A DNA stretch of 64,000 nucleotides, taken from the NCBI RefSeq assembly GCF_009498235.1, contig NZ_CP044205.1, positions 4,155,389-4,219,388 on the forward strand. Direction: 5' to 3'. A program made the position numbers and the translations under genes. Each line of letters opens with the position of its first letter. Positions within the stretch are counted from its first letter, which is position 1. This stretch comes from Candidatus Methylospira mobilis (GTDB taxonomy: Bacteria; Pseudomonadota; Gammaproteobacteria; Methylococcales; Methylococcaceae). Under the pieces are notes generated by a model. That model made no database searches and was not told where the DNA came from. It saw only the letters and a program-made list of their open reading frames with translations. Shown here piece by piece: positions 1-64,000 of this stretch.

Positions 1-675
1 ATCGAACAGGTAGTGCGCGCGCATCACGGCAAAGCGCGCATTGACCACGCGTCCCTTACCTTTGTTGACGCGATCAACGGCAGTCTTCATGTTGTCGTAA
101 ATGCCACGGCGAGGAATGCCACCCAGCGCCGCAAAGGAGCGCGTATGGGCATCGAACAGCATCTCGTGCCCTTGGCCCGGATACGCCACCAGCCAGAATG
201 CCCGACTGGCGCACAGCTTCAGGTGCGATACCTGTATGCGCCGGTAAATGCCTCCAATTACCAACCCTTCTTCGCTCCAGTCAAACTGGAAGGCTTCGCC
301 AAACTCAAATTTCAACGGCACAAAGGCGTGGGGCTTCTTGCCTGAGTCAGCACGCCAGTTGCGAATGAACGCAGTCACCTGGCTGTAACCGCCCGTGTAA
401 CCATCCGTCTTGATTTGTGCAAACAGATTTTTGGCGGTGCGCCGATTCTGTTTGGGGCGATGGGAATCCGCTTTGAGGGCTTGTTCCAGTGTGGGGTGAA
501 ACGCGCTGAGCTTGCAGTCCGCCTTTATCCTGCGGTATTTCGGCGGTACTGCTTTCTCTTCCGCCCTTAGCCATTTGCGTATCGTGTTGCGCGATAAACT
601 CGTGCGTCTAGCGATCTCGTGTAGCGACATCTTGTCGCGTAAATACATCCGTCGAATCTTGCCTATCATTTCCAT
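1..675 (-). CDS. istA: IS21-family transposase IstA, N-terminal part (runs off the window)
   Basis: Read on the minus strand, an uninterrupted frame of 225 codons begins at an ATG at 675 and is still open at base 1. The N-terminus has a helix-turn-helix (LHEIARRTSLSRNTIRKWL, residues 18-36), as in IS21 transposases that bind the element ends. The first catalytic aspartate lies in FQFDWSE (Asp132) and the second in IYDNMKTAV (Asp194). The third DDE residue and the partner ATPase gene istB would lie to the left of the window. IstA carries out strand transfer with IstB as target-selection helper. Nothing in the visible part is broken, so the element may be intact. Confidence 0.9.
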   Translation of the reverse strand, partial: MEMIGKIRRMYLRDKMSLHEIARRTSLSRNTIRKWLRAEEKAVPPKYRRIKADCKLSAFHPTLEQALKADSHRPKQNRRTAKNLFAQIKTDGYTGGYSQVTAFIRNWRADSGKKPHAFVPLKFEFGEAFQFDWSEEGLVIGGIYRRIQVSHLKLCASRAFWLVAYPGQGHEMLFDAHTRSFAALGGIPRRGIYDNMKTAVDRVNKGKGRVVNARFAVMRAHYLFD

Positions 676-788
676 AGTGATCACCTTTATCTCCTGCCCA
701 AAAATTGGACAGGCCAAGTAGAACACCTGGGTCACTTTTGAATCAGCAAACCACCTCTAACTGGGTCAGTTTTCGGTCAGCGACAACA
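676..788 (-). mobile_element. Terminal region of the IS21-type element
   Basis: Between the istA start and the disrupted host gene lie two related motifs, TGGGTCACTTTT (728-739) and TGGGTCAGTTTT (762-773). Multiple short repeats inside the terminus are typical of IS21-type ends, where they bind IstA. Read from the outside inward on the minus strand the terminus would start with TGT at 785 or 788. The exact boundary and the target duplication cannot be fixed without the other end. The open reading frame of the next gene happens to read through this terminus. Confidence 0.6.
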
Positions 789-2762
789 GAATGGCATCCA
801 GAGTATCGCTATTCCGTTGATGAACTGATTGCCGGTTTGCAATTGGAGCTGGCGCAGGTTGGGCGGCCTAAGCGGCGCGAGGGGCGCGCGGTTCAAGAAC
901 GCCCATCGGACGGTGATCCGGTATGGATTCCACGCCCAGAGGAAAACGCTGTCATTGTCGCGTTGCGCGAGCGTAGTCTTTACAAAGCCCCGCTCGGTAA
1001 CGGTAAGCACGATCTCAGTTGTCCATGGATGGCTGAGCACAGCGGTGGAGTGGATGGAGGCACTGCCTATTTCGAGCCCGACGACCAATGGCCAATAGGC
1101 GGTTTTAAATGCCTGCATGGTCATTGTGCCGACCGGCATATCCGCGATCTGCTGCGTTTTCTGGATATCGAAGCGAATGCGGCGCGCATGAAACCAACCA
1201 TCCGGGTGGTGGCGGGGGAAATCCATCGTGTAGTTGATGCGGCCGAACATGAGCTTGCATTGGCAAAGCGGTTTTACCAGCGCGGAGGGTTGATCGTTAC
1301 CGTGACGACTGACCCCGGTACGCGTGAAACCCGCATTCAGGAAATCAGCCAGCCAGCTCTAGTGCGCGCGTTGGCGGGGGTTGCGACATGGGAACGCTTT
1401 GATGCGCGCACTGAAGATTGGGTTCGTGCCGATCCGCCAGCGCGGCATGCGGCGGTATTGTTCGACTCGACCAGTTACCCTCATTTGCCTGTACTGAATG
1501 GCCTCACGCGTCAACCTTATCTGCGACCTGATGGTAGCTTGATGACTACTGCAGGATATGACTCAACGATAGGCATGTTCGGCGTGTTCGATGCGCGAGC
1601 ATTTGACGTACCGGACAACCCAACGCGCGCACAGGCTGAAGCCGCGTTAGCGTTGTTGCAGGACTTACTGATCGAATTCAGCTTCGCCAAAGATACCGAT
1701 CTGGCAGCGGCTCTAACCGCCATACTTACTGCAGCCATTCGTTCAGGCCTTGCGCACGCGCCCATGATTCATGTGCGCGCACATATGGTGGGATCGGGTA
1801 AGTCTTACCTATGCAAATTGATCACCGCCTTTGCTACGCCTCAACGTGGGACACCTACCTCATTTCCTGCCGACGACGAAGAGTGCCGTAAATTGTTGCT
1901 CGCGGAATTGTTACGTGCGCCCGCGGTGATTGAGTTTGATAACTTGACCGGCGATCTTCTGCCGCACAAGAGTCTATGTACCGCATTGACTTCGGAGTAT
2001 ATGAGCGGGCGCATCCTGGGTGTATCCAAAACCGCGACGGTTGTTACCCGCAGCTTATTTATGTCAAGTGGCAATAACGTGGGGCCTATTCAGGATATGG
2101 CGCGCCGCTGCATTACTATCAATCTATCTCCAGAGTGCGAAATTCCGGCAGCCCGCAGTTTTCAGCGGCCCGATCTGGTGCGGGAAGTATTACGAGAACG
2201 AGGACGCTATGTCTCAGCGGCTTTAACTCTCGTACGCGCTTGGATTGTTGCCGGTAGACCGATGACAGATTGCAAGTCACTGGCCAGTTATGGTGACTGG
2301 TCTAATCTTTGTCGACAGCCGTTGATGTGGCTGGGTTGTGCCGATCCGACTGCATCGGTGTTTGAGGCAATGGCGGAAGACCCGGATCGAGAAACATTAT
2401 CACGTCTCCAGACTGCATGGTTAGCGGTGTTTGGTAAAAGGCCAGCCATGATTCGTGATGCAGTTAACCAATCGTTATTTGGTCATGATGAAAGCATAGA
2501 GCTGGGTGAAGTGCTACACGATATTGCAGGCGAGCGAGGCGTCATTAACCGTCGAAAGCTCGGTCGTTGGATCAAGCGCCATGCCGGGCGTATTGTCGAG
2601 GGCCTGCGATTTACCCGCGCCAGTGGTAGTCGATCCGCAGAAGCGTGGCAGGTGGAATCGGTTTCGTCGGTTTTATCGGTTTCTGTCGGCTCAACTGAAA
2701 AAACTGTCATAAATAACGCATGCGATAGTGATGCCTATCTTCGAGCCAGTCGCGGCGAGTAA
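705..2762 (+). CDS. Primase/helicase-like island protein, 5' end replaced by an IS terminus
   Basis: The 685-codon frame has a P-loop (G363-S-G-K366-S367) followed by a Walker-B-like segment (AVIEFDNLTG, near residue 411). Upstream is a Cys/His cluster (CPW at Cys106, then Cys136 and Cys141 in FKCLHGHC) like the zinc ribbon of phage and plasmid primases. This fits a replication helicase with primase remnants from a prophage or integrated element. Codons up to about 788 are insertion-sequence DNA, so the first roughly 28 residues are not original and the native primase N-terminus was cut off. Four in-frame ATG or GTG alternatives after 789 exist but none can be preferred. The downstream gene starts 14 bases on, suggesting one operon. 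Function is inferred from motifs only. Confidence 0.6.
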   Translation: MDRPSRTPGSLLNQQTTSNWVSFRSATTEWHPEYRYSVDELIAGLQLELAQVGRPKRREGRAVQERPSDGDPVWIPRPEENAVIVALRERSLYKAPLGNGKHDLSCPWMAEHSGGVDGGTAYFEPDDQWPIGGFKCLHGHCADRHIRDLLRFLDIEANAARMKPTIRVVAGEIHRVVDAAEHELALAKRFYQRGGLIVTVTTDPGTRETRIQEISQPALVRALAGVATWERFDARTEDWVRADPPARHAAVLFDSTSYPHLPVLNGLTRQPYLRPDGSLMTTAGYDSTIGMFGVFDARAFDVPDNPTRAQAEAALALLQDLLIEFSFAKDTDLAAALTAILTAAIRSGLAHAPMIHVRAHMVGSGKSYLCKLITAFATPQRGTPTSFPADDEECRKLLLAELLRAPAVIEFDNLTGDLLPHKSLCTALTSEYMSGRILGVSKTATVVTRSLFMSSGNNVGPIQDMARRCITINLSPECEIPAARSFQRPDLVREVLRERGRYVSAALTLVRAWIVAGRPMTDCKSLASYGDWSNLCRQPLMWLGCADPTASVFEAMAEDPDRETLSRLQTAWLAVFGKRPAMIRDAVNQSLFGHDESIELGEVLHDIAGERGVINRRKLGRWIKRHAGRIVEGLRFTRASGSRSAEAWQVESVSSVLSVSVGSTEKTVINNACDSDAYLRASRGE

Positions 2763-2776
2763 CAGGAGAAATTGTT

Positions 2777-3598
2777 ATGGAAGTTTTAAAAAATAACCAT
2801 CTCGTTGAAGCGCAAGCCATTAATGAACCCAGCGAACCCACTGCACTGAACGGCTATGGTTCTGTGCGCTTCAATGCGTTGAAGCATGGCATTTTATCGC
2901 AACATGTAGTGCTGGGGCATGAGGATAAAAATGAGTTTGACAATCTACTGTCTGCACTGATCATTGAATATCAACCAGGCGGGCCCACAGAAATGCACCT
3001 GGTAGAAGAACTGGCTGGCATCATGTGGCGTAAAAAACGAGTATTGCTTGCTGAAGGGGCTGCTATAAACCGTGGATTACGGAGTGTTGCCCACAGCGCA
3101 CATGATAGCCCTGTTCCGGCAGCAGCGCCTTTTGAGCGTGCATTCACAGTCAGGGACGCCGATCTCCCTGATCTGCTGACTGAAACCCCTGACGAAACAG
3201 CAAAGAGCCAGCAAAATACAAAGGCTGATCTTGCAGCAACGCGCAAGGCAGCGGCAATTCTGCGTAAGGGTGGAGCAAATGCCTATCAGAGAGCTCGGCG
3301 CACACTCATTCAGGAATCCCGGGACTGGTGGGATCAGTACGTGGAGGATGGAGAGCATCCTGCTACTGCTGATGGGCTTGAACAATTCATCAGTGAAACG
3401 CTTGAACCCATTTGCTTTCAAATGGAACGAGAAGCGCGATATCAACCGGCAATCAAGGCGCAGACATTGGGTGAAGGGGTGCAGGTACATCGTTTTGAGA
3501 AGCTGAATCGTTATGAGACCCATCTTGACCGCAAGTTTGAGCGCACACTGGCTATGCTTTTGAAACTAAAAGAACTGCGTGGCGGCGGAAGTAAATAA
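2777..3598 (+). CDS. Island-associated hypothetical protein
   Basis: A soluble protein of 273 residues with an AGGAG-like ribosome site (ACAGGAGAAATTGTT) before its ATG. Near the N-terminus it has the motif FNALKHGILS (about residues 31-40), a signature seen in many mobile-element hypothetical proteins. The rest is charged and helical, rich in Arg, Glu and Lys, with a likely coiled segment near the C-terminus. No catalytic motif is visible. It follows the primase/helicase-like gene by 14 bases and precedes a zinc-ribbon protein, so it probably belongs to the same integrated element. A DNA-packaging or regulatory role is possible but not supported. Confidence 0.6.
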   Translation: MEVLKNNHLVEAQAINEPSEPTALNGYGSVRFNALKHGILSQHVVLGHEDKNEFDNLLSALIIEYQPGGPTEMHLVEELAGIMWRKKRVLLAEGAAINRGLRSVAHSAHDSPVPAAAPFERAFTVRDADLPDLLTETPDETAKSQQNTKADLAATRKAAAILRKGGANAYQRARRTLIQESRDWWDQYVEDGEHPATADGLEQFISETLEPICFQMEREARYQPAIKAQTLGEGVQVHRFEKLNRYETHLDRKFERTLAMLLKLKELRGGGSK

Positions 3599-3705
3599 GC
3601 TATTACATCAATACCATGGGCTGGGCGGTGGCAGATTTATAGCCGTTTATGCGACAGACATTCAGCGAACTTGCCTAATGATTTCGGTAAAATTGGGAGA
3701 ACATA

Positions 3706-4338
3706 ATGGGTGGCATTTGTAGTGGACGACGCAGGTATTCCGGCTCAAAGAAAACGACAGGTGATTATTTGGCATTGGATAGCCGGTACTTGCAGCGTGA
3801 AGGACTACTTGAGGCTAATTGTTCTAGAAACTTGGATTGGAGTCGTAATGACGTTAAGGTCGCAGCCATCAATATTCGCGCTGAAGTTGGTCGTGTGATT
3901 CTGAGCTATTGCCACAGACGTGGCGACGGCGAATGGACGCATGAGGAATACGCAGTGTCGCTGAAATGGACGCCCTGTAATTATGGCGGTCGACGTGCCT
4001 GGTTCATTTGTCCGGCGCGAGGTTGCGGTCGACGCGTGGCGATTCTCTATGGCGGCAGTATTTTTGCGTGTCGATTTTGTCATCAATTGGCATATCAGAG
4101 TCAGCGGCAAACAGATAGTGATCGTGCCAGAACACGGGCGGAAATGATTCGGAAGCGACTCGGCTGGGAGCAAGGTATCCTAAACGGTAGTAGTGGCAAA
4201 CCGAAGGGTATGCACTGGCGCACATACCAGCAATTAACTCATGAATATATTGACTACGCGGGTGTGTATCTAGCTGATGTAGATATACGGCTAAACCGGT
4301 TGAATCGTTTGCTTGGTGTGCTTGCCGGAAAGGGCTGA
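3706..4338 (+). CDS. Small zinc-ribbon protein of the island
   Basis: 210 residues preceded by a good ribosome site (GGGAGA, 7 bases before ATG). Two cysteine pairs, C102-PARG-C107 and C122-RF-C125, form a probable zinc ribbon within a beta-rich middle part; the C-terminal third is helical. Proteins with this architecture (N-terminal MGG.CSGRR, then CPARGCGRR and CRFCH) recur next to integrases and replication genes of proteobacterial islands and prophages, but I know of no assigned function. It is the last gene before the tRNA-Pro, so it marks the inner edge of the island. Confidence 0.65.
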   Translation: MGGICSGRRRYSGSKKTTGDYLALDSRYLQREGLLEANCSRNLDWSRNDVKVAAINIRAEVGRVILSYCHRRGDGEWTHEEYAVSLKWTPCNYGGRRAWFICPARGCGRRVAILYGGSIFACRFCHQLAYQSQRQTDSDRARTRAEMIRKRLGWEQGILNGSSGKPKGMHWRTYQQLTHEYIDYAGVYLADVDIRLNRLNRLLGVLAGKG

Positions 4339-4414
4339 ATCTGTTTCGCAAAATCGCGATTTAGGTGCTTTCGGGGCGGCAATCACTAAAGGTGAGCATC
4401 GCCAGCCGTGAAAA

Positions 4415-4437
4415 ATGTTATCCCGTATGTTATCCCG
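4415..4437. repeat. Two direct copies of ATGTTATCCCG beside the tRNA
   Basis: ATGTTATCCCG occurs at 4415-4425 and again at 4427-4437, one base apart, between the last island gene and the 3' end of tRNA-Pro. Short tandem repeats in this position resemble arm-type integrase sites of tRNA-inserted elements. The assignment as integrase sites is inference; no integrase gene is inside the window. Confidence 0.4.
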
Positions 4438-4493
4438 AAAGTAAAAACCTTCGAATCTGTCTTATGTTTTATTTTCTAAGCTATTGATTTAAT

Positions 4494-4573
<80 letters not shown>

Positions 4574-4607
4574 ATTAGATTCGGCCATATTGGCCTTTTA
4601 CCCGCTA

Positions 4608-4636
4608 AGAATGCCATTTTTACGCGTATTCGTCAA
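4608..4636 (-). promoter_or_regulatory. Possible promoter of tRNA-Pro
   Basis: On the minus strand TTGACG (4636-4631) and CATTCT (4613-4608) are separated by 17 bases and lie about 40 bases before the tRNA 5' end. The -35 match is good and the -10 match is weak. It would give the tRNA transcription independent of orn. Confidence 0.35.
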
Positions 4637-4668
4637 ATTCAACGAAATAAACCGAATACGGCCAATAT

Positions 4669-5226
4669 CTAACCCGACGCGCCGAGCTGTATGAAGTGCT
4701 CGCGGTAGTAACGCAGTTCGCGTATGGACTCGCGAATGTCGTCCAGCGCCAGATGGGTGCCGTTTTTGCTGAAACCTTTCATGATTTTTGGCGCCCAGCG
4801 CGTAGCAAGCTCCTTGACGGTAGAAACGTCGAGGTTGCGATAGTGGAAAAACGCTTCCAGTTCCGGCATGCAGCGGTACAGGAAACGCCGGTCCTGGCAG
4901 ATGCTGTTGCCGCACATCGGCGATTTCCGCTGCGGCAGCCATTCGGCAAGAAACTCGATCGTCGCCTTTTCGGCATCGGCTTCAGACACGATGCTGGCGC
5001 GCACCCGCTCCAGCAGACCCGATTTGCCGTGCTGGTTTTGATTCCACGCGTCCATGGCCGCTAAAACGCTTTCCTGCTGATGGATCGCCAAAACCGGGCC
5101 TTCCGCCAGTATATCGAGATCCTGGTCGGTGACAATGGTGGCTATTTCGATGATGACGTCTCTTTGCGGGTCGAGCCCGGTCATTTCCAGGTCGATCCAG
5201 ATCAGGTTTTGCGGGTTTTGCGGCAT
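4669..5226 (-). CDS. orn: Oligoribonuclease
   Basis: A 3'-5' exoribonuclease of the DEDD family that degrades 2-5 nt RNA and pGpG to mononucleotides, essential in many Gammaproteobacteria. The start was set at the ATG at 5226 giving [17 protein letters not shown], because the family begins here and gives the usual length (185 residues). The longer open frame adds 39 unrelated residues. [10 protein letters not shown] carries the first Asp-Glu pair, and the C-terminal [11 protein letters not shown] has the final Asp of the DEDDh set. It is divergent from the M48 protease gene, and the tRNA-Pro follows on the same strand. Degradation of pGpG links it to cyclic-di-GMP turnover. Confidence 0.95.
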
Positions 5227-5423
5227 GGCGTTCCGGCTCTTGAGATAATTCCATGCAGAATAGCGATGCATGGCAATCCCCGTCAATCCTCCGCTGTCTA
5301 TGATGCGGACACGGCAGGTTTTTTTGTTGGCCGTATCCATCAAAGACGCTTGTCAATAGAGCAGTCTGGGGCTAAGCTGTCGCGATACCCAACGCTGTTT
5401 CGACCTGGCCGCGCGCACAACTC

Positions 5424-6671
5424 ATGAACAACTTTACGCTGATTTTTCTATTTGCCCTTGCACTCTCCTTTGCCATCGAGCTTTGGCTTACCCGGCGGCA
5501 TTTTGCCCATATACGGGCGCATCGGAATGCGGTACCGGACGCCTTCCGCTCGTCCATTACCCTGGAAGCGCATCAAAAGGCCGCCGACTATACCCTTGCC
5601 AAGGGCAAGGTCGGCCAGTTCGAGCAGCTTTTGAGCGTCGCCGTGCTGCTGGGATTGACGCTCGGCGGAGGCATCGACCTGGTCGCCAGCTGGTGGGGCG
5701 GCGCGCAAACGGCTTCATCGGTCTGGCTGGGTACGGCTATCATCCTCACCGTGATGCTGCTGGCGCAAATCATCGAATTGCCGGCCAGTATTTACCAGAC
5801 ATTCGTGATCGAACAGCGCTTCGGCTTCAACCGCAGCACGGTACGCCAGTTTGCCAGCGATCTCGGCCTGCAGTGGCTGCTGACCCTGTTGATAGGCGCG
5901 CCGTTGATCGCGCTGATTTTATGGGTAATGGGCGCCGTCGGCGGCTACTGGTGGCTGCTGGCCTGGGCCATACTGCAGAGCGTGTCCATATTGATGAGCT
6001 GGGCTTTTCCAACCTTGATAGCTCCGCTGTTCAATAAATTTACGCCGCTCGAAGACGAGGCGTTGCGCGCGCGCATCGAAACCCTGCTGCAGCGTTGCGG
6101 CTTTCAGAGCAAGGGGATTTTTGTGATGGACGGTTCGCGCCGTTCCGGGCATGGCAATGCCTATTTCACCGGTATCGGCAGCAACAAGCGCATCGTATTT
6201 TTCGATACCCTGGTCGAGTCGCTCGAACATGAGGAACTGGAAGCGGTGCTGGCGCACGAACTGGGACATTTCAAACGCAGGCATGTGCTGAAAATGCTGA
6301 TTGCCAGCGCAGTGCTGACCTTGATCGGATTCGCCCTGCTCGGCTGGCTGGTTAATGCCGACTGGTTTTATGCCGGTCTCGGGGTGCATGTGCAGACCAA
6401 CGCCATGGCCTTGTTGCTGTTCATGCTGATTGCGCCGGTCTTTGCCGGATTCCTTCAACCGGTAATCGCCTATTTTCAACGCAGACACGAGTTCGAAGCC
6501 GACTCGTTCGCCGCCTCACTGGCGCAGCCCGACTTTCTGGTGAATGCGCTGGTCAAGCTCTATCGCGACAACGCCAGCACGCTGACGCCGGACCCGCTGT
6601 ATTCCGCGTACCATTACAGCCATCCGCCGGCGGCAATCCGCATTGCCCATTTACAGGGAAAAGCGGTCTGA
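5424..6671 (+). CDS. Ste24-type M48 membrane metalloprotease
   Basis: 415 residues with at least five hydrophobic segments and the zinc protease motif H278-E-L-G-H282, plus the downstream zinc ligand region R-H-E-F-E-A-D (residues 354-360). This is the architecture of CAAX-processing (Ste24-like) M48 peptidases in the inner membrane; bacterial members are thought to act in protein quality control, as prenylated substrates are unknown. It is divergent from orn by 197 bases and followed by rsgA 54 bases downstream on the same strand, a neighbourhood found in Beta- and Gammaproteobacteria. Confidence 0.9.
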   Translation: MNNFTLIFLFALALSFAIELWLTRRHFAHIRAHRNAVPDAFRSSITLEAHQKAADYTLAKGKVGQFEQLLSVAVLLGLTLGGGIDLVASWWGGAQTASSVWLGTAIILTVMLLAQIIELPASIYQTFVIEQRFGFNRSTVRQFASDLGLQWLLTLLIGAPLIALILWVMGAVGGYWWLLAWAILQSVSILMSWAFPTLIAPLFNKFTPLEDEALRARIETLLQRCGFQSKGIFVMDGSRRSGHGNAYFTGIGSNKRIVFFDTLVESLEHEELEAVLAHELGHFKRRHVLKMLIASAVLTLIGFALLGWLVNADWFYAGLGVHVQTNAMALLLFMLIAPVFAGFLQPVIAYFQRRHEFEADSFAASLAQPDFLVNALVKLYRDNASTLTPDPLYSAYHYSHPPAAIRIAHLQGKAV

Positions 6672-6724
6672 TTTCATGATGCGCTTAAATCGTTGCGCGC
6701 AAAAAACATGAAGGCGCAACGGAC

Positions 6725-7630
6725 TTGAGCGCGGAACGCGACGGTCTGGTCATTGCCCACCTCGGCAAAGGGGTAGCAGTGGAAGGCGCGAACGGAGCCA
6801 TCGTTCTGTGCCACACCCGGCGCAGACTGGGCGATGTGACCGTCGGCGACCGCGTACGCTGGGTTGCCTGCGACGGAGATCTGGGGCGAGTAGAATCGGT
6901 ACTGCCGCGCACATCCTGCCTGCTGCGGCCCGGCTATGCCGGGAAGCTGCGCTATGTTGCCGCGAACCTCGATCGTATCTATGTGGTGCTGGCGCCGCTG
7001 CCGGAGCCGGACTGGCTTCTGGTCGACCAGTTTCTGGCAGTGACCGAAGCCAGGGATATCGACGCGCGCCTGCTGGTCAACAAGGCCGACCTTACCGCTA
7101 CGGCGGGCAGCGACGGGATAAGCGCGCGGCTGCGCGAGTATGAAATGGCCGGCTATACCGTGCGTGCGGTCAGCGCCTTGCAGAGAACCGGCATGGACGC
7201 CTTGATGAGCGAGTTGCAGGGGCAGTGCAGCATGTTTGTCGGGCAATCGGGCGTCGGTAAATCGTCGCTGACCAATACCTTGCTCCCGGAACGGGATTTG
7301 CGCATCGGTGAAATTTCCGAAAAAAGCGGTCTCGGGCGGCACACCACCACCACGGCAACGCTTTACCATTTACCCGGCGGCGGCGACTTGATCGACAGCC
7401 CCGGCGTCGCTGTGTTCGGTCTGGCGGAAATGAATTGGAATCAGTTGGCCTGGAGCTATCGCGAGTTTCAGTCGCTTATTCCGAACTGCCGCTTTAACGA
7501 TTGCCGCCATGCAGGAGACAAGGGCTGCGCGATCATGGACGCGGTAAACAGGGACAAAGTGAGTGCGGCGCGTTACCAGCGCTTTCTTAAACTCGGCGAA
7601 AAACTGTCCAGTCAGATGTCGGGCGTCTGA
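6725..7630 (+). CDS. rsgA: Ribosome small-subunit-dependent GTPase A
   Basis: A circularly permuted GTPase that checks late maturation of the 30S subunit. The order of motifs is diagnostic: OB-fold N-terminus, then NKAD (G4), then SAL (G5), then GQSGVGKSS (G1, about residue 172), then DSPG (G3). The C-terminus carries the zinc site with Cys and His in NCRFNDCRH and KGC. The chosen start is TTG at 6725, the only start codon that keeps the OB fold, because the nearby ATG runs into a stop. AAGG lies about 11 bases upstream, which is weak. Confidence 0.93.
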   Translation: MSAERDGLVIAHLGKGVAVEGANGAIVLCHTRRRLGDVTVGDRVRWVACDGDLGRVESVLPRTSCLLRPGYAGKLRYVAANLDRIYVVLAPLPEPDWLLVDQFLAVTEARDIDARLLVNKADLTATAGSDGISARLREYEMAGYTVRAVSALQRTGMDALMSELQGQCSMFVGQSGVGKSSLTNTLLPERDLRIGEISEKSGLGRHTTTTATLYHLPGGGDLIDSPGVAVFGLAEMNWNQLAWSYREFQSLIPNCRFNDCRHAGDKGCAIMDAVNRDKVSAARYQRFLKLGEKLSSQMSGV

Positions 7631-8298
7631 TAGAGCAAACGTTCAAACTCACCGCCATACAAATCCCGATAAAGATCGCATCAAGCACAACATTCACATT
7701 TTCTTCAAAATCTCTTCCGCTTTTCTACGCAGGGCAGGCTCAAGCTTGGCACCCGTAGCGCTACATCAAGGCTACTCATGCTGCCATTTGATCGTCGAGA
7801 TTACTTCAATTCAAAAAACAACAAACCATTCGGTTTGTGCTGATATTCGCATGAGGGCGGTTATATCGGCTACGACAACAGCAGCCATATCGCGACAGCT
7901 TCCAGTTTTAACGCCACGCTCAACGCTGTATCGGAACAACTGGATTTAAATGCTGCGGGCGAGAATTTGAGCATCCGCCCGCGCATCAGGCTCCTGCGCG
8001 GCCGACAGCAGCTCGTCTGATTCCCAACCCACAGCTTATGAACTGTTTCAGTCCTCTTAAGAGATTTGAGATTTTTCTTTTCCTTTGCAAACAGCGGTTC
8101 GAACCGGAACACGTTTGATCAAATTCGGAAAGACAGTCGGCGACGGCGCTGGGGGAGATCCCGGTTCACGATTGCCAGCTGTATTGACAGCCTTCGCGTG
8201 TTTTTTGTCCGTTTGCCTACAATTAACGGTGGGGAGACGCCAAAAAATCCGGTATTCTGATAGCCGTTAAAATGGCTGGACGGACCACACATTACGCC
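7631..8298. other. Decayed intergenic stretch with a coding remnant
   Basis: No intact gene in 668 bases. A plus-strand open stretch from 7844 to the stop at 8018-8020 reads like real protein (YIGYDNSSHIATASSFNATL and onward) but has no start codon and no partner upstream. I do not recognise it. Its position ahead of the ruined baeS suggests it is a fragment of a gene lost in the same decay. The remainder shows no promoter, repeat or RNA that I can support. Confidence 0.4.
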
Positions 8299-9004
8299 AT
8301 GCGTTTAAAAATCCGGCATAAACTATTTATCGTTTTTTTACTGATCGCTGTGGTTGTGCTAGTGCTGTCTGCCGGCTTGATGCGCTGAAGTTTGCGCCAG
8401 GGGTTTCTGAATTGATAGAGAGTGCAAACCTGACCGGTATGGCCGCCCGCCTTGCCCAGGTCTACGATCCGGTAAAGGGCTGAGCGCAATTGGCGGATGA
8501 GACGGACGCCTTAAAAAGGCTTATCCTCGGACGGGGGACGCAATTTACCCGAACCAGCCAGGAAACCTTCTCCCTCGCTGCAATTTACGCCGAAAACGCC
8601 CGCAGAGCCGGCATCGCTCGAAGTCGAAACCCGCAATGGATACTGGCTGATGCCGATCGTATGACGCAGTTGCTCAACAACCTGCTGGTAAATAGCGTGC
8701 GGTTACGCCGATGCGAACGGTTTGGTTCAGGTAAGCGTCATGAATGAAGATAATAGGGTTGTTGTAGTTCTTCAGGATTCCGCGCCAGGTGTTCAGAGCG
8801 AGGAGTTACCCAGGCTGTTCGAGCCGCTCCTACCGGGCAGGGCCTTCGCTTAACCGGAAAAACGGCGGCGCGGGGCTGGGGCTTGCTATTTGCAGGAATA
8901 TAACGGAAGCGTATGCCAGCAGCATCGTCGCTAATGCTTCTTCGCTGGGAGGCCTGAGAGTGAAGCTTCATTTTCCCGCTTTAATTCCTGATCCGATATT
9001 CTGA
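8299..9004 (+). pseudogene. baeS: Ruined BaeS-type sensor histidine kinase
   Basis: Fragments in different frames line up with BaeS. MRLKIRHKLFIVFLLIAV with a first membrane segment stops at TGA 8386. A second piece (ESANLTGMAARLAQVYDP) matches the start of the sensor region. A third (DADRMTQLLNNLLVNSVR) is the N box, then LQDSAPGV the G1 box, and NGGAGLGLAI the G2 box ending at 9004. Compared with about 460 residues in the family, the second membrane segment, HAMP domain and histidine box are missing. Several frameshifts and an internal deletion make recovery of function impossible. It lies 15 bases before baeR, where the kinase gene normally sits. Confidence 0.85.
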
Positions 9005-9018
9005 ACTGTTGCAAGGTT

Positions 9019-9699
9019 ATGATGAAACACCCTGTACTGGTGGTCGACGACGAACCCAAGGTTGCGCAACTACTGGTCGATTACCTCAGATTTGCTTCTT
9101 ATGAAGCGCATGCGCTGATGGAGGGAGGCGAAGTAATTGCCTGGGTCAAGGCGAACTCGCCACAGCTGATCCTGCTGGATCTTATGTTACCCGGAAAAAG
9201 CGGTCTGGAAATATGTCGCGAACTGCGCCTTTTCAGTGATGTGCCGATCATTATGATAACTGCGCGTGTTGACGATATCGACCGTTTACTGGGACTGGAA
9301 ATCGGCGCCGATGATTATATTTGCAAGCCATTCAACCCCCGCGAGGTTATAGCCAGAGTCAAGACCGTTCTTCGACGGACTAACGGTCATTCGCCAACTT
9401 TGGCCTTGTACGGAATAACACTGGACGATGTACAGTTTCGTGCTACCGTGCATGGCCAGTCATTAAGTGTGACCCCGGTTGAGTTCCGTTTGTTAAAAAC
9501 ATTTATCGCGGAACCCAAAAGGGTTTTCTCGCGTAGCCAGCTGATGGATTGCGCATATAACGATAATCGCGTGGTGAACGATCGAGCCGTGGATAGCCAC
9601 ATCAAAAATCTGCGCAAAAAGCTGGCATCGCTGTTGCCCCCCGAACAGCCCGCAATGATACATTCGATTTATGGCGTCGGTTATCGCTGGGAACCGTAG
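9019..9699 (+). CDS. baeR: BaeR-like response regulator
   Basis: 226 residues: an N-terminal receiver (VVDDEP near residue 8, phospho-acceptor Asp in LLDLMLPG, Lys in ICKPFNP) and a C-terminal winged-helix domain of the OmpR class (VTPVEFRLLKTF, RVVNDRAVDSHIKNLRKKL, GVGYRW). The phrase RLLGLEIGADDYICKP and the C-terminal YGVGYRWEP are characteristic of BaeR, the envelope-stress regulator that activates drug exporters. The reading frame is intact although its kinase gene upstream is destroyed. No exporter gene is nearby. Confidence 0.85.
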   Translation: MMKHPVLVVDDEPKVAQLLVDYLRFASYEAHALMEGGEVIAWVKANSPQLILLDLMLPGKSGLEICRELRLFSDVPIIMITARVDDIDRLLGLEIGADDYICKPFNPREVIARVKTVLRRTNGHSPTLALYGITLDDVQFRATVHGQSLSVTPVEFRLLKTFIAEPKRVFSRSQLMDCAYNDNRVVNDRAVDSHIKNLRKKLASLLPPEQPAMIHSIYGVGYRWEP

Positions 9700-9826
9700 A
9701 AAAACATTTTATACCTGTTGTTTCTGGCGGTTTTTCGGTGAAACCACATACAGGACATTAATTTTCTTGTCCCGGTCCACAGAACATTTTTCTGATTTTG
9801 ACATAATACAGGCTAACGCTGTTGAC

Positions 9827-10684
9827 TTAAGGCGTAATCTTTACCGTTAACCCTGTTCCCTCCCGTACTGCCTCTGCAAATGCCAGTATCGCATCTGAAG
9901 CCAGAGGCGTTATGATTGCGCATTCAGGCTGCATTGCCGGTCTGGCGGGCCCGTACAGTAATACGCCTTGCAGCTTGACACCTTTATCAAGCGCCGATTG
10001 CAATAATTCGACATAAGCTTGCTTTTCTCGGTTGCGATCTATTTTCTCATCGCTTCGGTTGAATAAGCAGGTTTGTATCCACACAGAGCAACAATCAGCG
10101 GCTATCGCCAGATTACCGAGTATCGTGTTCGTCGAAAGGGTTACATCGTTAATGGCGCGCACGCCGGATTGCGTCGCGCTGTCGATCTTGAACCAGATTT
10201 CACCTCCCTGTTTTCCCCATTCGGCCAGACCGAGTCGCACCGCTGCCCGGCTGATCAGGCTACCGTTGGTGATCAGTACCCGCGCAACGTCAGCTCCGGG
10301 CTGCAACGCCATGCATACACGGCCTATCGCCGTTATCACCTGATCGAAAACCGGCGAGCTGGTGGGCTCGCCGTTGCCGGAGATTGCGATATCGCGGATG
10401 CTGCGCTGGGCTTCGGGAACCTGGAACTTCTCGTAGAAATCGCCATCAATAACCGATGTTAAAAATGTTTTCAGCTCACGTTCCAGTAGCGGAATATCGG
10501 TAACCGGCGCGCTGCCGCGCGTCAGGCCGGGTACCTGGCAATAAATGCAGCGCCAGTTACAGGCATTGTTTGGATTCAGATTGATGCCGACGGAAAGCCC
10601 CCCGCTACGCCGGGACAACACGGGGTATACATAGGTCAGGCCGGCGCGGTCGCGGTCGTGATTGTCTATTGTCAGCGCGCTCAT
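9827..10684 (-). CDS. Radical SAM protein of unknown substrate
   Basis: 285 residues with the iron-sulfur motif C42-NWR-C46-IY-C49 and the following GNGEPTSSP loop, which binds S-adenosylmethionine. The start at 10684 (MSALTIDNHDRDRAG) was preferred; an upstream ATG would add 13 residues. The arrangement (short N-terminus, YVYPVLSRRSGGLSVGINLNP before the cluster) belongs to a widespread group annotated only as radical SAM protein. It is convergent with baeR, separated by 127 bases without a clear terminator, and divergent from dxs. No partner gene reveals its substrate. Confidence 0.8.
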   Translation of the reverse strand: MSALTIDNHDRDRAGLTYVYPVLSRRSGGLSVGINLNPNNACNWRCIYCQVPGLTRGSAPVTDIPLLERELKTFLTSVIDGDFYEKFQVPEAQRSIRDIAISGNGEPTSSPVFDQVITAIGRVCMALQPGADVARVLITNGSLISRAAVRLGLAEWGKQGGEIWFKIDSATQSGVRAINDVTLSTNTILGNLAIAADCCSVWIQTCLFNRSDEKIDRNREKQAYVELLQSALDKGVKLQGVLLYGPARPAMQPECAIITPLASDAILAFAEAVREGTGLTVKITP

Positions 10685-10948
10685 GCCCACATCGCTCGCG
10701 AACCGGAACGGCAAGACACGCACCGCAACGGATGCAAAACGCTAATGATTAACGACATATGACATTCTTTCCTTGAAAGCAAAGGGCTGCCGCTTCATAA
10801 TTACACTAATGATAATCTCCAATCAAGATGCTCAACTTCTATACCATACGCCTTATCAACCGCCAGAGTCTTCTGTGTTGCTTGGTCGGATGTTCGCGCA
10901 GTCTTTTCCAGAGGCAGCGTGCTGTCTGCGGGCTAAGGAACTTAGCGC

Positions 10949-12859
10949 ATGAAAGTTGCGTCACTCGCCACGGAACCGCCATCAATGACTGAACCAACCC
11001 TGCCGCTGTTGCATGGAATCGACAGCCCTGCCGCACTTCGCCAGCTCAACCAGAACCAGCTTCCCCAACTCGCCCAGGAATTGAGAGAGTTTCTTCTGGA
11101 CAGCGTTAGCCAGTCCGGGGGACATCTGTCCGCCGGTTTGGGTACCGTCGAACTGACTATCGCTCTACATTACGTGTTCGATACACCCGAAGACCGGCTG
11201 GTCTGGGATGTGGGGCATCAGGCCTATCCGCACAAGATACTCACCGGTCGCCGCGACCGCATGATGACGATACGCAAAAAGGGCGGCGTTTCCGCTTTTC
11301 CTTCCAGAGATGAAAGCGTTTACGATACTTTTGGCGTGGGACATTCCAGTACTTCCATCGGCGCCGCACTGGGCATGGCCATCGCCTCGGCTCTGGATAA
11401 GAGCAAGCGGCATGCGGTCGCCATCATCGGCGACGGAGGAATGACCGGCGGCATGGCGTTCGAGGCGATGAATCATGCAGGCGCGCTGGACGCCAATCTG
11501 CTGGTGGTGCTTAATGACAATGAAATGTCCATTTCTCCTAATGTCGGCGCACTAAGCAACTACCTGGCCAGAGTGCTGTCCAGCAAATTTTACTCAAGCA
11601 TGCGCGAAGGCAGCAAGCACATCCTGTCGCGTAGCATGCCGGGCGTTTGGGAGCTGGCGCGCCGCGCGGAAGAGCATGTCAAAGGCATGGTGGCCCCGGG
11701 AACCCTGTTCGAGGAATTGGGCTTCAACTATATCGGCCCGATAGACGGTCACGACCTGGACTTACTGATCGATACCTTGCGCAACCTGCGCGAACTGCCG
11801 CCCGGCCCGCGCTTTCTGCATGTCGTTACCAAGAAAGGCAAGGGCTATCTGCCGGCGGAACAGGACCCGGTCGCCTATCACGGCGTCGGCACCTTCGACC
11901 TGAGCAAGGATCATTTGCCCAAGGCCAAGCCCAGTTCCCCGACCTATACGGAAGTGTTCGGTCAATGGCTGTGCGACATGGCGGTGCTGGACGACAAGCT
12001 GCTGGGCATTACACCCGCCATGCGCGAAGGATCCGGACTCTATAATTTCTCGCAACAATTTCCGGAGCGCTACTTTGACGTCGGCATTGCCGAACAGCAT
12101 GCGGTTACGCTGGCGGCGGGACAGGCCTGCGAAGGCTTCCACCCTGTGGTTGCGATCTACTCGACCTTCCTGCAACGCGGCTACGATCAATTAATACACG
12201 ATGTGGTGCTGCAGAACCTTTCAGTACTGTTTGCGCTGGACCGCGCCGGCCTGGTGGGCCCAGACGGTCCCACGCATGCAGGCAGCTTCGATTACAGTTA
12301 CCTGCGTTGCCTGCCCAACATGGTTATCATGGCGCCTGCGGACGAAAACGAATGCCGCCAGATGCTTTACACCGGCTTCAAATATCAGGGACCGGCTTCC
12401 GTGCGTTACCCGCGCGGTAAAGGACCTGGCGCTGAAATCAATGAACAGATGAGCGAGATCGAGATTGGCAAAGCCGAGATCAAGCGCCGAGGCAGCCGCA
12501 TTGCCCTGCTGGCTTTCGGCAGCATGGTTGCTCCGGCGCTGCACATCGGCGAAAAGCTGGACGCGACCGTCGTTAACATGCGCTTTGTCAAACCGCTGGA
12601 TGAGACGCTGGTGCTGGAACTGGCGCGCAGCCACGACGCCATTGTTACGGTCGAAGAAAATGTGATTCCCGGCGGCGCGGGAGCCGCAGTCAATGAGTTG
12701 CTGATTGCGCGCCGCATCATGCTGCCGTTGTTAAATCTGGGATTGCCCGATTTTTTTGTCGAGCAGGGCAGTCGCGAAGAATGTCTGGCAGTATGCGGAC
12801 TCGATCACGACGGCCTACTGAAATCAGTAACTCAGTTTCTGGCGACACTGCCCGGATAG
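10949..12859 (+). CDS. dxs: 1-deoxy-D-xylulose-5-phosphate synthase
   Basis: First enzyme of the MEP isoprenoid pathway; condenses pyruvate with glyceraldehyde 3-phosphate using thiamine diphosphate. 636 residues, the usual length. The thiamine-binding motif runs from [13 protein letters not shown] to NDNEMSIS, and the transketolase-like half has [14 protein letters not shown]. Two starts are possible: ATG 10949 with AAGGAAC ahead, or ATG 10985 giving [13 protein letters not shown], which is nearer the family N-terminus. A ruined apt gene follows seven bases later. Neither ispA nor xseB, often its neighbours, is present. Confidence 0.95.
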
Positions 12860-12866
12860 CCCGGAC

Positions 12867-13158
12867 ATGGAGCGGCTAAAAGCAAAAATCAGCTATATAT
12901 CAGATTTCCTCGGATCGGGCATCGCATTCAAGGATTTGACTCCGTTAATCCGGGACCTCGGCGCGCTGAGTGCGAACGGCAGGTTTCCGGCGGTCGATGA
13001 TCTCCTTGCGGCGGGAGGTACTGCAAAAACGGGCTGCGAGCTGCTGAAAAGCCTGAACACCGTAATTGCTGCATGCGGGCTTCGTTGTTGAGCCTGATTC
13101 TCCCAAGGAGCCCGATTTTCTGGCCTGTTATTCCGCCCATGTGTTATTGCACTATTGA
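12867..13158 (+). pseudogene. apt: Internally deleted adenine phosphoribosyltransferase
   Basis: The first 31 codons (LKAKISYISDFLGSGIAFKD, then LTPLIRDLG) match the N-terminus of Apt. The frame then jumps straight to the PRPP-binding motif VDDLLAAGGTAKTGCELLKS. The next Apt-like C-terminal piece (GFVVEPDSPKEPDF to HVLLHY) is in another frame and ends at 13158. About 80 residues of the catalytic core are missing and there is a frameshift, so this is a pseudogene, not a short functional protein. Apt normally makes AMP from adenine and PRPP. Confidence 0.8.
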
Positions 13159-13180
13159 TTTATTATGGCGACAGCTGGTG

Positions 13181-14164
13181 ATGCTGGTTGTGTGTGGCAA
13201 ATCCATAAATCAACAACCACCAGCTAAAAGCCGGCGTGTTGACGATCGGCGGGCTAAACCGCCGACTGAAGAAAATACTGCTCATGCCGCTAGCTTTAAA
13301 CCGGTGGCTATCGCACATTCTTGCGATCTAAATCCGTATTTCGAAAACAAAAACCCGGTCGCTGCCGGTTTGCTTGCCGCTTTTCTGTGGGCGTTGCCGT
13401 TCATTGCCGTTGCCGGGGTTTTCCATCCACAGCCTGAAACGGATCAAGCACTGGCGGCTCCGCTTGTGGCCGAGGGCGAAGCAGAAGACATGAGTTTCGA
13501 CGAACAGGCTCGCGAAATGCGCATCTGGATGCGTCAGCGCGATCAAGAGCGCCGCGGCGGCGGTGTCGGTCCACTGCTGGACTTGAGTATTCCAAAAAAC
13601 TTTGTTCGTCCGGAGAGCGATGTTGTAGCGCCTCGCCCCTCAGACCCTTTTCAGGATAGCGCAATTGATGACTCCGGGTATCGCGCCTGGGGCGATACGC
13701 ATATCAAACTCAGGAACTCGGGAGAATATTCTGGAAGCACTGGCCATTCGAGTCGTTATACCCGCCATTGGACTACCCGGCATGGCAGGCACGCGGTCAA
13801 ATACGGCAAGGGTAAGACAAAAAAGGGCGACTATAAAGAAACCGGCCTTCCTGAGCATCATCAAGCGCCTGTTGCGGATGACAAAGGTCAGCACGTACAT
13901 GACAAGAAACCGCACGAACAAGCCGGTGTAAACAAGGATAAAACGGAAGAACCCGTTCAGACCGGCCACAAAAAGCAAAAAGAAAAACAGGCGGCGCCTG
14001 CCAAGGCGGACGATAAAAAACAAAGGGAGTTACCACCGAGAGAACCTGTTCATTCAACCCACAAAAAACAGGCCGATAAGCAGCAAGCGTCGCCTGATAA
14101 AACGGCGCATAAAAAACAAACGGACAAACAGGGAAAATCAGCCGGCGCCAAAGCGCACAAATAG
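13181..14164 (+). CDS. Lys-rich, membrane-anchored hypothetical protein
   Basis: One hydrophobic segment (VAAGLLAAFLWALPFIAVAGV) follows a cationic N-terminal part; the C-terminal half is highly charged and repetitive, with many KK, HKKQ and DKK units. This predicts a single-pass membrane protein with a disordered Lys/His/Gln-rich tail, on whichever side of the membrane. The start is uncertain: an upstream ATG at 13073 overlaps the apt remnant, so 13181 is my choice, and no good ribosome site settles it. I do not recognise the family. Histone-like or cell-envelope binding tails look similar in composition. It is convergent with rimO, 12 bases apart. Confidence 0.5.
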   Translation: MLVVCGKSINQQPPAKSRRVDDRRAKPPTEENTAHAASFKPVAIAHSCDLNPYFENKNPVAAGLLAAFLWALPFIAVAGVFHPQPETDQALAAPLVAEGEAEDMSFDEQAREMRIWMRQRDQERRGGGVGPLLDLSIPKNFVRPESDVVAPRPSDPFQDSAIDDSGYRAWGDTHIKLRNSGEYSGSTGHSSRYTRHWTTRHGRHAVKYGKGKTKKGDYKETGLPEHHQAPVADDKGQHVHDKKPHEQAGVNKDKTEEPVQTGHKKQKEKQAAPAKADDKKQRELPPREPVHSTHKKQADKQQASPDKTAHKKQTDKQGKSAGAKAHK

Positions 14165-14176
14165 CCGCGATGCGCG

Positions 14177-15490
14177 CTAAATCAGGTGCGCCCACATGTC
14201 GTGTTCGTCGGCTTCTTCTATCTCTACTTCGACCCAATCGCCCGTCTGCAGATGAGTGGCGTCATCGATAAATACCAGCCCATCGATTTCCGGCGCATCG
14301 GCGCGGCTGCGCCCTACCGCGCCCTCATCGACCACTTCGTCGATCAGCACATATTCTCGCGCGCCGATACGCGACTGCAGGCGTTGCGCGCTGATGGCGG
14401 CCTGTTTTTCCATGAAGCGGGCCAGCCTTTCTTCCTTGATTTCCTCCGGCACCGCGCCCGGCAGGTTGTTTGCGGCAGCGCCTTTGACCGGCGAATAGGC
14501 GAAACAGCCGACGCGATCCAGCTGCGCTTCTTCCAGAAACGCCAGCAGGCTCTCGAAACTTGCCTCGGTTTCACCCGGAAAACCGACAATAAAGGTGCTG
14601 CGCAGCGTCAGATCAGGACAGATACTGCGCCAGACACGTATCCGCTCCAGGGTGTTTTCGGTCGAGGCCGGACGTTTCATCAACCCCAGAATGTGCGGGT
14701 CGGCATGCTGAAACGGCACATCCAGATAGGGCAGGATTTTGCCTTCGGCCATTAACGGAATAACTTCGTCAACATGCGGGTAAGGATAGATGTAATGCAA
14801 CCGGATCCAGATACCGAGATCGCCCAGCGCTTCGGCCAGTTCGTAAAAGCGGGTTTTGAGCGGGCGTCCGTCCCAAAAGCCGGTACGGTATTTCAGGTCG
14901 ACGCCATAAGCGCTGGTATCCTGCGATACTACCAATAGCTCGCGTACCCCGGATTCGACCAGCCGCTCCGCCTCGTTCATGACCTCGCCTACCGGGCGGC
15001 TGACCAGATCGCCGCGCAAGGAAGGAATAATGCAAAAGGAACAGCGGTGACTGCAGCCTTCCGCGATTTTCAGATAGGCATAATGGCGCGGGGTCAGCTT
15101 GATGCCCTGCGGCGGCACCAGATCGGTAAAGGGATCGTGTGGCGGCGGCAGATGCCGGTGTACGCTTTCAACCACAGCCTCGTAGGCATGCGCGCCGGTA
15201 ATTTGCAGTACCTGGGGGTGACGAGCAAGGATTTCGTCTTCACGCGCGCCCAGACAACCGGTCACGATGACCTTGCCATTTTCCGCCAGCGCTTCGCCTA
15301 TCGCATCCAGTGACTCCTCGACGGCGGAATCGATGAAACCGCAGGTATTTACGATCACCAGATCGGCGTTTTTATAGCTCGGCACCAGATCGTAGCCTTC
15401 CGAACGCAGTTGCGTCATGATGCGCTCGCTGTCCACCAGCGCTTTCGGACAACCCAGGGATACGATGCCGATACTTTTAGATTTGTGCAT
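14177..15490 (-). CDS. rimO: Ribosomal protein S12 methylthiotransferase RimO
   Basis: A radical SAM enzyme that adds a methylthio group to the conserved Asp of ribosomal protein S12. Starting at ATG 15490 gives [20 protein letters not shown], the N-terminal UPF0004 domain whose Cys residues bind the second iron-sulfur cluster; the longer frame adds 22 unrelated residues. The radical SAM motif CSHRCSFC follows in the middle and a TRAM-like RNA-binding domain forms the C-terminus. Length (437 residues) is typical. It stands alone on the minus strand between the Lys-rich gene and rfbG. Confidence 0.95.
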
Positions 15491-15567
15491 AATGGCCGGT
15501 TTTGAGTGCTCGTCTATCGATTTCAGGAGTTCTGCCGCGGATACCCCCGGACACATAGGGAATCATG

Positions 15568-16644
15568 TCATTCCATCTCGGTATAATCGGTAATTTGATT
15601 TATTGTAAACGCGTTCATGTCTTCCCCGGCGCGATGCGCTTTATGCCAGGAGACTATATGCTCCAATGTACTGGCCAGCCGCCATTTCGGACGCCAGTTT
15701 AAACGCATTTTCGCTTTGGAACAGTCGAGTTTGAGGTGATGCGCTTCATGAGGGTGATCCGCCGTATCCAGCACCCAGCCCGCGCATTCGCCCCAATTTT
15801 CCGAGAGCTTGCCAACCACCCACTGCACCGGTTTGGCGTCTTCGTCGTTGGGGCCGAAATTCCATGCTTCACAGTAACCGCGGCCTTCATCGCAGAGCCG
15901 TTGCGCGAGCAGCAAATAGCCGGAAAGAGGTTCCAGCACATGCTGCCATGGCCTGATGGCGTGGGGATTCCGAATAATGACCGGGGTATTTTCGGATATG
16001 GCGCGCATAATATCCGGAATCAATCGGTCCTGCGCCCAATCTCCGCCTCCGATAACATTTCCGGCTCTGGCGCTGGCAATCGCCACCCGATGCCGATCAT
16101 GCAGGGACTGATTGAAAAATGAGTTGCGGTAGGCGGCAGTAACCAACTCCGCGCACCCTTTGCTGCTGCTATACGGGTCATGGCCGCCCATGGCTTCGTC
16201 TTCACGGTAACCCCAAGCCCACTCGCGGTTTTCATAACACTTGTCGCTGGTAACATTGACGACCGCGCGTACGCTGGGCGTCTGTCTGACTGCTTCGAAT
16301 AAGTGTACCGTCCCCATCACATTGGTTGAATAGGTTTCAACCGGGTTGGCGTATGAATAGCGCACCAAAGGCTGCGCCGCCATGTGAATGACAATATCGG
16401 GAACGGCTTGCCGCATGGCTGCCGCCAGCCGTTCGCCATTTCGAATATCATCGATTATCGATTGCATGCCGTCTGCAACCCGCGCCGTTTCGAATAAGTT
16501 CGGCGTGGACGGGGGCTGCAGCGCATAGCCGGTTACGTCCGCGCCCAGCTTCTGCAGCAACAAGCTCAGCCAGCCACCTTTAAAACCGGTATGACCGGTA
16601 ATAAAAACGCGCTTGCCCGACCAGAATTCGCCGTTGATAATCAT
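15568..16644 (-). CDS. rfbG: CDP-glucose 4,6-dehydratase
   Basis: 358 residues with the NAD-binding motif GHTGFKGGWL near the N-terminus and the catalytic YSSSK (DPYSSSKG). The signatures HMAAQPLVRYSY and NVTSDKCYENREWAWGYRE are those of RfbG/DdhB, which converts CDP-D-glucose to CDP-4-keto-6-deoxyglucose for 3,6-dideoxyhexoses. Its usual partners, the glucose-1-phosphate cytidylyltransferase and the C3 dehydratase, are not next to it, nor elsewhere in the window. The next gene downstream is rimO, 78 bases on. It may supply the large polysaccharide locus in trans or be a remnant of a lost locus. Confidence 0.85.
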   Translation of the reverse strand: MIINGEFWSGKRVFITGHTGFKGGWLSLLLQKLGADVTGYALQPPSTPNLFETARVADGMQSIIDDIRNGERLAAAMRQAVPDIVIHMAAQPLVRYSYANPVETYSTNVMGTVHLFEAVRQTPSVRAVVNVTSDKCYENREWAWGYREDEAMGGHDPYSSSKGCAELVTAAYRNSFFNQSLHDRHRVAIASARAGNVIGGGDWAQDRLIPDIMRAISENTPVIIRNPHAIRPWQHVLEPLSGYLLLAQRLCDEGRGYCEAWNFGPNDEDAKPVQWVVGKLSENWGECAGWVLDTADHPHEAHHLKLDCSKAKMRLNWRPKWRLASTLEHIVSWHKAHRAGEDMNAFTINQITDYTEME

Positions 16645-16656
16645 CCCGGCCTACGA

Positions 16657-16959
16657 CTAAAGCACAACCTCAAAGCCCTCGAACTGAGGCGGCCCCAGAT
16701 AGAGTCCTTTGGTACCGCCGGCGTTGGCGTGCGCCTGGCGGAAAGCTTCCGAATGCACCCAGGCGTCGAAAGCCTCGCGCGTATCCCAGATCACATGCGA
16801 TGCAAACAAGGTATGCTCATCGGTTGACGGCCCTTGCAGCAAGTGAAACTGCTGAAACCCGGACACCTTGTCCAGTTGCGATTCGCGGTTTTTCCATACG
16901 GCTATAAACTCATCTTCCTTGCCGGGTGTGATCTTGAAACGATTCATCGCAATAAACAT
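16657..16959 (-). CDS. Antibiotic-biosynthesis-monooxygenase-like small protein
   Basis: 100 residues of the dimeric alpha/beta-barrel (ABM) fold: NRFKITPGKEDEFIAVWKNR at the N-terminus, then FASHVIWDTREAFDAWVHSE and FRQAH. The family includes heme-degrading IsdG/HmoA-like oxygenases and quinone monooxygenases. The ATG at 16959 has AAGG seven bases upstream, so I prefer it to the TTG two codons earlier. It lies 16 bases after the lipoprotein gene on the same strand, so they may be cotranscribed. Heme degradation is possible but unproven. Confidence 0.75.
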   Translation of the reverse strand: MFIAMNRFKITPGKEDEFIAVWKNRESQLDKVSGFQQFHLLQGPSTDEHTLFASHVIWDTREAFDAWVHSEAFRQAHANAGGTKGLYLGPPQFEGFEVVL

Positions 16960-16975
16960 AAGCAAACCTTGTATA

Positions 16976-17584
16976 TTAATTAGTATTAACCGCTTTCAGA
17001 TAACCCTGAATATAGGTTGCCGGCAACTCGATTTTCTGCAAATCGCCGCTTTTACCAACCAGACGCGCACTCAAACCAGTCTTGGCAAAAACGGCCAGCT
17101 CTTCCTCAGAAAGCGGAAAGTCAAAGCGATCGCGGAAGGCGCATCCTGATTGCATGGTGTTAAATTCCTGGCAACGCTCGGTTTCCTGCCTTAGATGGGC
17201 GATGGGACGCAGCGTCCCGTCGGCAAAGCGCGCATCCAGATATCCCGCCGGATGTTTTGCCCGGTATTCGCTATCGATATCAATACGATGATGCTGCACA
17301 CGCTTGCCTGCATCATCGGCGTGTCCACTCAAACGGTAGCTCAGGATATCCTCGCCACCCATGTTCACTTGCCAATGCTCCTGGGTCAACAACGGTGATT
17401 GATAATCGACGCCCGGCTGCCCGCCGGCGGTTGCAACCCGCTCTGTATTGGCTGCTATTTCATCGGGAGTCGCATTACGTAAATTGGCCTTGCCGCACCC
17501 GGAGGCCAGCAGAGCGCAAAAAAATAATCCGGCAACGCCAAGCTTCATATAACCGGATAAATCACTTTTACGAATCAATATCAC
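16976..17584 (-). CDS. Predicted lipoprotein, unknown function
   Basis: A GTG at 17584 with a strong ribosome site (GGAGGAG) is the best start and gives a signal peptide ending in a lipobox LLASGC, so Cys30 should be lipidated. The mature part (about 170 residues) is hydrophilic and has two further cysteines in TERCQEF and QSGCAFRD that could pair. No known domain is recognised. The gene is followed by the ABM-type gene on the same strand. A start at ATG 17548 would give a more ordinary short signal peptide. Confidence 0.7.
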   Translation of the reverse strand: MILIRKSDLSGYMKLGVAGLFFCALLASGCGKANLRNATPDEIAANTERVATAGGQPGVDYQSPLLTQEHWQVNMGGEDILSYRLSGHADDAGKRVQHHRIDIDSEYRAKHPAGYLDARFADGTLRPIAHLRQETERCQEFNTMQSGCAFRDRFDFPLSEEELAVFAKTGLSARLVGKSGDLQKIELPATYIQGYLKAVNTN

Positions 17585-17816
17585 TACTCCTCCGAGTCGA
17601 GTGTAAACCAGCCTGACTACTCGGCATAAGCTTTATCCCAAATAATGAGTCGAATAGTAGCCGCCGGGCTTTTTTCTCTACGCTGATTTCAGCATCCGCG
17701 TGCTGTTAATCGCAGCATTCGGCCTTTGTCAAATATTGTAGAATTATACCGGGTTGTATCGCTTGCGATAGCTTCATTGCCATCAGCGCCTTCATTCTCG
17801 TACCACATCAATACGA

Positions 17817-17849
17817 AAACGCCTTGAGGTATTTCTCCTCAAGGCGTTT
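17817..17849 (-). terminator. Terminator behind fae
   Basis: A perfect 13-bp stem (AAACGCCTTGAGG pairing with CCTCAAGGCGTTT) with a seven-base loop, followed on the minus strand by a run of T. It lies 57 bases beyond the fae stop and should end the H4MPT operon transcript. The stem is symmetrical enough to stop transcription from either side. Confidence 0.85.
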
Positions 17850-17905
17850 CCCACAAAAACCCGCGAAGACAGAGTATGTCTCTGTCTCAACCGATACTCA
17901 CAACC

Positions 17906-18418
17906 TTAGTTATGAGCAGCGAATGGGTGACCTTCGGTAGCCTTTCTGGCAACAACGTCAACAGCCTTCGGCTCGCCGGCAATGGCGCGCTTGATGGACA
18001 GCTTGGTTGCTTCGTAGTTGTAATCCTGGATTTTAGCGTCGTCTTCAGCCAGCCAGTGAATGAATACGCCTACGCAAATGAACAGGTCGTCCGCTTCGTC
18101 AGCCGGGATAGTGCCGTCTTCAACACAATCGGCCACAGCCATTGCAACGCCGCGCTGAGCAGGTCCGAACATCTGGGTTGCCTGTTTGCCGTTCTTGATG
18201 GTGACCTTGTTGAACATAACCGTGTTCGGCTTGCACAGCAGGTTGGGAGCAACCACAGCCAGCAGCGACGTAAAGCCGTCCTTGTTGTTGGTCAAGGTGT
18301 TGGCGAAAGCCGCTTCAGCGGCGCTGCCGCGCGGTCCCATGATCAGATCGATATGAGCGATTTCATTACCGCCGCCACACAATGCTTCGCCGACCAGCAA
18401 CTTGTTAACTTTTCCCAT
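17906..18418 (-). CDS. fae: Formaldehyde-activating enzyme
   Basis: Catalyses condensation of formaldehyde with tetrahydromethanopterin to methylene-H4MPT, the entry of the C1 oxidation pathway in methylotrophs. 170 residues; start ATG 18418 with GAGGAAA upstream gives the conserved N-terminus [19 protein letters not shown]. The catalytic His is His22 in NEIAHIDL. The C-terminal part ([18 protein letters not shown]) matches the family. A strong ribosome site and a terminator behind it fit high expression, as expected for Fae. The long leader before the gene (153 bases) can hold its own promoter, but I cannot pinpoint it. Confidence 0.97.
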
Positions 18419-18571
18419 CTGGATTTCCTCTTTTGTAAAAAATGAATAGAATTTTTGTATTAATGACACCGACATGTCTCCTGAACAATATGGCGATACG
18501 CGGCAAACAACCGCTCCCTGCTTCCAGGTCAGCTTGTTTCCGTATATCGCCCAGCCTTAACGCAATGTCCC

Positions 18572-19471
18572 TTAAGCATCCATTGAATCCCTGCGCAACG
18601 AACCAACACACCGACACAACAGATTTTCCAGGCGCACTGCCAGAAGACACGCTACCGTGAGATCCGCGGTTGTACCCGGATTTACTCCGGAAGACTTAAA
18701 CTCTGTATCTACCTCATAAAGCAACTGCATGGCCACTTCGGGCCTGTCGGATTGAGACAGCATACGGTTAAGCGCTGTCATACGCTCCGTCACCATCCCG
18801 GTGAACCGGTTCCCAAACTTGCGCTGGATATGCGTATCAGGAATCTTTTCCAGCAGCCCTGAAAACACGAATACCGCAGCCCACGCTTCATCCCCCCATC
18901 GGGATGTCCCACTATGATAACGCGGAATTGCGAAATCAAAAATATCTTTAAAGGAGACAGTGTATTGATAAGCGATGCGATCCCGCTCCGCAGCCAGTTT
19001 CATGGCCTCATACAGAGTGATTTGCGGAGCGGTATTTTGTACATCCTGTGCGTCAACCTCCCCCAGACCGCCCGGCGCTGCCTCGCGTATGGCTTCGTAA
19101 ACCTGGGCGCAATCATCCACCGTTGTTTCTTCCAGAACCCTGTTCAGACGTTCACGCAAATTTCCACTGTCTCCATCAATCTGACAAGCCTGCATCAGCG
19201 GAGCGGCCAGCAGCAGGATGCCCAGATTGGTATTGCACCTCACAGCGGCGCGCGTGGCGCGTACCGCCCGTACTATTTTTTCCCCGAGGGACAAACGGTA
19301 ATCGGCAAGAAAAGGCGCGCTTACGCGCGCGCTCACGCGAAAATCCTCGACCGTCATATCGTGCGCTTCGGAGTAAACACTGACATTACCCGGTTTGAAC
19401 GCCTGCAGCTCGCACTCGCAGGATTCGATAAACGCGGTTTCCAGCGCCTGCGCCGGCAACATCGGGCTCAT
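18572..19471 (-). CDS. H4MPT-cluster protein Orf5 (CitG/MdcB-like)
   Basis: 299 residues related to triphosphoribosyl-dephospho-CoA synthase (ATP-dependent transfer of a triphosphoribosyl unit), called orf5 in methylotroph H4MPT clusters. Visible family features are an early FKPGNVS segment, NTNLGILLLAAPL and the C-terminal SSGVNPGTTADL. Its exact reaction is not established; a role in making the methanopterin-type cofactor is inferred from invariant association with fae and mch. The start overlaps the end of orf7 by four bases, so the two are translationally coupled. Confidence 0.85.
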   Translation of the reverse strand: MSPMLPAQALETAFIESCECELQAFKPGNVSVYSEAHDMTVEDFRVSARVSAPFLADYRLSLGEKIVRAVRATRAAVRCNTNLGILLLAAPLMQACQIDGDSGNLRERLNRVLEETTVDDCAQVYEAIREAAPGGLGEVDAQDVQNTAPQITLYEAMKLAAERDRIAYQYTVSFKDIFDFAIPRYHSGTSRWGDEAWAAVFVFSGLLEKIPDTHIQRKFGNRFTGMVTERMTALNRMLSQSDRPEVAMQLLYEVDTEFKSSGVNPGTTADLTVACLLAVRLENLLCRCVGSLRRDSMDA

Positions 19472-20388
19472 TGCGCCATGACGTTATCGAGCACGGATTG
19501 CCGCACGCACTGCGATAAAAAATCATCCGCGAGCCGGTCGGCGATCACGACGTCGCTAACGCTTTGCAAGCCTTTCCATGCCGGCACGCTGTTGACCTCT
19601 ATGACGCTATAGCGTCCCGCCTCATCCTGGATAATGTCCACGCCGGCGTACGGCATCCCGATGACAGCGACGGCATCCTCCGCCAAACGGCGCAGCACGG
19701 CATCGTCGTCCAGCCGCGCCGCCTCGCAATGCGCGCCCTGCGCGACATTGTTCAGCCAGGAAACGCCGCATCTGCGCATCGCGGCCACCGCCCTGCCGCG
19801 TATCACAAATACGCGCCAGTCATGGTATATCGAACCGCTGTCGACAAAGCGCTGCAGATAAAAAATGCCGTTGCTCTCGGCCAGCCCCTCCAGATCATCA
19901 AGCGAACGGTAACGTTGCACCCCCTCGCCCTGCGATCCGAACAGCGGCTTGGAAACAAGCTGATGACCCTGCTCCAGCTCGCGCACAGCAATGCTTATCG
20001 CCATATCTCGATCGTTACAAACCCATGCCGGCGGCGTCGGAATATCTGCGCAATGCAACAGAAAACTGGTCATGCCTTTATCCACAGTCCGCTCTATCGA
20101 ACGCGCGTCGTTATATACGGGAACGCCCAGAAAAGCGAGGCCGTGCAATATGTCCAGAAAAAAACTGACCTGCTGCAGCGAGCCTCCCGGCACCCCACGT
20201 ACGAACACGCCTGATGGCAACTGCGCATCGAATCCAGGTATCGAGATCGGTGCGCCTTCGCCGTCCAGATTGAGACGGCACGCTGTCAACGAAACATAGC
20301 AAGCTTCGAAGCCACGTACGCCGAACGCCAGTTTCAGCCGCGAGCCGTGCCATCCCGGATCGTCGGTAACAATAGCGACTCGCCCCAA
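19468..20388 (-). CDS. H4MPT-cluster ATP-grasp protein Orf7 (RimK-like)
   Basis: A RimK-type ATP-grasp ligase, known as orf7 in methylotrophs. Such enzymes attach glutamate or other amino acids, and an archaeal homologue glutamylates methanopterin cofactors, which suggests side-chain tailoring. The ATP-grasp features are QLVSKPLFGSQGEG in the first half and VIEVNSVPAWKG near the end. I chose TTG 20388 because CGGAGAG lies just upstream and it begins one base after the mch stop; the upstream ATG (20439) would overlap mch by 50 bases. Couples with orf5 by a four-base overlap. Confidence 0.8.
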   Translation of the reverse strand: MGRVAIVTDDPGWHGSRLKLAFGVRGFEACYVSLTACRLNLDGEGAPISIPGFDAQLPSGVFVRGVPGGSLQQVSFFLDILHGLAFLGVPVYNDARSIERTVDKGMTSFLLHCADIPTPPAWVCNDRDMAISIAVRELEQGHQLVSKPLFGSQGEGVQRYRSLDDLEGLAESNGIFYLQRFVDSGSIYHDWRVFVIRGRAVAAMRRCGVSWLNNVAQGAHCEAARLDDDAVLRRLAEDAVAVIGMPYAGVDIIQDEAGRYSVIEVNSVPAWKGLQSVSDVVIADRLADDFLSQCVRQSVLDNVMAQ

Positions 20389-20389
20389 A

Positions 20390-21385
20390 TCACTCTCCGA
20401 AAGAGCGATCCAGCAAAGCTTCGTCCAAAGCGCCGGCATGGAAGCTGCGTCCCGACTCGATCGCGGTCACAATGACGCGCGCCGGACTGAACAGCATGGC
20501 GTCGACTTTGAAAAAGTCGTATTTATATTCCTTGAATATTTCGGCAAACGGCTTGCCATAATCGCGCGAAACCGAGCTCGGCAGATTATTTGCCAGAGCT
20601 TCCGCTGCATCGTCACTGCCTTTCACAAACAAATGGACGGTGCCGCCAAACAAAATGGCGTCGTTGGTACGCCCCATCGCCTTGATGAAATCGGGATGAG
20701 GCGGAGGTACCGGAGCATAGCCGGTACCGTCGACGATGTGCTCCAACGGAAAATGCAGCGAGTGCGCCTTGTGCAGCGATACTTCGAGCACGCGCGCCAC
20801 CACCTGCATGCAGCCGGCCAGACTGCTGGTAGGCGTCAGAATAACGGTAATCTGCTCAGGGGGAAGCTGAGTGGCGGCGGCAACCTTGTCTATCAGTTCA
20901 ACCGGCGGTATTTTGTCGACCTCCAGCACGATAACCGTCTCTTCCCCCCGATCACGGTAGGCCAGTTCATTGTAAAGCGCTTCCACCGGCTCATCGGCCC
21001 CACTCCTCTTTTTAACCGCCATCGCACGCGCGGGACCTGAACCGAGCGCATGAAAAGCGCCTTTGCCTTCACCATGCGACAGGCTCCAGCCGGCATATTG
21101 GCTCCCAAGACAGGAAAGAACCGGGTTGGTGGAATGCACGTTGACCATCAGCGGCCATAGTCTAAACGTGCTGCTGTGCGTCAGCGTTACCTTAGCCAGC
21201 CCGCCCATGCAGATTTCCGCAATAAGGCGCCCTGCTTCGAGCGACCCCGGACTCTGGATGCCGGCATCGATAATGATTGCGCCGTTTCCCAGTCTGCTGA
21301 TATTCAGGCGATACTGGTCGGCGTTGGCAACCAGGTGCCGCACAATCGGCATGGCATAGGCATTGACGCTAATGGGTGTAGACAT
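20390..21385 (-). CDS. mch: Methenyl-H4MPT cyclohydrolase
   Basis: Converts methenyl-H4MPT to formyl-H4MPT in formaldehyde oxidation; cytoplasmic, no prosthetic group. 331 residues, the expected length, with [15 protein letters not shown] near the N-terminus and [32 protein letters not shown] in the second half, both family signatures. It stands first of the coupled set mch-orf7-orf5 and is 27 bases behind orfY, so orfY, mch, orf7, orf5 and possibly fae form one operon. Its stop overlaps the ribosome site of orf7. Confidence 0.97.
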
Positions 21386-21412
21386 GGATTCCCTCTCTGT
21401 TAATCAATCTCT

Positions 21413-22525
21413 TCAATTTATGGCGCAGGAGCAATCTCCCAGCGAGGCCAGCAGCGCCAGCGCGCGCTGTTCCAGCAAAATTGCGGCCGACGCCGCATCG
21501 GAAATCTTTAATACCGTATGCTGCGTCGTTATTGTGCATAATGGCTCGTTCCCGGCAATCCGCGCGCCAGCATCAGGGCGATCAAAACACCATGCCGGCC
21601 AGGAAAACCCAAAAGGTACAATCATGGCGCGCGGTGCGTATACTATCCGAAACGCCCTTACACGACCGTCTTTGGCCCAAGCCTGCGCAACGTTGCCCCT
21701 GCAAGCCTGGATGTGCATCCACATCAACCCTTCGGGCAACAACTCGTCGTACAACATCAAGGTTGCGCTCGGACGAGGGTTCAACTCCAGCACGCGCACC
21801 CGGCCTTGATCCAGCACAAAGTCCAGGCTGTTCAAACCCACCAGCGCGCACGCTGCAACGATACGCTCTATATAATCGCAGACCTGATCTCGTTGCGCAT
21901 GCGTCAAATCAGCACAGCTCACCGCGCCCGCGAACAAAAAAGGCGTATCGGGCGTCGTTTCGCACCAGAGCGTGTTAAAGCCGAAAACTTGCGCCCGACC
22001 CGCATGCGCCAGGAACAAAGCAGACATCGCCTCGCCCGGAATATAGCGCTGAAAGTAACCGTAGGATATATTTGGCGCCCTATTATCCGTCGGGACCAAG
22101 TGCTTCGGTGCGCAGAAGGCTACACCCTTGCCGCCCTCGCTGCAACCGCGTTTGAATAGCCAGCCATCCGCATTCACTGGTGGTAAACAGCTTGTTTCCG
22201 GATAAGCAATGGACAAGCGATCCAGCAATTCGAAAAAGGCGGACGGCGTATTGATCTGCGCCAGAATTTCCGGGCTATTACCCAGCAACGTACGCCCTTC
22301 GGCGAATCGCCTTACCCGCTGCGGATACATATCGACGCCGCTGCCGATTATCAGACCATGACCGCAGCCCGGCGGAGCCAGCAAGTCTACGGTTTGCTGC
22401 AAGGCTTGCTCTTCGTTCAGATCCAATCGTACATGCCGGTTCACATATGCGCACAAATCCGCATCGCCGAAACGATCAATCGCGTTCGCTCTGATACCGG
22501 CCCGCGCCAGCGAGCGCGCCATCAT
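21413..22525 (-). CDS. H4MPT-cluster ATP-grasp protein OrfY, unclear start
   Basis: A second ATP-grasp protein of the methylotroph cluster, orfY. SEGGKGVAF is the nucleotide loop, FVLDQGRVRVLELNPRPSATL the metal-binding part. The first ATG in frame (22525) makes the protein begin MMARSLARAG, in the middle of the first beta-alpha unit. The open frame continues upstream for 15 codons (FVLLLAQHAG just before the ATG), which looks like the real N-terminus, but it has no ATG, GTG or TTG before reaching the EAL-gene stop. Either a rare start (CTG at 22570) is used or the 5' end was lost when this locus joined the neighbouring gene. Confidence 0.8.
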   Translation of the reverse strand: MMARSLARAGIRANAIDRFGDADLCAYVNRHVRLDLNEEQALQQTVDLLAPPGCGHGLIIGSGVDMYPQRVRRFAEGRTLLGNSPEILAQINTPSAFFELLDRLSIAYPETSCLPPVNADGWLFKRGCSEGGKGVAFCAPKHLVPTDNRAPNISYGYFQRYIPGEAMSALFLAHAGRAQVFGFNTLWCETTPDTPFLFAGAVSCADLTHAQRDQVCDYIERIVAACALVGLNSLDFVLDQGRVRVLELNPRPSATLMLYDELLPEGLMWMHIQACRGNVAQAWAKDGRVRAFRIVYAPRAMIVPFGFSWPAWCFDRPDAGARIAGNEPLCTITTQHTVLKISDAASAAILLEQRALALLASLGDCSCAIN

Positions 22526-22566
22526 GCCGGCATGTTGCGCGAGCAGCAGAACGAAACCGGACGTAT

Positions 22567-25013
22567 TCAGAACGACAACTCATCAGCCGGTTTCGGCCTG
22601 CCAAAATAGTAACCCTGAAACAATTTACAACCCAGCTCCCTCAAATGCTCATATTGCTTGATGTCTTCCACGCCTTCGGCGATGACGCTCATACCCAGTA
22701 GCCGCCCAAGCGTAATCACGGTCGATACGATAAAAATATCGTTGGAATTATATCCGATGCCTTGCACGAAGCTTTTATCAATTTTCACCTGATCGAAAGG
22801 CAGTTGCTTGAGATAACTGAGCGAGGAATAACCAGTGCCAAAGTCATCCATGGACAGCGTTACGCCCAAAACCTTAAGCTCAGCGATGGCTTCCTCGACA
22901 TTCTGCAGTACGATGCTTTCAGTCAGCTCCAGCTTGAGCAACGCGGGGTCGATGGCGTATTGCGCGGCAATGCCCCGTACCTGATCGACAAAACCGGGCT
23001 GATAAAACTGCCTGACGCTGACATTCACCGCCACGCTCAAGCGTTGCGTTTCCGGCTTGCGGCTCCAGCGCATCAATTGCGCGCAGGCAGCTTCCAGCAC
23101 CCACTTACCGATATCGAGAATAAACCCGGTTTCTTCGGCCAGGGGAATAAACTCCATCGGCGGCACCTCGCCGAGCAAGGGATGCTGCCAGCGCAGCAAG
23201 GCCTCCACGCCGATAAGGCGTCCGTCTTCGTCTACCTGATTTTGATATAACAGCGTTAACTGTAACCCTCTCACCGCCTGCCGCAATCCGGTTTCGAGTT
23301 CCGCGCGCTTTTCCAGGGCCTGCTGTATCGCCGGATCGAAGATACGATAGGTGTTTTTCCCGGCGTCTTTCGCCTGATACATGGCGGTATCGGCGCGCGA
23401 GCATCGCATGCGCGGTGATGCCGGGTTCGGAAAAAGCAATGCCTATGCTTGTCGTGCTGTGATAAATCCCCGAACTTAAAATATATGGCGCTCTGAACAG
23501 CGCCAGTATTTTTTCGGCCAAACCGTTGATCCGGGCCAGCACATCGTCCCGCTCACGGTTCAAGCCCTGCAACAAAATTCCGAATTCGTCGCCGCCCAGA
23601 CGCGCCACAAAGACCTGATCATTAGCCGCCTGAATACCGAGCAACTGCTGGGCAACGTCCGCCAGCAGTTCATCGCCGACAGGATGCCCCTTGATATCGT
23701 TAAGCGTCTTGAAATTATCCAGATCGAGAAACAGCAAAGCTCCGCAACTTTTGCCCTGATTACAGTACTTAATCACACGATCCAGATACGCCAACAGGCG
23801 GTTCCGGTTGGGCAGCCGCGTAAGCGCATCATAAAACGCCAGATTATGGATTTTTTCTTCTGCCGCCTTGCGCTCGCTGATATCGGCAAAATTACCCACA
23901 TAATGCGTCGTTCGTCCGTCGTCTCCGCGCACTGCGGTAATTCTGAGCCACTTGGGGTAACAATGGCCCTGTTTATGCCGGTCCCCCAGACCTCCCCTTG
24001 CCAAAATCCGCTACGCAGCAGCGATACCAGCATATCCCGATAAAACGACTCGTCGTGGCGTCCCGACTTCAAAACGGAAGGCTTCTTGCCTATGACTTCT
24101 TCGGCTTCGTACCCGGTTATCTCGGTAAACGCGCGGTTGACCCGCACGATGCGATGATCAAACTCGGTAATGATGATGCCTTCCTGAGTCTGAAAAGCGG
24201 TTGCGGCTATACGCTGCTCCATTTCTACGCGCTTGCTGTCGGTAATATCGCGCGATGCGCCGATGGTGCGCACGGCGCGTCGCATTGCGTGCCGCCCGTC
24301 AAAAAGGGTTTGAGAGCGCGTGGACAGCCAGCGCACGCCGCCATCACGGTGAACGACGCGATATTCGACATCAAGTAACCCGTCTCCATCCGGGATGTGC
24401 GCGCACGCTACAGCGGCAACGATACGCTCGCGATCTTCAGGATGCACGCATTTGAAAAACGTCTGCAAACTGATCCATTCATTGCCGCCCCAGCCATGCA
24501 ATGCACGCTGCTCGCCCGACCAGTAGATGATATCCTTATCGTGATTATGATCGAAAACACCGGCGCCGGTAACGCGCAACGCCTGCCTGAGGCGCTCTTC
24601 GCTGAGCCGCAACGCCTCTTCGGATTTTTTGAATGCGGTAATATCCTGCAGCGACCCGACTACCAGAACCGGATTCAAATCCTGATCCTGCTCGGTCAGA
24701 TAATGTACATGAACGTATTTGATGCGCCCGTCCGGCATGCGCAAACGGTGTCCCATCTCGGCAGGCTCGGGGAGCGCATGCGCGGCTCTGCGGCTCTATA
24801 GCCTTGAGCCGCAGCGATGCGATCATCAGGGTGGATCAGAGCGAGGAAAGCACCGTAATCAGAAATGCTTTGAGGCGAGTCGACTTCCAGTATACGGCAG
24901 GCTTGCTCGCACCAGCGCATTCTTCCGCTGCTCAGCTCCAATACCCAACTACCTAGATCCGCAACGCATTTCACTGAACAAAGCCGATTTTTCAACGAAA
25001 TGTCTGAATCCAT
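22567..25013 (-). pseudogene. PAS-GGDEF-EAL cyclic-di-GMP protein, three frameshifts
   Basis: Reading the minus strand, four overlapping frames give one long sensor protein: a first PAS part (from MDSDISLKNR, about 25013), further PAS/PAC repeats, then a diguanylate cyclase with GGDEFGI, then a phosphodiesterase domain with EALLRWQHP and MDDFGTGYSS. The frames join near 24790, near 23990 and near 23410. Two joins look like single events: loss of a G in a GGGGG run (about 23990) and loss of two bases in a GCGCGC run (about 23405). The start is uncertain. If the indels are real the gene is dead; if they are sequencing errors it is a normal GGDEF/EAL protein. Confidence 0.8.
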
Positions 25014-25251
25014 TTGATGCGCCCGACAGCCCCTTGGAGGGGCGGTGTAAAGTGTGCCTAAGGTTCGTGTACAAGTAGATGCAGTTTCACACAAACCGGC
25101 TGTCTGTGTAAACGTTGTATTTATTTGCCCATAGCACTGCTTTTTGGCCAGGAGATCGCTATGCGGTTAGACGTTGTCCGGTATATCCGGTATTGTGTGG
25201 AGCAAATCCGCAAGGCCGATTCCTGTTCCGCCCCCAAAAACCGGAGTCCCG

Positions 25252-26058
25252 ATGATATCCCAACGACCAGCTGCAAAAATCGAATCCGAAGAGCCTGCTC
25301 TCCGATTGGCGGTTCTAATCGACGCCGACAATGCTCAGGCGACCGTCATAGAAGGTCTTCTGGCCGAAATCGCAAGATTCGGAGAGGCCACTGTCCGGCG
25401 CATATACGGCGACTTCACATCCCCCGCAAGCGCTTCCTGGAAAAGGGTTCTCCAGCGATATGCCATCAAACCGGTTCAACAGTTTGCATATACCACCGGC
25501 AAGAATGCCACAGACAGCACGCTGATAATCGATGCCATGGACTTGTTATACACGCGAAATTTTGACGGCTTTTGCCTGATTACCAGCGACAGCGATTTCA
25601 CCGGACTGGCTATGAGGTTACGAGAAGAAGGGCTTACAGTGCTGGGATTTGGCGAAAGGAAAACGCCTGAAGCTTTCCGCAATGCCTGCCACAAATTCGT
25701 GTTTACCGAAGTACTGCGTCCAGGCACTGCAGCCGAGCCGGTCGCACAGCCACTTAAAACCAAGCGCGGAAAAAAGTCCTCTCCAGCTCAGGCGCCTGCC
25801 GAAGAAACAGATTACAAGCCTCTATTTCCAAAGGAATTTCTCATAACTGCCCTGGAACAGTCCATTGACGATGCCGGATGGACGCATCTCAGCACCTTCG
25901 GGAACTACCTTACCAAGCTGCAACCGGACTTTGATTCCCGGTTATACGGCTACAGGAAGCTTTCCGATCTCGTCAAGGCGAAAACCGATCTCTTCGTCAC
26001 GGAAGAGCGACAGGCGGAAGGCGCAAATCAGAAGGTTCTCTATATTCGCGCAAAATAG
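25252..26058 (+). CDS. NYN-domain (LabA/DUF88-type) protein with LOTUS-like C-terminus
   Basis: 268 residues from ATG 25252 with GGAG seven bases upstream. The N-terminal half is a NYN domain of the PIN-like nuclease fold: RLAVLIDADNAQ carries Asp24, Asp26 and Asn27, and LITSDSDFTGLAMRLRE the further acidic residues. A Lys-rich linker (KTKRGKKSSPAQA) leads to a C-terminal winged-helix part (FLITALEQSIDDAGWTHLSTFGNYLTKL) of the OST-HTH/LOTUS type that binds RNA. This pairing fits an RNA nuclease or RNA-binding regulator; its substrate is unknown. It faces the Ser-rich gene tail to tail. Confidence 0.85.
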   Translation: MISQRPAAKIESEEPALRLAVLIDADNAQATVIEGLLAEIARFGEATVRRIYGDFTSPASASWKRVLQRYAIKPVQQFAYTTGKNATDSTLIIDAMDLLYTRNFDGFCLITSDSDFTGLAMRLREEGLTVLGFGERKTPEAFRNACHKFVFTEVLRPGTAAEPVAQPLKTKRGKKSSPAQAPAEETDYKPLFPKEFLITALEQSIDDAGWTHLSTFGNYLTKLQPDFDSRLYGYRKLSDLVKAKTDLFVTEERQAEGANQKVLYIRAK

Positions 26059-26154
26059 CCTCGCCAAACGAGGCAAGCCGGCTGAGGAGTTGCCGCGACT
26101 GTTAAAAAAGCGCTGCTGTTATTTACTTGAAGCGAAGCGTCATCGACAAAGAAT

Positions 26155-26182
26155 CCGCGTATCGGTTATAGTCGATACGCGG
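26155..26182. terminator. Bidirectional stem-loop between convergent genes
   Basis: CCGCGTATCG pairs perfectly with CGATACGCGG across an eight-base loop. It lies between the NYN gene and the convergent Ser-rich gene. No T run follows on either strand, so it may be a weak terminator or a messenger stabiliser. A shorter 6-bp stem (26058-26074) overlaps the NYN stop codon. Confidence 0.5.
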
Positions 26183-26201
26183 CCTGAAAGCCTTATGCAC
26201 A

Positions 26202-26879
26202 CTAGGCCAAAGTACTGACGGCATTGCCCGACAGGGAGCCGTTGCCGCTGCTCGGCAGATTATTGGCAAAAGCCGACAAAAAATTACTCAAGGTCGCATT
26301 GCTGCCGGTAATTCCCAAAGAACTCGCCAGGGTCTGAAAACTGGACTCCAGGGAAGACAAATCGCTCGAAGACGAAGAGCCGCCCGACGAGGAACTCGAA
26401 GACGAGGAAAGCTCGCTGATCAGGCTTTGCAAGTCTTTCGATATATTCGGCTGGGACGGAGGGTTTCCACCCGCACCGGAGACGGACGACGTGCTGCTAC
26501 TGCCATCGCTATCACCATCGCTGTCCGTGCCGCTGCTCGACGAACCGCCGCTGCTCTGCGAGTGCAGGGCCTGCATCAGGTTTTGCATGAAAACGGCAAG
26601 CGCCTGCTGCTGCGACGAACTCAAGGAACTCGTTGAAGATGAGTCCGTCGAGCTGCTCGACGAATCCGAACTGCTGGTCGACGTCGAACTGCTGCTGGAC
26701 AGCGACTCCAACGCGCTCAAAATGGAGTTCTGAAGACCGCCGCTCGGTGGTGGTCCGGGCGGTGGCTGCGCACCACCGGTGCTGCTGGTGCTGCCGGTGC
26801 CGGTAGTAGCGCTGGATTGACTCAGACTGCTAAGCCGAGACCACCAGTCGCTGGTGTTTGAAACCGAAGAAATGCTCAT
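26202..26879 (-). CDS. Ser-rich low-complexity protein next to the CpxRA-type pair
   Basis: 225 residues, with runs of Ser and Thr/Asp between short ordered pieces. The N-terminus (MSISSVSNTSDWWSRLSSLS) has no signal peptide. The ordered parts include QQQALAVFMQNLMQALH and a C-terminal helix pair (FQTLASSLGITGSN, LSNFLSAFANNL). Similar Ser-rich proteins lie beside two-component genes in other proteobacteria, but I recall no function. It is divergent from the CpxR-like gene across 259 bases holding a CpxR box, so it is a likely target of that system. Confidence 0.7.
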   Translation of the reverse strand: MSISSVSNTSDWWSRLSSLSQSSATTGTGSTSSTGGAQPPPGPPPSGGLQNSILSALESLSSSSSTSTSSSDSSSSSTDSSSTSSLSSSQQQALAVFMQNLMQALHSQSSGGSSSSGTDSDGDSDGSSSTSSVSGAGGNPPSQPNISKDLQSLISELSSSSSSSSGGSSSSSDLSSLESSFQTLASSLGITGSNATLSNFLSAFANNLPSSGNGSLSGNAVSTLA

Positions 26880-27048
26880 TGTTGCTCTCCTGAATAAGGT
26901 GTAGGGAGGAGGACTTCGTATCCGGACAGAATCCGTTCATCCGCTCGTTATGCGAATTCATTATCGACCCGCTCTCAAGAAAAGTAAGCGGTGAAACGGG
27001 TTAAATAAATTAAAAAATTGTTAAGATGCGACCTGCCTGCAGTTAAAT

Positions 27049-27063
27049 GTAAAAAAAGGTAAA
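27049..27063 (+). promoter_or_regulatory. Perfect CpxR box
   Basis: GTAAA at 27049-27053 and GTAAA at 27059-27063, five bases apart, exactly match the CpxR recognition pattern GTAAA-N5-GTAAA. It lies 75 bases before the CpxR-like start and 170 bases before the divergent Ser-rich gene. This predicts autoregulation, and possible control of the Ser-rich gene. Confidence 0.7.
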
Positions 27064-27138
27064 TCCCCTGCTCCAACTGCGAATTTCGGGCATAAGCTTG
27101 CCTATCATTAACGGATTGAACTACACCCGAAAAATACA

Positions 27139-27822
27139 ATGAGCAAGGTTTTGCTGATAGACGATGACGCCGAACTGGTCGAAATGCTGGCCGATTATTT
27201 GAGCCGCGACGGCTTCGCCGTCACCACCGCCCATAACGGCGAAAAAGGGCTCCCTCTCGCGCTCGGCGGCGAATTTGCGCTGGTCGTTCTGGATGTCATG
27301 ATGCCCGGCACCAATGGCATTGAGGTACTCAAACAGATCCGTCAGCAAAGCCAGATACCGGTCATCATGCTTACCGCAAGAGGGGACGACACCGACCGTA
27401 TTATCGGTCTGGAACTGGGCGCAGATGATTATGTTCCGAAACCGTGCACCGCTCGCGAACTGGCGGCGCGCATCAGAGCGATACTACGTCGCATGGAGCC
27501 GAATCCTGCGGACAACCATCAGCCCATCACTACCGGCAATCTGGTTTTGTGGCCGCAACAGCGGCGCGCGCTATGGTGCGGCGCACCACTGGACCTCACC
27601 AGCACCGAATTTAATCTGCTGGAAATACTGGCTCGCAATGCCGGCGCCACGGTCAGCAAGCAAACGCTGTCGGAAAATGGTCTGGGACGTCCGCTGGCGA
27701 AATTCGACCGCAGCATTGAAGTGCACATGAGCCGCATCCGCGAAAAACTGGGACTTTTGGCCGACGGACGCTCCTGTATTCAGACCGTCATTCGTCAAGG
27801 CTATCTGCTTATCAGGGAGTAA
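27139..27822 (+). CDS. cpxR: CpxR-like response regulator
   Basis: 227 residues: receiver domain (LIDDDAEL, phospho-Asp in VVLDVMMPG, Lys in YVPKPCTAREL) and an OmpR-type winged-helix domain (STEFNLLEILARNAG, KFDRSIEVHMSRIREKL, VIRQGYLL). The effector sequence, including KFDRSIEVHMSRIR, resembles CpxR, regulator of envelope stress and adhesion. It is followed three bases later by the cognate kinase gene. A CpxR box stands upstream. The gene symbol rests on this resemblance; the physiological role in this organism may differ. Confidence 0.8.
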   Translation: MSKVLLIDDDAELVEMLADYLSRDGFAVTTAHNGEKGLPLALGGEFALVVLDVMMPGTNGIEVLKQIRQQSQIPVIMLTARGDDTDRIIGLELGADDYVPKPCTARELAARIRAILRRMEPNPADNHQPITTGNLVLWPQQRRALWCGAPLDLTSTEFNLLEILARNAGATVSKQTLSENGLGRPLAKFDRSIEVHMSRIREKLGLLADGRSCIQTVIRQGYLLIRE

Positions 27823-27825
27823 CGC

Positions 27826-28971
27826 GTGGGACGTTTATTCTGGAAATTCTTTCTGGTCATTTTATTAGCGCAGATAATCAATGTCGCTGCCGTCAGCGGC
27901 CTGTTCTGGCTGCATGAACCGCAACATTGGCCGCCACATCACCCGGACTGGACGCCCCCGGAAACATGGAATCAGCAGCCCACACCGCAAACCGGCTCGA
28001 TACCTTCCGCCGTCATGCCGCATGACCGCCACCCGCCGCCTCCACCGCCCGGCTTTCGCGAGTTTCCGCTATTGCCGATCGGCGTAGGACTGATTGTCAG
28101 TCTGGCGCTTGCCCTGCTGCTGGCGCGTCACATTTCCCGCCCGGTACTCGGGCTTAGACGGGCGTTCGAAACAATGGCGCATGGAAACTTCGATGTGCGC
28201 CTTGCGCCGCAAATGGAAGGGCGTCAGGATGAATTGGCCGATCTAGGGCGCGACTTCGACCGTACTGCCGAACAGCTGACCATCCTGATGGACAGTCAGC
28301 GCCGGCTTTTGCATGATGTTTCCCACGAGATTCGCTCTCCACTGGCGCGCATTCAGCTTGCAATCGATCTTGCTCAGCAGCAGCCGGATAGAACCGCCGC
28401 CAGTATCGAGCGCATACAGCGCGAATCGGAGCGGATTGTTAGACTGGTAGACGAATTACTCACTTTATCCCGTTTGGAAGCGCGCACTTTTCTGCCGGGA
28501 GAAGAAGACAATGTCGATGTGGCGGAGCTGATCGATGAAATTGTTGCTGATGCGCGTTTCGAAGCCGCAACGCGAAACTGCGAAATCGAACTCGCGGTAT
28601 CCACCAAGACATTAATTCGTGGACGTCCGGATTTACTGCATCGTGCGTTTGAAAATATCATCCGAAACGCTATAGCGCACACTTTCGACGGGACGCGCAT
28701 CAATATCACTGTCGCGAAGCAGGATCATTGGTTGCGCATAGATGTAACCGATGACGGGCCCGGCATACCGGAAATTGCATTAAAAGCCATTTTTGAACCC
28801 TTCATGCGTTTCCGCGAACAGCGCGGCAAGGACGAAGAAGCAAAAGGCTACGGCCTCGGTTTGGCTATCGCGCGCCAGACCATCGTAGCCCATGGCGGCA
28901 GCATAACGGCGCGCAATCGCAAAAACGGCGGATTGCAGATTAGTATGCTGCTGCCAATAGCAGGGATATAG
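27826..28971 (+). CDS. cpxA: CpxA-like sensor kinase with His/Pro-rich periplasmic loop
   Basis: 381 residues from a GTG at 27826, just behind the regulator stop. Membrane segments at residues 7-28 and 83-100 enclose a short loop (30-82) that carries six His (30, 34, 38, 39, 66, 69), many Pro and a PPPPPP run. HAMP follows, then the histidine box DVSHEIRSPL, N box ENIIRNAIAH, and G boxes DDGPGIP and YGLGLAI. The loop is much shorter than that of E. coli CpxA (about 135 residues) and could bind metal or envelope components. It is convergent with argH 14 bases away. Confidence 0.8.
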   Translation: MGRLFWKFFLVILLAQIINVAAVSGLFWLHEPQHWPPHHPDWTPPETWNQQPTPQTGSIPSAVMPHDRHPPPPPPGFREFPLLPIGVGLIVSLALALLLARHISRPVLGLRRAFETMAHGNFDVRLAPQMEGRQDELADLGRDFDRTAEQLTILMDSQRRLLHDVSHEIRSPLARIQLAIDLAQQQPDRTAASIERIQRESERIVRLVDELLTLSRLEARTFLPGEEDNVDVAELIDEIVADARFEAATRNCEIELAVSTKTLIRGRPDLLHRAFENIIRNAIAHTFDGTRINITVAKQDHWLRIDVTDDGPGIPEIALKAIFEPFMRFREQRGKDEEAKGYGLGLAIARQTIVAHGGSITARNRKNGGLQISMLLPIAGI

Positions 28972-28985
28972 ATGGTACGGACGGA

Positions 28986-30380
28986 TTATTTCCTGCCGCC
29001 ATTCAATTTTTCCCTGGCCAGACGCGCCGCTTCGCGCACGCGCCTCGGTGCGGTGCCGCCCGGCAAATCACGCGCGGCGACGGAACCTTCCAGCGTCAAC
29101 ACCTGATAAACATCAGCTTCGATGATACCGGAAAGCGCTTGCAGCTCCTGCAATCCTAGTTCGGATAAGTCGCGCGAACCGGCTATTCCCAGTTGAACAG
29201 CTTTCCCTACCACCTCATGCGCGTCGCGAAACGCAAGTCCCTTGCCAACCAGATAATCGGCAAGGTCGGTCGCCGTAGCATAGCCTTTGCGCGCCGACTC
29301 GCGCATGGCTTCGCGGCGCGGCTGTACATGCGGCATCATTCCGGCGAAGGCGCGCAACGAATTAACCAGGGTATCCACTGTGTCGAACAGCGGCTCCTTG
29401 TCTTCCTGGTTATCCTTGTTGTAGGCCAGCGGCTGGCTTTTCATCAAGGTCAGCAGAGCGAATAAATGACCGTATACCCGCCCCGATTTGCCGCGTATCA
29501 GCTCGGGTACGTCGGGGTTCTTTTTCTGCGGCATGATCGACGATCCGGTACAGAAAGCGTCCGGCAGGTCGATGAAACCGAACTGAGCGCTGGTCCACAG
29601 TATCAATTCTTCGGAAAAACGCGACAAATGCATCATGATGATGCTGGCCGCCGCGCAAAACTCAATGGCGAAATCGCGGTCGCTGACAGCGTCCAGCGAA
29701 TTGAGCGAAGGCTGTTCGAAACCGAGCAGCTCGGACACATAAGTGCGATCCAGCGGATAAGGGGTTCCGGCAAGCGCGGCAGAACCCAGCGGCATGACGT
29801 TGACGCGTTTGCGGCAATCGCCCAGACGCTCGTAGTCGCGCGACAGCATTTCGTTCCATGCCAGCATGTGGTGTCCGAAGGTAATGGGCTGCGCCACCTG
29901 CAAGTGTGTAAAGCCGGGCATGATGGTGTCTGCTTCACGCTCGGCCAAATCGATCAGCGCGGTTTGCAATTGCGCGATCCAGGTGCGGATTTCATCGATT
30001 TGATCACGCAGGAATAACCGGATATCGGTAGCCACCTGATCATTGCGGGAACGTCCGGTGTGCAGCTTTTTCCCCGCCTCACCGATATCCCGTGTCAACT
30101 GCGCTTCGATGTTCATATGTACATCTTCCAGCCCGATCGACCAGACGAAATCGCCGTCGCTTATCTTTTGGCGGATGACGTTCAGGCCTTGTACAATACC
30201 ATCTTTCTCCCGGTCGTTGAGTATGCCGATACGGTTCAGCATCTTGGCGTGTGCAATGGAGCCCATGATATCGTAATCCGCCAGGCGCTTATCGAATTCG
30301 ATTGATGCGGTAAACGCTTCGACAAAAGCGTCGGTCGCTTCGGTAAAACGGCCACCCCAAGGTTTATGTACCTGTTTCAT
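28986..30380 (-). CDS. argH: Argininosuccinate lyase
   Basis: Last enzyme of arginine synthesis; splits argininosuccinate into arginine and fumarate. The ATG at 30380 begins [12 protein letters not shown], the family start; the longer frame adds nine residues. The signature [12 protein letters not shown] (catalytic Ser loop) and [14 protein letters not shown] are clear. 464 residues, normal. It is convergent with the kinase gene and divergent from pgi. No other arginine gene is in the window. Confidence 0.96.
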
Positions 30381-30610
30381 GCGTATTCCTACGGTAAATA
30401 GCCGCATTATAACGCTATCCGCCGCTCCGCTTTTACCCGAGCCGCATTTGTGGAGAAGTTTGCCTTTAAAACCGTGGAACTCGTCATACTTTAACGGCTA
30501 GAATACGCGCACTGAAAACTGTCTTTCCGCCATGACGCTCATGAAGCGGGCGCCGAACGGTATTGAAGCATTTTCCAATAATAAAACAGCACCAACAGGA
30601 TAACTCCAAC

Positions 30611-32251
30611 ATGCCCGTCGTTACCGAATCCGCCGCCTGGCTTGCCCTGCAAAGCCACGAACAGATAATTGCCGATCTGCACCTCAGGGACTTGTTTGAG
30701 GCCGACCCCAGTCGCTTCGATCGGTATTCAATAAATCTGGACGATATTCTTTTCGACTACTCAAAAAACCGCATTACCGATGACACATTGCCTTTGCTGT
30801 TGAAGCTGGCCGATGACGCGCAACTCAAGCAAAAAATTGCCGCTATGTTTTCCGGTGAAAAAATCAATGTCACCGAAAGCAGAGCAGTACTGCATACCGC
30901 ACTCAGGAACCGCGCCAATACGCCGGTTATGGTTGATGGCCGCGATGTAATGCCTGACATCAACCGCGTGTTGAAGCAAATGCGCGAATTCAGCGAGCGG
31001 GTCCGTTCGCACGCATGGCGCGGCTATACCGGCAAGCCGATCACCGATATTGTCAATATCGGTATCGGCGGGTCCGACCTGGGTCCAAAAATGGTCGTCA
31101 AGGCCTTGACGCCTTATATTCAACCCGGATTGCGCGCCCACTTCGTCTCGAATATCGATGAAAACGATCTGTTGAATAACTTGCGCACACTGGACCAGGA
31201 AACTACGCTGTTCATCGTAGCCTCCAAGACCTTCAGCACCCAGGAAACCATGGCCAATGCGCATTCTGCCCGCGACTGGCTCCTGTCCAAGGCGCCGGAT
31301 GAGACGGCGATTGCAAAACATTTCGTGGCCGTTTCCACCAACGCCGAAAGAGTTCATGATTTCGGCATAGACACCAGCCATATGTTCGAGTTCTGGGACT
31401 GGGTAGGCGGGCGTTATTCCATGTGGTCCGCAATCGGTTTGCCTATTGCAGTCATGATCGGCATGGACCATTTCGAAGAATTACTGACCGGAGCCGAGCG
31501 TGTTGACCAGCATTTCCGGACGGCCGACTTCGATAAAAACATACCCGTTATCATGGGGCTGCTGGGCATCTGGTACAACAACTTCATGGGAGCGGAAACG
31601 CACGCCGTGCTGCCGTACGATCAAAACCTGGAGTACCTGACCGACTATTTGCAACAGGCCGACATGGAAAGCAACGGCAAATCCGTCGATATCAATGCGC
31701 AGCCGATTTCATACAGCACCGGACCGATAATTTTCGGGGAACCGGGTACTAACGGCCAGCACGCTTTCTATCAGCTGTTGCATCAGGGCAGTAAGCTGGT
31801 ACCCTGCGATTTTCTTGCTGCGGCTCAAAGCCATCACCATGTCGGAGACCATCACGCCATACTGGTATCCAATTTTCTGGCGCAGACCGAAGCGCTGATG
31901 ATGGGGCGCACTACCGAGGAAGCGCGCCGCGAACTTGAAAAGCAAGGCGTTGCTCCGTCGAAAGTCGACGCCTTGGCCCGGGCAAAAACCTTTATCGGCA
32001 ATAAGCCGTCCAATTCATTCCTGTACCGGAAATTATCGCCGCAAACGCTGGGGTCGTTAATTGCGTTATACGAACATAAAATTTATGTGCAGGGTGTAAT
32101 ATGGAATATCAACTCCTTCGACCAGATGGGAGTGGAGCTGGGCAAGCATCTTGCCCGCAAGATATTGCCGCAATTGGACGACGATCAACCTGTCGGCGAC
32201 CATGATTCATCCACCAACGGCCTGCTTAATTATTATAAAAGTATTCGGTAA
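30611..32251 (+). CDS. pgi: Glucose-6-phosphate isomerase
   Basis: Interconverts glucose 6-phosphate and fructose 6-phosphate; in a methylotroph with RuMP-type carbon flow it also links fructose 6-phosphate to sugar-nucleotide supply. The start at ATG 30611 has AGGA nine bases upstream; the longer TTG-started frame is less likely. The active-site signature [16 protein letters not shown] and the C-terminal [15 protein letters not shown] are present. 546 residues, normal length. Divergent from argH. Confidence 0.96.
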
Positions 32252-32268
32252 CTATTCAGCTCATTAGA

Positions 32269-32284
32269 GTCTTCTTCGGAAGAC
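32269..32284. terminator. Hairpin with UUCG loop behind pgi
   Basis: GTCTTC pairs with GAAGAC around a TTCG tetraloop, 18 bases past the pgi stop. No T run follows, so as a terminator it is weak; a UUCG cap makes it thermally stable. Confidence 0.45.
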
Positions 32285-32330
32285 CCATCATTAAATGGGA
32301 CTGCAATGTAATCTTCGAATGAGGCAATTT

Positions 32331-32360
32331 TGCAGGAGCTGGCTAAAGCCAGCTCCTGCA
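32331..32360. repeat. Perfect 14-bp palindrome, REP-like
   Basis: TGCAGGAGCTGGCT, two A, then AGCCAGCTCCTGCA: a perfect hairpin in the non-coding space between pgi and the polysaccharide locus. GGAGCTGGCT with its complement is the shape of bacterial repetitive extragenic palindromes. Only this copy is seen here. Confidence 0.55.
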
Positions 32361-32597
32361 GTAGAGAGATACAACGCTAGCCGAATAACTGCATTATTCG
32401 CAAGCCATAGCTTGGCATTGAAGGGCTTTGCTTAACCCACCGGTTCCCGGCGCCAGCATTATATGATTTCCATTTCCTGGCGGGCTTTCGTCACCCGCCA
32501 GAACTTCAGTCAGGCGCATTTCTTGCGTCCGGATTCGAAAACTGCCCGGAGTAACTTCGTTGCGGCTACAAGCGCAAGACGAACGGAGCCGAAAGGC

Positions 32598-33770
32598 TTA
32601 AGCGCTTCCCCCAAGCGCAAAGTTTCCGTCGGCAACCATGCGGTAAACATCAACTGTTTTTTGCGCTGTCGACTGCCAGGAATATCTTGATGCCACCTCC
32701 AGCGATTTTTTAACAGCAACGTTACGCCACTGCTCGTCTTCCAACAATATACGCAGATTATCTGAGATTTCACGAATATCGTTCGCTTCAACAATCAGCG
32801 CCGCGTCCGCGGCGACTTCCGGCAATGAAGAACGATTGGAAATAAGCGCGGGAATACCGCTGGCCATGGCTTCGAGTACAGGCAGCCCAAAACCCTCATA
32901 CAAAGAAGGATAAGCAAATCCGCGCGCGCCGGAAAAAATTGCCGGCAAGTCGCTTTCCGGCACAAAACCAAGGTAACGCAACCACCCCTCGCTTTGCGCC
33001 TGCTCTATGCTCCGATGTATCGGCTTGCTTAGCCATCCTTTATCGCCAGCCAGCACCAAAGGGTAACGCTTGCGTAAGGCTTCGGGCAACTCCCCGTAAG
33101 CGCTCAGTAAAGCCGCGATATTTTTTCTCGGCTCTATGGTCGCTACGCAAAAGGTATAACCTCCATACTCAAGACCGAACCGGCCCAATACTTCGGCAGT
33201 CTGCTCACGATTGCGCGGATGAAAATCCTCTGTAACGCCTAATGGCACGGAACAAACCTTGTGCTCCGGCCAACCGAAGAACTCGATCACTTCCTGGCGA
33301 ACGAATTCCGAATCGGTAATCAGAAAATTTGCCCGCTCCAAAGAGACCGCAACCTCTTTCTCCATGAAAGCAACCCGTTCAGGCGGATGGAACTGCGGGT
33401 AACGAAAAATGGAAAGATCATGAATGGTGGCGATGGCCGGGCCGGAACATTGAGGCAAGTAGAAATTCGGTCCATGAAAAATATAATCGGCGTAAGGGCG
33501 CAAGCGCTGACGCAACAGGATAGTTGTTAAAATCCGGTATGAGGCGACCACAGTGGAACTGCGCAACAAACTGCGCCTGGCCGCAATTTTTATTGCCGAT
33601 CCTTGCAGTAACGCATCAATATCTTTTACCCACTGACCTCTACCGCCCCGAAGGAAGCGCACGTCTTCCACCCCGGGAATAGACGGAATACGCGTTGCCA
33701 GCTCCCAGTTATATCGTCCGATACCCGTTAGAGGCGGTTTGATGGCGTTTACGGCTAGTATGACTTTCAT
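32598..33770 (-). CDS. Family-4-type glycosyltransferase
   Basis: 390 residues with a GT-B fold. EPRKNIAALL marks the phosphate-binding start of the C-terminal half and SLYEGFGLPVLEAMASG contains the E-x7-E motif of retaining family-4 enzymes. Nucleotide-sugar specificity cannot be read from the sequence. Last gene of the minus-strand polysaccharide region, followed by 346 bases with hairpins and no gene up to pgi. A 194-base gap separates it from the preceding GT2 gene. Confidence 0.85.
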   Translation of the reverse strand: MKVILAVNAIKPPLTGIGRYNWELATRIPSIPGVEDVRFLRGGRGQWVKDIDALLQGSAIKIAARRSLLRSSTVVASYRILTTILLRQRLRPYADYIFHGPNFYLPQCSGPAIATIHDLSIFRYPQFHPPERVAFMEKEVAVSLERANFLITDSEFVRQEVIEFFGWPEHKVCSVPLGVTEDFHPRNREQTAEVLGRFGLEYGGYTFCVATIEPRKNIAALLSAYGELPEALRKRYPLVLAGDKGWLSKPIHRSIEQAQSEGWLRYLGFVPESDLPAIFSGARGFAYPSLYEGFGLPVLEAMASGIPALISNRSSLPEVAADAALIVEANDIREISDNLRILLEDEQWRNVAVKKSLEVASRYSWQSTAQKTVDVYRMVADGNFALGGSA

Positions 33771-33964
33771 ATATGTTTATTCGCCCGGATAAGCGCTGAT
33801 TTTATACCAGCAAAAAGGGTAACTGTTCAGCGTTTGATGTAGAAGAAGAGAGGCGAGTCTGGCGTTACACGTGGAAACGCGCCAATCGGAACAACGGCGA
33901 TTTCGCCAATTTCCTCCCCAGGCATTCATACTCCGCTTTTGATGCTGCAGGGTGCATACGGAGA

Positions 33965-34852
33965 TTATATCCTGCGTAAAAAGTGCTTCAACATCGCAAA
34001 AGTAACCCGCTTGTTCCAGCGCAGTTCCGCCAGTATCGCGCGTATGCCCACTTCAGGCGCATGGAAAATCGGAAGAGATATCCTTCCGATTCGCGATCCA
34101 ACAACCACATGGGCATAATTACATAGCCAGGGGATAGGCACAGCCCCGAATTTTTTTTTGAACATGTCGTTTATTTCTTCACGGACTGCGACGCGTGCGC
34201 TCAGGGTTTTGTTTTCTGCGTACAATCTTGATCCGGCAAGCTTGCCTTCGAGATAAGCGAAGCGGATGCCGTGCTCGGCAAGGCGCAGCCAATATTCGTA
34301 ATCCATACAATAATTCAACGTTTCGTCCAATAGCCCGAGTTGCTCCACGACGCTACGCCGGAAAAACGCAGCAGGCTGGCAAATAATACAGGTTTCCTTC
34401 AGACGCTGATAACTCCATGGCTCGGTTGGATAGGACTCGAACACTTTATCTTCAGTATCTATATGATCGGCCATCCCATATACCAGATCGATGTCCGGAT
34501 GATCGTTGAAGAATGCGACTATTTTCGCAATAGCGCCGGGATAATAAATATCATCGGAGTTCAACCAGCCGATAATATCTCCATCGGTTGCGCTAATGCC
34601 TTTATTGACTGCATCGGCTTGTCCTTTATCCTTCCGAGACTCCCAGCGTATGGAAGAGCCGTAGCGCTTTAATATATCAATAGTCTTGTCGGTGCTGCCG
34701 CCATCGAACACGACATGTTCGATTTCAGCGCCCGTCTGATCTGCGACGCTTTGCAGCGTACGTTCTATGAATTGCCCTTGATTAAAAGAAGGAGTAATGA
34801 TGCTGACTTTCAATACGTGAATCTCTGCGTTACCGTGTAAATCGTGTAGCAT
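33965..34852 (-). CDS. GT2 glycosyltransferase, paralogue of the gene at 52.0 kb
   Basis: 295 residues with the family-2 N-terminus VSIITPSFNQGQFIERTLQS, the sugar-nucleotide motif GWLNSDDIYYPG and EYWLRLAEHG. The start at ATG 34852 has GAGGG eight bases upstream; a TTG at 34813 gives the N-terminus of its paralogue. The paralogue (52010-52861) matches it along nearly the whole length (same order of motifs, FESYPTEPW, NYCMDYEYWL, SRLYA-NKTL), so one probably arose by duplication. They likely add similar sugars at two points of the glycan. Confidence 0.85.
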   Translation of the reverse strand: MLHDLHGNAEIHVLKVSIITPSFNQGQFIERTLQSVADQTGAEIEHVVFDGGSTDKTIDILKRYGSSIRWESRKDKGQADAVNKGISATDGDIIGWLNSDDIYYPGAIAKIVAFFNDHPDIDLVYGMADHIDTEDKVFESYPTEPWSYQRLKETCIICQPAAFFRRSVVEQLGLLDETLNYCMDYEYWLRLAEHGIRFAYLEGKLAGSRLYAENKTLSARVAVREEINDMFKKKFGAVPIPWLCNYAHVVVGSRIGRISLPIFHAPEVGIRAILAELRWNKRVTFAMLKHFLRRI

Positions 34853-34977
34853 ACATCAACCCTCATTTTCTGCTGTGAGCGGCTGGTTGGGGGAAACCGG
34901 GCATGGCAAACGATCGCGGCGTTAAAGGGGCGGTAATTTGCCATGACCGGTTGGAACGCCTCAGCCTCTTTTTCGAA

Positions 34978-35919
34978 TTACATGGCCGGCCGGGTTAAAA
35001 AGTCCGCGTAGGCTTTAGCAATTCCATCGCCCAGCGAGATTTTTGACTGCCAACCAAGCTCACGCATCCTGTCGACATTCAACAGTTTACGCGGAGTGCC
35101 GTCCGGCATATTTGCATCGAACACTATCTTGCCTTTAAAACCGACAACGCTCATGACCGTCTCTGCCAGTTCGCATATCGTTACATCCTCGCCAGTCCCC
35201 ACATTGAATAACCCATCCAATACGCCCCGTTCCATCAGGAAAATACAGGCGTCAGCCAAGTCGTCAACATACAGAAACTCGCGCTTAGGCTTGCCCGTTC
35301 CCCAAACGACCAGCTCCTTATCGCCCCGCGTCCTGGCTTCGTGCGCCTTGCGTATCAAAGCAGGCAAGACATGGCTGTTGTTTAAATCGTAGTTGTCATT
35401 GGGACCATAAAGATTGGTCGGCATAACCGAAATATAATTAGTACCGTACTGGCGGTTATAGCTCTCGCACAGCTTGATTCCGGCGATCTTGGCGATGGCG
35501 TAGGGCTCGTTGGTCTGCTCCAACGGGCCTGTCAAAAGGTACTCTTCCCTGATGGGTTGCGGGCAATCGCGCGGATAAATACAACTGGAACCGAGGAAGC
35601 ATAAGCGATTAATATCCGCCCGGCATGCGCCATTGATGACATTGGTTTCGACAGTTAAATTTTCGAAAATAAAATCGGCTCGATAGGTATTGTTGGCGTG
35701 TATACCGCCCACTTTGGCTGCCGCCATGAAGATATACTCGGGCTGCTCAGCCGCCAGAAAATTATACACGGCGTGTTGATCAAGCAGATCCAACTCTGAT
35801 CGCTTACGCGTAATAATGTGCTGGTAGCCTTTGGATTGTAAGCCGCGCATCAACGCCGAACCGACCATCCCCCGATGACCGGCAACAAAAATTTTCGCGT
35901 CTTTGGCTATGGCCGTCAT
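34978..35919 (-). CDS. fcl: GDP-L-fucose synthase
   Basis: Converts GDP-4-keto-6-deoxy-D-mannose to GDP-L-fucose (epimerase and reductase). 313 residues; GHRGMVGSALM is the NADPH motif, FLGSSCIYPR and EPYAIAKIAG hold Ser, Tyr and Lys of the active site. The start codon overlaps the gmd stop as TAATG, so it is coupled to gmd, as in most fucose loci. Function follows from both genes together. Confidence 0.93.
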   Translation of the reverse strand: MTAIAKDAKIFVAGHRGMVGSALMRGLQSKGYQHIITRKRSELDLLDQHAVYNFLAAEQPEYIFMAAAKVGGIHANNTYRADFIFENLTVETNVINGACRADINRLCFLGSSCIYPRDCPQPIREEYLLTGPLEQTNEPYAIAKIAGIKLCESYNRQYGTNYISVMPTNLYGPNDNYDLNNSHVLPALIRKAHEARTRGDKELVVWGTGKPKREFLYVDDLADACIFLMERGVLDGLFNVGTGEDVTICELAETVMSVVGFKGKIVFDANMPDGTPRKLLNVDRMRELGWQSKISLGDGIAKAYADFLTRPAM

Positions 35920-37034
35920 TATTCACGCCCCACGGAAACCTTGAACCCACGGCTTTTAAGCAAAGCGTGCTGCCTGGCCTTGTCCAGATCGTGAGCAACC
36001 ATCTCTGCTATCATCTCGTCCAGGGTAATGCCTGGCACCCACCCCAGCTTCTCTCTGGCCTTGGTCGGATCACCAAGCAGCGTTTCCACTTCGGCGGGGC
36101 GGAAGTAACGAGGGTCGACTTTAACGACAATATCGCCGACTTTCGCTGCCGGCGCTTTGTCTCCACTGATTGCGGCTATACGTCCCTGCTCATTTACGCC
36201 CTCGCCCTCCCAAGCAAGTTCGATGCCCAGCTGTGCGGCAGCTTTATTAATAAATGTGCGTACGTCGTACTGCTTGCCGGTGGCGATAACGAAATCGTCG
36301 GGCCGATCCTGCTGCAGCATCAACCACTGCATTTCTACATAATCCTTGGCGTGTCCCCAATCGCGCAGAGCGTCGATGTTGCCCATGAACAGACAGCTAT
36401 CAAGACCCTGAGCAATATTGGCAAGACCTCGGGTAATCTTGCGGGTTACGAAGGTTTCTCCACGTCGTGAGGATTCGTGGTTGAAAAGTATGCCGTTACA
36501 GGCATAGATACCGTAAGCTTCCCGATAGTTGACCGTGATCCAGTAAGCATATAGCTTGGCGACGGCGTAGGGAGAGCGGGGGTAGAAAGGCGTCGTTTCC
36601 TTTTGAGGGATTTCCTGAACCAGACCGTACAGCTCCGAGGTACTGGCCTGGTAAAAGCGTGTTTTCTTCTCCAAGCCCAGAAAACGAATGCCCTCCAGCA
36701 GACGCAAGGCGCCTATCCCATCCACGTCGGCAGTATATTCCGGCGACTCGAAACTTACCGCAACATGCGACTGCGCGCCAAGGTTATAAACTTCATCCGG
36801 TTGAACTTCCTGTAAAATGCGGATCAGGTTCGATGTATCCGTCAAATCGCCGTAGTGCAGCTTCAGCCGCGCATGTGGAGCGTGGGGATCCTCGTAGATA
36901 TGATCGATGCGTTCCGTATTGAATAAAGAGGCGCGGCGCTTGATTCCGTGAACCTCGTAACCTTTGGCCAATAGGAATTCAGCCAAATATGAGCCATCCT
37001 GGCCGGTAATGCCAGTAATCAAAGCCTTTTTCAT
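35919..37034 (-). CDS. gmd: GDP-mannose 4,6-dehydratase
   Basis: Makes GDP-4-keto-6-deoxy-D-mannose from GDP-D-mannose. 371 residues with [14 protein letters not shown] near the start, the catalytic [10 protein letters not shown], and SPYAVAK. Long C-terminal GDP-binding region ([21 protein letters not shown]), as in true Gmd. Coupled to fcl by a TAATG overlap. A divergent relative sits just upstream at 37165-38184. Confidence 0.93.
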
Positions 37035-37164
37035 TTCAACTACTCTCTAAATGTTACTCGAATCCTGTTTTTTGTGCACTGCCAAGAGAAGGACCGATTT
37101 ATTTAAAACGCTCAACGCCGTTAAAATATCTATTTACGTTCCATTTCCATCAATAAAAACGCTG

Positions 37165-38184
37165 TCAATGATATCCGGGCGGGGATTCAAGACGCGCAAT
37201 TTGAGCGGCAACCATATCGCGGACCATCCGCTCAAAACTGATGGTTGGCTCCCAGTCAAGAATCCTGCGCGCCTTGGCTGCATCCGCAAGGGTTTGCCCT
37301 GTTTCCATCGGACGAACCAGATCAGGGTCGCTGATGACATGGTCCTGCCACTCGAGACCGACGTGATCATACGCAGTCTCACATAGCTCCCGCAAGGTAT
37401 GCAGTTCTCCAGTACCGACCACAAAATCGTCCGGTTTTTCTTGTTGGAGCATCAGCCACATCGCGCGGACGAAATCGACTGCGTGCCCCCAGTCGCGCGC
37501 TACATCAAGGTTACCCAGTGCAAGGCGGCCCCCGCTGACTATAGGATGCCCTCTTTCATTTAAATCCGGCGAATCTGTTATTCCTAAAGCAGCGCAGGCG
37601 GCTCCGTAGACAATCTTTTGGGTAACAAAATGCAGCGGACGGCGCTCGCTTTCGTGATTAAACAATATTCCGCTGGAGATAAACAAGCGATAGCTTTCGC
37701 GATAAATCTGCACCATTTGATGGGCGTAGACCTTGGCCGCTGCATAAGGGTTGGCCGGATTAAACGGGGTATCCTCGTTCTGAGGGAAACATTTGGCCTG
37801 GCCAAACATGTCTGAAGACGATGCATGATAAATTCGTGCTTCCGGGCATAAATGGCGAGCGGCTTCGAACAGCCGAATAGCCCCCATGCCGTTGATCAAC
37901 AGCGTTTCCGGCGCTCGTATCCATGACTCACCCGGACGGGACTGGGACGCAAGATTGTAAATCTCGTCAGGATTTGCATCCTGTAAGGCAGATGAAATAT
38001 CAACGCCTTCCGACATATCGCCAAAAATCACCTGAATTCTATCAGCAAGATGACTGGCATTGTTCCGTCGAAACCAGCTCTCGCGCCGCACTAGCCCGTA
38101 AACCTGGTAACCTTTCTCCAGCAGCAGTTCCGCCAGAAAAGATCCGTCCTGTCCGGTAATGCCGGTTATCAAAGCTTTTTTCAT
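37165..38184 (-). CDS. GDP-mannose dehydratase-like SDR, divergent paralogue
   Basis: 339 residues, starting at ATG 38184 that overlaps the upstream glycosyltransferase stop (TAATG). It shares [26 protein letters not shown] with Gmd and has catalytic NPYAAAKVYAHQ, but the middle and C-terminus differ and it lacks the [12 protein letters not shown]-binding region typical of Gmd. It may act on a different GDP-sugar, for example as a reductase of the RMD type or a dehydratase of GDP-6-deoxy intermediates. The substrate cannot be decided here. Confidence 0.75.
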   Translation of the reverse strand: MKKALITGITGQDGSFLAELLLEKGYQVYGLVRRESWFRRNNASHLADRIQVIFGDMSEGVDISSALQDANPDEIYNLASQSRPGESWIRAPETLLINGMGAIRLFEAARHLCPEARIYHASSSDMFGQAKCFPQNEDTPFNPANPYAAAKVYAHQMVQIYRESYRLFISSGILFNHESERRPLHFVTQKIVYGAACAALGITDSPDLNERGHPIVSGGRLALGNLDVARDWGHAVDFVRAMWLMLQQEKPDDFVVGTGELHTLRELCETAYDHVGLEWQDHVISDPDLVRPMETGQTLADAAKARRILDWEPTISFERMVRDMVAAQIARLESPPGYH

Positions 38185-39347
38185 TAAATCATCTGTCGTT
38201 TGGGAAGCATCGCGGCCTCCCGGTATAAATCCAACAGTGCCGTCGCACTGCTTTGCCAACTGAATTTTCCGGCTTGCCGCCTTGACTTGATCTTTAACTG
38301 TTCACGTTCGTCCTTGTTCTGTGACAGGCGCAACATGCTGTCGGCCCATGCAGCCGTATCCGCCGGATTCAGCAATATTGCCGCATCACCCGCTACTTCA
38401 GGTATGGAGCTTGTATCGGACGTCAGCGTCGGCGCGCCAAATTTCATCCCCTCAAGCACAGGCAGACCGAAACCTTCGAAAAGTGAAGGGTAAAGGTTGG
38501 CATAGCAGTTACGGTATAGCCATATCAACTCGTCATCAGAAACATAGCCGGTCATCACAACTTGCGCAGCTATCCCCAAGTCAAGCAAATGTTCCTTGAA
38601 GTCATCCATCAGCCAGCCTTTGCCTCCGGCCAGCACCAAAGGCATGGGCGCGCCTCCCGAAGCGATGTAGCGGGCATAGGCGTCTACAAGACAGCGCTGA
38701 TTCTTTCTGGGCTCAATAGTACCCACGTTCAACCAATAGCTTCCGGATGGAATATTTCCCATTGATTTAGGGCGCTTGCCTTCGCCATTTGAATCAACGA
38801 ATCGCGAGCAGGGGTAAATGACGCGTATTCTGTCTTCGGGAAAATGCGGAAAAACCCTTAAATAATGGTCTCGCGAAGCTTCCGAAATCGCAACTACCCA
38901 ATCAGCTGCGACACTTGCGCGAAAAACGCCGTCGAAACACCCTGTCCGGTTAGTTTCCATGGTCCAGCTTGGATCGATTGCAAAACCCAAGTCGTAGAAG
39001 GTATAAACAAGCCGGCTCGACATCAGCTGAATCGGACACCAGTAGTTGTTGGCATGAATGATGTCCGGCATTCCCAGCTGGGTCTCTACATCGGGGTTAG
39101 CCCAGAAAACCGAAGCAATTTCCCTTGTTATATGCCGCGGGCCGTAATGGACATTGTTCCCTGCATATGGGGATCGAACCGGCATTAATGCGTCAAAGTA
39201 GAAATCACCAAAACTGGGGAAAAGCGAATAGCGATACTCCGGCGCATGCACAAGCATGGCTTGAAGCATCGCGTGAGCATAATATCCGCAGCCGGCTTTT
39301 CCGGAACCGGTTTGAGATACATCAAAACCTATATGCATATTTTTCAA
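38184..39347 (-). CDS. Family-4-type glycosyltransferase
   Basis: 387 residues with GT-B features EPRKNQRCLVDAYARY and SLFEGFGLPVLEGMKFG. The N-terminus, MKNMHIGFDVSQTGSGKAGCGYYA, is typical of family-4 enzymes with an acceptor domain for polyprenol-linked sugars. Acceptor and donor are unknown. It overlaps the gmd-like gene by its stop (TAATG) and is separated from the transaldolase gene by 114 bases. Confidence 0.85.
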   Translation of the reverse strand: MKNMHIGFDVSQTGSGKAGCGYYAHAMLQAMLVHAPEYRYSLFPSFGDFYFDALMPVRSPYAGNNVHYGPRHITREIASVFWANPDVETQLGMPDIIHANNYWCPIQLMSSRLVYTFYDLGFAIDPSWTMETNRTGCFDGVFRASVAADWVVAISEASRDHYLRVFPHFPEDRIRVIYPCSRFVDSNGEGKRPKSMGNIPSGSYWLNVGTIEPRKNQRCLVDAYARYIASGGAPMPLVLAGGKGWLMDDFKEHLLDLGIAAQVVMTGYVSDDELIWLYRNCYANLYPSLFEGFGLPVLEGMKFGAPTLTSDTSSIPEVAGDAAILLNPADTAAWADSMLRLSQNKDEREQLKIKSRRQAGKFSWQSSATALLDLYREAAMLPKRQMI

Positions 39348-39461
39348 AGAATAGTGCGCGTAGCAGCCTTATTCCGCAGTCTGCGCATTCAGCCTCCTGC
39401 CGGATATTAACTACGTTTTTACGGACGAGCTATATTAATGTTTTCCGAAGAAGTGCGGCAC

Positions 39462-40178
39462 TTAGAGTTTAAATTCCGCGTCTACCGCATCGCGGTAAAA
39501 CATTTTGACCGTATCGAGCGAGAACTCATCCAGGTCATAGCCGACCAAAGACAATTTTTTAAGAATATCGTTTGTTACGGTGATCACCTGACAGCCAACC
39601 TGATCCGCCTGAAAAATGTTCAGCAACTCGCGCGGACTGGCCCATATCAGTTCCGCTAGCGGATTTATCTTCAGCAACTCCACCGCAGCCGCCATTAAAG
39701 GCACCGGGTCGCGCCCGGTGTCGGCGATACGTCCGGCGAATACCGATACGTAACTGGGGACTTCCGGATCCAGCGCAGCAACCACATCGCGCACCTGAGA
39801 CAGCGTCATCAGTGCGGTTACATTTAATTTGATTTTTTTCGCGGCCAGTTTTTTCACGAGCGCATAACTGGTTTCCCGGCAGGTATTGGTCACCGGTATC
39901 TTGACGTAAACATTATCGCCCCAGCCTGCAATTTCCATTGCCTGACGCTCCATTTCAGAGAAGTCGTCAGAAAAAACCTCAAAAGACAGCGGCTTATCTT
40001 TTATAGAGCCAAGTATCGATTTGCAGAAAGCCCGATAATCGGTGATGCCGGCCTTTTTCATCAGCGTCGGATTGGTTGTCAATCCCTTGATGTAAGACTT
40101 GGCGTACATCTCAAGCATGCCCGCCTCGTCAGCACCATCGGCGAAAATCTTCACACTCAGTTCTTCAATTTTTTTCAC
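39462..40178 (-). CDS. Transaldolase-family protein in the heptose cluster
   Basis: 238 residues from GTG 40178 (GGAG upstream). The family motif IKGLTTNPTLMKKAG lies at the N-terminus, VKIPVT follows in the middle, and the Schiff-base Lys is expected there. The length fits the short transaldolase/fructose-6-phosphate-aldolase-like group. Its genes around it (gmhA, hddC, hddA) use sedoheptulose 7-phosphate, which transaldolase chemistry produces. So it probably feeds the heptose pathway, not central metabolism. Confidence 0.85.
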   Translation of the reverse strand: MKKIEELSVKIFADGADEAGMLEMYAKSYIKGLTTNPTLMKKAGITDYRAFCKSILGSIKDKPLSFEVFSDDFSEMERQAMEIAGWGDNVYVKIPVTNTCRETSYALVKKLAAKKIKLNVTALMTLSQVRDVVAALDPEVPSYVSVFAGRIADTGRDPVPLMAAAVELLKINPLAELIWASPRELLNIFQADQVGCQVITVTNDILKKLSLVGYDLDEFSLDTVKMFYRDAVDAEFKL

Positions 40179-40312
40179 TACATTTCTCCGGGAATACGAC
40201 AAATGATTTGTGCAATCGCGCCTAATGACCTCGAACGGAAATCGGCATCTTCGGGCTGTTCCTCATCGTAGCCATATTCGTAAAAGATGCTTTTTGCAAC
40301 AGCCGCGCTGTA

Positions 40313-40912
40313 TTACTTGACAGCCGATTCCCATTTCGTCTGGTTCGCCTTGAGTTTGGGATGCGAAACAAGCAGATGCCATACCACCGCCTGAAACGCT
40401 TCCGAGTGCGGCGTGATGTTATCGATATTCACCGTCGGCACGATGACGCAAGCATCGGCCACCTGCCCGGTGTATCCTCCGTCGCGGCCCACTACGCCCG
40501 TTACTTTGGCGCCCACGGATTTGGCGTATTTCAGCGCCTCCACCAGATTCGGGCTGATATTTTTTTCCAGATTCCCGCCGCCCACGGAAAGTATAAACAG
40601 CGCGTCTTTCGCCGTCAGCTTGCTTATTTTCAGCCATTCGACAAAAATCGTGGCCCAGCCCTCATCATTGGTCCGCGCCGTCAGCTCCGATACGTTATCA
40701 GTCGGCGCATAGGATTCGATCCCGACTATCTTGCGAAAGTCATTCACCGCATGGGAACAATTGCCGGCACTGCCGCCAACGCCCAGAAAGAAAATCCGCC
40801 CGCCATCGATTTTAACCACGGCCAGCAGATCGGCCACTTTTTCAATAGCGTCTGCGTCGATTTTTTGAATAATCTCAACGGCCTCGTTCAAATGCTGCTG
40901 TGCGTAGCTCAT
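40313..40912 (-). CDS. gmhA: Sedoheptulose-7-phosphate isomerase
   Basis: An SIS-domain isomerase making D-glycero-D-manno-heptose 7-phosphate, first step of activated heptose synthesis. 199 residues; FLGVGGSAGNCSHAVNDF is the Ser-rich phosphate-binding loop and SVGGGNLEKN the second loop. The C-terminal ITPHSEAFQAVVWHLLV matches GmhA. It overlaps hddC by four bases (ATGA). A related phosphosugar isomerase is possible, but the neighbours support heptose. Confidence 0.88.
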   Translation of the reverse strand: MSYAQQHLNEAVEIIQKIDADAIEKVADLLAVVKIDGGRIFFLGVGGSAGNCSHAVNDFRKIVGIESYAPTDNVSELTARTNDEGWATIFVEWLKISKLTAKDALFILSVGGGNLEKNISPNLVEALKYAKSVGAKVTGVVGRDGGYTGQVADACVIVPTVNIDNITPHSEAFQAVVWHLLVSHPKLKANQTKWESAVK

Positions 40913-41613
40913 GCTTCACCCTTCTCTAAAAAATAGGTTTCTGTTTCTTTCAGGCCGTTATGCGAGCCTATTTCGTAAAAACGCTCATGTACCTCGTAAC
41001 CGGCAAGCTGTCCATCAAGCGAAAGCGCGTGGTAGACCTCAGCCAGATCGAACGCCTGCCCGTCGGGGTAGCTGTCCAGCACCTTACCGGCAAGCACCCC
41101 CAAGCCATAATCGATGTAAGCCATGTCCGGTTTCGGAGCGTGCTTATTGTATTCCACCAGCTCGCCTTCGCGGTACAGAACGTTGCTTTTATCCCAGCGA
41201 TCTCCATTTTCAAGCACCGTCATCAATGCGGTTTTGTTGCTTGCGAAAAACGCTTGCTCAATGGGAGCAAACGCTACCGGCAGAAACGAATCGCCGTACA
41301 ACACAAAAAAACGCTCGCCAAGTAAAGGCAGGGCCTGCTTCAGCGCGCCTCCGGTTCCGAGCAGGACAGGTCCGTCCGGTGAGTAAGTAATGTCCAGGCC
41401 GAATTTAGAGCCGTCCCCGACGATCGCCTGTATCATTTCGCCCAGGTAGCCTATGCACAATACAATACGCTGCAGTCCCTGGGCGCGAAGATAACGCAAC
41501 TGCCTGATGATAAACGGCTCTCCCGCCACATCCACCAAGGCTTTGGGAATTGTTTCGGTAATCGGGCGCAAGCGGGTCGCCAGTCCGCCGGCAAGGATGG
41601 CTACCGGCAGCAT
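40909..41613 (-). CDS. hddC: Heptose-1-phosphate nucleotidyltransferase
   Basis: 234 residues starting with the nucleotidyltransferase signature ILAGGLATRLRPITETIPKAL. HddC adds GMP or another nucleotide to D-glycero-D-manno-heptose 1-phosphate. YGDSFLPV holds the metal-binding Asp. It overlaps gmhA by four bases and the kinase by one. No GmhB-type phosphatase was found nearby, so dephosphorylation at position 7 must come from elsewhere. Confidence 0.8.
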   Translation of the reverse strand: MLPVAILAGGLATRLRPITETIPKALVDVAGEPFIIRQLRYLRAQGLQRIVLCIGYLGEMIQAIVGDGSKFGLDITYSPDGPVLLGTGGALKQALPLLGERFFVLYGDSFLPVAFAPIEQAFFASNKTALMTVLENGDRWDKSNVLYREGELVEYNKHAPKPDMAYIDYGLGVLAGKVLDSYPDGQAFDLAEVYHALSLDGQLAGYEVHERFYEIGSHNGLKETETYFLEKGEA

Positions 41614-42596
41614 CAGGATGACATCACTACTTTGGCGCCCTCGAAATCGAAGCGAAAACGCACCTCCTCCAATCCCGCCCCCGCCATGGCGTGGCGCAAT
41701 TTATTCCGGTCGTGCGCCAGGAACATCAGGAATCCGCCACCGCCCGCTCCGACTAGTTTACCGCCTACGGCGCCGTTTTTCATACCCAAATCATACCAAT
41801 CGTCAATTTTGGGATTGCTCATCCCACCCGACCGGCGTTTCTTATGCTCCCAATGCTCGTGCATCAGCTCGCCGAACAGCCCGGTATTCCCGGACTCCAA
41901 GGCTTCCTTGCTGCGATATCCCAGATCTTTTACATAATGCAGATTGTTTAGCATATCGCTATCGTTCTTTTGAGAGCGCACCTGCTGATCTTTCAATATT
42001 CCGCTGGCGCTACGTGAAAAACCGGTGAAAAACAACAACAGGTTGTCCTCGAGATCAAACATGGTGTCCATGTTTATCCCCAAGGGTACGGCAGTCACTT
42101 TGTCGTCTTTATGAAAGGTAAAACAGGTAACACCACCCACTGCGGCGATATACTGATCCTGTTTGCCGATCGGTTCGCCAAGTCGGTCTATTTCAATATG
42201 GCATGCCAGTTCCGCCAGCTCTTCCTGATGCAGGTGGCGCTTGCGGTGAGTGTATAACGCCTTCAGCAGCGCGGTGGTAAAACTCCCCGAAGACCCCAGG
42301 CCGGTACCCGCGGGTATATCCGCCAGAGTGGTTATTTCCACTTGCGGCGTTTTAAAACCCAGCATATGCAGGGCTTCACGAATGATGGGGTGTTTCACGT
42401 CGCTTATTTGCTCGACGTGCTCGAGCTGCGAATACTTCAGATAAACGCCTTCCGTGAACGGCCTCATTACATTGACATAGACATATTTGTCTATCGCGGC
42501 GGAAACCAGGAACCCTTCATGATCGCGATAATAAGAAGGCAGGTCGGTGCCGCCCCCGCCAAGAGTGATGCGTAACGGACTACGCGCTATGATCAT
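41613..42596 (-). CDS. hddA: D-glycero-D-manno-heptose 7-phosphate kinase
   Basis: A GHMP kinase of 327 residues. N-terminal RSPLRITLGGGGTDLPSYYRD is the HddA signature, PAGTGLGSSGSFTTALL the ATP-binding glycine loop, and LVGAGGGGFLMFL the third motif. It phosphorylates the heptose at C1. Overlap of one base with hddC and of 17 bases with the upstream oxidoreductase indicates one transcript. The gene order kinase-nucleotidyltransferase-isomerase supports the pathway. Confidence 0.87.
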   Translation of the reverse strand: MIIARSPLRITLGGGGTDLPSYYRDHEGFLVSAAIDKYVYVNVMRPFTEGVYLKYSQLEHVEQISDVKHPIIREALHMLGFKTPQVEITTLADIPAGTGLGSSGSFTTALLKALYTHRKRHLHQEELAELACHIEIDRLGEPIGKQDQYIAAVGGVTCFTFHKDDKVTAVPLGINMDTMFDLEDNLLLFFTGFSRSASGILKDQQVRSQKNDSDMLNNLHYVKDLGYRSKEALESGNTGLFGELMHEHWEHKKRRSGGMSNPKIDDWYDLGMKNGAVGGKLVGAGGGGFLMFLAHDRNKLRHAMAGAGLEEVRFRFDFEGAKVVMSS

Positions 42597-43590
42597 AACC
42601 CGACTCCTTGTAAACTGCCTGGACCACTGTCAATGCTTCATACGCGTCGCGCAGCCCGGCTGCCGGATTGCGGTCCAGACGAATATCCTGATAAAACTCG
42701 GCTATCTCTACTGTCCAGGAGTCGTCTCCCATCGGATATTCCCACGAGCTTGTTTCCGGCGGCCCCATTTCCGGCAGCATTTTGTAATAAGTCAGGCGCT
42801 CCACACCGTAGCTGCCGCCCAGACCGGCTAAATCAAGCTTGCCGTTCCGTCCGTATATTTCCATCGAAAACAGGTTTTTCCATTCGGTACATGATGCGTG
42901 CAAGAAAGCAACCTGCTGCCTGGGCGTCTTGAGTATCATGAATCCATTGTCATCGACCGGCATATCCCAGTAATAGGTATGGGCGAAACCTTGTACTTCA
43001 CTGAAATCGCCAAGGAACCAGCGCGAAAGATCGATCAAATGAGGTCCCTGATCGATCAATTCGCCGCCACCGGAAAGTGCCGGATCCGCACGCCACTCCT
43101 TGTCGTAACCGATTCTGGCTCCGTGTCCGTAGCGCGCCCGGATGAACATCAGATCGCCCAGTTCACCGGAATCGACGATCTCTTTAGCCTTGCGCAGGGC
43201 TCTATGATAGCGGTGATTAAAACCCACATGCACTTTGATATCATGCTCTTCAGCCGCTGCAATCACCGGCTCCAGTTCTGTCGGCGATCGCGCCGCCGGC
43301 TTTTCGACAAGGACATGCTTTCCGGCCTCTATAGCTGCCAGCGTAATAGAAGCGAGCGAATCATGCAGTGTGGCAATCATCACGATATCCACTTCCGGCA
43401 ACGCAATCAGCGTGCGCCAATCGCTAAAGACCCTGGCTTCCGTTCCTTTTGCCAGGTTTTCGGCTCGCTTGACGTCTATATCAGCGCACGCAACCAATCG
43501 TCCGCCGTTACCAAGGGCTTTGGCTCGTTTTTGTCCGATCAAGCCGCACCCTACAATACCCACTCCAAACGGTTTATCCACGTTACTCAC
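42580..43590 (-). CDS. Gfo/Idh/MocA-family oxidoreductase
   Basis: 336 residues with an N-terminal NAD fold (GIVGCGLIGQKRAKAL), the conserved EKP (VLVEKPAAR) and a C-terminal substrate domain with GGGELIDQGPHLIDLSRW. Such enzymes oxidise or reduce sugars and sugar nucleotides. In this operon it may modify the activated heptose or its derivatives. The substrate is unknown. Overlaps hddA by 17 bases and the SDR by four. Confidence 0.85.
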   Translation of the reverse strand: MSNVDKPFGVGIVGCGLIGQKRAKALGNGGRLVACADIDVKRAENLAKGTEARVFSDWRTLIALPEVDIVMIATLHDSLASITLAAIEAGKHVLVEKPAARSPTELEPVIAAAEEHDIKVHVGFNHRYHRALRKAKEIVDSGELGDLMFIRARYGHGARIGYDKEWRADPALSGGGELIDQGPHLIDLSRWFLGDFSEVQGFAHTYYWDMPVDDNGFMILKTPRQQVAFLHASCTEWKNLFSMEIYGRNGKLDLAGLGGSYGVERLTYYKMLPEMGPPETSSWEYPMGDDSWTVEIAEFYQDIRLDRNPAAGLRDAYEALTVVQAVYKESGYDHSA

Positions 43591-44444
43591 TTATCCCCCC
43601 AGGTAAATCCACGGTCCCGTCCGGCAATCCGGCGCAATGTATAAGCGTCGCTTGCAGACAGTTCATCCAGATGCTCAGGCCAATGCTGCCAGTCGTCCCA
43701 TACGGCGCTGATCAGTTTACCGCTGATACCCCGACTGACATCCGACGCAAGAAACAACGCCAGATCGGCCACCCTGTCCATGGATGCCCCGCCCTCCGCA
43801 AACACCTTGCCGGCAATAGCAAATTCACGCTCACCCGCTGCTTCAACGCCTTTTTCCAGAACTTCGCCAAGCATGGCGGTCTGCATGGCGCCGGGCGCAA
43901 TGCAGTTAACACGAACATCCAGACTACGGCTTTCTTCCGCCAGCGTTTCGCTGAAGCGAACCAAGCCTGCTTTAGCCGTAGCATAGGCGGTAAAGTTTGC
44001 TCGAGGACCGGTGGCGCCTCCCCCTGACAGATTAATGATGGAGCCGCCGCCGTTTTCATGCAGTACGGGTACGAACGCCTTGCACAAGGCAACAGGCGCA
44101 AGCAAGTCTACTTGCATCGTCCGCACCCATGAAGAAAAGTCGTTTTCCCATAGCGGACCGATCGGCCCTTGAAGGGCGGCATTATTGACCAAGACACTCA
44201 GTGGAGAAGAAAAGCTGTTGACTCGGGTTATTAACTCATCTACCGATGACGGATCGGCCAGATCACAGATCATAAGTAGAACCTGTTGCCCACTCCGCTC
44301 AGGAAGTGATTTTGCAAGGTTTTCCAAATCCGATTTGCTACGCGCTGCAAGATAAAGACTGAAACCCGCCTCCCAGAACCGGCGGGCCAAAAACTCGCCC
44401 AAACCCCGGGATGCGCCGGTTATTAGAGCAAACTTAATATTCAT
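43587..44444 (-). CDS. Short-chain dehydrogenase/reductase
   Basis: 285 residues; start ATG 44444 overlaps the epimerase stop (TAATG), so the longer frame is not used. TGASRGLGEFLARRF is the NAD(P) loop, VNNAALQG the NNAG-like motif, Ser and YATAK supply catalysis. It lies inside the heptose set, so a sugar-nucleotide role is likely. Confidence 0.85.
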   Translation of the reverse strand: MNIKFALITGASRGLGEFLARRFWEAGFSLYLAARSKSDLENLAKSLPERSGQQVLLMICDLADPSSVDELITRVNSFSSPLSVLVNNAALQGPIGPLWENDFSSWVRTMQVDLLAPVALCKAFVPVLHENGGGSIINLSGGGATGPRANFTAYATAKAGLVRFSETLAEESRSLDVRVNCIAPGAMQTAMLGEVLEKGVEAAGEREFAIAGKVFAEGGASMDRVADLALFLASDVSRGISGKLISAVWDDWQHWPEHLDELSASDAYTLRRIAGRDRGFTWGDK

Positions 44445-45400
44445 TAACGCGCTCCGAATACCCACTCATTGGCTTGCAAATACTCAACGGTTTTTATCAC
44501 GCCATCTCGAATACCGAACTTCGGCTTCCAGCCCAGCGACTGAATTCTTTTCGTCTCCAGAAAAATGAAAGGATTATCGCCTATCCAGCCACGGTCTCCG
44601 CCGGAATAATCCAACTGAGGCTTTACTCCCATTTTATCGCAAATCCAGCCGATAGAATCGTTTACCTCGCAATACCCATCGACACCCAGATTAAAAATAT
44701 TGACTTTATCCGTTGCCTTATCCATAGCCAGCAGGATTGCGTCTATGCAGTCCTGGACGTAAAGGTAGGATTTACGCTGTTTTCCGTTGCCCAGTACGGG
44801 CAGACGCGACGGATCGGCCTTTAATTTCTGGTAGAAGTCGAATACATGCCCGTGCGTATAACGTTCTCCTAGGATGGAGACGAAGCGGAAGATCCACGAC
44901 TGGAAACCAAATCCTTCGCAGTAAGCGGCAATCAGCCCTTCTCCTGCCGCTTTGGAAGCTCCATACAGCGAGGTCTGCACGGGAAACGGTCCGTCTTCCG
45001 GCGTAGGTATGACGGTAGCTTCGCCATAAACTGAGCCGGTTGAAGAAAACGCTATTTTCTTGATGTCGTTGGCGCGCATGGCTTCCAGCACATTGTAAGT
45101 AGCAATTGTGTTTTGCTCCAGATCCTTGCGCGGATGATCTGTGCCAAAGCGAACATCGGCATTTGCGGCCAAATGAATAACCTTTTCCCCGCCGGCAAAA
45201 GCGGATTTCAATTTGTCGAAATCCAGCAGGTCTATTTCCTGCAGCCGAAAACCGGCATGGGACACCGCGCCATCAAGAAATCGGCGCTGACCGGTGGAGA
45301 AATTATCGACGCCTGTTACCTGATGACCGTCGGCCAACAGGCGATCTACCAGATTGCTACCGATAAAACCGGCGCATCCCGTAACTATAAAATGAGTCAT
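44444..45400 (-). CDS. NAD-dependent sugar epimerase/dehydratase
   Basis: 318 residues of the extended SDR class: TGCAGFIGSNLVDRLL, then STGSVYGE and SLYGASKAAGEG with catalytic Tyr and Lys. Acts on nucleotide sugars, possibly epimerising the GDP- or ADP-heptose. Which carbon is changed cannot be told. Overlaps GtrA by four bases and the SDR by its stop. Confidence 0.85.
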   Translation of the reverse strand: MTHFIVTGCAGFIGSNLVDRLLADGHQVTGVDNFSTGQRRFLDGAVSHAGFRLQEIDLLDFDKLKSAFAGGEKVIHLAANADVRFGTDHPRKDLEQNTIATYNVLEAMRANDIKKIAFSSTGSVYGEATVIPTPEDGPFPVQTSLYGASKAAGEGLIAAYCEGFGFQSWIFRFVSILGERYTHGHVFDFYQKLKADPSRLPVLGNGKQRKSYLYVQDCIDAILLAMDKATDKVNIFNLGVDGYCEVNDSIGWICDKMGVKPQLDYSGGDRGWIGDNPFIFLETKRIQSLGWKPKFGIRDGVIKTVEYLQANEWVFGAR

Positions 45401-45927
45401 AGCAGTCCTCGTTGCTTAAAAATCCAGAATTTTCCGGAAACAAAGGCTATGCCGATCGTAGCAACGATGGAAAAAAAAGTTCCCACGTAAGGAGCGACAT
45501 TAACACCCTCAATTCTGGAAAATAATTCTCTTATAAAGGTCGTAAAATAGGAAACATCAAGTTCCGGGAAAAGCGCCTCAGTGTAGGACTGCAGCTCGAA
45601 CGTTCTGCCTTTGGCGCTGATAACTTCCATATAAGGTGTAAAGTCAAGATACTCTACCGTTGACGCTGTCACCACCATTGTCACTATAAAATTAACAGCT
45701 ACGATGGTCATATAGCGTCGTACCTCATCGAATCGAGGAACGCCTCGCAATTGAAATGTAAAATATCGATTCGCCAGAAAGTGGAACATCACGGAAGCGA
45801 TATAAGCAACGGCAGTTGAAAACCGGTACTCGAAACCCAGCGACTGTAAAAATAGCGCCAGCACTACGAATTGAACAAGTGCCGAAATACCTCCTACCAA
45901 AAGGAAGCGCAAAAAGCTCATAATCAA
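45397..45927 (-). CDS. gtrA: GtrA-family flippase-like membrane protein
   Basis: 176 residues with four membrane segments (for example LLVGGISALVQFVVLALFL, then FSTAVAYIASVMFHFLANR). GtrA proteins flip polyprenol-linked sugars across the inner membrane. The longer periplasmic insert around residues 75-125 (STVEYLDFTPYMEV) is unusual for the 120-residue family. It overlaps the GtrB-like gene by four bases, the classical pair. Confidence 0.8.
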   Translation of the reverse strand: MIMSFLRFLLVGGISALVQFVVLALFLQSLGFEYRFSTAVAYIASVMFHFLANRYFTFQLRGVPRFDEVRRYMTIVAVNFIVTMVVTASTVEYLDFTPYMEVISAKGRTFELQSYTEALFPELDVSYFTTFIRELFSRIEGVNVAPYVGTFFSIVATIGIAFVSGKFWIFKQRGLL

Positions 45928-46856
45928 TCAAAGTTGGTTTTTTTATCAATTATATACATGGGCCGCCGTTTTACTTCATCGTAAATCCGACCGACGTACT
46001 CGCCTATCAGCCCAAGCCCCAGCAACTGCACGCCGGCAAAGAAACTTACCACCAATACCGTAGTGGGTAGTCCGGGAGTTAATTCGAATCCGATCAGCTT
46101 TTGAATTACATACCATGCACCCAGCAGGAAACTCAGGCCTGCCAGAATGAAACCGCCAATCGACATTATAAATAATGGCTGCGAACTAAAGCTGATCAGC
46201 CCATTCAACCCTATCTTGAGCGAACCGGTCAGACGATTATAGTTGCCCTTGCCGGCATAACGTTCGTCGCGATCATATTCAATAAAGGCTTGCTTGAAAC
46301 CCACATAGGCAACGAGACCGCGCAGAAATCCATGCGTTTCATTCAACTGGCGCAACTCTTCGATAACCCTGCGCGTCATAATACGAAAATCGCCCGTATT
46401 GCGCGGAATCTGAACATCGCTGAACTTGTTAATCAGCGAATAACCTGCATGCGCGATTATCCGCTTAATTAATGTTTCGCCTTTACGCGAACGGCGTTTG
46501 GCGTAGACTACCTCATAGCCTTCCCCTAGCTTGGCATACATCTGTTCGATCAGCTCCGGCTGATCCTGAAGATCAACATCAATCACTACACAGGTGTCGC
46601 CGGAACAACCGAGAATACCGGCCATGGTTGCCGCCGGCTGGCCGAAACGTCTCGAAAATACCATCAGTTTTACATTGGGATTGCGGTTTATCTCTTCGAG
46701 AATAATTTCCTCCGTCCGGTCAGGAGAAGGATCAAGAGCAAAAATAACCTCGTAACTTTTACCCATCCGTCCAAAGACGGCTTCCACTCTTGCCAGAAAC
46801 GGGCGTATATTGGCCTCTTCTTTGTAGACCGGGACAACTATAGAAATATCAGGCAC
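45924..46856 (-). CDS. gtrB: GtrB-like polyprenol-phosphate glycosyltransferase
   Basis: 310 residues: family-2 N-terminus VVPVYKEEANIRPFLARVE, FALDPSPDRTEE, VVIDVDLQDQPELIEQM with the DxD metal site, RNTGDFRIMTRR, and two C-terminal membrane helices. Makes undecaprenyl-phosphate sugar (glucose in known cases) for a flippase such as GtrA, four-base overlap. First gene of the coupled run; 600 bases without a gene precede it, so its promoter is likely there. Confidence 0.88.
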   Translation of the reverse strand: MPDISIVVPVYKEEANIRPFLARVEAVFGRMGKSYEVIFALDPSPDRTEEIILEEINRNPNVKLMVFSRRFGQPAATMAGILGCSGDTCVVIDVDLQDQPELIEQMYAKLGEGYEVVYAKRRSRKGETLIKRIIAHAGYSLINKFSDVQIPRNTGDFRIMTRRVIEELRQLNETHGFLRGLVAYVGFKQAFIEYDRDERYAGKGNYNRLTGSLKIGLNGLISFSSQPLFIMSIGGFILAGLSFLLGAWYVIQKLIGFELTPGLPTTVLVVSFFAGVQLLGLGLIGEYVGRIYDEVKRRPMYIIDKKTNFD

Positions 46857-47456
46857 AAACTCACCTACAAATTTGTTGATTCAACCATAGATTGAAAATT
46901 AACGCAATAAAGCTTCCTGGGTTAACAGCACACCCGCTCGCGGAAGCTTATAGCACGAGATGACGGGAATATTCAAATCTTTTATAACTACATCAGTCAT
47001 GCCATTAAGCATTGGCTCAACCATTAAGACTCAACTACCCCAGGGGAACTCTGGAAGCTGGGGTATGCCAAGGGTAACTCAGCAATATGGCAGCTTGCTT
47101 CAACTGCACTTCTTAAGAAAAGACATTTGTTACCGGAACAATATCAAGAGCAATTTCTTGCATTATCGGCCCTTCCCCGCAGCCATCACCGGCATAAAGA
47201 GCCGATAAGCCGCGTTCACTATCGATATCAATTCCATTAGAACCTCCATTTTCTTTTGGCAGCTACATTACGCAACCAGCAACATTGATATGATCATACC
47301 CAGTAATATCAGACAACCAAACACAGCCAATCCATATATAATGAAGCGAAGCATTTGGCATACTAAAACAACCAAGAAGCATTTAATATCGACTCTGCGA
47401 CCGCAGTTCCTGCGTCATTTGATTTGTTTTTCGCCCCGTTTTTAGCATTGCCTTTT
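46857..47456 (-). other. Intergenic stretch before the gtrB-led operon
   Basis: 600 bases without a gene. AT-rich; one perfect 8-bp stem TACCCCAG/CTGGGGTA (47036-47065) with a 14-base loop, no T run. It should contain the end of the upstream operon and the promoter of the gtrB-led operon, but I cannot point to either with certainty. Confidence 0.4.
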
Positions 47457-49832
47457 TTAGTCGCGATCTGATGACGGGACTTCTGTTAATTCTCCAGGAA
47501 AGCGTGTCGCCAACGGATACTTACCTTCCAATGTATCAGTAATACTGTTTACGCCCAATGGATCGTCCATTCGAATGTCATTTAAAACCGTTTCAGCCTC
47601 AACAAGTGCGTCATTACATGTGATTGCCATTTTCCATGTAGACCCGATACGTACGCTCACGGACACTTCAAGTTTATTACCCGAACAAGCAGCCCCTGGC
47701 GTCATTATAACGGCGGGTACTCCCCATTTATCGTAACGAAAACGCACAACCGATTTATCGAATTTTACAGTGACCAGACTTGCATTTCCAGGAGCGCCTG
47801 AAATCCATATCGGATACCATGTTTGTGCATCCGTATTTTTATCGACCCGAAGTACCATTGATCGACTGGCTATTGTTCTTGATGCCAGATCAAGTCGACG
47901 GATGTCAGCTTCATTACTCAAGGAATAAAGCCAGAAGGTATCGGTGCCGGACAGGAATGAACCCAGCTTTTCCTTGATGCCCACGGCGGACACATTTTTC
48001 CACGATATCCCAATTACAGGCCATTTTATTTTCGTATCTCCAAGGGATCCCATCCCGGCATTTCCGGCTCCGGACTCCGAGCTTGGGTTCATGGACCAAA
48101 CTATATTTTTTCTCGCATAATAGGCAAGCCACTTTCCACGCCAACTTCCAGCATACATCTCATTATCATACCACCAAATATAGATCCGCTTTTCCTTCAA
48201 CTGAGACAATGCCGCTCGCATTTTTATAAAATTGTCATCGTTAAGCAGATAAGCGCCGCCTCTCGCGCTGCTCCTTACGGTTTCCGGCTTTATCGAGGCG
48301 TAAGCTATTCTATTGGTAATACCAAGACTCATACAGACAAAAGCGATTTGAAAATAGATAAAGGCCTTCCCATTCCGACGGATAGACAGCCACTCAGCTA
48401 TTCCACAGACCGAAAAAAAGATGATCAAAGGCCATATGGTTAACAAGAGTTTAAAAAACGGGTAGTGATAGTTTTTTTCAATAGTCAGCTTTCCCAGCAG
48501 CTCCAGAAATAGAGGAGCCAAGGGCATGCACATGATCAATACAGTGAACAGCTTACCCGTGGTCATCGTTTTACGACATCGCGACAGGAGGAAAAATAGA
48601 GCCGCCAAGATAACAAGAACCGAAGCACCCGCAGCAATATATTTTAATAGAGCCGAATACAATGGACGTTGGTGACCTATCCAGAGACGGGCCAGACCTT
48701 CCAGACTGAACGCCCATGGATAAATAATACCCAAGGCGCTGGAATCACTCGCCGTTGCTCGTTTCATAACAAATATTGCGCCTTTAATATAGCCAATATT
48801 AGCGCAGACACCGACAGCAAACATGCATAAAAGTGATAATATCAAGAACAACGGGTTACGGCTGAAATAATTTTGCTTAAGGGCTTTCAGTTTCAAGGTT
48901 GGGCCATTTCCTTCCTGAAAACAATATGTCGCAAATGATACGATGCCGGTTATCATCACTAAGGCTGTAATGAGTTCGGTATAAATTGCTGCCGTGACGG
49001 TAAAAAGCAATCCCGCCAGCACACTCGCATGCAGCTTTCGCCTTGTCAGCATGTACGAAATTGCCAACGGCCAAAGAAAAAGATACGGCATCGATATCAT
49101 CTGCGAAAAAAAACATTCGAGATGTACGCTGGCTATCGCCGGAAAAACAGAGGCAATGACCGCCGCAGGATAAGCAAAACGGCGCTCGATTCCCCAACCG
49201 GCGGACAATAAAAAAACCGAGTAGAAAACCAGCATCGGACCCAACAGTATCGTAGCGCCGAATGTCTGTTGCGCATCCGCACCTGCTGTTGCGGTTATAA
49301 ACGCATGAAGAACCGTCTGTCCTATACGATCATGCTTGAAATATTGCGCCGTACGGAGATGTTCCTGTATATCAATCGTGGAACTATAAGGATAATCCAA
49401 AAAAAACTGCGCTTGGGAAACATAGTTGTACATGTCAACCCAGCCATAACCATAATAATTGCTTACTCCGGATACAAGCAGCCCGGACCCATGAACCGCA
49501 TAAACCCCCATCCCTGTAAGTATCAGTTTCCAGGGGACTTCGGCATTCGCAAGGGAGTATCCGTTTTTCCCTATGGAAACCACAGCGACCAGCACGACGC
49601 AGACCCAAATCAAAATGGCCGCATATTGAATACGAACGTCGAGATAGAGTAAATTCTGACAAACAAGGATAATTGCGCCGGCCCCAGCCAAAGGAGCGCA
49701 TGCCCAAAGCTGTTCTGAAGTGTGGTTAATTTTGAGATAACCGGCAAACGGAATCGCAACGCAAATCCCGATAATGAATACGCTCGTTACCGCGATAGTG
49801 AGTACGGTTACCGTTTGCAATACTTCTATCAT
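47457..49832 (-). CDS. Large multi-membrane protein, possible GT-C transferase
   Basis: 791 residues; roughly a dozen hydrophobic segments in the first 500, then a soluble C-terminal domain of about 250 residues with beta-rich character. The topology resembles GT-C glycosyltransferases that use polyprenyl-phosphate sugars, matching the GtrA/GtrB pair downstream. I found no conserved catalytic Asp-Asp/Glu motif that proves it. Six bases separate it from the similar membrane protein upstream. A polymerase or ligase of the glycan is the other option. Confidence 0.6.
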   Translation of the reverse strand: MIEVLQTVTVLTIAVTSVFIIGICVAIPFAGYLKINHTSEQLWACAPLAGAGAIILVCQNLLYLDVRIQYAAILIWVCVVLVAVVSIGKNGYSLANAEVPWKLILTGMGVYAVHGSGLLVSGVSNYYGYGWVDMYNYVSQAQFFLDYPYSSTIDIQEHLRTAQYFKHDRIGQTVLHAFITATAGADAQQTFGATILLGPMLVFYSVFLLSAGWGIERRFAYPAAVIASVFPAIASVHLECFFSQMISMPYLFLWPLAISYMLTRRKLHASVLAGLLFTVTAAIYTELITALVMITGIVSFATYCFQEGNGPTLKLKALKQNYFSRNPLFLILSLLCMFAVGVCANIGYIKGAIFVMKRATASDSSALGIIYPWAFSLEGLARLWIGHQRPLYSALLKYIAAGASVLVILAALFFLLSRCRKTMTTGKLFTVLIMCMPLAPLFLELLGKLTIEKNYHYPFFKLLLTIWPLIIFFSVCGIAEWLSIRRNGKAFIYFQIAFVCMSLGITNRIAYASIKPETVRSSARGGAYLLNDDNFIKMRAALSQLKEKRIYIWWYDNEMYAGSWRGKWLAYYARKNIVWSMNPSSESGAGNAGMGSLGDTKIKWPVIGISWKNVSAVGIKEKLGSFLSGTDTFWLYSLSNEADIRRLDLASRTIASRSMVLRVDKNTDAQTWYPIWISGAPGNASLVTVKFDKSVVRFRYDKWGVPAVIMTPGAACSGNKLEVSVSVRIGSTWKMAITCNDALVEAETVLNDIRMDDPLGVNSITDTLEGKYPLATRFPGELTEVPSSDRD

Positions 49833-49838
49833 TGATTG

Positions 49839-52013
49839 CTATTTAACCATATGTATTTTAATTCCGGCAAGAAGGGTTCTGGGGTCCCCGTTCTCATTCG
49901 TTACAACATCGCCCGCATACTCCAACCGGAATTTAAGCGTGGTTTTTCCTGGCGACAGACGCACATCGACCGTATACATTCTTGCAGATGGAGATGCATC
50001 AAATGTGAGCAGTCTACCCTCGGTACTTTCGACGATTATCTGTGGATAATTTTTTACCTGACCGCCCACGCTGGGTCCGGCGACTCCCTCAAACTCAATA
50101 TGCGCCGTTTCAGTTAGAGACGTTGTCAGCACGACCGTTACCGGTTTGCGATCAAGCCAGAAAAACGGCAATCCTCCGTTTTTCTCCCGGCCATTGGGGG
50201 CATTGATTTCAATACCAGGCGGTTGTTGCTCAATTGCTCCTCTTATCAATTTTAATGAATCGCCTCGCCATACTTCTTCACCCTGAGTAAACCTTTCTGC
50301 GTCCGTCAGCAAACATTGGATTTCCCCTCCGGCAGGAGTATTACTTCGAGCCATTAATGCCCGGACATGCGGCTGATCCATATAGCCGTGAAACTCGGTA
50401 TATATAGCCTTGACGTCACGCAATTGATAAACCAGCCAGGCATTAAGCGTTACGTCAAATACGGAAACCTGTACCGCGCACTGGTTTTTTAAAATTGAAT
50501 TCCTGGCTTCGCGCGTTTCTATTGCCGTCTTATATTTGTATTCCCTAGTCCACATGAACTGCTGTTTCAACCATATTCCGATTGCCGTGACAAGTAATGC
50601 GGCGACTATGACCCTGCAAACAGAAAGTTTGATGGTATCGAAGCCGGAAACATAGTCCCAAATATTTTTTGCGCCCGCGGACAAAACTATCGCTATAGCC
50701 CACCAGCCAAGCAAAAGTATCTTGTAGGCGCCGTAATCATAATGTTTCGATACAATCATCACCGTGAACAGGGCGCCAATGACCAGCAAATAAGTGATTA
50801 TGGAGTAATTTTTTTTTATAGCTGCTCCATACACACCGGTGAAGGTGATAGGCAGCAACAGGATACCAACGCCAATTTTAAAGCCATTGTCGCCTAATCC
50901 CCACATCGCACCCCAGATACGCGTGTAATTCACCAGACCTGGCATCATCCCTTCGCCCGGGCGGCCTGTTATCTGTCCGGCATCGGACAACTGTTGCCCG
51001 AAATAGCGCACCACATCCTTGAGATAGGGACTCACTATCAGCAATGCGAGTAAAGCTATCTTTGCGTGTGTATAAAACCGGGCGCGCTTATTGGTTGCTG
51101 TTTGTCCCACAAAATCGTCCATAGCCCCAGCAATGTAAGCCATAACGATGAGCGGGGATAGTTCAGGATAAATATAAATGCTTGCCGCAACCAATATCGC
51201 CGGCAGCACCACTTTTCCTGTCCCATGGAAATTTCGGTCGGAACCCAGCGCAAAAAGCGCGGGAGCCAGCGGCAACGCAAGCAGATTATCGTAATTATTG
51301 GCATGCAGCGCATGCGGTAACCAGCCTCCCGTCACCCCCAGTAACACAGCAAGCGCAACAGGGACATTCAGGTCGCGCTGATTGGCGGTATGCGCCGCAT
51401 AAGCAAGAGCTAACGCAAAACTGAAAATTGAAATTACCAGCAGCGCTCCTACCGTCATTTGGGTATCGACGCCGACTGACCACGGTGGAATCAGTACCCC
51501 CAGCATAGCGCTCGCGACATAGCGGGTACCGGATAAATGCGAGGCGTACTGATACAATGGAGCCAGGCCTCCCTCGCTTCCTCTCGGGTAATGGCGCAGA
51601 TATTCGCCAAAGCTCGCGTACGACCACCCGTCCAGCGCCGAACTGCCCAGATAATCAGAAAACCCGTACCAAAAGTATCCGGCCGACACCCATGCTGTCG
51701 CCGCTATGGCAGTCAGCAGGATATCGCCCCGTCCGTAGTCGATAAAAGCTGAGCGGACATGCATCGCCCCATATACGGCGGTCACCAACCACAACAACCA
51801 CAATGTGGAAGTAGCGCCTTTGTCGAGAGGAGTTCCATGCTGCACATATAACGCCACAATAATTCCGGATATAGCGAGCGCAGTAGAGGGTGCAAGGAGG
51901 AGACGCTGCCGCAATTGCCTTGTTCCACACAAATGCAGCAAACCAAGCCCGCTAAGCGTGGCAAAGCTGATAAGCATGAAAAAAAGTACTACGCACGTCA
52001 TAAAATGCGTCAT
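49839..52013 (-). CDS. Large multi-membrane protein, related in layout to its neighbour
   Basis: 724 residues with about twelve hydrophobic segments and a soluble C-terminal region of roughly 200 residues. The start is set at ATG 52013, which overlaps the stop of the upstream GT2 gene as ATGA; an ATG four codons earlier has no better ribosome site. The layout (membrane body, then a soluble beta domain) is like that of the next gene, so both may be GT-C-type transferases or polymerases for the same glycan. Sequence similarity between them is low. Confidence 0.6.
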   Translation of the reverse strand: MTHFMTCVVLFFMLISFATLSGLGLLHLCGTRQLRQRLLLAPSTALAISGIIVALYVQHGTPLDKGATSTLWLLWLVTAVYGAMHVRSAFIDYGRGDILLTAIAATAWVSAGYFWYGFSDYLGSSALDGWSYASFGEYLRHYPRGSEGGLAPLYQYASHLSGTRYVASAMLGVLIPPWSVGVDTQMTVGALLVISIFSFALALAYAAHTANQRDLNVPVALAVLLGVTGGWLPHALHANNYDNLLALPLAPALFALGSDRNFHGTGKVVLPAILVAASIYIYPELSPLIVMAYIAGAMDDFVGQTATNKRARFYTHAKIALLALLIVSPYLKDVVRYFGQQLSDAGQITGRPGEGMMPGLVNYTRIWGAMWGLGDNGFKIGVGILLLPITFTGVYGAAIKKNYSIITYLLVIGALFTVMIVSKHYDYGAYKILLLGWWAIAIVLSAGAKNIWDYVSGFDTIKLSVCRVIVAALLVTAIGIWLKQQFMWTREYKYKTAIETREARNSILKNQCAVQVSVFDVTLNAWLVYQLRDVKAIYTEFHGYMDQPHVRALMARSNTPAGGEIQCLLTDAERFTQGEEVWRGDSLKLIRGAIEQQPPGIEINAPNGREKNGGLPFFWLDRKPVTVVLTTSLTETAHIEFEGVAGPSVGGQVKNYPQIIVESTEGRLLTFDASPSARMYTVDVRLSPGKTTLKFRLEYAGDVVTNENGDPRTLLAGIKIHMVK

Positions 52014-52861
52014 GCATGCAGCCATTTTCTAATTTGACCCAGCATCCCGGGAGAAAGCGCGTGATTCCAGCGTAGTGCGGCGCCTACGCTGCGCGCGCTG
52101 AGACAAACGGTTCTGGATATTAAATATTTCCTTGGCGCATAATCATCCACTACCGCATGCGCATAATTGAACAGCCAGCGGTCCGGCACCTTGCCGAAAA
52201 GTTTTTTGAACATATCGTTGATTTCGCTATGCACCTTGACGCGAGCTCCCAGGGTTTTGTTGTCCGCATAGAGTCTTGACCCGGCAAGCTTCTCTTCGAG
52301 ATAGCCAAAGCGTACCCCGGCCTTTCCCAGCCGCAGCCAATATTCGTAGTCCATGCAGTAATTCAAGGTTTCATCAAGCGGGCCATGCTGATCGACCACG
52401 CGCCGCCGGAAGAACAGCGCCGGCTGGCAAATGAAGCAGGTAGACTGCAGCCGTTCGAAATCCCAGGGCTCTGTCGGATAGCTTTCGAAAGCCTTATCAT
52501 CAAGATCGATATGGTCCGCTCGGCCGTAAACCACATCGATCTCGGGGTGCTCCGCAAAGTAGGCCGCCACGCGGGCGACTGCGCCCGGATAGTAAATATC
52601 GTCGGAGTTAAGCCAGCCGATTATTTCGCCGTCGGTAGCCTGAATACCTTGATTCACTGCATCCGTTTGCCCGTTGTCTTTCTTCGACACCCACCGGAGC
52701 GAAGAGCCGTATCCTTGCAGTATATCTACCGTGTTATCCGTACTGGCGCCGTCGAAAACCACGTATTCAATTTCAGTGTCTTTCTGAGCAAGCACGCTTT
52801 GTATCGTGCGGTCGATGAATTGCCCTTGATTATAGGAAGGAGTAACAATGCTGAACTTCAT
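52010..52861 (-). CDS. GT2 glycosyltransferase, paralogue of the gene at 34.0 kb
   Basis: 283 residues from ATG 52861 (MKFSIVTPSYNQGQF), which overlaps the stop of the upstream glycosyltransferase by four bases. Motifs are VFDGASTDNT, GWLNSDDIYYPG and NYCMDYEYWLRL. Nearly every motif is shared with 33965-34852, so the two are recent paralogues. Cytoplasmic, donor unknown. Confidence 0.87.
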   Translation of the reverse strand: MKFSIVTPSYNQGQFIDRTIQSVLAQKDTEIEYVVFDGASTDNTVDILQGYGSSLRWVSKKDNGQTDAVNQGIQATDGEIIGWLNSDDIYYPGAVARVAAYFAEHPEIDVVYGRADHIDLDDKAFESYPTEPWDFERLQSTCFICQPALFFRRRVVDQHGPLDETLNYCMDYEYWLRLGKAGVRFGYLEEKLAGSRLYADNKTLGARVKVHSEINDMFKKLFGKVPDRWLFNYAHAVVDDYAPRKYLISRTVCLSARSVGAALRWNHALSPGMLGQIRKWLHA

Positions 52862-54516
52862 ACGTCGGTTTTCCCGGAAAACAACACCGTTCTTTCTCCG
52901 TCGGCAAGCGCAATACCACAGCGTTGCATTATGCACGATAGCACGCGTTGATCATCTCCATGCGCCTCGTAGGAAGGAATATATGGCGGAGAAATCGTAA
53001 CCTTATACCACCCTCCGCCGGATTCTACGGGCAACGATAATTGTGCGCCTGCTCCGCGAGCGATTATGAGCGGACTGCCTAGCGGTGTATCATTCCGATA
53101 ACCCTGAACGGTAAGACGCGTCTCAGGCAACCATTTGGGGGCCAGGAATTCAATCTCGAGTGTTCTCGCACCAGCTGCGGCGGCTATCTGTATATTCAGG
53201 GCGGGTGAACACCAGCCGTCTTCATAAACGCCAATCAACTGATTACCGTGTTTTGCATTGGTTAACGCGAACTGGAAGCATTCCCAGTATTGCCTGGTCA
53301 TGAGCGCGGAGTCTGCAAATTCTGCCGCGCGTTGCAATCCAGCCCGGACCAATCGCTCACGCAGCACTTCATTTTCCGCCAGAGTAACCATGGCCTGCGC
53401 AATTTCATCCGGAATGCGCGGGTTAAAGAGTATAGCTGCTTCGGATGCGACCTCCGGAAGAGAAGTCGTATTACTGCACGCCACCGGAACGCCTGCGGCC
53501 ATGGCCTCTATGACCGGCAAACCGAATCCTTCGTAAAGAGAAGGGAATACAACGCCCAGGCACGAGCTTATCAGGGCGCCCAGCTCCGCATTCGGTAGAT
53601 ACCCTGGAAAGATGACGCGATCATGTAAATGCATCGCGCGCACCGATCGTTTCAACCATTCCTGCCGCTCTCCCGGCGCACCGGTGCACACCAGCTTGAT
53701 ATCCGCCGCCAAACCTTGAGCGCATGCCATGCCGAAAGCAGTGATGAGCATTTCGTGATTTTTATGCTTCCAGAAGTTGGCAGGGTATAACAGATATTTC
53801 TTTGCGCCAAGGGCATGGCGTGACAGTATGTCGCCGTCATCTCCGCCTTGCTGCGCAATACGCTGCCCCATGCGCAGATAAACGGTGGAGATGCGGGATG
53901 GATCCAGGTTGCCGTGTTTCAGGGCGGATTCCCTGGCATAATCCGATATCGCAACCAGTACCGTCGCTCGACGACAGGCATCGTTAAAAGTACGGTCGCG
54001 CTGGGCGACATCGGCTTCGGCAAAAAAGTCGGGATAGGTTTTGTACTGGAGATCATAAATCGTGCTGACCACCGGTATCCCCGGCTCGAAATAGGTAGGA
54101 GCGGTAAAGGGACAAAAGAGCAGATCAACGTTCATTTCACGCAACATTGAATTGAAACCGGCAGGAGACGGAATCGTACTCAATTTGTAGCGTAGACGGT
54201 TAACCACCCGGCGCACTCTACCTGGAAAAATGGACAGAAGCCTGCGTGCGAACGACTTGAAACGTTTACCGAGCTGGTTGGGAGCCACGGGTTCTGCTGC
54301 GGGCCCCACAACCATCAAGCGCCGTACGTTGGACCGATCCAAAATTTCCAGCTCTTCGTGCGCTGCCGCTTGCGTAAGCAATATAAACCGGGTTTGCGGT
54401 GCCATTTCCGCCAGATGACGCAGCAATTCCAAAACAAAAATCTTGGCCCCTCCATTTTCCCCGCCGGGAAGAACGGGGGTTAAATCCACCGCGATGGTAT
54501 TCAGCCGTTTATTCAT
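52858..54516 (-). CDS. Family-4 glycosyltransferase with an added C-terminal beta domain
   Basis: 552 residues: GT-B catalytic part (YLLYPANFWKHKNHEML, SLYEGFGLPVIEAMAAG with the E-x7-E motif) up to about residue 410, followed by about 140 residues with a beta pattern (RTLEIEFLAPKWLPETRLTV, GGWYKVTISPPYIPS). This tail resembles glycan-binding or adhesin-type domains and is not part of ordinary family-4 enzymes. It overlaps the downstream GT2 by four bases and the methyltransferase gene by eight. Confidence 0.8.
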   Translation of the reverse strand: MNKRLNTIAVDLTPVLPGGENGGAKIFVLELLRHLAEMAPQTRFILLTQAAAHEELEILDRSNVRRLMVVGPAAEPVAPNQLGKRFKSFARRLLSIFPGRVRRVVNRLRYKLSTIPSPAGFNSMLREMNVDLLFCPFTAPTYFEPGIPVVSTIYDLQYKTYPDFFAEADVAQRDRTFNDACRRATVLVAISDYARESALKHGNLDPSRISTVYLRMGQRIAQQGGDDGDILSRHALGAKKYLLYPANFWKHKNHEMLITAFGMACAQGLAADIKLVCTGAPGERQEWLKRSVRAMHLHDRVIFPGYLPNAELGALISSCLGVVFPSLYEGFGLPVIEAMAAGVPVACSNTTSLPEVASEAAILFNPRIPDEIAQAMVTLAENEVLRERLVRAGLQRAAEFADSALMTRQYWECFQFALTNAKHGNQLIGVYEDGWCSPALNIQIAAAAGARTLEIEFLAPKWLPETRLTVQGYRNDTPLGSPLIIARGAGAQLSLPVESGGGWYKVTISPPYIPSYEAHGDDQRVLSCIMQRCGIALADGERTVLFSGKTDV

Positions 54517-55750
54517 CGGGAGTTACAACCCATTCTGCTAATTTATTGACTTCCGACCAGCCGGCTAATCCGGCCAACCGCCTAAAAATCGGGCGCGCGA
54601 ACAAAGCGCGCAACCCGGCAACGAGCGATTCGATCTGCTCGCCGCGCGCTACGCGTTCAGCTTCAATCTTCCTCAGCATCGACGTGAGCGTTTCGATTTG
54701 CTCTCCTCGTGCAGCTCGATCCAGCTCAGCACGTTTCAGCATCGACGTTAGGGTTTCGATCTGCTCACCCCGCGCGGCGCGATCAAGCTCCACATCTTGC
54801 AACATCGACGTAAGCGCTTTCACTTGCAGGGCCCGCGCCATCCGGTCAGCTTCGGACTCGAACAGCTTTCGTTCGCTTTCCAATTCGCGTGCGCGCAGAT
54901 CGAGCAATGCCTGAATGTGCCGTCCATCGGGCTTACCCAACAGCGCCGAATCAATCTGCTCGGGCGTATTCCCTTGAACAGGTATCCTGCTTACCACGAA
55001 AAACATATCGTACTGAGCAAACATTGCCGACTCAAACGCTATATAATCCGCGCCGAGCCGGTGGAAGAACTCCGTAATGGACGGTTTACTGAACAAATAA
55101 AGGTGCTCGTCCATCATCAACTGACTCAAAAACGGACTTCCGTTTTCGACGAGATCGTCATACTGCATATTCGTCCTGAACTGCGGCGTCTGAATAAGCA
55201 ATAGACCGTCCGCTTTCAGCAGATGCAGACAATGAGCCATCGTTGCTGCCGGGTCGGACAGATGCTCCAGTACATCCATCAACACAATGACGTCAAGGCT
55301 GCCGCGCGAAATATCGAGATTCTCTATGGGTCCGACGAAAACCGGTATCCCAAAAGTTTTTTGGGCGTAATCAACAACCCAGGGACTCATTTCGACCCCA
55401 ATCGCATCGTATCCGGATTTGTTCAACAAAGCGGTGAATCCGCCATGCGAACAGCCCAACTCCAGTACTTTTGCCGGAAACAAGCGATATTTGAACAGTG
55501 TATTGAGCCAATGTATGCAGCGCTCGCTGATATCATTGCGGGAGCGTTCATAAATATCCGGCAATTCAAGATCATTGCACTGGTGCTGCAGCCAGTATTT
55601 TTTCCCATAAAAATCGGTCTCGTCATCACGCACCAGCGCGTGATCGGACGAAAGTTTTTGGAGAGAAATCAAGGTACCGCAAACCCGGCATTCGCCATAG
55701 CCCGACCCAAAAGGAATAAGGTCCGAGCTTCCGCACCAACAAATTGTCAT
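54509..55750 (-). CDS. Methyltransferase with coiled-coil tail and three 21-residue repeats
   Basis: 413 residues. The N-terminus has a zinc ribbon (C4, C6, C21, C24). A class-I SAM domain follows (VLELGCSHGGFTALLN, then VLMDVLEHLSDPA). From about residue 290 the chain is a coiled coil holding three tandem 21-residue repeats (312-374): LTSMLxxxELDRAARGEQIE with small changes. The fold of the methyltransferase matches sugar C- or O-methylases. Overlaps the glycosyltransferase gene by eight bases. Confidence 0.8.
   Translation of the reverse strand: MTICWCGSSDLIPFGSGYGECRVCGTLISLQKLSSDHALVRDDETDFYGKKYWLQHQCNDLELPDIYERSRNDISERCIHWLNTLFKYRLFPAKVLELGCSHGGFTALLNKSGYDAIGVEMSPWVVDYAQKTFGIPVFVGPIENLDISRGSLDVIVLMDVLEHLSDPAATMAHCLHLLKADGLLLIQTPQFRTNMQYDDLVENGSPFLSQLMMDEHLYLFSKPSITEFFHRLGADYIAFESAMFAQYDMFFVVSRIPVQGNTPEQIDSALLGKPDGRHIQALLDLRARELESERKLFESEADRMARALQVKALTSMLQDVELDRAARGEQIETLTSMLKRAELDRAARGEQIETLTSMLRKIEAERVARGEQIESLVAGLRALFARPIFRRLAGLAGWSEVNKLAEWVVTPDE
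54629..54817 (-). repeat. Three tandem 63-bp coding repeats
   Basis: Inside the methyltransferase gene, residues 312-332, 333-353 and 354-374 are copies of a 21-residue heptad unit (three heptads). Bases vary at third positions, so the repeat is old or under protein selection; unit number could still vary between strains. Confidence 0.85.
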
Positions 55751-55899
55751 GTTGATTCTATCATGAATGGCGGACGGGAAACATTACAGCCCCTAAGCGT
55801 GATTGATTATGATACTGCGTTGCCATGTTCCTTGATTCAGTTACGATTTACTTCTCCCCGGATGAAACTTCGGCAAAATCAACGCTAAAATCGGGTCGA

Positions 55900-57849
55900 T
55901 CAACTCAGTAACGTTTGCCAGCGGACGACAAAGGCTTCCCTGGAAAAATCCAATGCACGGATATGCGCATTTTTCCTCATTTCATCCATCAACCCGAGAT
56001 AATCGAATATCTTACGAGTCAGATCAACCAATCCTGCCTCCGACTCATAGCAGAAGCCGCTCCAACCGTGCCGGACGATATGCGCGGGACCTCCGTTGCC
56101 CGCCACCAACGGTATTAACCCTGCTGACATGGCGTCGACCACGCTGACGCCAAAATATTCGCACTGTTCCGGCTGAGCGGCTGCATCTACACCAAATCCT
56201 GCTCCATGCCAGTAAACGGATGCGGTTTTGTAAACTTGCTCCAATAGATCATGCGTTGCATCGATATGAAAATAAACGGGCAAATCTTCCGCCAAACGCC
56301 GACATTCGACTAAGAACTCCCGATGCTGAGGCTTCGGCCCTACAGAGCAGAGCAGATGCAACTCCGCCTGAGCGTCTGACTCGTAAAGCCGGCGAAATGC
56401 TTTAATCAGTCTATTCTGCTGCTCGCAGCGCTCCCCGGAATAAAAACGCCCCACAGAAACAATGCTTCGGCTTCGAGACTCCCCCATGCCGAATGGGTAC
56501 ATCTGCGCCGGCGGGTTTATGACATGGACTGCCCTATTCGGCAAACTGTATTCCGAACATCGTTTTTCCACCACCTCCCTGATAAAATCAGAACCCACTA
56601 TAATAGCTTGGTATTTCGACATCCATTCCAGCCGCAGATCATTTTCATCCGGCGCACAGAGAAAGGGAAACCGGCAATAATAAAAACTTTCCCGCCCCAT
56701 TGCCTTGATGGACGGCGTTATCTCATTGCCCATCGCCACGAATACGTCAACGGATGGCTGCGCTTCGAACTCCTGGACAGTAGCGATACTCAATCCCTGC
56801 AGAGACAGCCCCAGTATCGCGGCGATTTTGGTGATGCGCAAATAAGAATACTTTTCCGGCAAGACCAAACAGACTTGGTAGCCCTTCAGTATCAATAATT
56901 CGGCTGTCGCCAGCAAAAACCGTTCGTCTTCTTCAAGGGCAATGCTGAAAGGCGTAAAAACCGCAGCTGTTGGCCGCCCATCACGCTCGGATCCTTCGAT
57001 AACCGGCGGCATAATGGGCAGGGTCGTTCCGCCGTCATGCCGTCTTGTCTTAAGATAACCGCTCCATCGACCAACGAATTTATCTCGATTAATCGCCAGG
57101 ATATTATTGAGTTGCAAACCATGCGTCGGATCCGACGTCGTTGCATTGGCGTAGTGAATGACACAGGACTCAGGAACGAAGTAGGTCTTAAAACCTAGCC
57201 GGTTGACCTTGAGGCATAAATCGGCATCCTCATAGTAAGCCGGCTCGTAAAGAAGATCGAAGCCGAGAGCATCTTCGAAGGTTGTTTTACGCATCAGCGC
57301 TGCGGCGGCCGAAACATAGTCGACCTCGCGACCAACATTGAAACGGGGAGAATCCGAATCCTGAAATTGGCCTATTTGAAGAGCACCGCCCTCATCGTCC
57401 AGCATGGCGCCGCATTCTTGGAGCCGATTGTCGGGATAAACGAATTTAGGGCCTGCAACACCACAATCGGCATGGTCGTTAAATGCATCCATTAGCGGCT
57501 GCAACCAGTTCGGCGTAACAATCACATCGTTGTTCATAAAAAGAACGAACTCACCCGCGGCCGTTTCAGCGCCTATGTTGTTTCCCTCGCCAAAGAATCG
57601 ATTCAAGCCCAGGCGCACTAGTTTATAGCGACCGGTAAATGCGGAAAGAGCCTTAAAGTCTTCAAGCTGGCTCCCATTATCGACAACGATAATTTCATAT
57701 CGATAACCCTGCGTAAACGCCCAAATGCTTTTCAGGCAGGCTATCGTCAAGTGCGCCTTATTGAAGTTCAATACGATTATAGAGACCTGCGGAGACTCTT
57801 CGCCATACCATGGCAGCGCCATATCAGGAGCACCGGTTCCAGCTTGCAT
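55900..57849 (-). CDS. Fused GT2-GT4 glycosyltransferase
   Basis: 649 residues from ATG 57849 (AAGGA six bases before). The first 270 residues are a GT2 domain (VSIIVLNFNKAHLTIACLKS, DNGSQLED, MNNDVIVTPNW), the rest a GT-B part (MYPFGMGESRSRSIVSVGRFYSGER and, later, EYFGVSVVDAMSAGLIPLVAGNGG). Two transferase activities on one chain would add two successive sugars. An 8-base gap parts it from the methyltransferase gene upstream. Confidence 0.85.
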   Translation of the reverse strand: MQAGTGAPDMALPWYGEESPQVSIIVLNFNKAHLTIACLKSIWAFTQGYRYEIIVVDNGSQLEDFKALSAFTGRYKLVRLGLNRFFGEGNNIGAETAAGEFVLFMNNDVIVTPNWLQPLMDAFNDHADCGVAGPKFVYPDNRLQECGAMLDDEGGALQIGQFQDSDSPRFNVGREVDYVSAAAALMRKTTFEDALGFDLLYEPAYYEDADLCLKVNRLGFKTYFVPESCVIHYANATTSDPTHGLQLNNILAINRDKFVGRWSGYLKTRRHDGGTTLPIMPPVIEGSERDGRPTAAVFTPFSIALEEDERFLLATAELLILKGYQVCLVLPEKYSYLRITKIAAILGLSLQGLSIATVQEFEAQPSVDVFVAMGNEITPSIKAMGRESFYYCRFPFLCAPDENDLRLEWMSKYQAIIVGSDFIREVVEKRCSEYSLPNRAVHVINPPAQMYPFGMGESRSRSIVSVGRFYSGERCEQQNRLIKAFRRLYESDAQAELHLLCSVGPKPQHREFLVECRRLAEDLPVYFHIDATHDLLEQVYKTASVYWHGAGFGVDAAAQPEQCEYFGVSVVDAMSAGLIPLVAGNGGPAHIVRHGWSGFCYESEAGLVDLTRKIFDYLGLMDEMRKNAHIRALDFSREAFVVRWQTLLS

Positions 57850-57858
57850 TGGCAATCC

Positions 57859-59016
57859 TTATCTTCGTTTTATGCGGCGGACTATATTCAGCATACCGCG
57901 CAAAGGCTTGGTAATCCGCATGGAAAAAGAGGTCATGATAACTTCATTTTCTCGAAGGAGGCTTTCGGCGTATCGTTCTTTTTCCTGGATTACGCCGTTC
58001 AAAAGCTCGACCTGAACCCGGAACGCCTCAAGTTCCTGTGCCAGCACCTGGCAGCGCACTTCTGACTCATATCTGAGTGCTTCCGATTTTTTCCAATGTT
58101 CATCAATCACCTTCAGCTCGTGCTCTTTCGCCTCCAGTTCATGCTCTTTTTCTCGTAAACGGCAGGAAAGCTTAAATTCCGCCTTGTATCCATCCACTTC
58201 CAGCTTACGCCTCTCGATCTCGCCCTTGCTGAGCTGTTCCATGGCCAGACGGTTAAGGCTTACGATTTGTTCATCGCGCTGTGCTATAACCCGATTCAAA
58301 TTGTCGAAATGGCGCCTGGTTTCGGTCAGCTCCAGGTAACGTTTATCCAATGTTGAAAAATAGTTGATTAATTGTTCCTTACAGGGCGAGTCGAAGCGTA
58401 TCCATTCCAGTACGTTATCATGAGCTTCCTTTGATATCTGCGCTACGCCCAACCCATTTGAGTGAATAAATTCCATATTATGCGGATAGCGCGCCTTAAG
58501 TTCTTCCCAGAATTTCCAGGCGCTGCCTGACTTCTGCATGTTAATATTGCCTAGAGTCACAACGGCATCAGGAATCAACTTGGGCAGCCAGACGTCAAAA
58601 GCGCGACGAACCTCGTCATAGCTTTGCGCTCCGTCTATATGCAGCAAACCTACAGATTCATCGTCAAAACTATCGACCGCCTCATCGTACTTTACTCTCA
58701 ACAGCAACGAGAAGCCGCCATAATATTGTTCGTTATGCGTTTTTACGGTGGAAAAAAAATCATTAGCGTAAAGAGCCGTCTGCTCGTCGCCGCTCCACGC
58801 ATCTATCGCATAACATTTTGTCGACAGACCCGCTTCGGCAACTGCCTGACAGAAAGAAAAATACGCATTTCCTTTATCTACGCCCAGCTGAACAAATACC
58901 TGCGGTGAAATCTCTTGAATAAGCCATGATGAAAAAGCCAAATGCCCGCAGCCTCCGGGCAGATGCAAAAAGCGTGGAGAAAACGCAGCGCTGTCAAGCA
59001 CGTTATTTTGATTCAT
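57859..59016 (-). CDS. Class-I SAM methyltransferase with coiled-coil tail
   Basis: 385 residues from ATG 59016; the longer frame adds 18. The SAM domain shows FVQLGVDKGNAYFSFCQA, CYAIDAWSGD and LLHIDGAQSYDEV, the TylF/Methyltransf_24 type used for sugar O-methylation. The C-terminal 150 residues are a charged coiled coil (KEHELEAKEHELKVIDEHW). The second methyltransferase with such a tail in the locus, so the tails may pair. Confidence 0.82.
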   Translation of the reverse strand: MNQNNVLDSAAFSPRFLHLPGGCGHLAFSSWLIQEISPQVFVQLGVDKGNAYFSFCQAVAEAGLSTKCYAIDAWSGDEQTALYANDFFSTVKTHNEQYYGGFSLLLRVKYDEAVDSFDDESVGLLHIDGAQSYDEVRRAFDVWLPKLIPDAVVTLGNINMQKSGSAWKFWEELKARYPHNMEFIHSNGLGVAQISKEAHDNVLEWIRFDSPCKEQLINYFSTLDKRYLELTETRRHFDNLNRVIAQRDEQIVSLNRLAMEQLSKGEIERRKLEVDGYKAEFKLSCRLREKEHELEAKEHELKVIDEHWKKSEALRYESEVRCQVLAQELEAFRVQVELLNGVIQEKERYAESLLRENEVIMTSFSMRITKPLRGMLNIVRRIKRR

Positions 59017-59134
59017 TTGACTATCGTTTGAAATTATTTGTGGGTGCGTCAACCGGATTGCTGGCGTCACGAATAAAGTGATGATTCGTGACGGCCTGAA
59101 ATAACATTGAAGCGCTTTAACGCGCGAGGCGTTA

Positions 59135-59914
59135 TTATGCTGCGCCGTTACGCCAGGCTGATAGACAGGAATCCATTTCGGCCCAAGTAAAAAACCCCCT
59201 CATTTCGTAATAAAGCACGCCATCATGGGGCCTGATATTTAAACGGGCAGATAAAACAGGCTGCAGCGCCTGTTTCCCGCTGACCAGATAATGAAAAACG
59301 GCAAAAGGGAAAATGCCCATCCAGGTTACGGCCTGCGATGGGTATCCTAAACAATTACGCAGGAAACGAAAGCGATTTCCCCATGGGATTGCTGTTTCTT
59401 CGACCGGACCATTCAGAGGCAGGGGATGAAGTACCTTGAAGAACGGCCCGACGCAACCATGGGCATTATAGAGAGGGAACTGCCTGACGTAATCGGTCAT
59501 GCTCCGCCTTTCGGCAATAACCACCGTGATGGCGTGGAGCACGTCATGATCGTGATGCCCCCCCTCCCAAGCCGGGACGCAGATCGAAACCACTTGAGTA
59601 AAACCAGCGAGCCAATTATCTATCCAGCCGTCGGCAGCCGCCAGATGTTCATGCAGTTTACCGTCGGGAATAGCCACCCTATCTCCGGCAAAAAACACAT
59701 CCTGAGGCTGTACGCCCATGCGCTGCAAAACAGACAGCGATTCACGATTGCGCCGCTGCGGCGATACACCGTTAAAACCACCGTCGGTTAGATATGCACA
59801 ACATACTCTATGGCCTTTTTCCCGTTCATCGACGATTGTTTGAAATACGCCAAACTCATCATCCTGATGCGCAAAAAGAAATAGCGCCGCCGGTTCCGTA
59901 CATGTGATTTTCAT
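59135..59914 (-). CDS. PIG-L-type de-N-acetylase
   Basis: 259 residues with the metal-binding motif H16-x-D18-D19-E20 (AHQDDE) and the second set EGGHHDHD (His120 to Asp124). LmbE/PIG-L enzymes remove acetyl groups from N-acetylglucosamine-type substrates. In this cluster, next to a GNAT-like protein and an acyl carrier protein, it may free an amino group for a different acyl group. Twelve bases separate it from the GNAT-like gene. Confidence 0.88.
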   Translation of the reverse strand: MKITCTEPAALFLFAHQDDEFGVFQTIVDEREKGHRVCCAYLTDGGFNGVSPQRRNRESLSVLQRMGVQPQDVFFAGDRVAIPDGKLHEHLAAADGWIDNWLAGFTQVVSICVPAWEGGHHDHDVLHAITVVIAERRSMTDYVRQFPLYNAHGCVGPFFKVLHPLPLNGPVEETAIPWGNRFRFLRNCLGYPSQAVTWMGIFPFAVFHYLVSGKQALQPVLSARLNIRPHDGVLYYEMRGFFTWAEMDSCLSAWRNGAA

Positions 59915-59925
59915 TGCCCTGCACC

Positions 59926-61002
59926 CTAGAAATAGTCGAGATCGCCAAGGGTTAGATGCATAGCCCCATCAAGACCCAATGACTTATCCGCGCCCGCCCT
60001 GACAAAAATGGGAGTTCCGTGAGGCAGCAATTTTTCCGGTATGCCCATGAGCGGGAAACCGACGCACTTGCGCGAGTAGGCGCTGCATGGGTTTATCATC
60101 GTGAACAAGGTATCCGCTTTGGCAGCGCTAGCCTTTGCAATCAGCCAAAATCTCAATGCGACATAAACAAAAAGCGGCGCATCCGGATCAATCAGGAAAT
60201 CCATCAGGACGAAATGGTTCAGACTACCGAGCTCCATTTTTCGCAATACTACATAGCCCAAAAATCGGCCTCGTCTGTCTATGCGATAAACTGTTGCCGG
60301 CCACAGCGGCGCATCATTGAACCGCCATTTCAAAAATTCATTTGTTCGGGCGAGAAGAGGTCCGGACAGACGCAGAGATTTCTCTGACAGAGTATCCAGC
60401 TCGCTATCACTAATCGGTTTTCCTGCAATTGACAAGCTCGCGGCGGAGCTGACCAAGTAAGCAGCGCCTTCGATCAGCCGACGAAATGGAGCAGTGAACC
60501 AATCCAATGCATCTATTCTTTTGCCGATAACCGAGCAAAGCAACCCGGCAAGCCGCACTGGAAAACCATAGGCCTGCAGTGAAAACGGATTTGGAAAAGC
60601 GAGCAACTTGCTGTAAAGCGGAAACGTGCGTTCGTTCGAAGTATGGAAAACCAGATCGTATTTCCCTATATTACCGCACGCCTTCGTCAGCTTGATGAAA
60701 TTAACCGGCGTAGTACGATGCTCGCGGTTAATGAGCAAGTCCATTACTGAAGCGATATGGTATGATTTTACCGCTGTGCGCAAGGTACGCGGCTGAATCA
60801 GCGCGCGTCCGACTATCCGGTCATTTTCATTCAAACTGACATAACTGGAGACCCCAAAAGGCGACTCCAAATGCTTCCACCTGATATGACACGGATCGGT
60901 GGTTGTAATCGAGTCGCCATATTCCTGTTGCGACAGATCCAGATACCCTTCCATATCGGTTTCCGCGAAATTTTCGACTGATATCTGCGCCATGATTGTC
61001 AT
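59926..61002 (-). CDS. GNAT-like acyltransferase of the polysaccharide locus
   Basis: 358 residues. The N-terminal half has the pattern of GNAT/FemAB acyltransferases (VENFAETDMEGYLDLSQQEYG, then DRIVGRALIQPR and SVMDLLINREHR, and YDLVFHTSNERTFPLYSKLL). The C-terminal half is a second similar domain (RFLGYVVLRK, FVLMDFLIDPD). Two-domain proteins of this type transfer acyl or aminoacyl groups to amino-sugars or lipids. An acyl carrier gene lies 69 bases upstream, which suggests acyl-ACP as donor. Function is inferred from neighbours. Confidence 0.7.
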   Translation of the reverse strand: MTIMAQISVENFAETDMEGYLDLSQQEYGDSITTTDPCHIRWKHLESPFGVSSYVSLNENDRIVGRALIQPRTLRTAVKSYHIASVMDLLINREHRTTPVNFIKLTKACGNIGKYDLVFHTSNERTFPLYSKLLAFPNPFSLQAYGFPVRLAGLLCSVIGKRIDALDWFTAPFRRLIEGAAYLVSSAASLSIAGKPISDSELDTLSEKSLRLSGPLLARTNEFLKWRFNDAPLWPATVYRIDRRGRFLGYVVLRKMELGSLNHFVLMDFLIDPDAPLFVYVALRFWLIAKASAAKADTLFTMINPCSAYSRKCVGFPLMGIPEKLLPHGTPIFVRAGADKSLGLDGAMHLTLGDLDYF

Positions 61003-61070
61003 CGTGAGAACAAAAGGAAAGCCGGACTCTTATCAGTGCTGCGCTACGTTCTGCGGAACACTGTCACCAG

Positions 61071-61316
61071 CTAAATCAATGCGTGTTGTCTGAGGATAGC
61101 GAGTATTCTTGGCATGGAATCCGCTTCCGCCATATCGGTAATAGTCGCAATCTTCCCGTCGAAAAGCTTATCCAGAGCAACAAGAATACTCAGTTGCCCA
61201 AGCGAATCCCATTTTTCAATCTCCTCGGCTTTGGACTCAGCGCCGAGCTGCCCCGGTTTTAGCTCAAGAGCGCTTTCTACAACTGAAATAACTTCGGATT
61301 CGAGTTTCGTTGACAT
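61071..61316 (-). CDS. Acyl carrier protein
   Basis: 81 residues from ATG 61316; the longer frame adds 49 unrelated residues. The phosphopantetheine-acceptor Ser38 lies in KWDSLGQL. Acidic, four-helix character. It is not the fatty-acid AcpP (no acyl-synthesis genes beside it), so it is a special-purpose carrier tied to the GNAT-like and deacetylase genes. Upstream is 666 bases of non-coding DNA. Confidence 0.92.
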   Translation of the reverse strand: MSTKLESEVISVVESALELKPGQLGAESKAEEIEKWDSLGQLSILVALDKLFDGKIATITDMAEADSMPRILAILRQHALI

Positions 61317-61982
61317 GAATATATATAACCTCTGCTTTCTGTTACACTGAATGGTTATTGGCGCCATTAGGTTTCGGTTCTGCATACGACCATGGTCGCA
61401 TCTGCTGCGATTGCGGCAGTTTGTGCCTGCAACCGCTAAAAACCCAGCCATGTAACGCGCCAATCGAGACTGTGCGGAGACACAACGAAAGCCTACTCAG
61501 GCCCCCATCATCATTTCAGATTAGCATTTTGTACTTCGTCCTGCAACTTTCAAACGAACTGTTGCTGTACTCACCTGTTTCCGTTACGAGATTACGCCGT
61601 ATTTAACTCAAGGCGCAACCCAGGCGACGCTCATCTACCGACAAGCCCAATTCTACTGTGGATACAGGATTCCTGAAGTTGAGATCAACCCAGAGCGGCT
61701 CGCCCTTTTTCAGCACTAAGGGTTACTATTCGTGTTTGGCGCTTTGGCCGGGACCAGGGGAAGTCGGAATGTCTTTATCATGAAGCCGCCCTGCAAAAAT
61801 CCCTGTGTCCTTTTAAGAAAGGAGGTGTTTATTCGCAATCAGTTTGAGACCCCACAACCGGCATCACAGTAGGAAAACACTGATTTAATCGGTTTTTAGC
61901 ACAAATTTGCATGGGAACCCATTGATGCTATGCGCTCGCTATCGGCCAAATTTGAATTTATCAGTGGTCACCGAAGCAAAAA
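61317..61982 (-). other. Non-coding gap before the acyl-carrier operon
   Basis: 666 bases. A short open stretch ends at a TAA near 61720 and reads TLIYRQAQFYCGYRIPEVEI, without a start codon, possibly a coding remnant. The promoter of the downstream ACP-GNAT-deacetylase run should lie here. No hairpin or RNA could be supported. Confidence 0.35.
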
Positions 61983-62699
61983 TTAATACGGATTCATAGC
62001 CAGATATGTCTCGGTGTAACACACTACCATCCCAAAGCGTTCCTCCAGACTGATTGCCCCCTCGGCACCCAGCTTTCGCAGCAGGGGCAAGTGCGCTTTT
62101 AGCTCCGCAGGCAAAGGCCATTCCCGGCGCCCTACTTTTTCAACGGTGAAGAAGGTTTCCCTGGCGACTTGTAAAATCCTGTCTACGCTGGACAGCGACA
62201 ACACTGGAAAAAAGAAACGCCCTCCCTCTTTAAGGTATTGCGGCGCACTACGTATAATCTCGGCAACAAGATCAACACCATCCTCCCCGGTTTCGCAAGG
62301 AACGCCTTGGAACCAGGGAGAAACATCAGCGACGCTCTGTGAAATACCGGAAATATCATCGACAATAACCTCGAACTTCATTCCCACCCAGGGCTCGAAC
62401 AACGTACCGCAACGCACCTCGGCCGGACAGGCATAACGTTCGAAATTATCGCGGCTGCATTTTACCGCCGCTTCACTCAAATCCGACGCGGAGACTTTCG
62501 TCTTTATCAAGCCCTGCTGGTACAGCGCAACTCCGACGACTCCGGTCCCGCACCCCAGATCCAGCAGGTCAACCGGCTCGCCCACAGTACTGCCGACCGC
62601 CTGTATCAACAGACTGGTAGTCATGTTCGGTGTAAATACGCCCGGAGCGGACGCCAACGTTATTTCCTTACCGGGACCAAGTGCAAATTTAATTTCCAT
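61983..62699 (-). CDS. HemK/PrmC-like small methyltransferase
   Basis: 238 residues with LDLGCGTGVVG (residues 46-56) and VSASDLSEAAVKCSRDN. In place of the NPPY loop of N-methylating enzymes it has VIVDDISGI, so the substrate class is different or O/C-directed. It stands behind the split Rieske pair and may methylate the same product. 83 bases separate it from the upstream gene. Confidence 0.75.
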   Translation of the reverse strand: MEIKFALGPGKEITLASAPGVFTPNMTTSLLIQAVGSTVGEPVDLLDLGCGTGVVGVALYQQGLIKTKVSASDLSEAAVKCSRDNFERYACPAEVRCGTLFEPWVGMKFEVIVDDISGISQSVADVSPWFQGVPCETGEDGVDLVAEIIRSAPQYLKEGGRFFFPVLSLSSVDRILQVARETFFTVEKVGRREWPLPAELKAHLPLLRKLGAEGAISLEERFGMVVCYTETYLAMNPY

Positions 62700-62781
62700 T
62701 TTCCAGAGCTTAGCGGGTTTTCGCGGGTACTTTATTCACAGCGGATTGTTTTTACGCACAATCCACTCTTTTACGATCACG

Positions 62782-63339
62782 TTAATTATTCAAAATCGAA
62801 TCTTTTGTTCTTGGAATTGGCAGCTTTAATTGCTTGTTCGCATCGCCAACCCTATCGGACTTGCCGTAAAAGTCGATAAAATTCGAGTCTATCGCAAGTT
62901 GCCTGCGAATCTTTAATGGCAAATCCTCATCCCAGTTTACATCATTCCACCTTGTGATCACCTTGCAAATGAGATTCTTGAACGGATAGAAAATTCCCGG
63001 CACATCGAGAGAATAGTTATTAACCAACTCGGTCGTTCTCGGGTCTATTTCGTTATATATCATTTCAAGCCTGGAAATAACGCCGAATGGTAAAGCGTCA
63101 ATCACCAGCACATTATCGTTTTTAATCGACGTCATCGTATGCAGGCAATTAACGTATATAGGCAGAAAAGGCAGTTTTACCGTTGTTCTGATAAACGCAA
63201 CCTTCGAGTCCTCATACATCATCTTCGCGTTACCGAATTGCCTATGAACGTAATATAGATGCTCGTGATCCCAGGTATTCCACAGACACACGACTTTGCT
63301 TACGTTAACAACCCTTGTAATCGTAAAGTTAATAATCAT
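62782..63339 (-). CDS. Putative mononuclear-iron subunit of a split Rieske oxygenase
   Basis: 185 residues. Near the N-terminus N21-T-W-D24-H-E-H27-L-Y-Y-V-H32 contains D-x2-H-x4-H, the spacing of the iron ligands in Rieske oxygenases (naphthalene dioxygenase Asp205, His208, His213). The remainder has the beta pattern expected of the SRPBCC catalytic domain (IYVNCLHTMTSIKNDNVLVI). Its gene overlaps that of a Rieske protein by four bases (ATGA). I infer that they form one oxygenase made of separate chains. A plain SRPBCC lipid-binding protein is the alternative. Confidence 0.6.
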   Translation of the reverse strand: MIINFTITRVVNVSKVVCLWNTWDHEHLYYVHRQFGNAKMMYEDSKVAFIRTTVKLPFLPIYVNCLHTMTSIKNDNVLVIDALPFGVISRLEMIYNEIDPRTTELVNNYSLDVPGIFYPFKNLICKVITRWNDVNWDEDLPLKIRRQLAIDSNFIDFYGKSDRVGDANKQLKLPIPRTKDSILNN

Positions 63340-63635
63340 TCGGATATCTCCAGCGTATTATCTGAAATCAGCTTTACCTTGTATTTTTTAGCCTTGACAT
63401 CAATCCTGCGGTTAATACAATGATGCTCCGTCAAGTGAAAATCCCAGTCATGCCAATAGCAATTTAATTTCCCATCAGCCAAAACCAGCGGCCCGCCGAA
63501 ATGAGGACAGAATGTGCTTATGGCAAAATATTCATTTTCGTGTTTATAAACAAGTAATTCATCTACAAAAACATCAGAGAAAAATTTATGCTGATCCTGT
63601 TTCAGGACGCTCAAGTCCACGCGCTCAATTTTCAA
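63336..63635 (-). CDS. Rieske 2Fe-2S protein
   Basis: 99 residues with the Rieske motif C43-P-H45 and C59-Y-W-H62, so all four cluster ligands are present (C-x-H-x13-C-x2-H). Such a stand-alone domain is either a ferredoxin for an oxygenase or its split N-terminal half. The four-base overlap with a gene that carries an iron-site motif favours the second. A reductase was not seen. Confidence 0.9.
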   Translation of the reverse strand: MKIERVDLSVLKQDQHKFFSDVFVDELLVYKHENEYFAISTFCPHFGGPLVLADGKLNCYWHDWDFHLTEHHCINRRIDVKAKKYKVKLISDNTLEISE

Positions 63636-63868
63636 TTCTGATCTCCACTACTATTTCGCATAAACAAATAAAGCCAACCATTAGCCGCTTCACGATTAAG
63701 TACGCATCCACTGCCGATCGGGAATATTCTTCCAGGGTATAGAATCGAGGTGGCGGTGAGGTCGCCGGACCGCAGCGGCAAGCGCCTGCATAACGGCCAC
63801 TATCAGGACTTCCTGTTCACGATTGATGTTAGTTTGCAAACAACGGGGAACGGCGCGAAGCGCCTTGA
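63636..63868 (-). other. Gap between the SDR end and the Rieske gene
   Basis: 233 bases. A 5-bp stem GGCGC-TTC-GCGCC lies right behind the SDR stop on the minus strand (about 63850-63866) without a T run. No gene recognised; the rest shows no feature I can defend. Confidence 0.35.
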
Positions 63869-64000
63869 TCACACTCCGCCGTCGATATTGATTGCACTAC
63901 AATTTACGAATGGTGATTTTATCAGGAATTCTACAGCATTTGTAATGTTTATCGGATCGCCCAACTTACCGGATGGTATTGAATCTATAAGCTTTTTCTG
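63869..64000 (-). CDS. C-terminus of a short-chain dehydrogenase/reductase (partial)
   Basis: The last 43 codons of a gene entering from the right: KLGDPINITNAVEFL, then SAINIDGGV and a TGA at 63869. The pattern rGdPxdIxxAVxFL...I.VDGG is that of 3-oxoacyl-ACP-reductase (FabG)-like enzymes. This fits the acyl-carrier and Rieske genes downstream and would reduce a keto-acyl or sugar intermediate. The NAD loop and catalytic residues are outside the window. Confidence 0.8.
   Translation of the reverse strand, partial: QKKLIDSIPSGKLGDPINITNAVEFLIKSPFVNCSAINIDGGV

Follow-up and report, generated by a model that had tools for sequence, protein, structure and literature searches.

Two short genes lie one after the other on the minus strand towards the end of the window, by which is meant the whole 64,000-nucleotide stretch of DNA that was analysed. 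The original prediction had placed a pair of genes at 62782-63635 with an overlap of four bases, and both open reading frames (ORFs) are found there, in different frames, with the ATGA at 63336-63339 serving as the stop of the first and the start of the second. One encodes a Rieske chain of 99 residues, the other a chain of 185 residues proposed to be its catalytic partner. The features of the pair and its neighbourhood, all on the minus strand, are as follows:

L010 6941-7918, past the end of the window: ketoacyl-ACP synthase III (KASIII), before the dehydrogenase (PF08541, E 7.8e-32)
63869..64000, continuing past the window (L010 6258-6956): FabG/VioR-like short-chain dehydrogenase, upstream of the pair (PF00106, E 1.7e-34)
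63643..63646: GGAG, 7 bases 5' of the TTG of the Rieske gene (by eye)
63336..63635: Rieske chain gene, 99 residues, TTG start, cluster ligands C43, H45, C59 and H62 (ORF list; PF00355, E 1.2e-9, 38.4 bits)
63348..63351: GGAG, 8 bases 5' of the ATG of the 185-residue gene and within the Rieske gene (by eye)
63336..63339: ATGA overlap, Rieske gene stop and 185-residue gene start
62782..63339: gene for the proposed catalytic (SRPBCC-like) chain, 185 residues, ATG start (ORF list; VanA-type profile aligned to residues 5-39)
63244..63279: N21-x2-D24-x2-H27-x4-H32 signature of the 185-residue chain, with a proposed bridging Asp and two proposed His iron ligands, in register with a 30-sequence VanA-type profile
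62923..62928: E138-D139 of the 185-residue chain, 107 residues after H32, D139 being a candidate third iron ligand
61983..62699: methyltransferase, 238 residues, downstream of the pair (PF05175, E 2.6e-14)
61071..61316: acyl carrier protein (ACP), 81 residues from an internal ATG, with a DSL motif (TIGR00517, E 0.015, below cut-off; start and motif by eye)
59926..61002: putative acyltransferase (weak GNAT; PF13527, E 0.051, below cut-off)
59135..59914: PIG-L type sugar N-deacetylase (PF02585, E 2e-12)

Across the 18-kb locus that holds the pair (L010), the minus-strand order runs from a GtrA-like protein through an epimerase, a FAD/GMC-like oxidoreductase, the KASIII and the FabG-like reductase to the Rieske and 185-residue chains, and on through the methyltransferase, ACP, weak GNAT, PIG-L deacetylase and another methyltransferase to glycosyltransferases in the window. 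The surroundings had been called a polysaccharide/acyl locus, a description borne out by the KASIII, ketoreductase, methyltransferase, ACP, deacetylase and glycosyltransferase genes on either side of the pair. Also within the polysaccharide locus, window positions 40313-43590 hold ORFs that by eye resemble a heptose-phosphate isomerase, a nucleotidyltransferase and a kinase (GDP-heptose type).

The GC content of the Rieske gene (39.0%) and of the 185-residue gene (40.3%) is set against 50.5% in the reductase before the pair, 53.4% in the methyltransferase after it, 47.5% in the ACP gene and 52.3% in the window. Because each start has a GGAG of its own and both genes differ from their neighbours in GC content, they look like two translationally coupled genes acquired jointly, not like a broken gene; the low-GC pair is probably an imported cassette.

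The Rieske chain and the signature of its proposed partner

The stretch CPH...CYWH, originally taken for a Rieske cluster, is one: C43-x-H45-x13-C59-x2-H62 gives the 99-residue chain the CxH...CxxH of a Rieske [2Fe-2S] domain, in agreement with its PF00355 match. Two further models stayed below their cut-offs, PF22543 (a soluble Rieske-type ferredoxin model) at E 1.5e-4 and the NCBIfam model nirD_assim_sml far below at 20.3 bits (cut-off 74.65). The x13 spacing is tighter than the x15-47 stated for Rieske proteins in the available text of PMC12445004. Other standalone Rieske ORFs are present in the same genome and in plasmids, 29 plasmid records matching the chain at E<=0.01; no partner of the 185-residue kind was seen beside the Rieske ORFs in the four of these 29 that were inspected, and a scan of viral contigs with the Rieske chain found no relative. 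One standalone ORF, on a plasmid of Ciceribacter thiooxidans (L025 4938-5423), is 40% identical over 62 residues and has the x13 spacing too; by eye it adjoins GST-like and DoxX-like ORFs, with no partner of the 185-residue kind.

The catalytic domain of Rieske oxygenases opens with the signature N-x2,3-D-x2-H-x4-H. The original prediction had pointed to D-x2-H-x4-H in the second chain, and D24, H27 and H32 are confirmed, preceded by N21. In 200,000 shuffles of the chain the shorter motif appears anywhere in 0.43% and the full signature in 0.076%; this hallmark of the oxygenase alpha subunit is not exclusive to it, Band-7 proteins having D-x2-H-x4-H as well. An [EQ]D pair lies 109-129 residues past the second His in all 30 VanA-type sequences, and E138-D139 of the 185-residue chain lies at 107, a spacing that arises by chance in 11% of shuffled tails.

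At E<=10 the chain matched no Pfam or NCBIfam family, including the catalytic-domain models PF00848, PF19112 and PF19298, and no Pfam cyclase or SRPBCC family. Its best and only match to a solved structure has an E of 0.73, and a single-sequence AlphaFold2 model (pLDDT 33.7, pTM 0.31) is uninformative on the fold. The earlier label of an SRPBCC-like chain may therefore be kept as putative: the motif and the profile alignment described below agree with it, whereas Pfam finds neither an SRPBCC nor an oxygenase domain.

Profile comparisons, look-alikes and the search for relatives

Reference Rieske oxygenases were taken from related genomes by means of PF19112 (VanA-type) and PF00848 (Ring_hydroxyl_A-type), which gave 30 usable distinct ORFs of 31 for the former and 28 of 31 for the latter; all 30 of the one set and 23 of the other 28 contain D-x2-H-x3..5-H. 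From the 30 VanA-type catalytic domains a profile was made and applied, with filters off, to the 185-residue chain, 1,000 shuffles and 1,290 stop-to-stop ORFs of at least 100 codons, the latter drawn from the window and further loci, with the oxygenase loci and three others surrounding the query pair excluded beforehand. The chain scored 8.8 bits (E 0.096 over that set). The 1,290 ORFs include the query ORF three times (10.3, 8.8 and 8.8 bits), and the best of the other 1,287 reached 6.7 bits; scores of at least 8.8 bits were obtained by 8 of 20,000 shuffles and by two of the 1,000 in the first set (11.9 and 9.7 bits).

The alignment spans residues 5-39, includes the strand before the motif and sets N21, D24, H27, H32 and R33 on oxygenase columns; since it begins at residue 5, the 185-residue gene would start at the domain boundary. 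Masking H27 and H32 takes the score from 8.8 to -2.1 bits and masking residues 5-19 takes it to 2.8, while 121 of 5,000 sequences in which residues 20-35 were kept and the rest shuffled still reach 8.8 bits. The same register was returned by hhalign at E 0.016, with a probability of only 2.9%. Neither the Ring_hydroxyl_A-type profile (rank 515) nor the combined profile (rank 29) picks the chain, and its pairwise alignment with the fused Rieske oxygenase of the same genome (L011) is not significant, 169 of 2,000 shuffles being as good.

Part of the same stretch turns up in quite different proteins. Four Band-7/SPFH-type proteins from related genomes of the same order (L004, L005, L047 and L048; L004 matches PF01145 in Pfam at E 2.1e-8) show 50-57% identity with the 185-residue chain over its residues 12-37 or 12-39, a likeness that includes D-x2-H-x4-H-R-x-F-G-N and ends at residue 39. 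On the VanA-type profile they score 6.0, 3.9, 1.8 and 0.5 bits. Their matches, at E 0.007 to 0.2 per genome, are roughly what chance would supply across hundreds of genomes, and the likeness reflects either chance or a common short motif. Because the motif stretch occurs in Band-7 proteins, which are not Rieske oxygenases, it can sit in another fold, and the margin of the profile is thin. The original prediction had looked to a profile comparison with the oxygenase alpha family for a decision; the VanA-type result favours the catalytic-domain reading by that thin margin, with the register and the rank above 1,287 ORFs on one side and, on the other, the low score, the 6.0-bit look-alike and the negative outcome with the remaining profiles.

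Relatives of the chain were sought widely. In 398 genomes of the phylum a protein search at E<=0.001 found its own copy only. Among 38 genomes of the family, eight matched at E<=1, namely its own (the true copy and one weak match) and seven with one weak match each, and among 311 genomes of the order four matched at E<=0.01, one being the chain's own copy, one riddled with stops and two confined to residues 11-43. Apart from the four Band-7 proteins, the weak matches are short frames of 9-79 codons, so that no relative emerged from 747 look-ups of genomes of the same phylum (398 + 38 + 311, overlapping). Searches with tblastn gave no relative in viral contigs, nor in genome contigs, where both tests were weak, pattern-limited scans (one was restricted to exact 8-mers, the other ran over unintended windows), and plasmids and phages returned just short or low-identity matches at E 2-8. 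The motif pattern matched nine times in 369 genomes of the class, once in the chain itself and eight times elsewhere, none of the eight being judged a relative from its frame; two of them are by eye HisH and a sulphate transporter. The pattern of the pair matched viral contigs once, within a phage tape-measure-like ORF.

Comparison with known systems

Rieske and catalytic domains are normally fused on one chain in Rieske oxygenases. The VanA-type enzymes (PF00355 plus PF19112) share with the 185-residue chain N-x2-D-x2-H-x3,4-H, often followed by R, and the register of residues 5-39, and their late [EQ]D has a candidate counterpart in E138-D139; they combine the two domains in a single chain, in open frames of 335-535 codons, and the window chain has diverged beyond the reach of Pfam. 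A two-chain version inside a polysaccharide/acyl locus had been predicted to be unusual, and two ORFs do replace the single chain; the split has a precedent, however, in the caffeine N7-demethylase NdmC/NdmD/NdmE of Pseudomonas putida CBB5, where, in the available text of PMC4408171, NdmC is without a Rieske domain and that domain is located on NdmD. As proposed for the window pair, a catalytic non-heme iron subunit is there served by the Rieske domain of another chain, yet in NdmCDE this domain is fused to a reductase (NdmD) and the GST-like NdmE is required, whereas the window's Rieske chain is alone, 99 residues long, and overlaps the gene of its proposed partner. These further NdmCDE-type features are absent near the pair, no reductase or GST gene being recognised by eye in the 18-kb L010. 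NdmCDE is the only split Rieske oxygenase among the literature matches listed, none of which concerns Rieske genes in KASIII/ACP acyl-sugar modules. The split arrangement is rare but known, and the stand-alone Rieske chain sets the window pair apart from its precedent.

The gene neighbourhood has a counterpart in the viosamine island of Pseudomonas syringae pv. tabaci (vioA, vioM, vioT, vioS, vioB, vioR and acp), for which the available text of PMC3927599 gives N-(3-hydroxy-1-oxobutyl)-2-O-methylviosamine for flagellin as the proposed product. Island and L010 share a KASIII (vioS), a 3-oxoacyl-ACP reductase (vioR), an ACP and a methyltransferase (vioM, 241 residues; L010, 238), but no Rieske protein appears in the available main text of PMC3927599. 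With its putative acyltransferase L010 brings these parts of a viosamine-type acyl-sugar module together, the ACP and GNAT matches being below cut-off; a vioA-like gene was not noticed by eye in L010.

At E<=1e-60 the KASIII was found in its own genome only among the 311 order genomes, and 304 plasmid records contain a KASIII match. Five of these were inspected and one, pBGF3 of Burkholderia glumae, includes a Rieske oxygenase; none was listed in the stretches shown of the other four, where annotation may be incomplete. The pBGF3 KASIII is top-ranked among plasmid records, with 46% identity to that of L010, and its island (L040 10859-16887) encodes flagellin, FliD, VioA, KASIII, ACP, an SDR and an acetyltransferase, together with a 356-codon fused Rieske oxygenase (PF00355, E 8.8e-16; PF00848, E 3.5e-10). 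A second KASIII-like stretch in the island lies in two overlapping frames. Like L010 with its proposed oxygenase, pBGF3 sets a Rieske oxygenase within a KASIII/ACP/ketoreductase/acyltransferase sugar module, so that an oxygenase in such a setting exists at least once in fused form. It differs from L010 in its fused enzyme of PF00848 type, which by eye has Glu at the position of the bridging Asp (ALEPYHIGAVH), and in the VioA aminotransferase of its island.

The FAD/GMC-like oxidoreductase and the 427-residue epimerase-like protein (L010 7922-10800, beyond the window) occur together in two genomes at 61/57% and 54/52% identity. The oxidoreductase matches in five of the 311 order genomes at E<=1e-20. 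Since the loci with the 61% and 54% matches hold no significant KASIII, SDR, Rieske or 185-residue match, the two genes belong to a separate module. A third GMC-like locus (L036) has a weak KASIII match (E 6e-4).

Proposed function and competing explanations

We propose with moderate confidence that the two chains form a Rieske non-heme iron oxygenase of two subunits, with a short acyl group on a surface sugar as its target. Electrons go between neighbouring subunits in Rieske oxygenases. Here the 99-residue chain would carry the [2Fe-2S] cluster, and the 185-residue chain would be a minimal catalytic domain in which H27, H32 and probably D139 would hold a single iron and D24 would serve as the electron bridge; an NAD(P)H reductase encoded elsewhere in the genome would reduce the Rieske chain, which would pass electrons to the iron of its partner for the activation of O2. 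The substrate would most likely be a short acyl group that the adjacent KASIII, ketoreductase and ACP assemble for transfer to an amino sugar of a surface glycan, and the product a further hydroxylated acyl group. By comparison with known modules, hydroxylation of this acyl group is the probable reaction, other glycan substrates being possible. As the two domains are on separate chains and the Pfam catalytic-domain models do not match, the pair is not filed as a canonical member of the Rieske oxygenase family, yet it probably works like one.

The company the pair keeps could also be read differently. SRPBCC proteins are frequent partners of KASIII/KR/ACP modules, and the 185-residue chain might be an iron-free SRPBCC aromatase/cyclase or lipid-binding protein that handles the ACP-bound KASIII/ketoreductase product, the Rieske protein being an independent electron carrier and a neighbour by accident, a view with which the missing Pfam oxygenase match and the weak profile score would agree. 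We regard it as unlikely, for the two His residues have the spacing of ligands and N and D are present as well, the profile score falls below zero once both His are masked, the ATGA overlap joins the chain to a Rieske gene of equally unusual GC content, and Pfam offers no cyclase or SRPBCC match either. Less probable still is that motif and adjacency both arose by chance, with the Rieske protein serving another oxygenase as an ordinary ferredoxin and the 185-residue protein having an unrelated fold. The rarity of the motif and of the profile score argues against coincidence, as do the overlap and the common GC content; the orphan status of the chain, its poor AlphaFold2 confidence and the standalone Rieske ORFs elsewhere in the genome and in plasmids are what such a coincidence would lead one to expect, and the Band-7 proteins, which show the motif stretch in another fold, cease to resemble the chain after residue 39. 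That a once-fused oxygenase gene was split at its domain boundary by a frameshift, and is dead or a sequencing error, is very improbable: the 185-residue frame has no stop in the 6 codons that precede its ATG, so that a small indel there could join both frames and an old frameshift is compatible with the sequence, but each gene has its own GGAG and start, a direct fusion of the frames would put about 42 residues between the last Rieske ligand and the catalytic strand, where the fused L011 enzyme of the same genome has 69, the genome is a single contig rated 100% complete, and both frames are otherwise open.

Should the two-subunit oxygenase be real, the covalent link between the halves of such enzymes would be dispensable, the halves could be purified, titrated and swapped separately, and an oxygenase would join the toolkit for the acyl decoration of bacterial surface sugars; should it not be, the 185-residue chain would be an unplaced protein of an acyl-sugar cluster. 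A more tentative suggestion, which we put forward as a possibility on the doubtful side, is that the pair is free-standing, with a ferredoxin-sized Rieske protein and a catalytic subunit of ~185 residues made by tandem translation, oxygenating, during the synthesis of a glycan, a short acyl chain that is bound to ACP or linked to a sugar; its catalytic subunit could be among the smallest of its kind, and the pair a natural system for exchanging the electron and chemistry halves.

As to the electron supply of the proposed oxygenase, no reductase gene was recognised by eye in the cluster, and a search of the genome for PF14759 (a BphA4-type domain) found nothing at E<=0.001. Five PF00175 reductases are encoded elsewhere in the genome. 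One locus, L110 (G000:C1:2418341-2418652), resembles by eye the reductase of soluble methane monooxygenase, which would point to a methanotroph as the host. In two others (L109 and L113) a flavin reductase is joined, by eye, to a plant-type [2Fe-2S] part, and these could be the electron donors to the Rieske chain.
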